From positions 1 to 39,267 of the IMG/VR virus record IMGVR_UViG_3300044999_000110: 39,267 nucleotides of DNA. One strand, written 5' to 3'. Positions 1-39,267 of the stretch are shown here, piece by piece. The position numbers were made by a program, and so were the translations under genes. The notes beneath the pieces were generated by a model, which was not told where the DNA came from, did no database searches, and saw only the letters and a program-made list of their open reading frames with translations. The DNA is from a virus. Each line of letters begins with the position of its first letter. Within the stretch, counting starts at the first letter, position 1.

Positions 1-1149
1 ACCGGTTCGGGTATATTGAAATTCGAAGTTCTCAAGTTCCTGGCGAATTGGACCAGGCGGAAACCTGATTGTCTTCTGCTGAATGGCGACGGCGAGACCC
101 TCCATCAGTTTTTGCTTCGATGGAGCACTGAAGGTGTAGCCCTCGAAGCGAGACCCAAGGGTTTTTTGCAGCAACTCCAATATGGGATCGCCAACACCGG
201 TGGAGTCGATTAGCGCCGGTGTCTTCCCCGTAACTAATTTGATCCGAGACATCGTCTCGTCCCAAGGCATTTGGAATCGCTCGACCTTGCAAACATTTCC
301 GTCCTGATCAAGCGCGATGCCTACCGTCCAGTCGACGTGCTTGGCGAGATCCCAACCCCATACGACCGGTTTGCCCGACGATATCGTCGAGACACAATTT
401 GCTATCGCCGATATTCCGAACGGGTTGCCGCCGTCGTCCGTCGGCTCGGCCAGATATAGTTCGCGGAAAACGTTCTCGGGCAGATCACGCCGCGCGTCCG
501 CTATTTCCTTGTCCGACAGAACGCCGGCGGCAACGGCATCCGCGGCCACGATCTTGAAGTAGGCCATGCCGGCGGTACCGGCCTCGGCCTTCCGGCTCAT
601 GGAATAGAACCAGTTCTTTCGTCCCTTTACGTTGCCGATGAAGCGGCACGGCCCGCGCGTCGCGGTCAAGGTTGACCTTACCGCGTGCCAGGCTTCCTCG
701 CGAAGGCGCGAGGCCTCATCGATCACCGCGGCTTGGACGTCTTCGCCGTAGAGGTTGTCCGGATCCTCGCCTGATCTGAACCAGATGATCTGGCCACTTG
801 GCAATGTCAGCGTGGGCGTCGGTGTCAGCAGGGATTTGAGGAACTCCGCCGGATAGGACTCCTTCATGCGGGTGTAAGCTATTTTGGCCTGCGAGGAGAC
901 CGGAGCAATCCACCAATAATTGCCCTTCGGCCCGAACAGCGCCTGCTCGAACAGCCACGCGATACTTCCGACGGTCTTTCCTGTTTTGGTCCCGGCCTCG
1001 ATCAGGCTGAAGCGCGCAATCTCGCCGTTGACGTCACGCGGATAGAAAATCGCGTGTTCTTGTTTCGGATAAAGCCAGGGCCGGGTATATTCGATCCGGC
1101 TAATCTTTCCCTGAGACAAGCTTTGGCTGGAAGGTGAGGACTGGGACAT
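1..1149 (-). CDS. Phage terminase large subunit (C-terminus outside window)
   Basis: ATP-driven motor and nuclease that packages phage DNA into proheads. The visible 383 codons run leftward off the window. Seen: Walker A GTKTGKT at about residues 53-59, a Walker B-like VIDEA near residue 140, then a start of the RNase H-like nuclease fold with WGWDLA, whose Asp is the expected first metal ligand. The ATG at 1149 overlaps the small-subunit gene by about 50 bp; a TTG at 1119 is an alternative start. Placement directly after a small HTH gene is the classic terS-terL order. Family assignment is strong; the missing C-terminal part prevents checking the rest of the nuclease site. Confidence 0.93.
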   Translation of the reverse strand, partial: MSQSSPSSQSLSQGKISRIEYTRPWLYPKQEHAIFYPRDVNGEIARFSLIEAGTKTGKTVGSIAWLFEQALFGPKGNYWWIAPVSSQAKIAYTRMKESYPAEFLKSLLTPTPTLTLPSGQIIWFRSGEDPDNLYGEDVQAAVIDEASRLREEAWHAVRSTLTATRGPCRFIGNVKGRKNWFYSMSRKAEAGTAGMAYFKIVAADAVAAGVLSDKEIADARRDLPENVFRELYLAEPTDDGGNPFGISAIANCVSTISSGKPVVWGWDLAKHVDWTVGIALDQDGNVCKVERFQMPWDETMSRIKLVTGKTPALIDSTGVGDPILELLQKTLGSRFEGYTFSAPSKQKLMEGLAVAIQQKTIRFPPGPIRQELENFEFQYTRTG

Positions 1150-1582
1150 TTCTGTACGACCGATCCTCGTCATCGGTTTTTGGCGCCGGCAAGGTCATCG
1201 TGATTTCGATCTTGTGGGTAACAGTGAGGTCGCTGCCGTCCTTGCCCGTCATCTCGACAAGCGATTTCTCAGTCTCGCCGAGCTCATGTTTCGACAGATG
1301 GATCGTCATCTGAACGCCGGCGCTGCCCGGTGTCTGGGCATGACGCCATTGCAAACGCCGCAGCGCGATCCGGCCCTCGTTCTTGCCGTTCTCCCAGGCC
1401 TCCTTCAGCTCAGGGTCTTCCTTCAGTCTTCGCAGCAGAGTGCGTTTCACCGTCCTGAAAAAGGTCGCCGCTTCTTCAACAGAGCAGCGCAGAGCCGACA
1501 GCTTTCGCAGGTTATCGGCATCGATCTTTACTGGCGGCCGCCCGATCCGCTTCGGTTCTTTCGCTTGTTTCTTTCCCGCCAT
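1100..1582 (-). CDS. Probable terminase small subunit
   Basis: Small DNA-recognition partner of the terminase. The 160-residue protein has a basic N-terminus, then a predicted helix-turn-helix at about residues 20-55 (IDADNLRKLSALRCSVEEAATFF) followed by a charged helix, which suits a packaging-site binding protein. It lies immediately upstream of, and overlaps, the large subunit on the same strand. The call rests on the HTH and on position rather than on a sharp family motif. The C-terminal third is a flexible-looking acidic/basic tail. Confidence 0.7.
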   Translation of the reverse strand: MAGKKQAKEPKRIGRPPVKIDADNLRKLSALRCSVEEAATFFRTVKRTLLRRLKEDPELKEAWENGKNEGRIALRRLQWRHAQTPGSAGVQMTIHLSKHELGETEKSLVEMTGKDGSDLTVTHKIEITMTLPAPKTDDEDRSYRNVPVLTFQPKLVSGKD

Positions 1583-1686
1583 AGCAGAAGATCGCTGTCC
1601 CCAAAGGTTTCAAAAAGAGTGGTGAAAACAGGCTATTGAGCGCACAATCCGAGAATCGACTTCAACTCAGGAAAGTGCTCGCCACC

Positions 1687-2490
1687 ATGATCGAACTCAA
1701 TCCCGACGGTGTCTCCGTCAAGGGCTGCAACTACATCTACCCGCCACGCGGACAAGCCGGCGAATACTCAGCGCTGGCTGCAAATCCGTATCGCGGCTGC
1801 GGTCATAAATGCGCGTATTGCTATGTGCCGCGGGTCACCAAACAGGACCGCGCTGAATTCAACGCCGGCGCTGTCGATCGTGCCGACTATCTCGGCCATC
1901 TCCGCAAGGATGCCGCCAAATACCGCGCCGCGGGTCTCGACGGCCAGGTGATGATCAGCTTCACGTCCGATCCGTATCATCCCGGCGACAGCTCACTGAC
2001 GCGGCAATCCTTCGAGGTCCTGATCGAGCACGGTCTCGGCATCTGCGCGCTGACAAAAGGAGGGACGCGCGGTCTCCGCGATATTGATCTTTTTCGAACC
2101 GACCGCGACGCCTTCGCCTCGACACTCACCAGCCTTGATGATCGCTTCTCGCTAAAATGGGAAAGCGGTGCCGCGCTGCCGGCGGACCGAATAGCTGCGC
2201 TCAAGGCCTTTCACGGAAAGGGCATCTTCACGTGGGTCAGCCTTGAGCCGACGATCGACGTGGAGGCGTCGCTGGCGATCGTCGATGCAACGTATGAATT
2301 CGTGGATCTGTTCAAGGTCGGGAGAGTCAACTATCTGCCGATCACCAAGACTACCGACTGGAAGGAATACACACTCCGAATGATCGACAAACTGCAGGCG
2401 CTCGGCAAAGCGCACTACATCAAGAAGGATTTGCAGCCGTTCCTGCCGGCGGGGTATCATAACCCGCTGCGCGTGCCGCAGCACCACTGA
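1687..2490 (+). CDS. Radical SAM protein, SPL/Rv2578c-like
   Basis: Predicted 4Fe-4S radical S-adenosylmethionine enzyme of 267 residues. The cluster motif is CGHKCAYCY (Cx3Cx2C) about 25 residues in, preceded by NPYRGCGH, the pattern of the spore-photoproduct-lyase/Rv2578c branch. Substrate unknown. ATG 1687 is preceded by AGGAAAG about 11 bases upstream; an in-frame TTG at 1636 would add 17 residues. It is transcribed away from the terminase genes and is followed after 9 bases by an integrase-arm/HTH fusion. The position next to terminase and the opposite strand suggest an accessory insertion. It is not QueE: the CX14CX2C-type motif of that enzyme is absent. Confidence 0.85.
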   Translation: MIELNPDGVSVKGCNYIYPPRGQAGEYSALAANPYRGCGHKCAYCYVPRVTKQDRAEFNAGAVDRADYLGHLRKDAAKYRAAGLDGQVMISFTSDPYHPGDSSLTRQSFEVLIEHGLGICALTKGGTRGLRDIDLFRTDRDAFASTLTSLDDRFSLKWESGAALPADRIAALKAFHGKGIFTWVSLEPTIDVEASLAIVDATYEFVDLFKVGRVNYLPITKTTDWKEYTLRMIDKLQALGKAHYIKKDLQPFLPAGYHNPLRVPQHH

Positions 2491-2499
2491 AGGTCAGTC

Positions 2500-3030
2500 A
2501 TGCCAAAATCAGATATACCACTCACAGACGAGCTTGTTCGCAATCTGCCTGCAGCCGACCCCGGCGAGCGCTACGAATATTGGGACAGTGAAGTTAAGGG
2601 CTACGCTGTTCGCGTAAATGACACGGGCACCAAGTCTCTGGTTTTCGTTTACCGAAGACCAATTCATGGCGTTACTTCGTTAGTCAGGCGAACGCTCGGC
2701 TCCTTCCCGTCAATGCTCATCGTGGAGGGCCGAGAGCTAGCCCGCAATCTTTATGTAAAGTACCGCCAAGCACTTTTGGAAGGTCGAGAGCGCCGCGTTG
2801 ATATGCCAAAACCGGAGAAAATCGATCTTGTTGAAGATGACGGGCGCCGAATAAAACAGCCTGATGTAGCAAAATTGCTTGGCGTGACAGTCCGGACTAT
2901 TCATCGATATAGGCATGATCCCGGCATGCATTTTCCAGAGCCCGTGGAAATAAACGGTCGACAATATTTTCGGCGAGCCGAAATCCTGAACTGGCAAATC
3001 ATGTATAGCTCGGCTAACCCTTCCCCTTGA
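2500..3030 (+). CDS. Integrase-arm (DUF4102-like) domain fused to HTH, no recombinase domain
   Basis: Residues 1-105 look like the N-terminal arm-binding domain of P4-type integrases: YWDSEVKGYAVRVNDTGTKS, then FVYRR, RRTLGSFP and an EGRELAR helix. Instead of a core-binding and catalytic domain, residues 115-170 form an AlpA/MerR-like winged HTH (QPDVAKLLGVTVRTIHRYR ... FPEPVEINGRQYF). A protein of 176 residues of this build could be a DNA-binding accessory or an excision/directionality factor. The start ATG follows GAAGGTCAG. Base composition looks more AT-rich than its neighbours, which hints at transfer. It converges with the next gene, overlapping it by 17 bp. Confidence 0.72.
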   Translation: MPKSDIPLTDELVRNLPAADPGERYEYWDSEVKGYAVRVNDTGTKSLVFVYRRPIHGVTSLVRRTLGSFPSMLIVEGRELARNLYVKYRQALLEGRERRVDMPKPEKIDLVEDDGRRIKQPDVAKLLGVTVRTIHRYRHDPGMHFPEPVEINGRQYFRRAEILNWQIMYSSANPSP

Positions 3031-3622
3031 GCACGAGGCCGATATATTTCATCGCTGCGCCAGTGCGCCCTTCGGCCTGCCAGCGTTTCTCGACAGTACA
3101 CGACATGCGCCGCGCCAACCCCGCGATCGCCTTGTCGATCACTGCATCCTGTTTCTTTGACAGCCCGACGATGCCGGTGCGCAATCCGGTAAGGATCGCA
3201 ATCGCTTCCGGCACGATGTTGGATTTATATGCAAAGCCGGCGCCTTCCGTCAGCACCAGGCCGAGCTGCTCGCCAGCCGCGACACGGCGCCGATCGGCGA
3301 GTATGATCGCCTGCACCCAAGGCGATCCGTAGCTGTCCAGATCGAAGACGTTGAACTTCGAAAGATCAATCGCGCGCATGACGCGCCTGTTGTCAGCGCA
3401 GAAAAGCAGCCGGCCATCACGTTGCGGCTTCTGATCGCAACCGGTGTAGACGGCGGCATCTTTCCAAACAGCGCTATACATCTCGCCGGCGCCGGCGAAG
3501 GCATCGAATACCCGGGCATCTGCCCCGATCGCGGCAAGCACGTTGCGCCTGATCGCGACCTTGGCGCGGTAGGCCTGCGGATTGTTGTCGGTTTTGCCGG
3601 GCCCCTTCTTGTCGAGCGACAT
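3014..3622 (-). CDS. Trm1-like SAM-dependent methyltransferase
   Basis: Predicted class I methyltransferase of 202 residues. The N-terminal half has a motif I-like segment VFDAFAGAGEMYSAVW, and motif IV reads DLDSYGSPW, close to the D-P-Y-G-S-P signature of tRNA (guanine26-N2) dimethyltransferases. It is shorter than Trm1, so only a catalytic core is present; RNA or DNA could be the substrate. Its start abuts the stop of the upstream membrane-protein gene (TGA then ATG), so it is translated as part of the leftward 4.2-3.0 kb operon, and its end overlaps the convergent HTH fusion gene. Confidence 0.6.
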   Translation of the reverse strand: MSLDKKGPGKTDNNPQAYRAKVAIRRNVLAAIGADARVFDAFAGAGEMYSAVWKDAAVYTGCDQKPQRDGRLLFCADNRRVMRAIDLSKFNVFDLDSYGSPWVQAIILADRRRVAAGEQLGLVLTEGAGFAYKSNIVPEAIAILTGLRTGIVGLSKKQDAVIDKAIAGLARRMSCTVEKRWQAEGRTGAAMKYIGLVLKGKG

Positions 3623-4000
3623 TCAGAACTGCCAGTGGTAATCGCATCTTGGGACGTGGTGCGCGCGGTGGTGATGATGTTTGGCGAGATGGTAGCGTCG
3701 CGCGCGGTGGGTCGGCTCAGGCTCGGTTGGAGCGGCGGCCGGTCGCGGCACTGGTAGCGGCGTGGCCTCCACAACCGGCGCAGGATCGGGTGTCGGCGCA
3801 ACGACAACTTCAGGCGCAGGCGTCTCGACGACCGGCGGCGCCGGCAGAGGTTTCACATTCTCGACGGGCGCCGCGGCAGGGCTGCGTGCCTGGTGCCCTT
3901 CCGGCAGCAACGCAAATCCGACCGCGCCGAGCAGACACAGTGCCAGGATCACCGCTGCCAATGTCCAGCTGCTCGTCGGTTTCCCATGTTCTTTTTTCAC
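3623..4000 (-). CDS. Membrane-anchored proline-rich protein with His-rich tail
   Basis: Unknown function, 125 residues. A single N-terminal transmembrane segment (about residues 12-31) is followed by a long proline/alanine/valine-rich stretch and a C-terminal histidine/arginine-rich tail (LAKHHHHRAHH). The build, a short cytosolic N-terminus, one membrane span and an extended periplasmic linker, is TonB- or spanin-like, but no family motif confirms either. GTG start at 4000 overlaps the stop of the cold-shock gene by the GTGA arrangement, so the two are probably co-translated. Confidence 0.65.
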   Translation of the reverse strand: MKKEHGKPTSSWTLAAVILALCLLGAVGFALLPEGHQARSPAAAPVENVKPLPAPPVVETPAPEVVVAPTPDPAPVVEATPLPVPRPAAAPTEPEPTHRARRYHLAKHHHHRAHHVPRCDYHWQF

Positions 4001-4224
4001 GCCAGTAGCTCGACGTTGGCCGCTTTCTTGCCGTTTCCCTTCTTCGAATGTGAATCGACGAGCTCATAACTGACGACCTGATCCGGCAGTAGCATGTTGA
4101 GCGACCGCGTCAGATCAGTGCGGTGGACGAACACTTCGGCGCCGCCGTCGTCCGGCGTCAGGAAGCCAAAACCCTTTTCGTCGCTGAAAAACTTTACTTT
4201 GCCAGTTACTCGCACCGCCGACAT
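3997..4224 (-). CDS. Cold-shock domain protein
   Basis: Single-stranded nucleic acid binding protein of 75 residues, the usual length of a CspA-family OB-fold. RNP1-like KGFGFL and RNP2-like VFVHRTD are present in order, with GKVKFF at the N-terminus. Likely an RNA chaperone acting in the cytoplasm. It opens a leftward unit with the downstream membrane protein and methyltransferase. A hairpin about 30 bp upstream may end the preceding operon, so it could have its own promoter. Cold-shock genes are common phage cargo. Confidence 0.93.
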   Translation of the reverse strand: MSAVRVTGKVKFFSDEKGFGFLTPDDGGAEVFVHRTDLTRSLNMLLPDQVVSYELVDSHSKKGNGKKAANVELLA

Positions 4225-4253
4225 TGCTCGCCTTGCCCCATGCTGAAATGAAA

Positions 4254-4282
4254 GCGGCCGCTTCGTGTGAGGAAGCGACCGC
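4254..4282 (-). terminator. Possible leftward terminator upstream of cold-shock gene
   Basis: Imperfect inverted repeat with 11-base arms (4254-4264 and 4272-4282, one mismatch) around a 7-base loop. Reading leftward it is followed by a T-rich TTTCATTT. It would separate the ParB-like operon from the cold-shock gene. The 140 bp between it and the upstream stop codon hold no convincing gene. Confidence 0.4.
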
Positions 4283-4421
4283 AGTGATTGCGCAGCTTTT
4301 TCCGGTTGCCCGGTAATTCCGGCCCCTTACGCCGGGCGCGGTAGGGCGCGCCGCTGCGCGCACTTGGATTCGGTGACCGGCATTCCACCGGCCGGCGGCT
4401 CTATTGCGTTGCGAGCAGCCT

Positions 4422-5033
4422 TCAACCGATATTGATCGTACCCTGCTCAACGGTGACGCCTGCATAAGGCTTCATCGCCTCCTGCAGGGCTCTCAGCGCG
4501 TGCGCCTGGCTTGCAAGTGGTCCGCGAATTGAAATCCAGAATTCATCTTCAACGGGCCCGGTCTCGATCTCCTTGACCTCGAGCTCATCGGGCTCATCGA
4601 GGATCCGGCCTAATTCATTCGGCGAGAAGCCTAGGATCAGCGGGTTTTCGCCGTCGGCCTGAATTTCGAGCAAGACGCCACGCAAAATGTCGTCGTCCCA
4701 GCGGGAATTCTCCGGCAACCTGTTGAGGGCGATCGCGAGCGCTTTGTAGGCAGTCTCGCTCAAGCCGTCGACGACGCGGCAGGCCACATCCGGCCGGCCC
4801 ATACGCTTCAGCGCTTCGACCGTGGCGTGGCCGCCGATGATTTGCCCCGACGGACGGATCGATATTGGATTGACGAAGCCGAAGCGCTCGATCGAGGCCA
4901 CGATCTGCGAAATCTGCGCTTCCGAATGTCGCCGGGCATTGCTCGGATCTGAGGTAAGATCGGCGACCTTGCGGACCTCGTCGGTGATGACGGGCTCGCC
5001 GGCCGGTGGTGACATCGTCGCTTGCCGCGCCAT
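4422..5033 (-). CDS. ParB/Srx-like nuclease-domain protein
   Basis: 203 residues. Residues about 15-110 match the ParB N-terminal fold: ADLTSDPSNARRHSEAQISQIVASIERFGFVNPI, then the GGHATVEAL segment in the place of the GERR box, a CTP- or nucleotide-handling site in the family. No HTH centromere-binding domain follows; the C-terminus is acidic. Such single-domain proteins sit near terminases in many phages and their role is unsettled (nuclease, CTPase switch or partner of a methylase). Start chosen at 5033 because it overlaps the upstream stop by one base (TGATG); a longer reading would run antisense-like through the neighbouring gene. Confidence 0.75.
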   Translation of the reverse strand: MARQATMSPPAGEPVITDEVRKVADLTSDPSNARRHSEAQISQIVASIERFGFVNPISIRPSGQIIGGHATVEALKRMGRPDVACRVVDGLSETAYKALAIALNRLPENSRWDDDILRGVLLEIQADGENPLILGFSPNELGRILDEPDELEVKEIETGPVEDEFWISIRGPLASQAHALRALQEAMKPYAGVTVEQGTINIG

Positions 5034-5479
5034 CAGGTCATGCTTCCCGACATGAAGCACCGGATGTCGACCCCGATGTAGCCGCGGATCGGCCACACCA
5101 TCGTCTTGCCGGCGCGGTTCGGTTCCGTGATCACGGCCTCGTCGGGAACATCGAACCAGCCCAGCTTGCCGCTGTTGTCCGGGATGCGGACGCGGTAGTG
5201 GCCGTCCCTCGATTCCCAGTCGACGTCCGATAGCGCGGTGCCGTCGGCATCGCTGCAGCAAAGCCCCTTGCCGCTGGCGAGATGATCGAACCAAGGTTTC
5301 AGCGGTGAAGCGGCGTAGCGGCCGTCGTCATGGGCGAGCGCGATGCCGATGCCGGCGATCAGTAGGACCGCGACCACGAGCGCGATGATCGGCCAGTTGG
5401 ATTCGCGGTGGCCGTCTCCGGACTCGTTCCAGAAGCGCTCGAAGTCTTCGCGCTCTCGGATACCGAAGTTGCGAGGCAT
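5033..5479 (-). CDS. Single-pass membrane protein, unknown
   Basis: 148 residues. A charged cytosolic N-terminus is followed by one strong transmembrane segment (IIALVVAVLLIAGIGIALA, about residues 31-49) and a periplasmic domain with GLCCSDADG and a late RCFMSGSMT. The cysteines could form disulfides or bind a ligand. The sequence style is like uncharacterised Rhizobiales proteins. Both ends are translationally coupled: ATG 5479 overlaps the upstream stop and its own stop overlaps the ParB-like start. Confidence 0.75.
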   Translation of the reverse strand: MPRNFGIREREDFERFWNESGDGHRESNWPIIALVVAVLLIAGIGIALAHDDGRYAASPLKPWFDHLASGKGLCCSDADGTALSDVDWESRDGHYRVRIPDNSGKLGWFDVPDEAVITEPNRAGKTMVWPIRGYIGVDIRCFMSGSMT

Positions 5480-5748
5480 CAGGCGGCCTCGCACGCAAAG
5501 CGACCTGTACCAGGAACGCGTCGTTGCTCGCGCCGCGCCCTGTCACGACTGCGCGCCTGCCGATAACATCCGCAGCTTTTGGTGTTACCGCTCACCAGTG
5601 ATTTCGCGGGTACTATCATCTCGTTACCGCACAAGCAGCCGGCCAGATATACTTTCTGCCCGCGCCCGTACTGTCGAGAGGTCAGCCGCAATACGGTCAG
5701 CCTGCCGAACGATCGTCCCGTCAGATCATTTCTAGGCGCACGTGGCAT
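5479..5748 (-). CDS. Small zinc-ribbon-like phage protein
   Basis: 89 residues with the module LTGRSFGRLTVL ... CLCGNEMIV ... SGNTKSCGC, a four-cysteine knuckle seen at the N-terminus of many phage HNH/AP2-type proteins. Here the module stands alone, without a nuclease domain. A longer homologous protein with the same module lies at 10243-10761. ATG 5748 follows an AGAGGCAG ribosome site about 11 bases upstream, placed at the end of the preceding small gene; a GTG at 5811 is a less likely start. Confidence 0.6.
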   Translation of the reverse strand: MPRAPRNDLTGRSFGRLTVLRLTSRQYGRGQKVYLAGCLCGNEMIVPAKSLVSGNTKSCGCYRQARSRDRARREQRRVPGTGRFACEAA

Positions 5749-5753
5749 CTCGG

Positions 5754-5894
5754 CTACTGCCTCTTCGGCACGGCAAAGTGGCCGACCAGCATGTTCGCCA
5801 TGAGCGCACACACGGTCACGATCGGTAGCAGCAACTCAGCCTCGGCGCTCGGCTTCTCGACGCGGCTGCGGAATGGGATAATCTGGGCGGTCAT
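5754..5894 (-). CDS. Small hypothetical protein, 46 aa
   Basis: Short frame beginning MTAQIIPFRSRVEK and ending in a mildly hydrophobic helix (LLLPIVTVCALMANMLVGHFAV) that could insert in the membrane. It ends 5 bases before the next ATG, in keeping with the tight spacing of the operon. The ribosome site is weak. No family recognised. Confidence 0.45.
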   Translation of the reverse strand: MTAQIIPFRSRVEKPSAEAELLLPIVTVCALMANMLVGHFAVPKRQ

Positions 5895-6041
5895 GGTGAT
5901 CTCGCGCGCGCGCCTGCACGAGGCGGTGTCGAAACGAACGCGGGCCGAAAACCCGCAAATCGTCGGTTAAGACTTTGAAGATGCTCGGCAAGGATAGGAT
6001 TTTGATATTTCAACCGCGATCTGCAAACCGGTAGATTGCTG

Positions 6042-6260
6042 TCAGCTGCAAGCGCCATCAGGCGCGCGAGCATAGCCCTCACCAAAGCTATCAGTTCCGT
6101 CGGTGGTCTTGTCTGGTCTGGCTGAGTCTTCGTGGGGAGCGCGGGCTATGGCCCGCTCCCTTGTCGGCCTCGTTTTCGGGCCGCTGACATGGATGTAGCC
6201 GTGTCTGCGCCCGCGTTCTCGCTTTGAAACTTTCGGAATGTCAAGCGACATTTGGGACAT
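6042..6260 (-). CDS. Doubtful basic 72-aa protein
   Basis: The frame begins MSQMSLDIPKVSKRERGRR and is basic and disordered, with no recognised motif. Its ATG lies inside the GGGACAT repeat cluster and the first 14 bases are nearly identical to the start of the gene at 9543-10142. That resemblance may come from a shared DNA site, not shared protein. A strong hairpin sits inside the frame. Confidence 0.25.
   Translation of the reverse strand: MSQMSLDIPKVSKRERGRRHGYIHVSGPKTRPTRERAIARAPHEDSARPDKTTDGTDSFGEGYARAPDGACS
6135..6160. terminator. Strong hairpin, possible terminator
   Basis: Arms GGGAGCGCGGGC and GCCCGCTCCC pair with a single bulged base around a 4-base TATG loop. There is no clear T-run directly after it on either strand, so termination would be weak or factor-assisted. 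Confidence 0.35.
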
Positions 6261-6356
6261 TTGACGATGTCCCCGCGATACTTATCCTAGAGAAATCGAA
6301 ACAACAATTATTTTCGGACCCCATCGGGGACATAGGCAAAGGGACATGAATGTCCC
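6245..6356. repeat. GGGACAT repeat cluster 1
   Basis: Direct copies GCGACATTT and GGGACATTT lie head to tail with a 9-base period (6245-6262). Two perfect inverted pairs of GGGACAT/ATGTCCC follow, at 6254-6273 (6-base spacer) and 6341-6356 (2-base spacer), plus a single copy at 6327. The string ATGTCCCCGCGAT occurs twice, at 6267 and 6350. Related clusters occur at 10127-10240 and 18088-18105, so these look like protein binding sites. Confidence 0.6.
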
Positions 6357-6372
6357 CGCGATTTAACGGAAA

Positions 6373-7017
6373 TTAACTTTCACTCCTCGGTTGATTCGGG
6401 CGAGCGTTCTGTGCAGCGAGCACGACAAGTGACCGCGTGAAGGCTGCCAGGTGCGCGGAGTATGGGACCGCTTTTTCACCCCTGGCCACCTGCCGTTGCC
6501 GATAGATTTTGTACGACGCATTGACCTGGGCGAGGCCGCCGTCACGCCGGGACTTCTCGACGCTGACGATAATTTCTTCGACCACGTTTGAAGCCACCGT
6601 CCGCAGCTCGGCTTCCGTCTGCCAGATGGCACCAAGCATGGCTGCGACATTCACGATCTTGTCGCGGACCTCACGCGGCGGCGAAACCAGCCAGCCGTTA
6701 CCTCGCGACCGGCCATCGGCTGCAAAATCATCCAGGGATTGTAGCAGCACCAGTTCGGCATGCTGCGGTTTTGAAAACCAGAGAACATCGAAAACGTCGA
6801 GGCATCCGTTCCGGTCGAGCCTGACTTGCGAAACTTCGCCGGCAGGTCCGCCGTGAACATACAGCGCCCGCGCACCGAGCGCCTCGATATATGCCCCGAC
6901 CAGCGCGCACCGCTTCCCCATGACCGGGTTTACCCCGGCGGCTTTAATCGGCGGTAAAAGGCCTGTTTCACGTGAAACATGAGCCACTTGGGCGACCCGG
7001 CCACCAAAATAGGTCAA
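6373..7017 (-). CDS. Unknown protein, parS site near its 5' end
   Basis: 214 residues if it starts at TTG 7017; the in-frame ATG at 6921 gives 182. Neither start has a strong ribosome site. No family recognised; the protein is mostly helical with a polar C-terminus (LVVLAAQNARPNQPRSES) and a segment SVEKSRRDGGLAQVNASYKIYRQRQ. If ATG 6921 is right, the perfect parS palindrome at 6964-6979 lies in the divergent intergenic region and not inside the frame. It is transcribed away from the rightward gene at 7140. Confidence 0.6.
   Translation of the reverse strand: MTYFGGRVAQVAHVSRETGLLPPIKAAGVNPVMGKRCALVGAYIEALGARALYVHGGPAGEVSQVRLDRNGCLDVFDVLWFSKPQHAELVLLQSLDDFAADGRSRGNGWLVSPPREVRDKIVNVAAMLGAIWQTEAELRTVASNVVEEIIVSVEKSRRDGGLAQVNASYKIYRQRQVARGEKAVPYSAHLAAFTRSLVVLAAQNARPNQPRSES
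6964..6979. promoter_or_regulatory. Perfect parS-like centromere site
   Basis: The 16 bases TGTTTCACGTGAAACA are a perfect palindrome and equal the consensus site bound by chromosomal ParB/Spo0J proteins in many bacteria, including alphaproteobacteria. Identity is seen directly. Function is inferred: it could capture the host ParB or be read by one of the two ParB-domain proteins encoded here. Confidence 0.75.
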
Positions 7018-7139
7018 AATTTACCGCTAGATTGCTGATTTTGTTGATAAAAATGGCTTGCGGCCTATCCCGAAAGGTGGTTTTATAATGGCATTCCAAC
7101 GGGGCACCGCCCCACCACCGCACAAGGGAGATCGTGCAA

Positions 7140-7379
7140 ATGTCCCCCACCAAAATTCCCTTTATCTTCTTCTCCCGCATCGACCACAGGAATACGAACT
7201 GGCGCGGCTGTGAATGCCAGCGCTGCACCCCGACGCCCGACGTGCTCTATATTGCGATGGGCGGCGATGGTCTGGACTCCGAAGGCTACCCGCTCGGTTC
7301 GCCGCGCGAATGGTCTGACGACGAATTGAGAGAGCTTCGCCGTCACGAGCGCGCTTGCGACGATCACGGGAACTTTTGA
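7140..7379 (+). CDS. Small hypothetical protein, 79 aa
   Basis: Unknown. The N-terminus MSPTKIPFIFFSRIDHRN precedes CECQRC, a possible metal-binding pair, and an acidic/arginine C-terminal helix (WSDDELRELRRHERA). ATG 7140 sits 10 bases after AAGGGAG; a GTG at 7134 is too close to that site. A TATAAT at 7084-7089 may be the -10 of its promoter. It is followed by a good intrinsic terminator, so it is probably monocistronic. Confidence 0.65.
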   Translation: MSPTKIPFIFFSRIDHRNTNWRGCECQRCTPTPDVLYIAMGGDGLDSEGYPLGSPREWSDDELRELRRHERACDDHGNF

Positions 7380-7411
7380 TCCGATCGCTGTCTGATCCGC
7401 CATCAACCCAA

Positions 7412-7432
7412 GGGCCACCGGCCCGCCTTTTT
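7412..7432 (+). terminator. Intrinsic terminator
   Basis: GGGCC-ACC-GGCCC stem-loop (7412-7424) followed by a run of five T (7428-7432), directly downstream of the 7140-7379 gene. Confidence 0.65.
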
Positions 7433-7449
7433 ATCGAAGGATCATATCG

Positions 7450-7656
7450 ATGCAACTGACAGGACAGCTATCTTCAGCCGAGCAGATGCGCCGCGCCGCC
7501 GCCTGCCAGGCCTTTTGGAGCGACCGGCCGCTTAATCGCGCCTTCCGAGAGCAGTACCGGACCAGCACGTTCACGCTGAGGGACTTCACCGCATTCGTGA
7601 TTGCGATGCCGGCGGAGCAATTTCTGCAGCTCGTCGGAGGCTCCGATGCTCGCTGA
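7450..7656 (+). CDS. Small hypothetical protein, 68 aa
   Basis: Helical protein (MQLTGQLSSAEQMRRAAACQAFW) with a region RTSTFTLRDFTAFVIAMPAEQFLQLVGG. No motif recognised. The start lies 18 bases after the terminator of the previous gene, so the ribosome site is short (GAAGGATCAT). Its end overlaps the next gene, carrying that gene's GGAGG ribosome site. Confidence 0.6.
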   Translation: MQLTGQLSSAEQMRRAAACQAFWSDRPLNRAFREQYRTSTFTLRDFTAFVIAMPAEQFLQLVGGSDAR

Positions 7657-8410
7657 ACTCGCTGCACCGATGAACGCCGCACAACGCGCCTGGGCGACCC
7701 GCCGGGCCCGCGATGCCGCCCGCGTCGAGATCGCCGCCATCAAGGCCGGCGTCGAGCAGCCATCACGCGCCTTCGATCCCGACAAGCCTGTGGTCGATTT
7801 GTGGCTCGATGATGCCAGGGTCGGCTGCGGGCAACGCCGCTATATCGTGCTCGAGGTCGGTACCCGTTGGGTGAAGCTGTTCTATCCGCCGCAGCTCGCC
7901 CTCGTCACGATCGATCGCGTTACCTTCGATCGCCACGCCAAACCGGCGCGAGATGCCAAGGTCCGGAAGCTGGCGCGCATCATCCGCGACAATGTTGCGG
8001 CCGCCAAAAAGATTAACGAGGCCGCGGGCAAGCCCGTGATGCCGGATGGTGGCGCGCGGGCAAAGCAGGCGCTTCAGATTCTTACCCAGACCGAGGGCGA
8101 CGTCTGCAAGATCGGCTCCGCGTTCGATCCTGCAATGAGATTAAGGACTTGCCAGATTGCTAACTGGCACAAACTCAAGCTCGCCTTCACCTTGATCGTG
8201 AGCAACGCGTCGCTTTTGGAATCAGAGGTGTGCAATTACCTCGCGCCGCGATCTTTGGGCTCGGAATGGTTTCGAATCGATCCCAACGAGCTAATCGACG
8301 CAATCATCGGAACTGCCTACCGGCTGTCGATTAACTTCTCATTTTCGGGCGACAAGCCGGTGCCGCGCGACTGGCTTTTTGTCGCTTCAGCCGGCGAGGC
8401 GCGGACATGA
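7646..8410 (+). CDS. T5orf172/MUG113-type GIY-YIG-like protein
   Basis: 254 residues. The C-terminal part (about 155-225) reads VCKIGSAFDPAMRLRTCQ, then LKLAFTLIVSNASLLESEVCNYL and GSEWFRI, the order of conserved blocks in T5orf172/MUG113 domains of the GIY-YIG superfamily. Such proteins are predicted nucleases or DNA-binding factors of phages. The N-terminal 120 residues, rich in alanine and arginine, have a conserved-looking beta region (VVDLWLDDARVG ... YIVLEVGTRWVKLFY). ATG 7646 has GGAGG 7 bases upstream. The stop overlaps the next ATG (ATGA). Confidence 0.72.
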   Translation: MLAELAAPMNAAQRAWATRRARDAARVEIAAIKAGVEQPSRAFDPDKPVVDLWLDDARVGCGQRRYIVLEVGTRWVKLFYPPQLALVTIDRVTFDRHAKPARDAKVRKLARIIRDNVAAAKKINEAAGKPVMPDGGARAKQALQILTQTEGDVCKIGSAFDPAMRLRTCQIANWHKLKLAFTLIVSNASLLESEVCNYLAPRSLGSEWFRIDPNELIDAIIGTAYRLSINFSFSGDKPVPRDWLFVASAGEART

Positions 8411-9063
8411 ACCAGGTTGCCGTCATAGATGATCTTGCCGCGCGCCGAACCGCGGCTGCTCGAAAGGCATGGGAGACCCGCCGATTGCAAGGATGGGCCC
8501 CGTCGGCGCATAAAAATGACGTTTCGTTGCATAAAAGCGCCGGGAGTAGCGCTGAAGCCGACGCTCTTGCGGCCTTCGAGCGCGAAGCTGCCAGCGATAT
8601 GCCGGATTGGCACCGCGCTGCGCTGGTGCTGCGCCAGGCGCTCGGAGCCGGCCGGAGTCGGGCTTTGGTGGTTCGCGCACCGCGTCCGGACCGCGCCAAG
8701 CCGGCCGCATTGCCGCCGTCACGTTGGCATGACTATCCGGTCGATCGCGTCAACTCTTTCAGCGTCCGCGCCGACATCCTGGTCGTCACCTTCGCCGACG
8801 GGGAGGTAATCCGCGCGCCGGCGGTGTCCGCCAAGGGTAAGCCGACGAACATCGGCCGCGGGCTCAGAATCGCGATTGCCTTCTACCAGGCTAGGGCCTG
8901 CCGGCGCCGCAACATCCGCTTCCGACCCGGCGTCCATGCGGCGGTGCCGGCGATCGCGGCCTGTGCTTGCGAGGACACCGGGGAGACATTCGACGCCGGG
9001 GAATGTACGGTGCGTACGATCGAAGACCGTAAAGCGCGGGACTGGCGGATCAGGAGAGGGTGA
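8407..9063 (+). CDS. Hypothetical protein, 218 aa
   Basis: No family recognised. The N-terminus (DDLAARRTAAARKAWETRRLQGWA) resembles the start of the preceding protein (QRAWATRRARDAAR), so both may share a short arginine-rich helical module. Residues 105-150 look like a small beta domain (YPVDRVNSFSVRADILVVTFADGEVI), and the last 40 residues contain ACACEDTGETFDAGEC. ATGA overlap with the upstream gene and TGATG overlap with the downstream gene indicate an operon. Confidence 0.6.
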   Translation: MNQVAVIDDLAARRTAAARKAWETRRLQGWAPSAHKNDVSLHKSAGSSAEADALAAFEREAASDMPDWHRAALVLRQALGAGRSRALVVRAPRPDRAKPAALPPSRWHDYPVDRVNSFSVRADILVVTFADGEVIRAPAVSAKGKPTNIGRGLRIAIAFYQARACRRRNIRFRPGVHAAVPAIAACACEDTGETFDAGECTVRTIEDRKARDWRIRRG

Positions 9064-9257
9064 TGGATAAAACCGAAGCGCTCAAACATATTCGGACACT
9101 GATCAATGCAGCTTCCGATAGCGACGACATAAATTTGATTTACAAGCTGCTTCGCGAAATGCGTGGCATCGTCAATAAAGCGCTCCCGGCAAAAACCCTC
9201 GGCCAGCGCCAGCGCGCCGCGAAGAAAAAGAAGCCGGCCTTGAGGATAGTCCGCTGA
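9063..9257 (+). CDS. Small basic helical protein, 64 aa
   Basis: Two amphipathic helices (KTEALKHIRTLINAAS, INLIYKLLREMRGIVN) and a lysine/arginine tail (RAAKKKKPALRIVR) that could bind nucleic acid. ATG 9063 overlaps the upstream stop and is preceded by GGAGAGG. Its 3' end carries the ribosome site and start codon of the next gene. Confidence 0.6.
   Translation: MDKTEALKHIRTLINAASDSDDINLIYKLLREMRGIVNKALPAKTLGQRQRAAKKKKPALRIVR
9242..9247 (+). promoter_or_regulatory. Ribosome binding site supporting a CTG start
   Basis: GAGGAT lies 6 bases before CTG 9254. No ATG, GTG or TTG exists in that frame between the upstream stop at 9176 and the CTG, so this site argues that CTG 9254 is the start. 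Confidence 0.45.
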
Positions 9258-9550
9258 CCGGTCCCGAACTGAAACAACTCCGCGAGGATCTCGGCGAAGC
9301 CATCGGCCGGCGGCTATCGGTCGCCGACATGGCGAAGCTCTGCGGACTGGCGCCGGGCAATGGCGCCGACACTATGCGGAAGTGGGAAGACGGGGAGGGA
9401 CCATCGGGACCGGTGGCAGTGCTGCTGTCGATCCTATGCTGCGCTTCAAAAAGATATCCTATCCCTTTGGATGCAACTTTGGACAGATACCCGGATGGCG
9501 CACTCTTTCGCGAGATGATGCAGGACCTGATCAAGCACCGGCTCAGCTAA
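9254..9550 (+). CDS. HTH (Xre-like) protein with apparent CTG start
   Basis: 98 residues if it starts at CTG 9254 (LTGPELKQLREDLGEAIGRRLSVADMAKLCGL). The segment SVADMAKLCGLAPGNGADTMRKWEDGEGPSG is a compact Xre-like HTH in which the first helices lie upstream of the only ATG (9329). Starting at ATG 9329 would remove them, so the CTG reading makes better protein sense. Probably a small transcription regulator. Its end overlaps by 8 bp the end of the convergent leftward operon. Confidence 0.6.
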   Translation: MTGPELKQLREDLGEAIGRRLSVADMAKLCGLAPGNGADTMRKWEDGEGPSGPVAVLLSILCCASKRYPIPLDATLDRYPDGALFREMMQDLIKHRLS

Positions 9551-10142
9551 CCGGCACCTTCCTCACAATGAGCGCCGAGGTGATGGCGCCGAGCCCTTCC
9601 TGCCACTGCCGATTGAAGATGTCGTGATCGATGCCCCGGCGCTCGCAGCGCTTCCGGATATCGGTGCGCATCACTGCCCACATCGCACGCAAGGAGATCG
9701 CTTTCGCCAACTCCGGCTTGTCGCTCAGATGCTCGAAGGGCCAGCGCAGCGCCTGTTCCATGCGGGTGACCTGGGCCGACGTCGCCGCCAGGCGCACCCG
9801 GTTGCGGTCCTCGTGCAGCTGTTCGTGCGCGCCGGTCTCCGTCATTTTGATCTGGTCGTAGATTGATAGCTTCTCCTGCTGGATCGCCGGCCAGGCGCTA
9901 CCGAAGACCTTCGGCCGCGTCGCCATCGGCATCCCGGCGAGCACCTCGTAGGCCTCTTCGAGCCGGTCCAGCGTGTGAATCATCGTCCAGCGCTCCGGTA
10001 TCTCCCGGGCGCCGCCGCGCGCCCCCCGGGCCACCTCCGAGCGGCCCATGGCGCCTAAAAGGTGCTGGCGGAGATCGGTGTCGCCATCGGCCTCGATCAG
10101 GGCGCCGAGCCGGGCCCTTTCGGTCAGGGACATTTGGGACAT
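9543..10142 (-). CDS. DUF6362-like phage protein
   Basis: 199 residues, last gene of the leftward early operon. The pattern W...LDRLEEAYEVLAGMP ... WP, then TRMEQALRWPFEHL, a RAMWAVMRTDIRKRCERRGI segment and F-NRQWQEGLGAI near the C-terminus fits the DUF6362 family of phage proteins, whose tail looks like a sigma-region-4-type HTH. A regulatory role is therefore plausible but not shown. ATG 10142 lies in a GGGACAT repeat and has GGTGGTGA about 8 bases upstream; a second ATG three codons later is possible. The open frame extends far upstream but that part overlaps intergenic and neighbouring coding DNA. Confidence 0.6.
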   Translation of the reverse strand: MSQMSLTERARLGALIEADGDTDLRQHLLGAMGRSEVARGARGGAREIPERWTMIHTLDRLEEAYEVLAGMPMATRPKVFGSAWPAIQQEKLSIYDQIKMTETGAHEQLHEDRNRVRLAATSAQVTRMEQALRWPFEHLSDKPELAKAISLRAMWAVMRTDIRKRCERRGIDHDIFNRQWQEGLGAITSALIVRKVPVS

Positions 10143-10240
10143 ATCTATATCACCACCGGTGTCCCTTATGTCCTGCCTATTTTTTCCTTTGTTTACAGTC
10201 ATTTGGTCTCGACATGGGACATAGAGGACATAGAGGATAT
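10127..10240. repeat. GGGACAT repeat cluster 2
   Basis: Three groups of 9-base-phased copies: GGGACATTT and GGGACATAT at 10127-10144, AGGACATAA and GGGACAC on the other strand at about 10159-10174, and GGGACATAG, AGGACATAG, AGGATAT at 10216-10240. They fill the 100-bp gap between two leftward genes and cover the start codon of the downstream one. Confidence 0.6.
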
Positions 10241-10242
10241 TT

Positions 10243-10761
10243 TTACGCTCGGCGTCTTTTGTTGGCGTTCTGCTCGGCATCGGTAGCCCAACGAACGTTG
10301 CCAGGCTCATAGTTGCCGTCGTTGTCCGGGTAGCGATCGATGGAGTGGTTCGGAGATGGCCGACGGCCGACATCACGGAGAAAACTCGAAAAGCTCTCGC
10401 GCCAAGATGCACAGATCGTGATGCCGCGAGCCCCATAATATCTGAAATTGTGAGCCCTCGGATTGTCACACCGAGTAAACATGCTCTTCCAAACCAGGTA
10501 TTCGGGAGTTTGAGCTGCGGCCTCGCCGTGAAGACGGTTCTGGTGGCCCTGCTTGCGCGCACCTTCCATCCGGATGCAGCCGCAGCTCAGGGTATGGCCA
10601 GATCGCAGGTGGCCTCCCGTTGCGAGGATCTCCGTGCCGCAGTCGCACCGACATCTGAACCGACGCTGCGGCGCGCCGTTCGGCGGTCGACGCGCTTCTA
10701 CCTCCGCTACAACTGTGAGCTTACCGAAACGATCGCCGATCATTTTCAGGTGACGCATCAT
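10243..10761 (-). CDS. Zinc-ribbon plus HNH/AP2-like phage protein
   Basis: 172 residues. The N-terminal module IGDRFGKLTVV ... CRCDCGTEI ... SGHTLSCGC is a four-cysteine zinc knuckle. The C-terminal part (YLVWKSMFTRCDNP ... YYGARGI ... W.SF.SFLRDVG.RP ... SIDRYPDNDGNYEPGNVRWA) is the repeat-type block found in many phage HNH/AP2-associated proteins. Likely a DNA-binding or homing-type nuclease. ATG 10761 overlaps the helicase stop, so it belongs to the leftward operon. The smaller protein at 5479-5748 shares the N-terminal module. Confidence 0.65.
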   Translation of the reverse strand: MMRHLKMIGDRFGKLTVVAEVEARRPPNGAPQRRFRCRCDCGTEILATGGHLRSGHTLSCGCIRMEGARKQGHQNRLHGEAAAQTPEYLVWKSMFTRCDNPRAHNFRYYGARGITICASWRESFSSFLRDVGRRPSPNHSIDRYPDNDGNYEPGNVRWATDAEQNANKRRRA

Positions 10762-12611
10762 CGCAACTCCCAATTCGGCTCGCCCAGCTCCTCAAGAGCC
10801 TCGTTTGTTTTCTTGCTGGGTACGATCCACACGAACGGATTTACTCGTCCGATCATCTGGAGATTCTGGAACTGGTTGCTGGCGTCGCGGAGGCGCTTGT
10901 TCACGGTGTTGTCCGTCGCCTCCGGATCTGGGCTCTTCTGCAGATAAACCCTCTTCCAGTGCTGCGCATTGACCACGCGCACGATCGATCGCGGCAACTT
11001 GAGAAGCGCCGGCGTAGGTTCGCCATGTTCCTCGATAGCCGTTCGCAGCGCCTGCAGGATGACGGTACGCTCATGGGTGAGACGAGGGCCCTTGGCTGGT
11101 GCACCAGCCGGCTGCGCCTGGCCACCGCCGAACGGCTCGACCACGCAACTCGTCCGGTCATTACCGTACTGGTTCTTGGTGCCGTCGGGCACGGCATGCA
11201 ACACAAAATCGAACTCGGCGCCGCCGCGGCCCTCGCGCTGCTTGACGACCTTCATGGTGCGGATCTCGCGGCCGTCGTCATCTTTCAGCTGGATCACTTC
11301 GCGATCAACCACACGGGTCTTGAATGATACCTTTATGATGGTGTCGACATTGTTGGTCAGTTGCTCATTGCCGCGGTGCTTGCCGGCCGAATTGGTGTGA
11401 CCGACGATGATCAGCGTGGCACCGGTTTCCTCGACGGCCCGCCGGAAATAACTGCGGATCCTCGAAACCGTCTCGCTATCGATTTCCGAGGCGCCAGGCG
11501 TCGCGGCATTATAGGTGTCGACCACGATGGCGCCGAGTGGCACACCGCCGAACTGGGTCCGCTGAATGCCGAGGATCTCCTTGATCAGAAGGTCGCCGTT
11601 GGGCTCGTTCGGCCACAGCGGGAGCGGGTGCTGCAGAGCACCGAAGGGCAGCGGTTCGTCGCCAAGGCCATGGTGACGCGCATAGGCCCGCATTCGCGAG
11701 TCCGCACCTTCCGCAGCCTCGTAGGCGCACCAGATGACACCGAGCTGCCGGGCCACACGGCGGCCAAAGAAGGGCACCGGGCGGCAAAGCGCCATCACCA
11801 TCGCGGTAGTCAGGAATGATTTGCCTGTTCCGGTGTCGCCCATGACCACGACCAGCTGTCGCTCCGGGATCAGATCATCGATGACGAACTCGTACCGACG
11901 CTTCCCGGGTCGGTTGCGGTCGGCCCACATGAGCAGACCCATAGTCGGCTCGAACGGCGCCGGTTCCGGTTCAAGATCGAACTCGTCCTCGACATCGCTG
12001 TCACGATTGGCGGCGGTACGGATCTGTGCGGCTAGTGTCCGCGCCAGATGCGCGGCATCCGGCGCCATCGGGGCTTCCGCGATGATCACCGCGACGTAGC
12101 GGGCAAGCGTATAGCCGTCCAGGACGGGGTAGAGCGGATCGCCGCCGGCGGCATCCATCAGCGTCTTCATGGCGATCGGTTGCCCGGCGACCTGTGGCGC
12201 TTCCGCGATCGCCTGGAAGAGTTGCTTATGGATCATCTCGCCGAAGTGGTCGACTGTAACCTCTTCCTCGATCGCTGCCATCAGCTCAGGCTGTGACGCC
12301 AGCATTCCGATCAGCGCGCGTTCCGTTTCATACTCGCGCGGCAACGGCAGCGATTTTGCCTCGATGATATTTTCCTTAAGCCAGACTTCGGCCTGCCCAT
12401 TGGCTAGATTCTTGAAGCGGCGGATCAGGTCGACGTGGGTACCAGAAGTCTCATCCTCGAAGTCGTAGAACCTGCCGGTGGAAAAATTGACGGCGATCTC
12501 GCCGAAGCGGACCTGGCCCTTCTCGGGATCGGTGCCAGATGGGGCACCGAGGAGGGCGCGCGCAACGCGCTCGGTCAGGGCTCCCTCTTTGGTGCGGCGG
12601 ACTGCTGGCAT
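10758..12611 (-). CDS. Replicative helicase: DnaB N-domain plus RepA-like AAA ATPase
   Basis: 617 residues. Residues about 30-70 (FGEIAVNFSTGRFYDFEDETSGTHVDLIRRF) look like the zinc-less primase-associated segment of phage primase-helicases. Residues 90-200 resemble the DnaB N-terminal helical domain (YETERALIGMLASQPELM). From about 245 a RecA-fold ATPase of the RSF1010-RepA type begins, with Walker A GDTGTGKS near residues 256-263, IVVDTYNAATPG as Walker B and IIVGHTNSAGKHRG as sensor-like. It should unwind DNA at the phage origin. It follows the HTH gene with TAA-ATG contact. The C-terminal 120 residues are probably a winged or linker domain. Confidence 0.82.
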   Translation of the reverse strand: MPAVRRTKEGALTERVARALLGAPSGTDPEKGQVRFGEIAVNFSTGRFYDFEDETSGTHVDLIRRFKNLANGQAEVWLKENIIEAKSLPLPREYETERALIGMLASQPELMAAIEEEVTVDHFGEMIHKQLFQAIAEAPQVAGQPIAMKTLMDAAGGDPLYPVLDGYTLARYVAVIIAEAPMAPDAAHLARTLAAQIRTAANRDSDVEDEFDLEPEPAPFEPTMGLLMWADRNRPGKRRYEFVIDDLIPERQLVVVMGDTGTGKSFLTTAMVMALCRPVPFFGRRVARQLGVIWCAYEAAEGADSRMRAYARHHGLGDEPLPFGALQHPLPLWPNEPNGDLLIKEILGIQRTQFGGVPLGAIVVDTYNAATPGASEIDSETVSRIRSYFRRAVEETGATLIIVGHTNSAGKHRGNEQLTNNVDTIIKVSFKTRVVDREVIQLKDDDGREIRTMKVVKQREGRGGAEFDFVLHAVPDGTKNQYGNDRTSCVVEPFGGGQAQPAGAPAKGPRLTHERTVILQALRTAIEEHGEPTPALLKLPRSIVRVVNAQHWKRVYLQKSPDPEATDNTVNKRLRDASNQFQNLQMIGRVNPFVWIVPSKKTNEALEELGEPNWELR

Positions 12612-12962
12612 TTATTCGTCCAACACAGCCGAAAAAAAGCACTCTTCCGCGATGGCCTCGACAAGCCGCGCGATCAGGTCGCGCGGTGTCAGCTCGCGGC
12701 GCTGGGCCTCGTTGGCCACAACATGAAGCGACAGGCCGTCGATCTCAATTTCAATCCGCCGTTTGACTAGCTTGCGCTCAGACGGATTCGGCACCGGCTC
12801 GATATGATCGCTTTCCCGCATCTCGATGCCATGCTTACGGCAGATCAGTTCAACGGTGCCGACACTGCAGCGCATGATGACAGCGATCGTCGCCGGCGCC
12901 ATGGTTCTGGCGTGTAGCTTGACCGCGCCGACGGTGCGGGGGGTGTAGCGGAAGTCGGTCAT
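12612..12962 (-). CDS. Small HTH protein, 116 aa
   Basis: The N-terminal half (TPRTVGAVKLHARTMAPATIAVIMRCSVGTVELICRKHGIEM) has the spacing of a helix-turn-helix. The C-terminal half is a small alpha/beta region (RRIEIEIDGLSLHVVANEAQRRELTPRDLIARLVEAIAEE). Likely a DNA-binding accessory of the replication genes. ATG 12962 overlaps the stop of the upstream enzyme gene. Confidence 0.55.
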   Translation of the reverse strand: MTDFRYTPRTVGAVKLHARTMAPATIAVIMRCSVGTVELICRKHGIEMRESDHIEPVPNPSERKLVKRRIEIEIDGLSLHVVANEAQRRELTPRDLIARLVEAIAEECFFSAVLDE

Positions 12963-13774
12963 ACGCCGCAGACTCCAGCGCACTCATCAAGAAAGTTGCT
13001 TTGCCCGCGATCTTCAGCGGTCGACAAATCGACTTGATCTAGCGGGATGCACTTGTCATGGACAAACCATTCCGTTCCTGCGGGGCGGTTCGGCCCAGGC
13101 ATTCCGGGCCGGATGATGCGATCGATGCCGACGGCGTCCGCGAAGGATGCTGGGTCAGTCTCCTTCATCTCCTTCCAGCGAAGATCATCGGTGAACGGGC
13201 AGAACGTGCAAGCCGACTTTGGCGGACGCGGATACTGGCGTTCCTCGCACCACGTCAGACAACCGCCCCGGCGCATTTCCTTTTCGCAGAGCGGCCACCG
13301 GTTTTCGATGTAGCTTCGTCGCGATATTTTTCGGCGGGTCTTTTCGTCCCAAGAGATGCCGATCCACTGTTCGACGATTGGCGACTTTGGGCCGCGCTGC
13401 CCCTTCCTCAGACCGATCAGCTCGCGAATTTTGCGCTCGATAGGAATGATCTTGAAATCTTGCGTGCATTGGCGATTCAATATACCGCGCTTGCCTCGCG
13501 CCGACAGCGCATAGAATGGCGGCCGGGCGTCCATCCGGTTTTTCGTGCCGGCCATCGCGCCGATAATCTCGTCGCGAAGATTGCCGGCCGACACACAATG
13601 AACGGGGAACGGCAGCTGGCCTTCCAGCCAGTCGAGATGTTTATAGACGGCGAGGGGTTCCGCGCCGGTATCCGCAAAGATGGCGCAATCCGGCATGGGC
13701 ATAAGGTCGCCCCGCGCGGCCATCAAGGCCATCGTCGTACTTTGAACGCCTGCGCCTAAAGAGAGGACAATCAT
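12959..13774 (-). CDS. PP-loop (PAPS reductase-like) enzyme
   Basis: 271 residues of the adenine nucleotide alpha-hydrolase fold. The N-terminal loop reads SLGAGVQSTTMALMAA (residues 5-20), followed by CAIFADTGAEP and a C-terminal SACTFCPF knuckle. This is the phage PAPS-reductase-like branch; its substrate is unknown, and some relatives are tied to nucleic acid modification. It is not QueC, which has SGGxDS. ATG 13774 overlaps the upstream stop (ATGA). Cotranscription with helicase and resolvase genes suggests action on DNA or nucleotides. Confidence 0.75.
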   Translation of the reverse strand: MIVLSLGAGVQSTTMALMAARGDLMPMPDCAIFADTGAEPLAVYKHLDWLEGQLPFPVHCVSAGNLRDEIIGAMAGTKNRMDARPPFYALSARGKRGILNRQCTQDFKIIPIERKIRELIGLRKGQRGPKSPIVEQWIGISWDEKTRRKISRRSYIENRWPLCEKEMRRGGCLTWCEERQYPRPPKSACTFCPFTDDLRWKEMKETDPASFADAVGIDRIIRPGMPGPNRPAGTEWFVHDKCIPLDQVDLSTAEDRGQSNFLDECAGVCGV

Positions 13775-14064
13775 ACAACCGCCGCCCTCGCAAACATTCC
13801 CCATCGCCCGGTCTTTTTCCGCAGCACCATCGCGCGGACTTCCGGCTCTGCCGCAGCGTTATCTTTGAAGAAGTGATGTGCAGCAACGATCAGATCGAGA
13901 TTGCGCTGCAGCTCGGATGTCGCAATCGAGGTGCCCATGCGGGACAGCTCGACGCGGGCACAGATAAATTCCATCTGCTCGACGTCGAGTTTGAGCTTCG
14001 ATGCGGCTAGCGCGAGCGCGACCGCGATGTCGTCGAAGGATGGAGGCGGTTTTTTCTCAGGCAT
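13771..14064 (-). CDS. Hypothetical protein, 97 aa
   Basis: Mostly helical, with FDDIAVALALAASKLKLDVEQMEFICARVELSR and a basic end (VLRKKTGRWGMF). No family recognised. ATG 14064 has GGGGGA about 7 bases upstream and overlaps the end of the resolvase gene by 8 bp; a longer frame would run antisense-like through it. Confidence 0.55.
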   Translation of the reverse strand: MPEKKPPPSFDDIAVALALAASKLKLDVEQMEFICARVELSRMGTSIATSELQRNLDLIVAAHHFFKDNAAAEPEVRAMVLRKKTGRWGMFARAAVV

Positions 14065-14626
14065 GTTTGCGTCCCCCTTGGTCGAACAGTTGAAAGTTCG
14101 ATATCGACGCCGCCCGGCTGCCGAAGTTGGCGCAGGCCCAATCATGGATTGCGAGAGCATCGCCACGGTTGTCGTCATGGCAGTCTGCCGGCATCAGCTT
14201 GAGCGCATGACAGCGCGCGACCACCGCGCGTTTGGTTTCGTCGCGATCGCCGGTACGACCGACCCCGATAAAATGTTTCCTTGCCGTGGAGTCGGCGACA
14301 TCGTCCCATGGGATGTTGAAGCGGACGCAGAGGCCCTCGACGATCGCGTGATAGCCGGCGTGGGCGCGCACTGTCGTTTCCGCGCTACCCATTGCCATGA
14401 ACGCTTGCAGGGCCAGCATCTTTTCCTTGATGACGAGGGCGGGGCGCTCCTTCACAAACTCGGCGGCCAGGAAGGCAATCAGGTTGGCATAGGCAACGTC
14501 GATTGACTCGCCCTTTTGCTTGAGCCGCACCGTGCCGGACACAGGTACATCGCCGGGCCGACCTTTGGCGAAGCCAGAGGCAACACCAAGATCGAGGCAG
14601 TAGATCAGCCCGGTGACGTGTCCCAT
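14057..14626 (-). CDS. RuvC-like Holliday-junction resolvase
   Basis: 189 residues of the RNase H/RuvC fold. Acidic site pattern: Asp in CLDLGVASGFA (about residues 10-20), Glu in LVIKEKM (about 68) and the paired acid region DDNRGDALAIHDW near the C-terminus (about 150-163). It would cut branched recombination or replication intermediates before packaging. It sits in the leftward replication operon, 11 bases downstream of the Rmf-like gene. Confidence 0.78.
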   Translation of the reverse strand: MGHVTGLIYCLDLGVASGFAKGRPGDVPVSGTVRLKQKGESIDVAYANLIAFLAAEFVKERPALVIKEKMLALQAFMAMGSAETTVRAHAGYHAIVEGLCVRFNIPWDDVADSTARKHFIGVGRTGDRDETKRAVVARCHALKLMPADCHDDNRGDALAIHDWACANFGSRAASISNFQLFDQGGRKHA

Positions 14627-14637
14627 CGCACAACCTT

Positions 14638-15225
14638 TTAGTGCGCTACTTCGAAGGTCGGACGCGACGATCCGATTGCGGCGCTCTTTTTCACGTCGGC
14701 GGTGTCACTCGGGTCAAGCTTCGAAAACCCCTTTGTTGCAAGGGTTTCCTGGCCTTCGGCAAAACCGCGATCATGCTCTCTCGCGGCTTCCGTCGTATGA
14801 TGGTGCGGGTTGTTCTGCCGTTCGCCGGCGAGGCCCTGGCGCTTGCCGTCATTGAACGCGCGTTCCGCGATCGGCGTCCGATCGGTATCACCAAATAACG
14901 CGCCCTGTGAGCCGATCGGGAATCCCATCCAACGCAACACCCGCGCCTGGCGCTCCATCTCCGCTTTCATCGCGGCTTCGCCTTCCGGCGTATCAAGCCT
15001 GATCAGGTCCTTGATGTCCTGCAGGCCCTTGGCACCGAGATCTGACTTTATGATCTTCCCGTAATCGATCAGCGCCTTGTTGGCCTTGTTTTTTGCGTCC
15101 AGAACCAACTCGTATTTCTGCCGGTGCTGTTCGGTTAACGAATAGAGTTGATCATCGCTGATGGTCTCGGCGGTACGTTTCGGCGCCGATGCTGCGACTC
15201 CGTCTTTCTTCGGTTTACGTCCCAT
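14638..15225 (-). CDS. Phage protein with Rmf-like C-terminus
   Basis: 195 residues. The N-terminal half is a charged coiled coil (DDQLYSLTEQHRQKYELVLDAKNKANKALIDYGKIIKSDLG). The segment AERAFNDGKRQGLAGERQNNPHHH ... EHDRGFAEGQETLA copies the pattern of ribosome modulation factor proteins (A-x-x-x-G-x-x-x-G ... W/F-x-x-G-x-x-x-G). Rmf binds ribosomes; here the motif is fused to a coiled coil, and its role in the phage is unknown. ATG 15225 has AGGAG 7 bases upstream; an upstream in-frame ATG would overlap the GcrA gene and is rejected. Confidence 0.6.
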   Translation of the reverse strand: MGRKPKKDGVAASAPKRTAETISDDQLYSLTEQHRQKYELVLDAKNKANKALIDYGKIIKSDLGAKGLQDIKDLIRLDTPEGEAAMKAEMERQARVLRWMGFPIGSQGALFGDTDRTPIAERAFNDGKRQGLAGERQNNPHHHTTEAAREHDRGFAEGQETLATKGFSKLDPSDTADVKKSAAIGSSRPTFEVAH

Positions 15226-15247
15226 GGCTTTGCTCCTCTGGTTGAAA

Positions 15248-15862
15248 TCAGGAATTGATGTCCGCGCCGCCGGTGGCGAACTTGTCATAGCGGACGCGTG
15301 CCTTCGGCGGCTGATAGGCAAGGGCCGCATGATGCAAACAATATGGAAGATCGGGCAGAGCTTCGTCGCCGCAGAATTCGAAGTCCGGCTCCGTCGGATT
15401 CCCGCGAGGCCAGCGGCAACTCGTTGGCGTCAGCTGCATCAGCTTGATGCCGGTGCCGTCCGGTGCTTCGCCCTTCAATCGTTCCGGCAGGCCGGGCTCG
15501 CTGTCGGCGATCGCGATGGCGGCGGCAATGCTGTTGGATGGATTGCGGCGTCGTGGCGCAACGGGATCGTGGCCGTTCGCCTTGGCCTGAAGGCGCGTCA
15601 CATTGCGGAGGCGGCCTTCGGATGTAACAGGGGGGGGTGCAGGAGGCGCTTGCCTTACGATGACATGTGAGCGCGCCATCTTTGAATTTTTGCTGTCCGG
15701 AACGGGTAATTTCAGCCGGTGGATTTTACTGATAACGGCGTTGCGTGTTATGTAGCCCTCAAGATCGCGAGCGATCTGCGACGCGCTCCATCCCTTGGCC
15801 CACAATTCGGTGAGGCGACCGACGCGCGTTTCAGTCCATACTTCGTTGAAGTTGATCGTCAT
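15248..15862 (-). CDS. gcrA: GcrA-family transcription regulator
   Basis: 204 residues. The N-terminus WTETRVGRLTELWAKGWSASQIARDLEGYITRNAVISKIHRLKL is the GcrA DNA-binding domain. The C-terminal TSCRWPRGNPTEPDFEFCG ... LPYCLHHAALAYQP is the sigma70-contact block. GcrA works with CcrM methylation at GANTC sites in alphaproteobacteria. Encoded here it may redirect host RNA polymerase or read phage GANTC sites. Start ATG 15862; a longer frame would take in the upstream small gene. It is 22 bp upstream of the Rmf-like gene. Confidence 0.9.
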   Translation of the reverse strand: MTINFNEVWTETRVGRLTELWAKGWSASQIARDLEGYITRNAVISKIHRLKLPVPDSKNSKMARSHVIVRQAPPAPPPVTSEGRLRNVTRLQAKANGHDPVAPRRRNPSNSIAAAIAIADSEPGLPERLKGEAPDGTGIKLMQLTPTSCRWPRGNPTEPDFEFCGDEALPDLPYCLHHAALAYQPPKARVRYDKFATGGADINS

Positions 15863-16025
15863 GGTTGTCCCCCATTTTGCGGCGTTTTTTGATTTCTGAA
15901 ATCGGTTCGCCGCTATGCATCGACTCGGCGATGTCGCCCCAATAGTCGGACCAGCGCAAAAGCAGATGCGCCATCCACTTGGATGCTCGATAGGCAAGTT
16001 CTTTGAACAAGACAGGAAGTCCCAA
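15831..16025 (-). CDS. Small hypothetical protein, 64 aa
   Basis: Aromatic- and charge-rich frame (LPVLFKELAYRASKWMAHLLLRWSDYWGDIAESMHSGEPISEIKKRRK). TTG start at 16025; a start a little further upstream cannot be excluded. It ends 31 bp inside the GcrA gene and starts 36 bp after the previous stop, which matches the dense packing here. No family recognised. Confidence 0.4.
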   Translation of the reverse strand: MGLPVLFKELAYRASKWMAHLLLRWSDYWGDIAESMHSGEPISEIKKRRKMGDNHDDQLQRSMD

Positions 16026-16060
16026 CCGCAGGAACGCTGCGGAGCCGTACCCGTGATGCC

Positions 16061-16477
16061 TTACAAATCCAGTTCGAGGCGTTCCAAGCGCCGGCGCGAT
16101 TCATCCTGCGCCTTACGCAAACGGGACATCTCGATGGTTCGCGCAAAATGCTTCCACCACACAGGCCGCGCATCGCCGATGATGGCCTCAAGGATTTCCA
16201 GCCCGGCATCGCTGCGGATCAGCTCAGCCAGCGCGTCGGCCGACATCTCCGTTCTGCGGGATAGCCAGTATTCGCAGGCTCGCACGCCGGTGCCGGCGCG
16301 CATCGATAGCTCGGCGGCCGTCTTGCGCGGCCAAAGGGCCTGCGCCGCTTGCATAACTGAAGCTGTCAGCCGCAAGGCGTTGCGGGTTTTGCCGCAATCC
16401 GTTGCGGTGGCCTGATTTGCCTTACGCGAATCGCCCGGCGATGCTTCAGCCATGGGGATTTCACGCATCGCCGTCAT
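16061..16477 (-). CDS. HTH regulatory protein, 138 aa
   Basis: The central region LWPRKTAAELSMRAGTGVRACEYWLSRRTEMSADALAELIRSDAG has the length and spacing of a HTH domain, and the C-terminal end is a charged helix (RTIEMSRLRKAQDESRRRLERLE) that could dimerise. Probably an early activator (cII-like place in the operon). ATG 16477 overlaps the stop of the Cro-like gene. Confidence 0.6.
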   Translation of the reverse strand: MTAMREIPMAEASPGDSRKANQATATDCGKTRNALRLTASVMQAAQALWPRKTAAELSMRAGTGVRACEYWLSRRTEMSADALAELIRSDAGLEILEAIIGDARPVWWKHFARTIEMSRLRKAQDESRRRLERLELDL

Positions 16478-16719
16478 TGGTCGGCCCTCGCGGGCTCAGG
16501 GCGGGCGATTTCTTGGGGCCAAGGTGATTCGGATGGCCATGTGTCGGAAATCAACTGGACCGCATCGGCGACCTTGCGGATGCCGACGTCGCGGCCGTCT
16601 CGCAGCATTTCCAAACGCTTACCGTCGTTGAACAGCCTGGTCGAAATGGTCGACTGCGCAAGCCCGGTGGCTGCCGAATAGGCGTCCACAAGGCGCAAGA
16701 ACTGATCGATGTTGGTCAT
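16474..16719 (-). CDS. Cro-like HTH protein, first gene of the leftward operon
   Basis: 81 residues. MTNIDQFLRLVDAYSAATGLAQSTISTRLFNDGKRLEMLRDGRDVGIRKVADAV contains a HTH (GLAQSTISTRL). It is divergent from the repressor across the operator region and is the first leftward gene, the place of Cro. Promoter elements sit immediately upstream (see 16726-16756); no ribosome site is visible, so the message may be leaderless. Confidence 0.72.
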   Translation of the reverse strand: MTNIDQFLRLVDAYSAATGLAQSTISTRLFNDGKRLEMLRDGRDVGIRKVADAVQLISDTWPSESPWPQEIARPEPARADQ

Positions 16720-16725
16720 GCCGCA

Positions 16726-16756
16726 TATAAAGGCGGGAAATATCCCGGTTTGTCAA
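16726..16756 (-). promoter_or_regulatory. Leftward early promoter with operator in its spacer
   Basis: On the minus strand TTGACA (16751-16756) is separated by 19 bases from TTTATA (16726-16731). The palindrome GGGAAATATCCC fills the spacer, so bound repressor would block RNA polymerase. The predicted transcription start falls at about 16719, the A of the ATG. Confidence 0.6.
16735..16746. promoter_or_regulatory. Repressor operator O1
   Basis: GGGAAATATCCC, a palindrome of the form GGGA-N4-TCCC, flanked by C and G. It lies between the -35 and -10 of the leftward promoter. A related degenerate site (CGGC-ATTG-TCCC) is at 16759-16770. Confidence 0.6.
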
Positions 16757-16792
16757 GACGGCATTGTCCCGGTTTTTGCGGAAGCATTGTTC

Positions 16793-16804
16793 GGGAATAA
16801 TCCC
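16793..16804. promoter_or_regulatory. Repressor operator O3 next to the repressor start
   Basis: GGGAATAATCCC within the perfect flank TCGGGA...TCCCGA (16791-16806), ending 1 base before the repressor ATG. Its position suggests autoregulation of the repressor gene. Confidence 0.6.
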
Positions 16805-16807
16805 GAG

Positions 16808-17500
16808 ATGGGGAACGATTTGAAATCAGACATTCTTCGGCGGATCGACGAGCAGCTGGAAAAAACCGGCAAAGCTGCGACCGCTGTATCGACCGATGCC
16901 GGCTTCAACGAAGGATTCATCCGTGACATGCGGAGAAAGAAAAAACTCATGCCGGGGATCGATAAAATCGCAGCACTCGCCACGCAGCTCGAGACGACGC
17001 CGGAGTATCTCGCGTTCGGCGTCGGCTCGTCCGAATTTGTCGAGAGTGTCGGCATGCCGGTGCGCGGCGAGGTCGCTGCCGGCCTCTGGCATGAGGTTGA
17101 CGGCATAACCGACGCGAATGCCTTCGAGAGCGTGCCGATCGCACTGGACCCGCGCTATCCCAAGGAGGCTCAGTACGGCCTTATCGTGAAAGGAACGTCG
17201 GTCAACAAGGTTGCTAACCCGGGCGACGTATTGCTCTGCCTCGATCTTGCCTTGACCGGCATCGATCCACGTCCAGGCGACATGGTGATCGTCGAGCGCA
17301 GGCGCTTTCAGGGCCGTGAACGAGAGGTGACTGCCAAGCGCATGCGCCGTGAGGGAAAGCTGATCCTGTTGATCCCTGATAGCACTGATCCGGCATGGCA
17401 GGACGCAACCGCGATCAATGCCAAAAAACCGTCAGAGGACATCGATGTCGCGGTCATTGCCATCGTGTCCGGCGTCTGGCGACCGATACGTGACCGATGA
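16808..17500 (+). CDS. LexA/S24-type phage repressor
   Basis: 230 residues. An Xre-like HTH region (ILRRIDEQLEKTGKAATAVSTDAGFNEGFIRDM) precedes a S24 peptidase-like domain. The cleavage-type segment is GEVAAGLW, the catalytic Ser lies in KGTSVNKV (Ser131) and the Lys in TAKRMRR (Lys177). Such repressors keep the lysogen silent and self-cleave on RecA activation. It starts at ATG 16808, not at an upstream in-frame ATG, because the upstream part contains its operators. It is followed by a secreted-protein gene whose ATG overlaps its stop. Confidence 0.88.
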   Translation: MGNDLKSDILRRIDEQLEKTGKAATAVSTDAGFNEGFIRDMRRKKKLMPGIDKIAALATQLETTPEYLAFGVGSSEFVESVGMPVRGEVAAGLWHEVDGITDANAFESVPIALDPRYPKEAQYGLIVKGTSVNKVANPGDVLLCLDLALTGIDPRPGDMVIVERRRFQGREREVTAKRMRREGKLILLIPDSTDPAWQDATAINAKKPSEDIDVAVIAIVSGVWRPIRDR

Positions 17501-17898
17501 TGAAGCGTCAGGTAGTTGGCTGTTTTAGCCTATTTCTCGCATCGACGGACACCTTCGCTCAGAACGCGGTGCAACGCGATCTCGAATACCGCTCCATGAT
17601 GATGCCGATTCAACGGATAATGCAGCAAGCGTATTACGCCAACCTTTGCCAGCTGCGCAGCCAAACTTTTGTCCAGGTATTCCAGGAAGCTTTGATAGAA
17701 ATTTCAGGGATCGAGGCAACAAAGCGCAATCTGTCTGACGACCAGATCATTGCCGCCGATCGCGACGCAAAAGCCATCATCGCCCGCGAAGATACCGAAG
17801 CTGGCCTTGAAAATTTTGAGGCCAAGTGCCGCGATGTTGCCAACCATCTCGACAAACTCGACGCGCTGGAGCGGAGTTTCACCGGAAATTATCATTGA
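17497..17898 (+). CDS. Secreted protein behind the repressor
   Basis: 133 residues. The N-terminus MMKRQVVGCFSLFLASTDTFAQ is a Sec signal peptide with a probable cut after about residue 21 (TFAQ-NAVQ). The mature part has two cysteines, predicted helices and an acidic pattern. No family recognised. The start codon overlaps the repressor stop, so it is expressed with the repressor in the lysogen and is a lysogenic-conversion candidate. Confidence 0.65.
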   Translation: MMKRQVVGCFSLFLASTDTFAQNAVQRDLEYRSMMMPIQRIMQQAYYANLCQLRSQTFVQVFQEALIEISGIEATKRNLSDDQIIAADRDAKAIIAREDTEAGLENFEAKCRDVANHLDKLDALERSFTGNYH

Positions 17899-18000
17899 CC
17901 GCGCCGCGCGCTATAAAGGTTGTAAAAACCGCGAATCACACGGGGAGTGAATGTGGCGAATCACCTTCCGCGAATCTTCTTGCCAAGGTCTCCAATGTCT

Positions 18001-18033
18001 ACTGCCAAGCCCCTCAAGGGCGCTGGCAGTTTG
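18001..18033 (+). terminator. Terminator of the repressor unit
   Basis: ACTGCCA and TGGCAGT arms (18001-18007, 18024-18030), extended by an inner AGCCC/GGGCG, followed by a short T run. It lies downstream of the repressor and secreted-protein genes. Confidence 0.5.
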
Positions 18034-18087
18034 CACTTAATGGTTGAGCAACACGCGACATTTTCTCTTATTTAGATATGTCACATT

Positions 18088-18105
18088 GGATGTCCCAGAT
18101 GTCCT
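18088..18105. repeat. GGGACAT repeat cluster 3
   Basis: On the minus strand AGGACATCT and GGGACATCC lie 9 bases apart (18088-18105). On the plus strand ATGTCCCAGATGTCC differs by one base from the string at the start of the 10142 gene. Confidence 0.55.
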
Positions 18106-18166
18106 TTTTAGCTCTGGCACAGTATTTGCTCCTTATTTGAATATAAACTAACTCTCTCCTCGTAAA

Positions 18167-18188
18167 AGGTGGCCTTGAAGGGCCACCT
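18167..18188 (-). terminator. Leftward intrinsic terminator
   Basis: Perfect 8-base arms AGGTGGCC and GGCCACCT with a 6-base loop; on the minus strand the stem is followed by TTTT. No leftward gene is seen to its right before the rightward promoter, so it may end an antisense or small RNA, or insulate the repressor unit. Confidence 0.5.
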
Positions 18189-18245
18189 ATACGGGAAGTC
18201 TATCTTGGGAAACGTACGCGCGCGCGACCCAATCGAAAATAATTT

Positions 18246-18257
18246 GGGATATTTCCC
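18246..18257. promoter_or_regulatory. Repressor operator O4
   Basis: GGGATATTTCCC, same GGGA-N4-TCCC form as the sites next to the repressor. Its centre is exactly 30 bp from that of O5. Confidence 0.6.
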
Positions 18258-18267
18258 GCCTTAGGGC

Positions 18268-18296
18268 TTGCCAAAGGGATATATCCCGGTTTATCT
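18268..18296 (+). promoter_or_regulatory. Rightward early promoter
   Basis: TTGCCA (18268-18273), a 17-base spacer and TTATCT (18291-18296). The spacer carries operator O5, so the repressor would block it. Predicted start near 18303, followed by TTGGAGGG and ATG 18322. Confidence 0.6.
18276..18287. promoter_or_regulatory. Repressor operator O5
   Basis: GGGATATATCCC, inside the spacer of the rightward promoter. Fully palindromic. Confidence 0.6.
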
Positions 18297-18321
18297 TCCC
18301 TCCATCGCCTTGGAGGGTTCG

Positions 18322-18777
18322 ATGCAGTTCCACCTCAAGCCAAACACCGCCGCGCCGGTTTCTCCGGCCAAGCTCTCGGCCTTCGTCACCGCCGATCTCC
18401 GGTTCGATATCCCGGCCATCCGTGCCGACGCCAAGGCCCGCTACGGCCTCAAGCTCGATTTCATCAACCGCTACACCGGCGCGCCGCAACGGCACTGGCA
18501 GCGTCTGCAGGCCCGGCGCGCGATATCCGCGGCATGGCGTGAGGCGAGGGGCCAGCTGCACGAGATCGTGCTTTCGCAGATGCCGCGCCAGCTGCCCTAC
18601 ACGCCGGCAGAGGCCGAGCGGATGGCCGAACTCCGCGCCGCGATGGGCTCGGCCGCCATCACCGCGCGCGGCAACGTCGATTTCAAATCCGCATCCGGCG
18701 AATACGCACAGATCAACTGGAACGCCCAGCAGCGGGCTTACTTCGCGATCATCCGGCAGGCGCGGGGAGAGACGTGA
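18322..18777 (+). CDS. First gene of the rightward operon, unknown, 151 aa
   Basis: Hypothetical protein. Segments AIRADAKARYGLKLDFINRYTG and RQLPYTPAEAERMAELRAAMG look helical and charged, so a DNA-binding role is possible but unproven. ATG 18322 has GGAGG about 5 bases upstream; an earlier in-frame ATG at 18268 lies in the promoter. The last codons overlap the next start (TGATG). Confidence 0.65.
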   Translation: MQFHLKPNTAAPVSPAKLSAFVTADLRFDIPAIRADAKARYGLKLDFINRYTGAPQRHWQRLQARRAISAAWREARGQLHEIVLSQMPRQLPYTPAEAERMAELRAAMGSAAITARGNVDFKSASGEYAQINWNAQQRAYFAIIRQARGET

Positions 18778-19049
18778 TGGCCGAGGACCCGGAAACCTTC
18801 GACAATTTCATCCATCTTTCGGTCGCGATTGTTCAATCCGCGACAGACATGATCGAGGAAATCGGCGGCCTCAAGATACGGCGCCGCCGTCACGACTACG
18901 ACAATGACCCGCTCGATATGCTCGATCTCCGCGAGGCGCTTTCAAAAGCGGTTCGTGGGCTTGAGGGCTACGACGCAATGGTTGCCGCCTGGCGCAAGAT
19001 CAGCACCAGCGCGGAGTTTCGTGCTGCTACCGCTAAGGGAGGGACCTGA
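18777..19049 (+). CDS. Hypothetical protein, 90 aa
   Basis: Acidic helical protein (MAEDPETFDNFIHLSVAIVQSATDMIEEIG) with a central RRRRHDYDNDP. ATG 18777 overlaps the upstream stop and is preceded by GGGGAGA. No family recognised. Confidence 0.6.
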   Translation: MAEDPETFDNFIHLSVAIVQSATDMIEEIGGLKIRRRRHDYDNDPLDMLDLREALSKAVRGLEGYDAMVAAWRKISTSAEFRAATAKGGT

Positions 19050-19258
19050 TGTCCTTCCAGCGCATCATCGCAACCGCCATCCGCGACGCCGGCATCGCCG
19101 AAGCCAATTTCGACGCCGCGATCAAGGCCGAAGGATTCAAATCCCGCTTCGACTGGTTTCTGCGCGGCGGCCCGCCGTCGCTGCAGGAGGCCTACAACCT
19201 CAAGGTCGCGGCCGACAAGGCGATGCATGAGTATCTGCAAGCGGCGAGGGCGGCATGA
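19049..19258 (+). CDS. Hypothetical protein, 69 aa
   Basis: Short helical protein (MSFQRIIATAIRDAGIAEANFDAAIKAEGFKSRFDWFL) coupled by TGATG to the upstream gene and by ATGA to the next one. No motif recognised. Confidence 0.6.
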   Translation: MSFQRIIATAIRDAGIAEANFDAAIKAEGFKSRFDWFLRGGPPSLQEAYNLKVAADKAMHEYLQAARAA

Positions 19259-19536
19259 TGGAATCCCGCAAGCACACCTTCGCTATCACCGTCGCATTCG
19301 ACAAGAACTGCACGGCCGCGCACGCGCTGCGCGAAGTGAAGGACACAATTCACGGCGAATTTTATCCGACGCAACGAGACGATAGCGAGCCCGGCTCCTA
19401 CCGCGTTAGCCGGATAACGCGCGTCAGTAATTCAGTTTCGCGGGGTAGAGCAGCCCGGTCAGCTCGCGTGGCTCATAACCACGAGGTCGTCGGTTCGAAT
19501 CCGACTCCCGCTACCAAATCGGCGGTGCGCCGATGA
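19255..19536 (+). CDS. Hypothetical protein whose frame runs through a tRNA gene
   Basis: The first 57 residues (ESRKHTFAITVAFDKNCTAAHALREVKDTIHGEFYP ...) look like an alpha/beta protein. From about residue 62 the frame reads through the tRNA at 19439-19516 and ends in the 3' flank, giving the low-quality tail GRAARSARVAHNHEVVGS. The tail is probably tRNA sequence read as protein; the original stop may have been displaced when the tRNA arrived. The stop overlaps the next start. Confidence 0.5.
   Translation: MMESRKHTFAITVAFDKNCTAAHALREVKDTIHGEFYPTQRDDSEPGSYRVSRITRVSNSVSRGRAARSARVAHNHEVVGSNPTPATKSAVRR
19439..19516 (+). tRNA. Initiator-type tRNA-fMet (CAU)
   Basis: 78 bases that fold as a cloverleaf: acceptor 5' arm CGCGGGG with 3' arm TCCCGCT, D-stem GAGC/GCTC, anticodon stem CGTGG/CCACG with loop CTCATAA (anticodon CAU), T-stem GTCGG/CCGAC with loop TTCGAAT, and a genomically encoded CCA. 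Initiator marks are the unpaired 1:72 position (C x U) and A11:U24. The run of three G-C pairs in the anticodon stem is incomplete (T:A at 29:41). Lies within the phage operon and overlaps a reading frame. Confidence 0.87.
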
Positions 19537-19643
19537 TCGCCGCCATCCTGATCCTCACGCCATTCGCCCTCTACGGACTCGTCACGCTAGTCGTAAAGGC
19601 GCTCGCCGCGCGAGATCATACCGATCGGAGACACGACCAATGA
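19533..19643 (+). CDS. Small membrane protein, 36 aa
   Basis: MIAAILILTPFALYGLVTLVVKALAARDHTDRRHDQ: one hydrophobic helix and a charged tail. It starts inside the end of the upstream frame and its stop overlaps the next start (ATGA), so it fits the operon. Confidence 0.55.
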   Translation: MIAAILILTPFALYGLVTLVVKALAARDHTDRRHDQ

Positions 19644-19882
19644 TCGCCGACATCATCACCTTCGCCGTCGCGCATCAATTCGTCGCCGGACTCGCTATCG
19701 GCGGCTGCGGCTTCGGCGGCGCAATCGGCATCATCGGTTGGTCGCTCGGATACGACCACGCCATGCGCAAGGTCGGCTCCTGGATGCGGCCGAAGGTCGA
19801 CGAGGCGCACGGCGACATGCCGACGCTGCCGCCGATTCGTGAGCGGCGGCCGATCGCGACAACGCCGGGGAGGTACGTATGA
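19640..19882 (+). CDS. Membrane protein, 80 aa
   Basis: The N-terminal half is hydrophobic and glycine-rich (AGLAIGGCGFGGAIGIIGWSLGY), enough for a membrane hairpin or one helix. The C-terminal half is polar. Unknown role. Overlaps both neighbours by the ATGA pattern. Confidence 0.55.
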   Translation: MIADIITFAVAHQFVAGLAIGGCGFGGAIGIIGWSLGYDHAMRKVGSWMRPKVDEAHGDMPTLPPIRERRPIATTPGRYV

Positions 19883-20061
19883 GCGCGCACAAGCCACAGC
19901 CTACCGCTCGGCAGATGGAAATCTACGGCTGCTTTGATGGCTTGTCTGACATCCATCCGGACAAAAGCACCGAGTTTCTGCTGCAGCTCACGGCCGACAC
20001 GATGAAGTGCAGCTATGCCGACGTTGTGGCCGCACTCGAAGCGCAGTCGGTGTCGTCATGA
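19879..20061 (+). CDS. Hypothetical protein, 60 aa
   Basis: MSAHKPQPTARQMEIYGCFDGLSDIHPDKSTEFLLQLTADTMKCS: mostly helical, no motif. It overlaps the next gene by ATGA. Confidence 0.55.
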   Translation: MSAHKPQPTARQMEIYGCFDGLSDIHPDKSTEFLLQLTADTMKCSYADVVAALEAQSVSS

Positions 20062-20372
20062 CCCGCAAATCGGCCGAACCCGCCTGCCGCGTCTGCGCCT
20101 GCACCGAACACAACGCCTGCGATGATGGCTGCTCATGGGTGAAGGTTGAGTCCGGCTCGCCGCCGCTTTGCTCGGCTTGCTCTGGCACCGCCGCCGATCT
20201 GTCCGAGACCTTGAAGCGGGCTGATGCGCTACTCGGCAAGTTCTCTTTCACGGTCGACCCGCGGCACACCGTCGGCTGTCTCCGATCGATGGCTCGCGCT
20301 GCAATGCGCCGTAGTGCGGTGCGGATGAAGGCCGAAGCTAGCCAGCCGGACAAATCATGGGGCGGCCGATGA
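20058..20372 (+). CDS. Cysteine-rich protein, 104 aa
   Basis: CRVCACTEHNACDDGCSW ... CSAC gives seven cysteines in 40 residues, a probable zinc-binding unit. The C-terminal part is basic. Role unknown; may bind nucleic acid. ATG 20058 overlaps the upstream stop. Confidence 0.58.
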   Translation: MTRKSAEPACRVCACTEHNACDDGCSWVKVESGSPPLCSACSGTAADLSETLKRADALLGKFSFTVDPRHTVGCLRSMARAAMRRSAVRMKAEASQPDKSWGGR

Positions 20373-20683
20373 GCAACCTCAGCCGCATGATGTCCACCGC
20401 GCGCGCCGTCCTCGACGAGAAGGACAAGGCCCGCACCGATCAGCCGCCGTTCTTTGTGCGGACGACTTGGCTATTCGCCGAACTCGCGGATCTCGCGCTG
20501 CCATCGGAAACCGAAACCTTCAAGGCCATCACGATAGCCCGCCTCGGCGGCGACATCGGGCAAGTCGGCCGCATGGTCGACCAGGTTCACGCCGGCAGCG
20601 CGACGATGGACGAAGCCCGGCGCCACCAGCGCCAACAAATCTGCGGCTGGATCAAGGATCAGATCAGGCGGGAGCGAGTGTGA
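20369..20683 (+). CDS. Hypothetical protein, 104 aa
   Basis: Helical protein with TETFKAITIARLGGDIGQVGRMVDQVHAGS in the middle and a basic C-terminus. No family recognised. Overlaps both neighbours. Confidence 0.58.
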   Translation: MSNLSRMMSTARAVLDEKDKARTDQPPFFVRTTWLFAELADLALPSETETFKAITIARLGGDIGQVGRMVDQVHAGSATMDEARRHQRQQICGWIKDQIRRERV

Positions 20684-21090
20684 TGGAACAGACTACAACT
20701 AAACGCCAAGGCTACGAGTTGGGAACCGACCTGATGCCTATCATTGAGGGCAAGGTCGCACTGCCAAATCCCAAGCCAGTCGAGCGCGATGTTGGAGCTA
20801 CCGTCCTCTATTATAGAAAAATGCATTGCGGAACTGTGCTGGATGCGAACGGCAAAAAGATTTGGAACGCGCGGTTTTTCCTCGATTACGGCCAAGGAGG
20901 CCAACTGTACGGCTCCGGTGTCGCGGCGTGGACCGAGTGGAAAGACGGGATTGAGCGCGCGGTCGCGAAGAAGTTTGCGATCTGTGACCACAAGCCGGTG
21001 ACCCTGGCCGGCGCAAACCCGTCGCGCGGCTGGCATCCGGCGCGCTGCGAAAAGTGCGGGCTCGATATGTCCGTCGATAGCGGGGATTGA
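20683..21090 (+). CDS. Hypothetical protein, 135 aa, Cys/His end
   Basis: Unknown function. The C-terminal segment SRGWHPARCEKCGLDMS holds a CxxC pair near a His, a possible zinc knuckle. ATG 20683 lies after GGGAGCGAGTG. Next gene begins 3 bases after its stop, and is the recombination exonuclease. Confidence 0.58.
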   Translation: MEQTTTKRQGYELGTDLMPIIEGKVALPNPKPVERDVGATVLYYRKMHCGTVLDANGKKIWNARFFLDYGQGGQLYGSGVAAWTEWKDGIERAVAKKFAICDHKPVTLAGANPSRGWHPARCEKCGLDMSVDSGD

Positions 21091-21093
21091 GAC

Positions 21094-22041
21094 ATGGCTA
21101 TCGAGCGTTTCGCCATCGACCCCGCCAAGGACCGCGCCACTTGGCTGGCACTGCGCCAGCAAGACATCACGGCATCCGACGTGCCGGCAATCTGCGGGGA
21201 GGGCATGTTCGGCTCCGCAACCAAGGTATGGGCCGAAAAACTCGGCAAGGTCGGGCCGCAGGAAATGACCGAGGCCATGAAACGCGGCCTATGGGGTGAA
21301 GCCGCGGTATTCGAGGCCATCGGCTGGGAATATCCGGATTGGGATGTTCGCCGCGCCAAGATTTACCTGCGCGATACCGATCTGCGTCTCGGTGCAACAC
21401 CGGACGGCGCCGCGATCATTCCGGGCTTCGATGGTGTCACCGTCATTCAGACCAAAGTCATCGCGCGGCCGGTTTTCAACGCCTACTGGCTCGCCGATCC
21501 CGAGGATGATTACAGCCAGGTCACCGCACCGCTGGCCTACCAGCTGCAGACCTTGACGGAGGCAATGCTCGCCGATGCTGCCCGCGCGATGATCGTGGCG
21601 CTCGTCGTCGATACCTTCAAATGGGAATTGAAGGTTGTCCCGCTGGACCGCAACGCTGCGGCCGAAACCGTCATCAAGGATCGCGTCGCCTCGTTCTGGC
21701 GCAACCATCTCGACACCGGCATTCAGCCCGCCGTCGATCCGGAGCGTGACGAAGCCATCATCAAAGCGCTGTTCCCGAAAGACAACGGGATCGAGATCGA
21801 CCTGTCCGGAGACAATGAAATGCCGGCGCTGGTCGACATGCTGGAAACCAACCGCAAAGCCAAGAAGCTCGCCGAAGAGGATGAAAAAATATGCAAGACG
21901 GCGATCGCTGGCAAGATGGGCGAAGCGGCGATCGCGCGTCTCGCCGACGGCCGCCGCATCAGCCACAAATCGCAATTTCGCAAAGGTTACGTGGTCAGCG
22001 AGTCCGAATACCGCGTCATGCGCGTTCTGAAAGCGAGCTAA
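21094..22041 (+). CDS. YqaJ/lambda-exo-type recombination exonuclease
   Basis: 315 residues. WLALRQQDITASDVPAICGEGMFGSATKVWAEK is the N-terminal YqaJ block, GATPDG (about residues 100-105) gives an active-site Asp, and VIQTK (about 118-122) gives the Q-x-K triad. It degrades one strand of dsDNA to feed strand annealing. The C-terminal 70 residues look like a coiled extension. It opens a three-gene recombination set with the two downstream genes. Confidence 0.85.
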   Translation: MAIERFAIDPAKDRATWLALRQQDITASDVPAICGEGMFGSATKVWAEKLGKVGPQEMTEAMKRGLWGEAAVFEAIGWEYPDWDVRRAKIYLRDTDLRLGATPDGAAIIPGFDGVTVIQTKVIARPVFNAYWLADPEDDYSQVTAPLAYQLQTLTEAMLADAARAMIVALVVDTFKWELKVVPLDRNAAAETVIKDRVASFWRNHLDTGIQPAVDPERDEAIIKALFPKDNGIEIDLSGDNEMPALVDMLETNRKAKKLAEEDEKICKTAIAGKMGEAAIARLADGRRISHKSQFRKGYVVSESEYRVMRVLKAS

Positions 22042-22045
22042 CGCC

Positions 22046-22816
22046 ATGTCAACCGCAGCACGTCCCATCGAAAAAACCGACAATCTGCCGCCGCCGCTTG
22101 TCACGCGCGCTCAGCTCGCCATCGATTTTGCTCATCTGTCGGCCGCGATTGTGGAGATCGAGGATGCCTGCAAGACGGCACCGACAGTCATCGAGGATGA
22201 CGAGGATCTTACAACCGTTACCCGGCTGGCGACGTCGATCATTGCACTGCAGAAAAAGATCGAGACCGCGCGCAAGGAAACGGTTCAGCCGTTCCTTGAT
22301 GCAGAGACCACCGCCAACGACTTTCTCAAGCGCGAATTGCCGAACCGGCTTTCGATTCTCAAGACACGCTTCGAGGTCGTCACAACCGCATTCCAGCGCA
22401 AGAAGGCCGCGCGGGAACAGGCGGCGCGTGATGCCCAGGCGGCCGCCGCTCGCCAACAGGTCGAGGCCGCGGCTCAGCGGGTGACCGAGGCCGTCAAAGC
22501 CGGTGACGTTCAGGCCGCAACAGCTGCGGTAAAGCAATCCGATACACTGACAGCATTTGCCAACAAGGCTGCCGCAGCGGCCGCGGCGCCGACATCTGCA
22601 ATGGCCGCGGTAAAGACGGAAGCCGGATCAGCTGCCCTGGTCGACAACTGGACGTTCGATGATCTCGACCTGGACAAGGTCGACCTGATTGTGTTGCGCC
22701 CGTTCTTTCCGCGCGCCGCCGTTGAACAAGCCTTGCGCGCCTTCATCAAATCCGGCCGGCGCGAGATCGCAGGCGCCCGCATCTTCAACGACAACAGGTC
22801 GCGATTTCGCGGCTGA
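22046..22816 (+). CDS. Coiled-coil protein of the recombination set
   Basis: 256 residues. Long alpha-helical central part (VVTTAFQRKKAAREQAARDAQAAAARQQVEAAAQR) and a C-terminal block WTFDDLDLDKVDLIVLRPFFPRAAVEQALRAFIKSG that is typical of phage proteins found beside lambda-type exonucleases. Function not known; a partner or regulator of the exonuclease is plausible. Ends 14 bp before the next ATG. Confidence 0.65.
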   Translation: MSTAARPIEKTDNLPPPLVTRAQLAIDFAHLSAAIVEIEDACKTAPTVIEDDEDLTTVTRLATSIIALQKKIETARKETVQPFLDAETTANDFLKRELPNRLSILKTRFEVVTTAFQRKKAAREQAARDAQAAAARQQVEAAAQRVTEAVKAGDVQAATAAVKQSDTLTAFANKAAAAAAAPTSAMAAVKTEAGSAALVDNWTFDDLDLDKVDLIVLRPFFPRAAVEQALRAFIKSGRREIAGARIFNDNRSRFRG

Positions 22817-22830
22817 ACAGGAGAGCTATT

Positions 22831-24084
22831 ATGTCAAACGTCGATACCGCGACGGACACCCGCAACGATAAGCGTAATGCGTTGGATGATTTTGCCAGTG
22901 CGCCGGCCCGCGAAGTCGTGGCCGCCCCGTCTGTACAGCCGATGGCCTCGCCCGGCGATCGCGTCTTCGGAGCCCAAGCGGTTGCAGTACACCGCGACGA
23001 GGCCCGCATACTGCAGAAGCTGGCCGCTCTCGGCGCCGCCGCCGGCGACGATTGGTTTTATCGGTTTCCAGTGAAAAACAAAAACGGCGGCAAGGATTTC
23101 ATCGAAGGTGCCTCGATCAAGCTCGCCAATGACGTCGCCCGCATCTATGGCAACTGCGAGGTCGACACCCGCGTCATCGATCTCGGTTCGAGCTGGCTGA
23201 TCTATGCCCGTTTCACCGACTTCGAAAGCGGTTACGCGCTGACGCGGCCGTTCCAGCAGAACAAGAATGCATCGAAGCTCGGCGGCTCCGACAATGACCG
23301 GCGCCTCGATATCGCTTTCCAGATCGGGGTATCGAAGGCGATTCGCAACGTCGTCGTCAACGCGCTGCAGACCTTCTCCGATTTTGCCTTCGAGGCCGCG
23401 CGCAATTCGCTGATCGACAAGATCGGCAAGGACGTAAAGAAGTGGCAGGAGAAGACTCTGCAGGGTCTTTCCAATCATGGCGTCGATGCGCAACGCGTCG
23501 AGTTCGTCATCGGCCGGGCCGCCAAGGATTGGACTGCGCCCGACCTGGCCAAGATCATCGCCATGATGAAAGCGATCGCCGACGGCATGGCGACGATCGA
23601 CGAGACGTTCCCGCCGAAGGATAAACAGGTCGGCGAAGATATCGACCGCGAAACCGGCGAAGTCACCGAATCCAGTTCCGCAGCATCAGCCGCCACCGGA
23701 GATAAATCTGGCGATGCCGCGGAGGCGGGGTCCACCAGCCCCAAGGACCCCGCCACCAATTCAGCTTCGTCGCAGAAGGGTGCCACCTCACCTGATGCGT
23801 CAGGCCAGGCCGCTTCCGAACCCTCTGATCCCTCCAAGGCTCAACAGGACAAGGGAGCGGCCAAGGCCGGAGATAAGCCGGAGCTACCGAAAACGGAGGC
23901 CGAATATATCGCCTTCGCCGATACCTGGCGCAATGCGCTGACCGATGCCGATGCCGGCGAGAAGCGCTGGAAGGATGAAAAGGGCCTCCGCAACAAAGCC
24001 AACGTCGGCGCCGAAGCTCGCGAATCCCTGCAGGAAAAACTCGCAGCGAAATGCGCTGAGATCAGGGACGCCGATAAATCATGA
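22831..24084 (+). CDS. Probable single-strand annealing protein
   Basis: 417 residues. The core (about 60-200) reads FIEGASIKLANDVARIYGNCEVDTRV ... FTDFESGYALTRPFQQNKN ... DIAFQIGVSKAIRNVV, a conserved phage block next to exonucleases. The tail from about 270 is a low-complexity Ser/Ala/Pro/Lys linker, and the last 50 residues are helical. Pairing with YqaJ suggests a RecT/Erf-class annealing role, which is inference since no classic RecT motif is visible. SD AGGAGAGC precedes ATG 22831. Confidence 0.62.
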   Translation: MSNVDTATDTRNDKRNALDDFASAPAREVVAAPSVQPMASPGDRVFGAQAVAVHRDEARILQKLAALGAAAGDDWFYRFPVKNKNGGKDFIEGASIKLANDVARIYGNCEVDTRVIDLGSSWLIYARFTDFESGYALTRPFQQNKNASKLGGSDNDRRLDIAFQIGVSKAIRNVVVNALQTFSDFAFEAARNSLIDKIGKDVKKWQEKTLQGLSNHGVDAQRVEFVIGRAAKDWTAPDLAKIIAMMKAIADGMATIDETFPPKDKQVGEDIDRETGEVTESSSAASAATGDKSGDAAEAGSTSPKDPATNSASSQKGATSPDASGQAASEPSDPSKAQQDKGAAKAGDKPELPKTEAEYIAFADTWRNALTDADAGEKRWKDEKGLRNKANVGAEARESLQEKLAAKCAEIRDADKS

Positions 24085-24515
24085 GCACCGCCGAACAAGT
24101 CATGATCAGCCAGCTTCGCGAAACCGTGGCGCTCGACCACGGCCGCGTCAGGCAGATTTTCGACGTGGCCAATTGTCCCGGCCTCGTCGTGGTCTGCGAG
24201 TTGTCCGATCTCGGCAACGACGGCGAGTTCGAAACCGTCGAGCAACGCTACGAGCTCAGCAGCGGCAAAGTCTTCGAGAACGCCGACGAAGCCCTACTGG
24301 CCTGGGATGCCGAGCAGCAGGATCACGACATCGCGGAAGCCACCGGTGAAACCTTGCTGCGATATCGGCTAGGCCTGGTGCGGCCGCTTTGGGCAGACCG
24401 GACACCGAAGGACAAGGCGATGTGGATTGCCGGTGCGCGAGCCTTCCGCAGGCTCTTGAACAGTCTCGGCTTCGATATCGTTCGCATAGCCGAGACGACG
24501 AGGGACCGGGCATGA
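24081..24515 (+). CDS. Hypothetical protein, 144 aa
   Basis: ATG overlaps the upstream stop. The N-terminal half is a beta-rich region (CPGLVVVCELSDLGNDGEFETVEQRYEL) and the C-terminal half helical. No family recognised. Confidence 0.6.
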   Translation: MSTAEQVMISQLRETVALDHGRVRQIFDVANCPGLVVVCELSDLGNDGEFETVEQRYELSSGKVFENADEALLAWDAEQQDHDIAEATGETLLRYRLGLVRPLWADRTPKDKAMWIAGARAFRRLLNSLGFDIVRIAETTRDRA

Positions 24516-24763
24516 ACGCTTCGGACAATACGGTGCACGATTTTGGTTGCCCGTTCGCACGAGATTACGACATCTCGCATTGCCCGCTCTACATCGAGAG
24601 CCATATCGGCCGGGGCCTCGGCTGCGTCGATGATATGTCGCAGCCGTGTTTGGTCTCGCGCCGCAAACTCAACTGGCAAAATGCAATCTTAGAACTTGCT
24701 CGGCGGGGTATCGCATATCCCGGCATGATCGAGTCGCTGAATACAATCGGAGGCAGGCAATGA
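24512..24763 (+). CDS. Cys/His-containing protein, 83 aa
   Basis: CPFARDYDISHC ... GCVDDMSQPC are spaced cysteines that could bind metal. No family recognised. Overlaps both neighbours (ATGA). Confidence 0.58.
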   Translation: MNASDNTVHDFGCPFARDYDISHCPLYIESHIGRGLGCVDDMSQPCLVSRRKLNWQNAILELARRGIAYPGMIESLNTIGGRQ

Positions 24764-25176
24764 CACTCGCCTCCGAACGCATCAAGCAAGCCCATCGCGG
24801 CTTCAGGCGTGCCGAACCGGCGAGCCGGTCTCGTCTGGCGGCGCTGGAAACATTCGGGCTGCGATACGTCCGCGTCGACGATTTCAATGTTGTTGTCGAA
24901 GGAGACTACCAACTCAATCTCGCCATGAGCTACTGGCGGTCGGTCGACGGCACCAGTCAGGGTTATCTCGTCTCGACGCTCCATGCCGAGATCGCCAAAA
25001 CCAATTCCGAGAAACCTGTCGCGGGCAGGGACAGCATCGCAAATCCAGCGGATTCTGACAGAGCCGCTGAACTCACATTCGATCCGGTTGCGATGCCGAG
25101 TCCGCGACAGGCCCCCCTTATTGCGAATGAGGCGGCCGAAGGATCGATGTCGTTATTGCCGGCGGTGTGGCCATGA
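24760..25176 (+). CDS. Hypothetical protein, 138 aa
   Basis: Start at ATG 24760 chosen for the ATGA overlap; a longer frame would be antisense-like. The first 70 residues hold a beta-strand pattern (FGLRYVRVDDFNVVVEGDYQLNLAMSYW). The remainder is polar and disordered. No function assigned. Confidence 0.55.
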   Translation: MTLASERIKQAHRGFRRAEPASRSRLAALETFGLRYVRVDDFNVVVEGDYQLNLAMSYWRSVDGTSQGYLVSTLHAEIAKTNSEKPVAGRDSIANPADSDRAAELTFDPVAMPSPRQAPLIANEAAEGSMSLLPAVWP

Positions 25177-25436
25177 CAGAGCAAGCCCCGGTCGCCAAAT
25201 GCGGTTGCCTCGAATGCCGCGTCCGCCAAGCCCTTTACGGCAGCGCCGATATCAGCGCGCCTTTTGAGATCGATATCAACGAGGCCGCCAAGGCGCTCGG
25301 CAATATCCTGGCCGAACTGCTCGCCCATCATTCCAGCAAATCGGCAAAACATTTCGCAGGCGCGCTGCTCGAACATCGCAAGCGCTGGCTAAAGCATCCC
25401 CGTGTCGCCGCTCAACATCCGGTGGGCAACGCATGA
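25173..25436 (+). CDS. Hypothetical protein, 87 aa
   Basis: N-terminal KCGCLECRVR holds a CxCxxC cluster. The central helices (EIDINEAAKALGNILAELLAHHSSK) look regular. No family recognised. Confidence 0.55.
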   Translation: MTEQAPVAKCGCLECRVRQALYGSADISAPFEIDINEAAKALGNILAELLAHHSSKSAKHFAGALLEHRKRWLKHPRVAAQHPVGNA

Positions 25437-25684
25437 TCGGCCTCACCACCCGCTACTCACCCAGCAAATCGGCTCTGCTGCAGCCCGATATCGCCGCCGC
25501 GCTCGCTGCCGGCGCATGGCTCAACGTCGCAACTATCGCCGCCAAGCTTCGCCGCTCCAGCGATGACGGTGCTGTTCGCTACTGCCTCAAGCTTATGGTC
25601 TATGCCGATCTGATCGAGCGCAAGGTTGTCGCGCGTCCGCAGTCGCGAACCGGCTTCACCTATCTTTACCGGAGGAAGGCATGA
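25433..25684 (+). CDS. Winged-helix protein, 83 aa
   Basis: SALLQPDIAAALAAGAWLNVATIAAKLRRSSDDGAVRYCLKLMVYADLIERKVV has the helix-helix-recognition-helix-wing order of a small wHTH. Probably a DNA-binding regulator or processing factor. SD-poor start; coupled by ATGA. Confidence 0.6.
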   Translation: MIGLTTRYSPSKSALLQPDIAAALAAGAWLNVATIAAKLRRSSDDGAVRYCLKLMVYADLIERKVVARPQSRTGFTYLYRRKA

Positions 25685-25860
25685 GCAGCGTCCCAAAAAT
25701 GCGCCACTGTTTTTATTGCGGCGAAGGGCTTGGCGTCTATGCCGACTACCATCCTCTCGATACCTGCGGCAAGCGAGAATGTAATCGTGAGGCGCAAGAC
25801 CATCAAGGCATGGATCGGGAAGAGGCTCATCGTCGCCTTGACGAAGATATGGGGTGGTGA
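25681..25860 (+). CDS. Zinc-finger-like protein, 59 aa
   Basis: CFYCGEGLG ... CGKREC gives a four-cysteine site in 59 residues. The remaining sequence is acidic. It starts with GGAGGAAGGC upstream (from the previous gene) and its stop overlaps the next ATG (TGATG). Confidence 0.58.
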   Translation: MSSVPKMRHCFYCGEGLGVYADYHPLDTCGKRECNREAQDHQGMDREEAHRRLDEDMGW

Positions 25861-26063
25861 TGACCGAGCCCCGTCCGCGTTCATTCGTCTGGCTGCAGTC
25901 CAACGGGCACTTCTTTCCGCAGGTCTGGTACGACGGCCCGCGCGTCGGTTGCGAGGGCATGACGCCAGTTGCCGAGCGGAAGCTTGAGCCGGACGAATAT
26001 GCGCTGACGCTGGATCAGCTCGTGACGAAATATCCCGCTCCCGTTTCAGAGAAAGCAAGCTGA
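25860..26063 (+). CDS. Hypothetical protein, 67 aa
   Basis: Small beta/alpha protein (PRSFVWLQSNGHFFPQVWYDGPRVGCEGM). No family recognised. Overlaps the exonuclease start. Confidence 0.55.
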   Translation: MTEPRPRSFVWLQSNGHFFPQVWYDGPRVGCEGMTPVAERKLEPDEYALTLDQLVTKYPAPVSEKAS

Positions 26064-26755
26064 TGCTTTTGCGCGTCATCGATTTTGAAACCACCGGCAT
26101 GCCGCCAGACGCGGCTCTGTGCGAGATCGGATATTGCGATGTTCGCATCGATGCAGGCGGTCCAGCCGAGATCGGCGTTCCCGTTGGCATGCTCGTCAAT
26201 TGCGGCCGGCCGATGCCACCGGAAGCGCGCGCAATCCACCACATCAGCGATGAAGACTTGATCGGCGCGCCGTCGATCGACAAGGGGTTGATGGCCCTCA
26301 ACCAGCCTGCAGTTGATGTATTCGTTGCTCACCACATGGCTTTTGAACGCGAATTCTTCAGTGGCGGGCAGAAGAACTGGATTTGCACGCTGAAAGTAGG
26401 TCGGCGCCTCTGGCCGGAGAGTCCAAGCCACAGCAACCAGTGCCTTCGATATTTTCTCGGCATCGAGCTTGAGGATCAGCTTGCCATGCCGCCACATCGT
26501 GCCGCGCCAGATGCCTATGTCACGGCTCACATTCTGATTTGCGCAATCGATGCCGGTGCATCGCTGGCCGACATGATCGAGTGGAGCTCGGCGCCATCGC
26601 TCCTGCCACGCGTCACCTTCGGCAAGTATCGCGGCCAGCCATGGTCGGAACTGCCCGGCGACTATCTGAACTGGATCGTCACCAAATCAGACATGGACGT
26701 CGATACCAAATTCACCGCCAAGCATTGGCTTGAGCAGAAGCGGCGGCAGGCATGA
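26063..26755 (+). CDS. DnaQ/ExoX-type 3'-5' exonuclease
   Basis: 230 residues. ExoI motif DFETTG (residues 7-12), ExoII VFVAHHMAFEREF (about 88-101), ExoIII AAPDA in HRAAPDAYVT (about 147-156), the DEDDh order. The C-terminal FGKYRGQPWSELPGDYLNWIV is the DUF3820-like block of ExoX-related phage proteins. It degrades single-stranded or mismatched ends. Within the rightward recombination operon. Confidence 0.85.
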   Translation: MLLRVIDFETTGMPPDAALCEIGYCDVRIDAGGPAEIGVPVGMLVNCGRPMPPEARAIHHISDEDLIGAPSIDKGLMALNQPAVDVFVAHHMAFEREFFSGGQKNWICTLKVGRRLWPESPSHSNQCLRYFLGIELEDQLAMPPHRAAPDAYVTAHILICAIDAGASLADMIEWSSAPSLLPRVTFGKYRGQPWSELPGDYLNWIVTKSDMDVDTKFTAKHWLEQKRRQA

Positions 26756-26970
26756 TCCATCCCTGGGACTCCATGATCGCCGGTGATGACGCCGAGGTCG
26801 CGGCCGAAATCAGGGCCGATGCCGTCGCCTATACGCGGCATTTTCTCGGCAACCGAAACAAGGCCTGCGTCGCGATCGAGCAGAAGTACGGGCTCTCCGG
26901 TCTCTCACCGCAACAGGTCTCCGAACAGCTCTGCGAGATGTCGAAGCCGGCGGAAGGTGGGACGGCGTGA
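26752..26970 (+). CDS. Hypothetical protein, 72 aa
   Basis: Acidic helical protein ahead of the ATPase, overlapping both neighbours. No motif recognised. Confidence 0.55.
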   Translation: MIHPWDSMIAGDDAEVAAEIRADAVAYTRHFLGNRNKACVAIEQKYGLSGLSPQQVSEQLCEMSKPAEGGTA

Positions 26971-28667
26971 AACCTCACATTCCAGAAGCCGCGCTCAAAA
27001 AGCATATTGCCATTCTCGGCATGAATGGCAGCGGCAAGACCAGTGTTGCAAAGAGCGAGGTCATTGAACCGGCACTCGAAGCCGGCGGACGCGTCTGCAA
27101 CGTCGACCCGACAGGTGTCGGTTGGGGACTTCGTCTCAGCAAGACCGGCAAGAGTAAGGGTTACGATATTTATATCGTCGGCGGCGAGCATGCCGATTTT
27201 CCGCTTGTGCCGCGCGATGGCAAAGCATGGGGCGGGATCGTCGGTACGTCTAGCGACTCGTTTGTATTCGATACCTCCGCAATGACCGTCGAAGGCCGCA
27301 GCCAATGGTTCACTGATTTTGCCGAAACGTTGTTGCGGAAAAACAAAGGACCACTGAACTTCGTCCTAGACGAGGCCCATCTATTCGCGCCACAGGGCGG
27401 CTCGAAGTCAGGTGGTGTCGCACCTAAGATGCTTCACGCGACGAACAATCTTCTGGCGCTGGGCCGGTCGAAGGGTCTTCGGATCACGATGATATCGCAG
27501 CGGCCGGCCAAGCTGCACAAGGACAGTCTGACGCAGGCGCACACGCTGATTGCGATGCAACTGATGTCGCCGCAGGACCGCGATGCCATCAAGGCATGGG
27601 TATCGGACCAGGCGGACGCCGAGCGGGGCAAGGAGATCATCGCGTCGCTCCCGAACCTTGATCCGGGCGAGGGTTGGATTTGGGCGCCAAAGGAAAAGGT
27701 GCTGGATCGTGTCCGGTTTGGCCTGCCCAAGACATTCGACTCGAGCAGTGCACCTGATGAAGCTGATGGCGAGGGGCCCAAGCTTACGCCGATCAATCCA
27801 GATGCCATCAAGGCCAAGCTGGAAACCGTCGCGAAGGAAACTGTTGCAAACGATCCAGCCAAGCTGCGTGCCGAGATCGCCGCTTTACGCAAAGAACTGG
27901 CCACGAAATCCCAGATTACGCAATTTGCGGCTCCCGACGCAAAAACGATCGCTGCCGCCGAACAGCGCGGATATGCGCGCGGCGAAAGTGAGACGGCACC
28001 TGTATGGTTGCGCCGCGGCGCAGAGGCTGTCGCCGAAGCCTTTATCGCTCAGGCAAAACAATTCTCACTAGCGCCATTCATTCTTTCCGAACTTAAGACC
28101 TGGGAAAGCATGGGCGCACTCCGATCGGGCTCGCCTCCAGAGAGAACCCCGACGCCACGGCCGAGGCCAGAAGGCAGGTCCGTGAGCAAGCCAATGCCGG
28201 CGGCGAGCGGCAACGGCACTCTTCCGAAGGGCGAACGCCTCTGTCTCAACGCCATCGCACAGAATCGCAACGGCGTCACCCGCCAGCAGCTCACGGTGAT
28301 CACCGGCTACAAGAGATCGACCCGTGACGCCTATCTGCAGAGGCTCCGCGAGAAGGACTACATCACCGATAACGGCGGCCGCATCCATCCGACCGATATC
28401 GGCCTTGAGGCGCTTGGTCCCTTCGATCTGTTGCCGACCGGTGAAGCCCTGCAGGAGCACGTCCTATCGACATTGCCGGAAGGCGAGCGCGCCGTTCTGG
28501 CTCATGTCATCAGCGCCTACCCGCAGCATGTGGAGCGCGATGCCATCAGCGATGCGACTGGGTACAAGCGCTCGACCAGGGACGCCTATATACAGCGGCT
28601 TTCCACGCGCGAGCTGGTTGATGCGGCGCGCGGGTCCGTTCGGGCGTCGGAGGATTTGTTCGAATGA
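26967..28667 (+). CDS. HerA/DUF87-like ATPase with tandem winged-helix tail
   Basis: 566 residues. Walker A GMNGSGKT (18-25) and Walker B FVLDEAH (about 132-138) sit in a HerA/FtsK-type motor, with TMISQRPAKLHKDS as a sensor-like block. After a coiled linker the last 150 residues contain two winged-helix units carrying nearly the same string TGYKRSTRDAYxQRL, about 85 residues apart (about 446 and 531). HerA motors translocate DNA, often with nucleases. The GTG start at 26967 overlaps the upstream stop. Neighbours encode an HNH protein and a ParB-domain protein. Confidence 0.75.
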   Translation: MKPHIPEAALKKHIAILGMNGSGKTSVAKSEVIEPALEAGGRVCNVDPTGVGWGLRLSKTGKSKGYDIYIVGGEHADFPLVPRDGKAWGGIVGTSSDSFVFDTSAMTVEGRSQWFTDFAETLLRKNKGPLNFVLDEAHLFAPQGGSKSGGVAPKMLHATNNLLALGRSKGLRITMISQRPAKLHKDSLTQAHTLIAMQLMSPQDRDAIKAWVSDQADAERGKEIIASLPNLDPGEGWIWAPKEKVLDRVRFGLPKTFDSSSAPDEADGEGPKLTPINPDAIKAKLETVAKETVANDPAKLRAEIAALRKELATKSQITQFAAPDAKTIAAAEQRGYARGESETAPVWLRRGAEAVAEAFIAQAKQFSLAPFILSELKTWESMGALRSGSPPERTPTPRPRPEGRSVSKPMPAASGNGTLPKGERLCLNAIAQNRNGVTRQQLTVITGYKRSTRDAYLQRLREKDYITDNGGRIHPTDIGLEALGPFDLLPTGEALQEHVLSTLPEGERAVLAHVISAYPQHVERDAISDATGYKRSTRDAYIQRLSTRELVDAARGSVRASEDLFE

Positions 28668-28942
28668 ACGGCACAAAAAACAAACTCTCCGATCTCAACG
28701 ACCATCTGTTCGCGCAGATCGAGCGGCTTGCTGCCGAAGATCTGACGCCTGAACAAATCGATCAGGAGGCCAAACGCGGCAAAGCCATCGTCGCGGTAGC
28801 GGACCAGATCGTCAAGAACGCGAGCCTTCAGCTGCAGGCGGCAAAACTGGTTTCTGAAAAGGGCGCGATAAGGCCGCATCTGCCGACCGCCCTCGATGCC
28901 ATTGGACCGGGCCCGAAGCTTGTCGAGGCTAAAAGCCAATGA
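28664..28942 (+). CDS. Phage protein of ~90 aa beside HNH gene
   Basis: 92 residues, charged and helical (LSDLNDHLFAQIERLAAEDLTPEQIDQEAKRGKAIVAVADQIVKNA). This short protein recurs next to multi-HTH HNH genes in phages of this kind; role unknown. Coupled to both neighbours by ATGA overlaps. Confidence 0.6.
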   Translation: MNGTKNKLSDLNDHLFAQIERLAAEDLTPEQIDQEAKRGKAIVAVADQIVKNASLQLQAAKLVSEKGAIRPHLPTALDAIGPGPKLVEAKSQ

Positions 28943-29940
28943 CGAATAAAGTCTATACGGCGCGCGAACTCGCCTTTGTGAAGGTCCGCCGGAAGATGCC
29001 GCGGCGCGATCTGCTGCGGGCGTTCAAGCGCAAATTCCGCCGCCCTGGCTTTTCCCTGCTGAGGCTGCAGGATCTCTGCAACCGCCACGGCTGGGGCGTC
29101 GGCGCGCGCAAGGGTCGGAACAAAGGCCGCTCGTCACGCTACAGCAAGGCCGAGCTTGCCTTCATCGGGCGCCGGCGGAAGATGGCTCGGCGCGAGTTGC
29201 ACGCTTCCTTCGTCAAAAAGTTTCGACGCCACGACGTCTCCGCCGACCACATCAAGCAGCTGTGCACCCGACACGGCTGGCGAGCGCCTTCCGACTGGCG
29301 GACGCTCCGCATGACGGGCCGCACCAAGTTCAGCAAGGCGGAGCGCCTATGGCTCAAGCGCCGGCAGACAATGCCCCGGAGAGAGTTTTGGGCCGCCTAT
29401 GTCGGCAAGTTCGGCCGCGAGATCTCGCTCGAAGCCTTCAAGGCGCTCGGCGATCGTCTCGGCCTGCGCACCGGCCGGACCGGCCGCATAGAGAAAGGCC
29501 ACGTCCCCGCCAACAAGGGCAAGCAGATGCCCTTCAACGCGAACTCGGCGGCGACGAGGTTCAAGAAGGGCAACCGCACAGGCCGCGCGAACCAGGTCTA
29601 TAAGCCGATCGGCACCGAGCGGTTCAGCAAAGAGGGCTATCTCGAACGCAAGATTCACGACGACCTGCCGATGCAGTCTCGCTGGCGCGCCGTTCATATC
29701 GTGAATTGGGAGGCTCTGCACGGCGCTGTGCCCGCGGGCCACTGCCTCAAATGCCTGGACGGAAACAAGGTCAATACCGACCCTTCAAATTGGGAATTGA
29801 TTTCGCGCGCCGTGCTGGCGCGCCTCAACAAATCCCGCAACCGTTACGACGCTGCGTCGGCCGAGCTGAAGCCGACGATCATGGCTATCGCGAAGCTGAG
29901 GGATCGGATTGGCGATAAACTAAATCAACGAACCACCTAA
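28939..29940 (+). CDS. HNH endonuclease-like protein with three N-terminal HTH repeats
   Basis: 333 residues. Three tandem copies of a 47-60 residue unit start YTARELAFVKVRRKMPRRDLL, YSKAELAFIGRRRKMARREL and FSKAERLWLKRRQTMPRREF. The C-terminal part VHIVNWEALHGAVPAGHCLKCLDGNKVNTDPSNWELIS is the HNH_3 fold. The position that is His in canonical HIDGNK motifs is Cys here, so the catalytic state is doubtful. Possibly a homing-type or restriction-type DNA-binding protein. Confidence 0.72.
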   Translation: MTNKVYTARELAFVKVRRKMPRRDLLRAFKRKFRRPGFSLLRLQDLCNRHGWGVGARKGRNKGRSSRYSKAELAFIGRRRKMARRELHASFVKKFRRHDVSADHIKQLCTRHGWRAPSDWRTLRMTGRTKFSKAERLWLKRRQTMPRREFWAAYVGKFGREISLEAFKALGDRLGLRTGRTGRIEKGHVPANKGKQMPFNANSAATRFKKGNRTGRANQVYKPIGTERFSKEGYLERKIHDDLPMQSRWRAVHIVNWEALHGAVPAGHCLKCLDGNKVNTDPSNWELISRAVLARLNKSRNRYDAASAELKPTIMAIAKLRDRIGDKLNQRTT

Positions 29941-29952
29941 CAGGAGTCCACC

Positions 29953-31587
29953 ATGCAAATCATCGAAGCCAAACTTCACGACCTGAAGATCGATCCAGCC
30001 AACGTCCGGCAAACCGACAAGGCTCCGGATGAAGGACTGCTCGCCAGCATCAGGACCAAGGGGCTGATTATCCCGCTCATGGTGCGCAAGAACGGTGCCG
30101 GCTATTTCGTCACCGATGGCGGCAAACGTCTTGCCGCACTTCATATCCTCGCCCGTGACGGCGAGTTCGACAAGACGACGCCAATTGCTTGCGTAATGCG
30201 AGAGGATGATGCGGCAGCTGCCGCCGACACAAGCCTCACGCTCAATTTCATCCGCGAAGGCATACATCCGGTCGACGAGTTCGAGGCCTTTGCCAAGCTC
30301 GTCGACGCCGGCAGGACGCCGGATCAGATCTCCAAGGGTTATGGCATTCCGCTGAAACAGGTCGGCCAGTCTCTTGCGCTTGGCAGGCTTGCACCGGAAG
30401 TCCGACAAGCATGGCGTGACGAGAAGCTGGACGAAGCCGCAGCTCGTGCCTTCACTCTTGAGCCGGACCAGAAGCGCCAGGCTGAGCTATTGGCCTCGCT
30501 CCGGAAACGCAGCGGTCTCAATCCCTGGACCGTCAAGACTGCCATCATGGGCGATGAGCGCGAGGCAAAGGCGCTTGTCAATTTTGTTGGCCTCGATGCC
30601 TACAAGACGGCTGGTGGTGCGACGACAACGGATCTGTTCGCCGACACTAAGGACCCCGCAGTTGTCGCCACCGATCTGAAGCTTCTCAAAAAACTCTATG
30701 ACGAAAAGCTGAAGGCCAAGGTCACCGAGCTGAAGGCGGAGGGCTGGAAGTGGGTCGAGTTTCAGTCTGATCTTCCCTACAACGCGCAATGGTGGACTGC
30801 GAAAGGTAAGAGCGCGGTCAAGGCGGAGGATCGCGGCAAGTTCGGCGTCATCATCTCGAAGGGCCACTATGGCGATATCGAGATCAAATATGGAGTCACC
30901 AAGCCGGCCGCGGAAAAGGCAGAGGCCAAGAAGAAGGCGGCTTCGAAAGATGGTGTGACTGTCGTCGCGTTGCCAGCCGCGCTGTGCGGTCGCCTGACGG
31001 ATCAGATCACCAAGGCGACCGCCGAAGTCCTGAAAACCGACAGCAGTCTTGCGTTGGCGATCGTGGCGGCGGCGCTGACATCCTTTGACAGCCCCATCGA
31101 TATCTCAGGCGAAGGCAGCGGCCGCGCCAAGTTCACGGTCCAGCTGCCGCTGATGCGGAAGAAGTCCGCCGCTGAGCTGCACAAGGTCTTGGCCGATATC
31201 GCCGCTGACTCGGTGTCGATCGGCGCCTCTGCCCAGGACAGCCTTCCGCTTGCCAAGAACAGCCAGAATGACCGCGCGCTGCTCGAAGCGCTGGACGCCA
31301 AGAAGCTGAACGCTGCACTCCGCGCCAACTTCGATGCCGCAGATTACTTCGCCGGCGTCACCGTGCAGACCTGCAAGGATGCCATTGCGCTCTGCGATCC
31401 AAAACAGCCGATCACCGGCAAGGAGAAGAAGTCGGAGCTGGCGAAGCTTGCAGCCGATCTCGTCAAGAAATCGAATGCGGGCGGGAAGGCCGGATATCTG
31501 CCGCCGGAGATGCGAACCGCTCATTACGATGGTCCGGCGCCGAAGGTTGCCGCCAAGGCCAAGCCCGCGAAGAAGAAGGCGCGGTAG
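29953..31587 (+). CDS. ParB-family protein (ParB/Spo0J-like, large)
   Basis: 544 residues. N-terminal ParB fold (LKIDPANVRQTDK ... SIRTKGLIIPLMVRKN ... FVTDGGKRLAAL near residues 50-63, GGKR in the place of GERR). Residues about 95-145 match the KorB/HTH region (FAKLVDAGRTPDQISKGYGIPLKQVGQSLALGRL). The middle and C-terminal domains are alanine-lysine-rich and unrecognised. ParB proteins load on parS DNA and use CTP. SD AGGAG is 7 bases upstream. This is the second ParB-domain protein in the window. Confidence 0.78.
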   Translation: MQIIEAKLHDLKIDPANVRQTDKAPDEGLLASIRTKGLIIPLMVRKNGAGYFVTDGGKRLAALHILARDGEFDKTTPIACVMREDDAAAAADTSLTLNFIREGIHPVDEFEAFAKLVDAGRTPDQISKGYGIPLKQVGQSLALGRLAPEVRQAWRDEKLDEAAARAFTLEPDQKRQAELLASLRKRSGLNPWTVKTAIMGDEREAKALVNFVGLDAYKTAGGATTTDLFADTKDPAVVATDLKLLKKLYDEKLKAKVTELKAEGWKWVEFQSDLPYNAQWWTAKGKSAVKAEDRGKFGVIISKGHYGDIEIKYGVTKPAAEKAEAKKKAASKDGVTVVALPAALCGRLTDQITKATAEVLKTDSSLALAIVAAALTSFDSPIDISGEGSGRAKFTVQLPLMRKKSAAELHKVLADIAADSVSIGASAQDSLPLAKNSQNDRALLEALDAKKLNAALRANFDAADYFAGVTVQTCKDAIALCDPKQPITGKEKKSELAKLAADLVKKSNAGGKAGYLPPEMRTAHYDGPAPKVAAKAKPAKKKAR

Positions 31588-31590
31588 GCG

Positions 31591-31923
31591 ATGGCGCGCG
31601 ACTACCGGAAGGGTATCACGGCAGCGGAGGCGTTCGCCATGCTGGAGCGCGCGGCGGTCAATGGCTGCCGCTGCCCGGTATCGCGAACCGATGGCCTGAC
31701 AAGCCAGCTCACCAGCGACTTGGCCCGCGCCGGGAAAATCCGGATCGACGTCTATCCGCACAACTACCGCGTCGTCACGATCATGACGGGACCACATGCC
31801 GGCAAGGCAACCGCACCGCCGCCAAACAAAAAATGGCGACCGTATCTGACGATCCAGAAGGAATCACCGGTCAAGCCGCAATACAAGCGAACACGCGATT
31901 ACATCCATCGAGCAAGATCATGA
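31591..31923 (+). CDS. Basic hypothetical protein, 110 aa
   Basis: Basic protein (DYRKGITAAEAFAMLERAAVNG ... IHRARS) with a small beta region (IRIDVYPHNYRVVTIMTG). No family recognised. Three bases after the ParB stop and ATGA overlap with the next gene. Confidence 0.55.
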   Translation: MARDYRKGITAAEAFAMLERAAVNGCRCPVSRTDGLTSQLTSDLARAGKIRIDVYPHNYRVVTIMTGPHAGKATAPPPNKKWRPYLTIQKESPVKPQYKRTRDYIHRARS

Positions 31924-32243
31924 CACCAACTGTCGGTCAGAAATTAACCGCTCCTCTGCTCACCTTCGCCAGCGGCATCCCATCGAACAGCGAAGTGGTG
32001 CTCAAGGCCAAAGCTATCTCGATGTCGGACGAGATCGACACCGCGATCGCCGAAGCCTTCAAGACCGGCTTCGAGCATGCGGTGATCGGCGGCAAAGAGG
32101 CATCGCGCAAATTGCCGCAACTCAAGAGCGCGATGCCGCTCGTTCTATACTTCGGCAACGAAAAGGACCGGCAGGAATTCGCCGACATGATTCACGAATG
32201 CAAGCCGCACATGATCGAGATCAAGATACCGGAGGGAACATGA
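31920..32243 (+). CDS. Hypothetical protein, 107 aa
   Basis: ATG 31920 overlaps the upstream stop. Alpha/beta protein with AEAFKTGFEHAVIGGKEASRKLPQLKSAMPLVLYFG. No family recognised. Confidence 0.55.
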   Translation: MTPTVGQKLTAPLLTFASGIPSNSEVVLKAKAISMSDEIDTAIAEAFKTGFEHAVIGGKEASRKLPQLKSAMPLVLYFGNEKDRQEFADMIHECKPHMIEIKIPEGT

Positions 32244-32608
32244 CCGACACCGCGACAATCGAACAGGCAGCACTGGCAGACGAAGGCTGGGAATGGGCCA
32301 TCGTCGAGATCTTCGGCCATCGCCGCCACGTCGGCAAAGCGCGCGAGGAAGAGAAATTTGGCGCCAAGCTGCTGCGCATCGATGTGCCGAAGTTTGGGCC
32401 CGGCAAGGATGACATCACCTGGTCGAGCCACTTCTATGGCGGGTCATCGCTGTTCTCCTATACGCCGACCGATGAGCGGACCGTAATGCGGTATGCCGAA
32501 CGCGACATCACCCCGGCTATTCCGTACCGCGATCATGGAGCGGATGACGATAAGAGCCGACGCGAGGACGACGAGCCTCACGTCGACGAGGACGACGAGC
32601 CGTTCTGA
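32240..32608 (+). CDS. Acidic-tailed hypothetical protein, 122 aa
   Basis: The folded part (residues 15-75) contains WAIVEIFGHRRHVGKAREEEKFGAKLLRIDVPKF; the tail (DDKSRREDDEPHVDEDDEPF) is strongly acidic, like DNA-mimic-style tails. No family recognised; the DNA-mimic idea is speculation. Confidence 0.55.
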   Translation: MTDTATIEQAALADEGWEWAIVEIFGHRRHVGKAREEEKFGAKLLRIDVPKFGPGKDDITWSSHFYGGSSLFSYTPTDERTVMRYAERDITPAIPYRDHGADDDKSRREDDEPHVDEDDEPF

Positions 32609-32667
32609 TGACAACCCCCAACACCCCGGACATCCCCGCGCCCCACCCAGGAGACCTGACCCGATGA
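32608..32667 (+). CDS. Possible 19-aa coupling peptide
   Basis: MTTPNTPDIPAPHPGDLTR: ATG overlaps the upstream stop and its own stop overlaps the next ATG. The GGAGACC ribosome site of the next gene lies within it. Might only couple translation. Confidence 0.3.
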   Translation: MTTPNTPDIPAPHPGDLTR

Positions 32668-32900
32668 CCGAGCCGATGACATTGACCTACGAGGAACAGC
32701 TTCTCTTGGCTGAGTTGCTTGATGGGCCGAAGCCGGATCGCAACGGCAAGCCTGAGCGCATGCTGGTCGGCCTGGGTTTCGCTCGTCGGATCGATATTGG
32801 ACAGATCGAGATAACCGCCGCTGGCGTCAATCGTCTTGGAATGCTCGCCGAGGCCAGAGGCGAAGCTGACGATCTTTTCAACGGCGACCATGGATTCTGA
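32664..32900 (+). CDS. Hypothetical protein, 78 aa
   Basis: Possible small winged-helix (TLTYEEQLLLAELLDGPKP ... GLGFARRIDIGQIEITAAGVNRLG). Start at 32664, preceded by CAGGAGACC. Unknown role. Confidence 0.55.
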   Translation: MTEPMTLTYEEQLLLAELLDGPKPDRNGKPERMLVGLGFARRIDIGQIEITAAGVNRLGMLAEARGEADDLFNGDHGF

Positions 32901-32902
32901 CG

Positions 32903-33202
32903 ATGACCGAGCCGATGAAGGAACTGGCAGAGCGGATCGATCAGTGCGCAGCGATCATGCTTGTCGGTAGCGATGGCGTCAAAGGCTATTTGCCGGTTGG
33001 CAGTCCGAAAATAATCTCTGCTGCTCTCCGCGCCGCCTCCCATGAGGCCGGGCTGCGGGAAGCGCTAGCTTTGATTAAGGAAGCGAAAGACCTTCTGGCA
33101 CTGGCCTACAAAGCTACTGGCTACAAGAGCAAAATAAATAGCGCGGTGTGGCGTCTAACCTATGCCGAACGCGCCCTCGCCAAGCAGGAGACCGGGACAT
33201 GA
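32903..33202 (+). CDS. Hypothetical protein, 99 aa
   Basis: Mostly helical (MTEPMKELAERIDQCAAIML ... EAGLREALALIKEAKDLLALAYKAT). The start MTEPM repeats the start of the preceding protein (MTEPMTLTY). ATGA overlap with the next gene. Confidence 0.55.
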   Translation: MTEPMKELAERIDQCAAIMLVGSDGVKGYLPVGSPKIISAALRAASHEAGLREALALIKEAKDLLALAYKATGYKSKINSAVWRLTYAERALAKQETGT

Positions 33203-33303
33203 CGTTGGCCACAGCCTTTGCAATTTCGATTGGTGGAGCAATCGTCATCATCGTGTTGGCATACCCTCTGATCGCGTGGCTTATTTGGAAGTTTACCCGT
33301 TAA
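33199..33303 (+). CDS. Small membrane peptide, 34 aa
   Basis: MTLATAFAISIGGAIVIIVLAYPLIAWLIWKFTR: one hydrophobic helix ending in a positive residue, too short for a common annotation. Overlaps the upstream stop. Confidence 0.5.
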   Translation: MTLATAFAISIGGAIVIIVLAYPLIAWLIWKFTR

Positions 33304-33317
33304 ACCGAAATACAAAA

Positions 33318-33521
33318 ATGAAACTATACACCGCGAAGGCCCAAGGACCACGAGGATTCTCGCGCTGGCGCAAGGTGCAGGCGTTCAAATATTATGCCTG
33401 TTGTGATTGTGGATTAACGCATGAAGTGCAGTTTAAGATCGTTGATGGCGCGATCATTCAGCGCGTGCGCCGCGCTGAAAAATATACCAAAGCTGTTAGG
33501 GAGCGCACGGGAAATGAGTGA
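33318..33521 (+). CDS. Zinc-ribbon-like protein, 67 aa
   Basis: YYACCDCGLTHEVQFKIVDG gives a CCxCG knuckle with a following beta strand. AT-richer than the surroundings. Start ATG 33318 with a weak ribosome site. Confidence 0.55.
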   Translation: MKLYTAKAQGPRGFSRWRKVQAFKYYACCDCGLTHEVQFKIVDGAIIQRVRRAEKYTKAVRERTGNE

Positions 33522-33726
33522 GATCGGAGATAAGTTTTCAGGGCTTGCAGTCGCAGGCGAAGATATAGACGCGGGCAGCAGCGTTATGATGGCCTTTGGC
33601 AGCAATCTGGTATTCGCCACCGGTCAAGGTCATGCGGGCGATTATGTCGGCGAAGCTATGGATCAAATCCGCGAAGGCTTTCGAGTAAGCATCAAGGACT
33701 GCGAAGTCAGAGAGGACGACGCATGA
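33514..33726 (+). CDS. Hypothetical protein, 70 aa
   Basis: Small alpha/beta protein (GEDIDAGSSVMMAFGSNLVFATGQGHAGDYVGE). Overlaps the end of the upstream gene by 8 bp. No family recognised. Confidence 0.5.
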   Translation: MSEIGDKFSGLAVAGEDIDAGSSVMMAFGSNLVFATGQGHAGDYVGEAMDQIREGFRVSIKDCEVREDDA

Positions 33727-33935
33727 CCCACCCCGAAACCCCCGATGCAGGGGAGCAGATGAGCGAACGCAATGAAGAACGGGTACGGCATTGGCCACCT
33801 GAGTATCGCGCAAAAGCAATTGCAGCCCTTCGTGAAGGCAAAGCATTCTGTCCATCGTGTCATTGGGCGGGCCATATGAACTGTGGCTACTTTGACGAGT
33901 GTGATGCTTTTGTTGAACCGGAGTTGCGTTCATGA
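33723..33935 (+). CDS. Hypothetical protein, 70 aa, Cys pair
   Basis: Contains FCPSCHWAGHMNCGYFDEC, four cysteines that could coordinate a metal. ATGA overlap with the upstream gene. Confidence 0.5.
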   Translation: MTHPETPDAGEQMSERNEERVRHWPPEYRAKAIAALREGKAFCPSCHWAGHMNCGYFDECDAFVEPELRS

Positions 33936-34327
33936 CCGATGCAGGGCGTGGCACTTTCCTGGGGTATAGAAATTCCGAAGGTCTCGAAATGCACTGCGCG
34001 CATGCGTTCTGCCCGCATGCTGAAAAATGTAAAAACGGCTGCACTGATCGAGTTGCGCGTTCCGCCATGACCGATGCAGGGGAGCGCGAGAAGCTGGCGG
34101 ACGAGGTGGGCAAAGACCTTGCCTGCACCAGAACTTATACGATGCGGGAATGGGCAATGATTGAGACCGCCCTCCGCAACCCCACGCGGGCCGAAGCAAT
34201 CGAGGAATGCGCGAAGGTTTGTAATCGCTGGATCGCATCCAAGAACCTGTTCGAGCATTTAGCAGCGACTGACATTGCCAAAGCCATCCGCGCCCTCGCG
34301 CCGTCACAGGAGACGAAACGATCATGA
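33932..34327 (+). CDS. Two-part hypothetical protein, 131 aa
   Basis: The N-terminal 45 residues include CPHAEKCKNGC. From residue 46 the string MTDAGEREK repeats the start MTDAGRG, so the frame may be two genes fused or may have an internal start at 34067. The C-terminal part is helical. Unknown function. Confidence 0.5.
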   Translation: MTDAGRGTFLGYRNSEGLEMHCAHAFCPHAEKCKNGCTDRVARSAMTDAGEREKLADEVGKDLACTRTYTMREWAMIETALRNPTRAEAIEECAKVCNRWIASKNLFEHLAATDIAKAIRALAPSQETKRS

Positions 34328-34605
34328 GCGAGCCCACAATTCTGTTTTGCAAACCAAAGGCTATTTCACCGGCTGACCGTAAGGTGCTCGAAAAGCGCGG
34401 CGTCCTCGTTGTCGAAGTCGCTGATCCACAATCAGTTCGACTGGTTAAACCGCATGCCGAACTCGACGCGGGGGAGTTGTTGCTTGCTGCGGTCAAGGCG
34501 ATCGACGATCAGAACAGCATTACCGCCAGCGCCCGGACGCTATTTGGTGGTCATCTATGCGACGCCATCAAACGGAAAGCTGAGAATCCGGAGACGAAAC
34601 GATGA
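34324..34605 (+). CDS. Hypothetical protein, 93 aa
   Basis: No family recognised. Its start follows a GGAGACGAAACG string that recurs before the next two genes. Confidence 0.5.
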   Translation: MSEPTILFCKPKAISPADRKVLEKRGVLVVEVADPQSVRLVKPHAELDAGELLLAAVKAIDDQNSITASARTLFGGHLCDAIKRKAENPETKR

Positions 34606-34928
34606 GCGATAATAACATAACCGAATTTCCTCATCGCGATTTGATTGCGGAAATGAAGGGGCCAGAGAACGTAGGCAATTGTGTCCGCGTCAATGGCCGC
34701 GAAATTCCAAAATTGGCGATGTTCGATCATGGTGATGAAATCGAATTTATATTGGATCACCGAGTTTCCTACGGCTTCCCGCGCGCTCAAGCTTGGGATG
34801 CTGCCGCTTTCGCATTGGCGGCTATGGCAGTTGGCGCGGGATGCGATCCTTTGAATTTCGAGCCCTCACCGTTCGCGAAGAAGGTTGTGGACTTTGGGAC
34901 CATCAACTCTCCGGAGACGAAACGATGA
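34602..34928 (+). CDS. Hypothetical protein, 108 aa
   Basis: Alpha/beta protein (REIPKLAMFDHGDEIEFILDHRVSYGFPRAQAWDAAAFALAAMAVG). No family recognised. It overlaps both neighbours (ATGA). Confidence 0.5.
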   Translation: MSDNNITEFPHRDLIAEMKGPENVGNCVRVNGREIPKLAMFDHGDEIEFILDHRVSYGFPRAQAWDAAAFALAAMAVGAGCDPLNFEPSPFAKKVVDFGTINSPETKR

Positions 34929-35749
34929 GCGATAGAGAGAAGCTGGTTGAGGTGATGAAAGATGCCTCTCGTAAGGCAACAAGCCGAGATCTTGATACAA
35001 ACGCTGCTTGGAGCTTTATCGCCGATGCTGTCATTGCCCTCCGCTCTCCCCCGCAAAGGGGAGAGGTAGCGCGGCTGATGAAGGCTCTCCAAGAGATTGA
35101 ATCGACATCATCAACAAGGGCCGCAGCTATTGCTCGTGATGCCCTCGCTTCCCTCCCCCCATCTCCCGAGGACCGGACAGACGATCCCTTAGATATGCTG
35201 GTAGCGAAATTTGCCAAACGGCTACTGGCAAAATTGAAACTTGCGAGGGCGAACGGCCGATCAGGATGGGAGCGCGACGATTGGGAAGCCGACTGCCAGC
35301 GCGGCTTGCTGCGTCATCTCGAAAAGGGTGATCCGCGCGACGTGGCAGCCTATTGCGCCTTCATGGATTATCACGGCTGGATTACGAAATCGCCAGCCCC
35401 TCCTGAGGACCGGACAGAAGGAAGGGAGGTGCGGGAGGCTACAGCAGCCCAACATTTCGATCTTCCGAAAGGGAAACCTGCGCAGTTTGTCCGCAACGGC
35501 GTGTTGGAGACCTGTCAGTGCTGCGACTGCCGCGCCCTCACCCCCTCCCCGTCCGGAGAGGATCATCCGGATTGCTCAACGGATCGCGAATGTGAATTGT
35601 ACGATGCCTTGATAGGTCTTGCATCGCACGCCACCGCCCATCACGACGATTACAAGCAATGGACGCAGGGCGGCGTGACGCTGGAGCCCATCGTCAGTAA
35701 GGCTCTGCGGCTCTCCCCCTCTTCCGGCAACATCGGGGGTGAGAAGTGA
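34925..35749 (+). CDS. Modular hypothetical protein, 274 aa
   Basis: Unknown function. The frame contains a palindromic repeat (35044-35065) read as ALRSPPQRGEV, and the string PEDRT appears twice. A WERDDWEADCQRGLLRHLEKGDPRDVAAYCAFM segment is the best-looking folded part; CQCCDC is a possible metal site. The gene ends in GGEK, as does the protein at 36166. Composition changes along the gene suggest assembly from pieces. Confidence 0.5.
   Translation: MSDREKLVEVMKDASRKATSRDLDTNAAWSFIADAVIALRSPPQRGEVARLMKALQEIESTSSTRAAAIARDALASLPPSPEDRTDDPLDMLVAKFAKRLLAKLKLARANGRSGWERDDWEADCQRGLLRHLEKGDPRDVAAYCAFMDYHGWITKSPAPPEDRTEGREVREATAAQHFDLPKGKPAQFVRNGVLETCQCCDCRALTPSPSGEDHPDCSTDRECELYDALIGLASHATAHHDDYKQWTQGGVTLEPIVSKALRLSPSSGNIGGEK
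35044..35065. repeat. Palindromic repeat inside a coding frame
   Basis: CTCTCCCC and GGGGAGAG, perfect 8-base arms with a 6-base loop, resembling intergenic palindromes that recur in Bradyrhizobium-type genomes. Read in frame it adds Ser-Pro-Pro-Gln-Arg-Gly-Glu. Confidence 0.5.
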
Positions 35750-36000
35750 GCAGGACAACACGACGTTGGTCACGACGGTATCGCACGTTTTGGTGTGTCG
35801 TTGACGAGCGCGGGGCGGCATATTTGGTGAGTGCTAGTCTCAGGAGATCAACCTCCATTGCACGCTTTCTCGATGACGCTGATAAGGCTAACTCAGGTTG
35901 GAAGTGGTGGCGTCGAAATGGTTACTCCTGCCAATGCTGCGACATCAAGACTCGCGCCGCTCTCTCTGCCACAGCAGACGGGAAGGTGAAGCCAGAATGA
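35746..36000 (+). CDS. Hypothetical protein, 84 aa
   Basis: GTG start overlaps the upstream stop (GTGA). Basic and tryptophan-rich (GWKWWRRNGYSCQCC). No family recognised. Confidence 0.5.
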   Translation: MSRTTRRWSRRYRTFWCVVDERGAAYLVSASLRRSTSIARFLDDADKANSGWKWWRRNGYSCQCCDIKTRAALSATADGKVKPE

Positions 36001-36173
36001 CGGAGTTTTTATATTGGTCTGGCGTCGTCGTTTGGGCGGTTGCGGGTTCGGTCAGCATTTTCTTTGGACTCGATTGGTTGATTTATCGTGTCATCGAATC
36101 GGTGTGGACCAAGCGAGAGTTTCTAGCATTCGTTTGGAGCAAACTTAAGAAAGAGCGAAACGAAAATGTATGA
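35997..36173 (+). CDS. Small membrane protein, 58 aa
   Basis: MTEFLYWSGVVVWAVAGSVSIFFGLDWLIYRVIES: one or two membrane helices, then a basic end. ATGA overlap with the upstream gene and an 8-bp overlap with the next. Confidence 0.5.
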   Translation: MTEFLYWSGVVVWAVAGSVSIFFGLDWLIYRVIESVWTKREFLAFVWSKLKKERNENV

Positions 36174-36600
36174 TAAATTAATCGTCACGTTGCGTGATAC
36201 GCATCCGCGCGGTTCTGGTTATGCAGAAATTGCAAACGAAGCCGCAGATGCTATCGAGGCTCTTTTACCGAGAACATCGGCCGATGGCGACGATAACGAG
36301 GACACCAGCATCGGCGGCGTGACTTGGCATTCGAGCGAAAAAGATGGCGGTCCTGATGTCGGGATTAGCGTCTATCTCGGCAAGGATGATCGATTATGGG
36401 CTGGCGAAATCAGCCGCCGGACTCTTGAGGAACGGGGCGATAACGATTTCGACGATGACAGCGGCTGGTTTCTGGTTCGCTTCGTGGGGAAGGAAGTAAA
36501 GATCATCGCGAAATTCGGTGACGAAAATTTACATGCCCAAGAATTTATGGAGCAAGTCGCAGCTTGGGTCCGCGCCACAGCAGGCGGAGGTGAGAAGTGA
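36166..36600 (+). CDS. Acidic hypothetical protein, 144 aa
   Basis: Charged N-terminal half (DGDDNEDTSIGG) and beta-rich middle (VGISVYLGKDDRLWAGEISRRTL), ending GGEK. No family recognised. Upstream of, and overlapping, the DpdA-like gene (GTGA). Confidence 0.55.
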   Translation: MYDKLIVTLRDTHPRGSGYAEIANEAADAIEALLPRTSADGDDNEDTSIGGVTWHSSEKDGGPDVGISVYLGKDDRLWAGEISRRTLEERGDNDFDDDSGWFLVRFVGKEVKIIAKFGDENLHAQEFMEQVAAWVRATAGGGEK

Positions 36601-37199
36601 TTGCCCTGCTCGACAACGGTCAGGATTTAGACGAATGCGCGGTAGAACTCGGCTGCGAGGTCGGTCAACTATTGACACCGCTGACGCGCTACCAACTCCG
36701 CGATCCGGCCCGGAAATGGGCGATGGATAACGGCTTCTTTGCGCAGGCCAAAATCGACGCCTATCTAGCTTTGCTTGAGCGGGAGAAACATCATCAGGAA
36801 AACTGCTTGTTCGTGACACTGCCAGATGTTGTCGGGTGCGCTCGCCGGACGCTGGAGGTTTTCGAGATTTGGCGGAAGCGTCCCGAACTTCAAGGATGGA
36901 AACTTGCCCTTGTCTGTCAGGACGGGCAAGAGCATCTGCCGATCCCGTGGGACGATATCGCAGCCGTATTTATCGGCGGCAGCACCGGCTGGAAATGCGG
37001 TGATCACGCTGCTCACATCATCAAAGCCGCGAAGGCGCTGGGAATGTGGGCGCATGTCGGGCGCGTCAATGGTCCGGAACGATGGGATCATTTCGAAAAG
37101 CTCGGGGCCGATTCCGTCGATGGTACTGGCATCGCTCGTTACTCTCACATGCGAGAGGCCGTCTCGCGTCGTCATCAGCAATGGGACATGCTCGCATGA
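36597..37199 (+). CDS. DpdA-like deazaguanine transglycosylase
   Basis: 200 residues of the tRNA-guanine transglycosylase TIM-barrel in its shortened phage form. WAMDNGFF, CLFVTLPDVVG, LALVCQDGQE, AVFIGGSTGWK and RVNGPERWDHFEKLGADSVDGTGIARY follow the order of phage DpdA-like proteins. The Asp in SVDGTG (Asp175) is the candidate nucleophile and QDGQ/GGSTGWK the base pocket. The zinc site of true TGT is missing. It would exchange guanine for a 7-deazaguanine in DNA (or in tRNA). GTG start coupled to the upstream gene. Confidence 0.75.
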   Translation: MIALLDNGQDLDECAVELGCEVGQLLTPLTRYQLRDPARKWAMDNGFFAQAKIDAYLALLEREKHHQENCLFVTLPDVVGCARRTLEVFEIWRKRPELQGWKLALVCQDGQEHLPIPWDDIAAVFIGGSTGWKCGDHAAHIIKAAKALGMWAHVGRVNGPERWDHFEKLGADSVDGTGIARYSHMREAVSRRHQQWDMLA

Positions 37200-37450
37200 A
37201 AAACAGATACGAAATAGAGGTTAGGGCGCAATGTCCGGTTAATCCAGACGATACCGACCTTTATCAATTCACCATCGAATCTGGCGCACTAATTGAGGTC
37301 GAGAAGATCACAGCGTTCTTTGAAGCCAACGCCGGACACCAAAACATTTTCCAAGAGGCCCTGACGCAGAAATGTGCGGTCACCCTTGGCGCTCAGGTAA
37401 CAAGCATCGGCTGGCATTCGGGGGTCAAGGTTACATGCGTAGCGCCATAG
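37196..37450 (+). CDS. Hypothetical protein, 84 aa, next to DpdA-like gene
   Basis: Small alpha/beta protein (RYEIEVRAQCPVNPDDTDLYQFTIESGALIEVEKITAFFEANAG ... SIGWHSGVKVTC). Its strand pattern faintly recalls T-fold proteins of pterin and deazapurine metabolism, but no key residues confirm it. ATG 37196 overlaps the upstream stop. Confidence 0.5.
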   Translation: MKNRYEIEVRAQCPVNPDDTDLYQFTIESGALIEVEKITAFFEANAGHQNIFQEALTQKCAVTLGAQVTSIGWHSGVKVTCVAP

Positions 37451-37505
37451 TTGTCCGCGCCCCCACAGCAGGCGGGAAGCTGCGGGATGCGAAGGGGGAG
37501 GGGGA

Positions 37506-37802
37506 ATGAGAAAGATCACGGAACCACAAGCTCGCGCTGTTATCAAAATTCTCGTCGAGGAATGCGGTCACCACGTCATCGATCAGCGCGACGTCGACTC
37601 CTTCGTCCGCGGCATCATGAAGCCTGACTGTCACGAATGGCGGTTCTGTGGAGCGCTCGGCTTCGGCGGCAAGTTCCGCAACAACGGCAATCACGACGAT
37701 ACGCCATACGTCGACTGTTATCCGGAGCATGAGACGCCGGCGCGGTTCGCGATGATCGAGCGCGCGAACGCGCGGCTGGCCGAACTTTTTAGGGAGGCAT
37801 GA
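37506..37802 (+). CDS. Hypothetical protein, 98 aa
   Basis: Follows a strong ribosome site (GGGGGAGGGGGA) 1 base from the ATG region. Contains CGHHVIDQRDVDSFVRGIMKPDCHEWRFCGALGFGGKFRNNG with His and Cys that could bind metal. No family recognised. Confidence 0.58.
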   Translation: MRKITEPQARAVIKILVEECGHHVIDQRDVDSFVRGIMKPDCHEWRFCGALGFGGKFRNNGNHDDTPYVDCYPEHETPARFAMIERANARLAELFREA

Positions 37803-38089
37803 TGTCGTCACGCTTCCAAGCGCTCGATAAATTACCTCTCTTTGCGAGCGAGGAAGCAATCTCGGCTGCCCTGATGGGACCGGGGAAAACTGCCGAATGG
37901 CGTCAGATTGTCCCTTTACTCGAACGACGCGGCTTGCCTACCGTGGATGGCCTGCTGGGCGGACGCTACACCCCAGCCCTCAAGGCGTTTTTTGATCGGG
38001 AGTACGGCGTTCACGGCGACGCTCAGGTGTCATCCCCGCACGTGGCGGCGGAGTTGGGGTCATGGAAGAAGAGAAGTCGCCAGGCCTGA
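37799..38089 (+). CDS. Excisionase-like small protein, 96 aa
   Basis: FASEEAISAALMGPGKTAEWRQIVPLLERRGLPTVDGLLGGRYTPALKAFFDREYG is the typical small DNA-binding protein preceding alphaproteobacterial phage integrases and suits an Xis role. It overlaps the integrase start by 28 bp. ATG 37799 or 37802. Confidence 0.65.
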   Translation: MMSSRFQALDKLPLFASEEAISAALMGPGKTAEWRQIVPLLERRGLPTVDGLLGGRYTPALKAFFDREYGVHGDAQVSSPHVAAELGSWKKRSRQA

Positions 38090-39267
38090 GATACGACGGA
38101 GATCGGCCGATATGGCGGGCAACCAAGGCCGCTGTTAAGGCTGGCTATCCTGTCAAGTCCGTCAACCTCGCCAGCATGGCCGACAACGATCGTCTCCTGC
38201 GAGGTCGCTGCATCAAGCTGCAACTGGAGATGCTGGAATGGCTTTCCAACGGCGAACGGCAGGCAATTCGCTTCGACGGCACGTTCCTCACGCTCCTGGA
38301 TATCTACCATACGGATCCAAAGAGCACATATTTCAAGCTGAAGCATTCTTCGCGCGGACCCTATGACGTCTACATCCGGATGATGCGCGCCGAGATTGGG
38401 AAATGCCGCCTCGACCGGACCGATGGCGTTGATCTGCTTGACTGGTTCGCAGCATGGGCGGCACCAGCCGCAGAGGGCGGCAAGCGCCAAGTAGCAAAGG
38501 CTCGCATGGCGCTATCGGTCCTGAAGGCAGCGCTGACATTTGGTGTCATGCGTCGCCTGCCGGCCTGCGCCGAATTTCGCGCGGTCCTCGATGCGATGAA
38601 ACGAAAGTTCGAGGGCCTGCCGGCACGCAAGATTATCATGAGCGCCGATCGGGTAACAGCCGCCAGAGAGGCGGCGCACGTCGCTGGTCACGCGCCGGCT
38701 GCGCTTGCCTACGCCATCCAGTTCGAAGGTATCGTCAGGCAATGGGACGTCAAAGGGCAGTGGGTGCCGCTCGACGATCGCCAACCTTCCGCCGTCATTT
38801 ACAAAGGCAAGAAATGGATCGGGCCGACCTGGGCGAACGTCGACGCCTCTCTGGTTTTGCGCTGGACGCCGACCAAGACCGAAACCACGACAGCTCCGGA
38901 GATCGTCGTGGATCTCCGCTCCTGCCCGATGGTGATGGAGGAATTGCAGGACGTCCCGCTATCGGCCAGGAAAGGTCCGCTGATCGTCAACCCGGAAACA
39001 GGGCGTCCATATAGCCATGACCAATTCAACGAGGTCTGGCGCGCCGCCGCGCATATAGCCGGCATTCCAAAGAAGGCCTGGAACCGCGACCTTCGAAAAT
39101 CTGGTTCCACCGAGGCGCGGCAGGCCGGGGCACCGATCGACGACCTGAAAAAGCTGATGGGCCATACGCCGGAAACCGAGGTGACGGCCGAGGTATATGA
39201 TATGGCGAACCTCGAAGCGCATCGCCGGATTGCGGCAGCCCGGAAGGTCCAGAGGGAAAAGAACTGA
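38062..39267 (+). CDS. int: Tyrosine recombinase (phage integrase)
   Basis: 401 residues. Catalytic marks: Arg226 in FEGIVRQWD, the second-Arg box RDLRKSGSTEA near residue 341-351 (Arg in the place of the usual His), LMGH at about 367, and Tyr379 in EVYDMAN. It would insert the phage genome at attB. The window ends at its stop codon, so the attP site is probably just outside. A small excisionase-like gene overlaps its start. Confidence 0.88.
   Translation: MEEEKSPGLRYDGDRPIWRATKAAVKAGYPVKSVNLASMADNDRLLRGRCIKLQLEMLEWLSNGERQAIRFDGTFLTLLDIYHTDPKSTYFKLKHSSRGPYDVYIRMMRAEIGKCRLDRTDGVDLLDWFAAWAAPAAEGGKRQVAKARMALSVLKAALTFGVMRRLPACAEFRAVLDAMKRKFEGLPARKIIMSADRVTAAREAAHVAGHAPAALAYAIQFEGIVRQWDVKGQWVPLDDRQPSAVIYKGKKWIGPTWANVDASLVLRWTPTKTETTTAPEIVVDLRSCPMVMEELQDVPLSARKGPLIVNPETGRPYSHDQFNEVWRAAAHIAGIPKKAWNRDLRKSGSTEARQAGAPIDDLKKLMGHTPETEVTAEVYDMANLEAHRRIAAARKVQREKN

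Follow-up and report, generated by a model that had tools for sequence, protein, structure and literature searches.

Background

What would a virus gain from carrying, exactly once, the parS site of a bacterial chromosome, and which protein would read it there? This question is raised by an IMG/VR virus record of 39,267 bases, the whole of which was analysed here and is called the window. Chromosomal ParB binds parS, closes in a CTP-dependent way and then slides along the flanking DNA (PMC12704722); in Caulobacter, spreading from a single site reaches up to ~2 kb (PMC5815017). When a low-copy plasmid bears one strong parS, the viability of Caulobacter drops about 1000-fold; the authors explain this by segregation of the plasmid in place of the chromosome, and an extra parS far from the native cluster can harm the host (PMC5815017).

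Results

A parS palindrome at a divergent junction

The site and the genes on its two flanks are the following.

6964-6979, no strand: host-type parS TGTTTCACGTGAAACA, an exact and unique match with a footprint in the relatives L126 and L128.
6373-6921, minus strand: gene of the P0003 family, 182 aa, starting at ATG 6921, studied through its relatives, an AlphaFold model and BFVD.
7134-7379, plus strand: divergent ORF of 81 aa on the other flank of the site, with no Pfam or PHROG match.

As originally predicted, TGTTTCACGTGAAACA is an exact and perfect 16-bp palindrome. It agrees with the universal parS consensus, is identical to the 16-bp parS of Hyphomonas and is included in the Caulobacter consensus t/cGTTt/cCACGTGAAAca (PMC7022226). 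Both strands of the window contain no other match at up to three mismatches, where shuffles give 0.10 expected matches, and arithmetic from the base composition (GC ~0.60) sets the expectation for the exact 16-mer at ~3e-6 per window, so that the claim that a chance match is very unlikely holds. Chromosomal parS is oriC-proximal and usually clustered, whereas here one site stands in a 39-kb virus record.

The gap that the site occupies is that of a divergent junction between the minus-strand gene and the plus-strand ORF, again as predicted, and no sigma-70-like promoter or terminator was found at this junction. Whether the site lies near the 5' end of the gene or upstream of it had been left undecided. 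Because the relatives begin at a matching codon (MxKR in L123, L125 and L129, and a matching GTG in L128), ATG 6921, 42 bp downstream of the site, is the best start of the P0003 gene; the site therefore lies upstream of the gene and not inside it.

The P0003 family has no counterpart in Pfam or PHROGs. Its AlphaFold model is confident (pLDDT 89.5) and finds its best BFVD matches among T5orf172/MUG113 proteins (E 0.006-0.01, TM ~0.4), a GIY-YIG-like type that the predicted fold weakly resembles; a Foldseek search against the PDB returned only Hsp70 matches, which are meaningless. The gene at 7601-8410 on the plus strand, two or three genes away from parS, also encodes a MUG113/T5orf172 (GIY-YIG-like) protein.

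Judged from its genes, the element is likely a temperate phage. This original assignment is backed in part by an S24-type repressor, an integrase-like C-terminal domain at the right end of the window (Pfam, under cut-off) and a weak terminase match; no capsid or tail protein was recognised among the 50 window ORFs scanned with Pfam. A strong homologue of the GcrA cell-cycle regulator (15248-15997, minus strand, Pfam E 1e-34) suggests an alphaproteobacterial host, and through it the element may act on the alphaproteobacterial cell cycle by a second route. The ORF at 34793-35749 (plus strand) matches CATASP, the CATRA-associated small protein, just under the Pfam cut-off (E 6e-6) and may belong to a module for conflict or defence. 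Profile searches of genome contigs with the P0003 alignment and a helicase alignment turned up neither a host genome nor a prophage.

Conservation of the site among relatives

Six relatives of the P0003 gene were found, two of which keep 15 of the 16 bases: L126 (genome G004) has CGTTTCACGTGAAACA 48 bp upstream of its orthologue and L128 (G005) has GGTTTCACGTGAAACA 51 bp upstream, so that GTTTCACGTGAAACA is intact 42, 48 and 51 bp before the gene in the window, L126 and L128, respectively. The 14-bp ParB-contact core GTTTCACGTGAAAC (numbering of PMC7383237) is unchanged in both, and the first base of Caulobacter sites is either T or C (PMC7022226). The divergent junction at the site is present in the window and in L128. 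Among these three sequences the 40-bp flanks of the site are 12-40% identical, the codon third positions of the P0003 gene are 31-44% identical and the surrounding DNA is otherwise unalignable; because of the divergence of flanks and third positions, the 15-base identity is not inherited drift, and by these alignments its conservation in L126 and L128 cannot be ascribed to chance. Conservation at the peptide level (VSRET) was considered and rejected, as an in-frame stop lies between the site and the P0003 start in L128 and L123 and synonymous positions elsewhere are saturated. The stop in L128 argues that the DNA, not the peptide, is conserved.

At the equivalent place L123 retains a four-mismatch remnant, TGTTTCACGCGATGGA. 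Three relatives in all, G002, G003 and G006, have no site at up to three mismatches; in L124/L125 and L129, records that may be incomplete, the site is missing and the P0003 orthologue closely follows an upstream DUF6362-type gene. Absence or degeneracy of the site beside an intact gene had been named beforehand as evidence against a role for it, and this is the situation in three of the six relatives and nearly so in a fourth, L123, although not in L126 and L128. Being absent or decayed in four of the six, the site is not essential to the P0003 gene; the comparison indicates selection for it in some lineages, while others can do without it. Upstream of the P0003 orthologue, L123 contains half-parS remnants at 343-358 (CGTTTCACGTGCGCCT) and at 660-675 (TGTTTCACGCGATGGA), as if a parS were decaying.

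Candidate readers encoded by the element

Two proteins of the window have ParB-like domains.

29953-31587, plus strand: P0001, an orphan ParB-like protein of 544 aa with ParB_N and HTH_ParB domains, rejected as reader of the site.
4422-5294, minus strand: P0002, of the ParB-like/nuclease type in PHROGs, with a weak ParB_N match and no HTH_ParB match.

The original prediction allowed that the site might feed these proteins, a proposal that we abandoned. When P0001 is aligned to T. thermophilus Spo0J, substitutions appear at six of the eight positions that contact parS (Q162P, K171I, S172P, R173L, N178Q and G201A), among them R173 and G201, which are absolutely conserved in ParB (residue list from PMC7383237). 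Nor does its presence follow the site: P0001 is 64% identical in G003, whose record is without the site, and in G004, which has it, the copy is visible over residues 1-123 only, with no HTH_ParB match. P0002 shows a weak ParB_N/ParB-nuclease match and its gene probably starts inside the ORF. ParA (AAA_31) was found neither in the window nor in the six relative records, while control genomes were detected. Of the components of an autonomous ParABS cassette, an own ParA is thus lacking, as is, from sequence alone, an own ParB that reads the site. Given the lost contact residues of P0001, its failure to track the site and the missing ParA, the reader is most likely host ParB, which would bind the site in place of an own protein.

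Host-type parS in other phages

The proposed search for the 16-mer in phages and for its enrichment gave a positive answer. With blastn and a 30-letter N-padded query, which reports exact 16-mers, TGTTTCACGTGAAACA was found in 286 of 50,697 INPHARED records (412 sites after merging the strands of the palindrome), counts that do not represent independent events, since many of the records come from closely related phages, dozens of them from Listeria Pecentumvirus. The two control 16-mers, the reversed palindrome and a permuted palindrome with the same core, were each absent from INPHARED. IMG/VR held TGTTTCACGTGAAACA in at least 120 stretches, compared to 1 and 5 for the two control palindromes. 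The carriers span unrelated groups, namely Pecentumvirus, Harbinvirus, Kenyattavirus, Woesvirus, Korravirus and Jesfedecavirus as well as phi29-like phages, roseophages, gokushoviruses and inoviruses. Among viral records with the site, 4 of 100 encoded ParB_N and 0 of 50 encoded ParA, both lower bounds because many of these records are fragments.

Variants of the site point to the same match with the host. The palindrome TGTTCCACGTGGAACA, which we take to be the P. aeruginosa-type parS variant, occurs in 58 INPHARED records with Pseudomonas as the largest group (17 of 58); ten further rows are from Klebsiella, mostly RaK2-like jumbo phages with the site within a gene. The asymmetric B. subtilis-type TGTTCCACGTGAAACA occurs in 147 records (Pseudomonas, Arthrobacter, Bacillus) compared to 0 for its reversal. 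Escherichia and Salmonella, which to our knowledge have no chromosomal ParABS, are outside the ten commonest groups of every list and absent among the matches listed.

Host contamination is excluded as the source of parS for the isolates P100, Woes, Nubia, DSS3P8, phi 3, Bo-Finn and phi29. Short IMG/VR contigs and the 'Listeria phage LM 4-...' fragments, by contrast, may owe their parS to it. INPHARED contains numerous parS-bearing records, short and without annotation, under names such as 'Listeria phage LM 4-11-1' and 'LM 4-14-1'; these resemble fragments of a host chromosome. In the literature searched, which comprised published papers free of subscription, no report of host-type parS in phages was found, be it as a general feature or otherwise.

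Sites are biased towards the space between genes: 39% lie outside ORF calls compared to 11% of the positions of the control TCANNTGA (Fisher 5.7e-6; 69 nucleotide clusters, IMG/VR loci listed). In isolated phages they occupy narrow intervals where two genes meet: the site lies ~25 bp ahead of a gene in Nubia and ~17 bp ahead of one in Bo-Finn, and in Vibrio phage phi 3 (L139) it separates A1 from A2 within the terminal repeat. In P100 it overlaps the first bases of gp159. The neighbouring genes differ between phages and include DNA polymerase, prohead protease, Zot and A1/A2. The inovirus bajarodino virus 69 (L138, 5,843 bp) has five perfect sites (712, 1182, 2767, 4108 and 5764), all at or near gene junctions, and its annotation lists no partition genes; L150, an inovirus related to it, apparently has six. 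In several phages that are not related to each other, namely phi 3, Pseudomonas phiPsa374-like phages, SYP (L147), UAVern and DSS3P8 (L135), sites lie in terminal repeats or in the first kilobase of the record, regions that may enter the cell ahead of the other DNA.

Discussion

We consider it fairly probable that the 16-mer functions as a host-type parS under selection and recruits host ParB, with positioning or partition as the likeliest benefit. Recruitment of the host machinery, as originally proposed, draws indirect support, good as far as sequence and evolution go, from the footprint in two relatives, the host-matched enrichment, the intergenic placement and the lack of a ParA or a parS-reading ParB in the element. 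Because this enrichment concerns unrelated phages without partition genes, the site is probably a docking site for host ParB. We infer both the binding and what it would achieve. In an infected or lysogenic cell the site would be read by chromosomal ParB of the host, which would load as CTP-dependent clamps, slide over a few kilobases of element DNA and bring along host ParA and also SMC, MipZ and similar partners, so that the element DNA would be treated like the origin region of the host. Positioning and partition of an extrachromosomal element would be the likeliest gain, linked to competition of the element with the chromosome for the partition machinery, and neither an own ParA nor an own parS-reading ParB would be needed. 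The toxicity of plasmid-borne parS in Caulobacter implies that a phage parS should take hold of the partition apparatus of the host, to the benefit of the DNA in cis (positioning, partition) and at the expense of the chromosome in trans (mis-segregation). By analogy with that work, integration of the element at a great distance from the native parS cluster can make the site harmful to the host.

Several observations speak against recruitment. Three of the six relatives have no site and L123 only its remnant, and the element has a single site where Caulobacter has a cluster. In each of the three carriers the site lies close to the start of the P0003 gene, a placement that local regulation would explain too. 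We rank local gene control second after positioning or partition, and a decoy third.

Local control would mean that host ParB or another factor represses or times the P0003 promoter from the site with no role in partition, and we regard this as rather improbable. It would account for the same position relative to the P0003 gene in the window, L126 and L128 and for the divergent junction in the window and L128, and promoters near chromosomal ParB can be affected (PMC7022226). Against this, other phages have the same sequence beside quite different genes, inherited synteny suffices to explain the fixed place, and the junction has no sigma-70-like promoter.

Less likely still, phage copies could titrate ParB and stall host segregation and division, the location of the phage DNA being irrelevant. 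Virulent phages such as P100 and phi29 do carry sites, and the toxicity of plasmid-borne parS in Caulobacter is proportional to affinity (PMC5815017); most carriers, however, have only one to a few sites, and for an element that looks temperate a toxic decoy would be costly. Moreover, phi29 reportedly uses Spo0J in cis for spore entrapment.

We give very little credence to a site serving P0001 or P0002, since the ParB_N and HTH_ParB domains of P0001 come with lost parS-reading residues, with retention in site-less G003 and no HTH match in site-bearing G004, and no ParA is encoded in the window. Similarly remote is a chance occurrence without function: four of six relatives lack the site or have it in decayed form, but the low expectation, the near-perfect copies that two divergent relatives have in the equivalent position and the class-wide enrichment weigh against it.

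Returning to a host-type parS that docks host ParB, we lean slightly towards a wider reading in which orphan host-matched parS would be a general viral device that docks host ParB, and possibly SMC, across many phyla and in tailed, filamentous and micro-phages, to position, partition or protect DNA. The element studied here would then be a case from the Alphaproteobacteria, apparently temperate and unconnected with sporulation. If true, many phages dispense with partition genes by borrowing the host centromere system through a 16-bp tag, parS becomes a simple sequence marker for phages that use host ParB, and such use outside sporulation can be tested directly with the ParB reagents already available for Caulobacter or Bacillus.

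Comparison with known systems

Compared to the chromosomal parS of Caulobacter and Hyphomonas, the window has the identical 16-mer with its contact core intact; the chromosomal sites are clustered near oriC, whereas here a single copy lies on a mobile element with no adjoining parAB. The ParABS cassettes of P1 and of mycobacterial extrachromosomal prophages likewise place a parS-type centromere on phage DNA, but they combine their own ParA and ParB with a replicon-specific parS, while the window has a host-type site and no ParA (PMC7157519).

The likely precedent, by analogy, is phi29 with Spo0J. Like the present element, phi29 has host-type parS on phage DNA without ParAB: its genome (L152, NC_011048) contains four exact B. 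subtilis-type sites TGTTTCACGTGGAACA at 10445, 15903, 17243 and 18760, three of them within genes and the one at 17243 directly 3' of the terminase gene. Meijer et al. (2005, EMBO J) are said to have implicated Spo0J in the trapping of phi29 DNA in spores. The two differ in that phi29 is virulent and the element here looks temperate, and in that phi29 reportedly uses Spo0J for spore entry whereas an alphaproteobacterial host forms no spores. A host-type parS on a phage is thus a known idea from phi29; new are its presence on an apparently temperate element, the non-sporulating host and the many phages that the survey adds.
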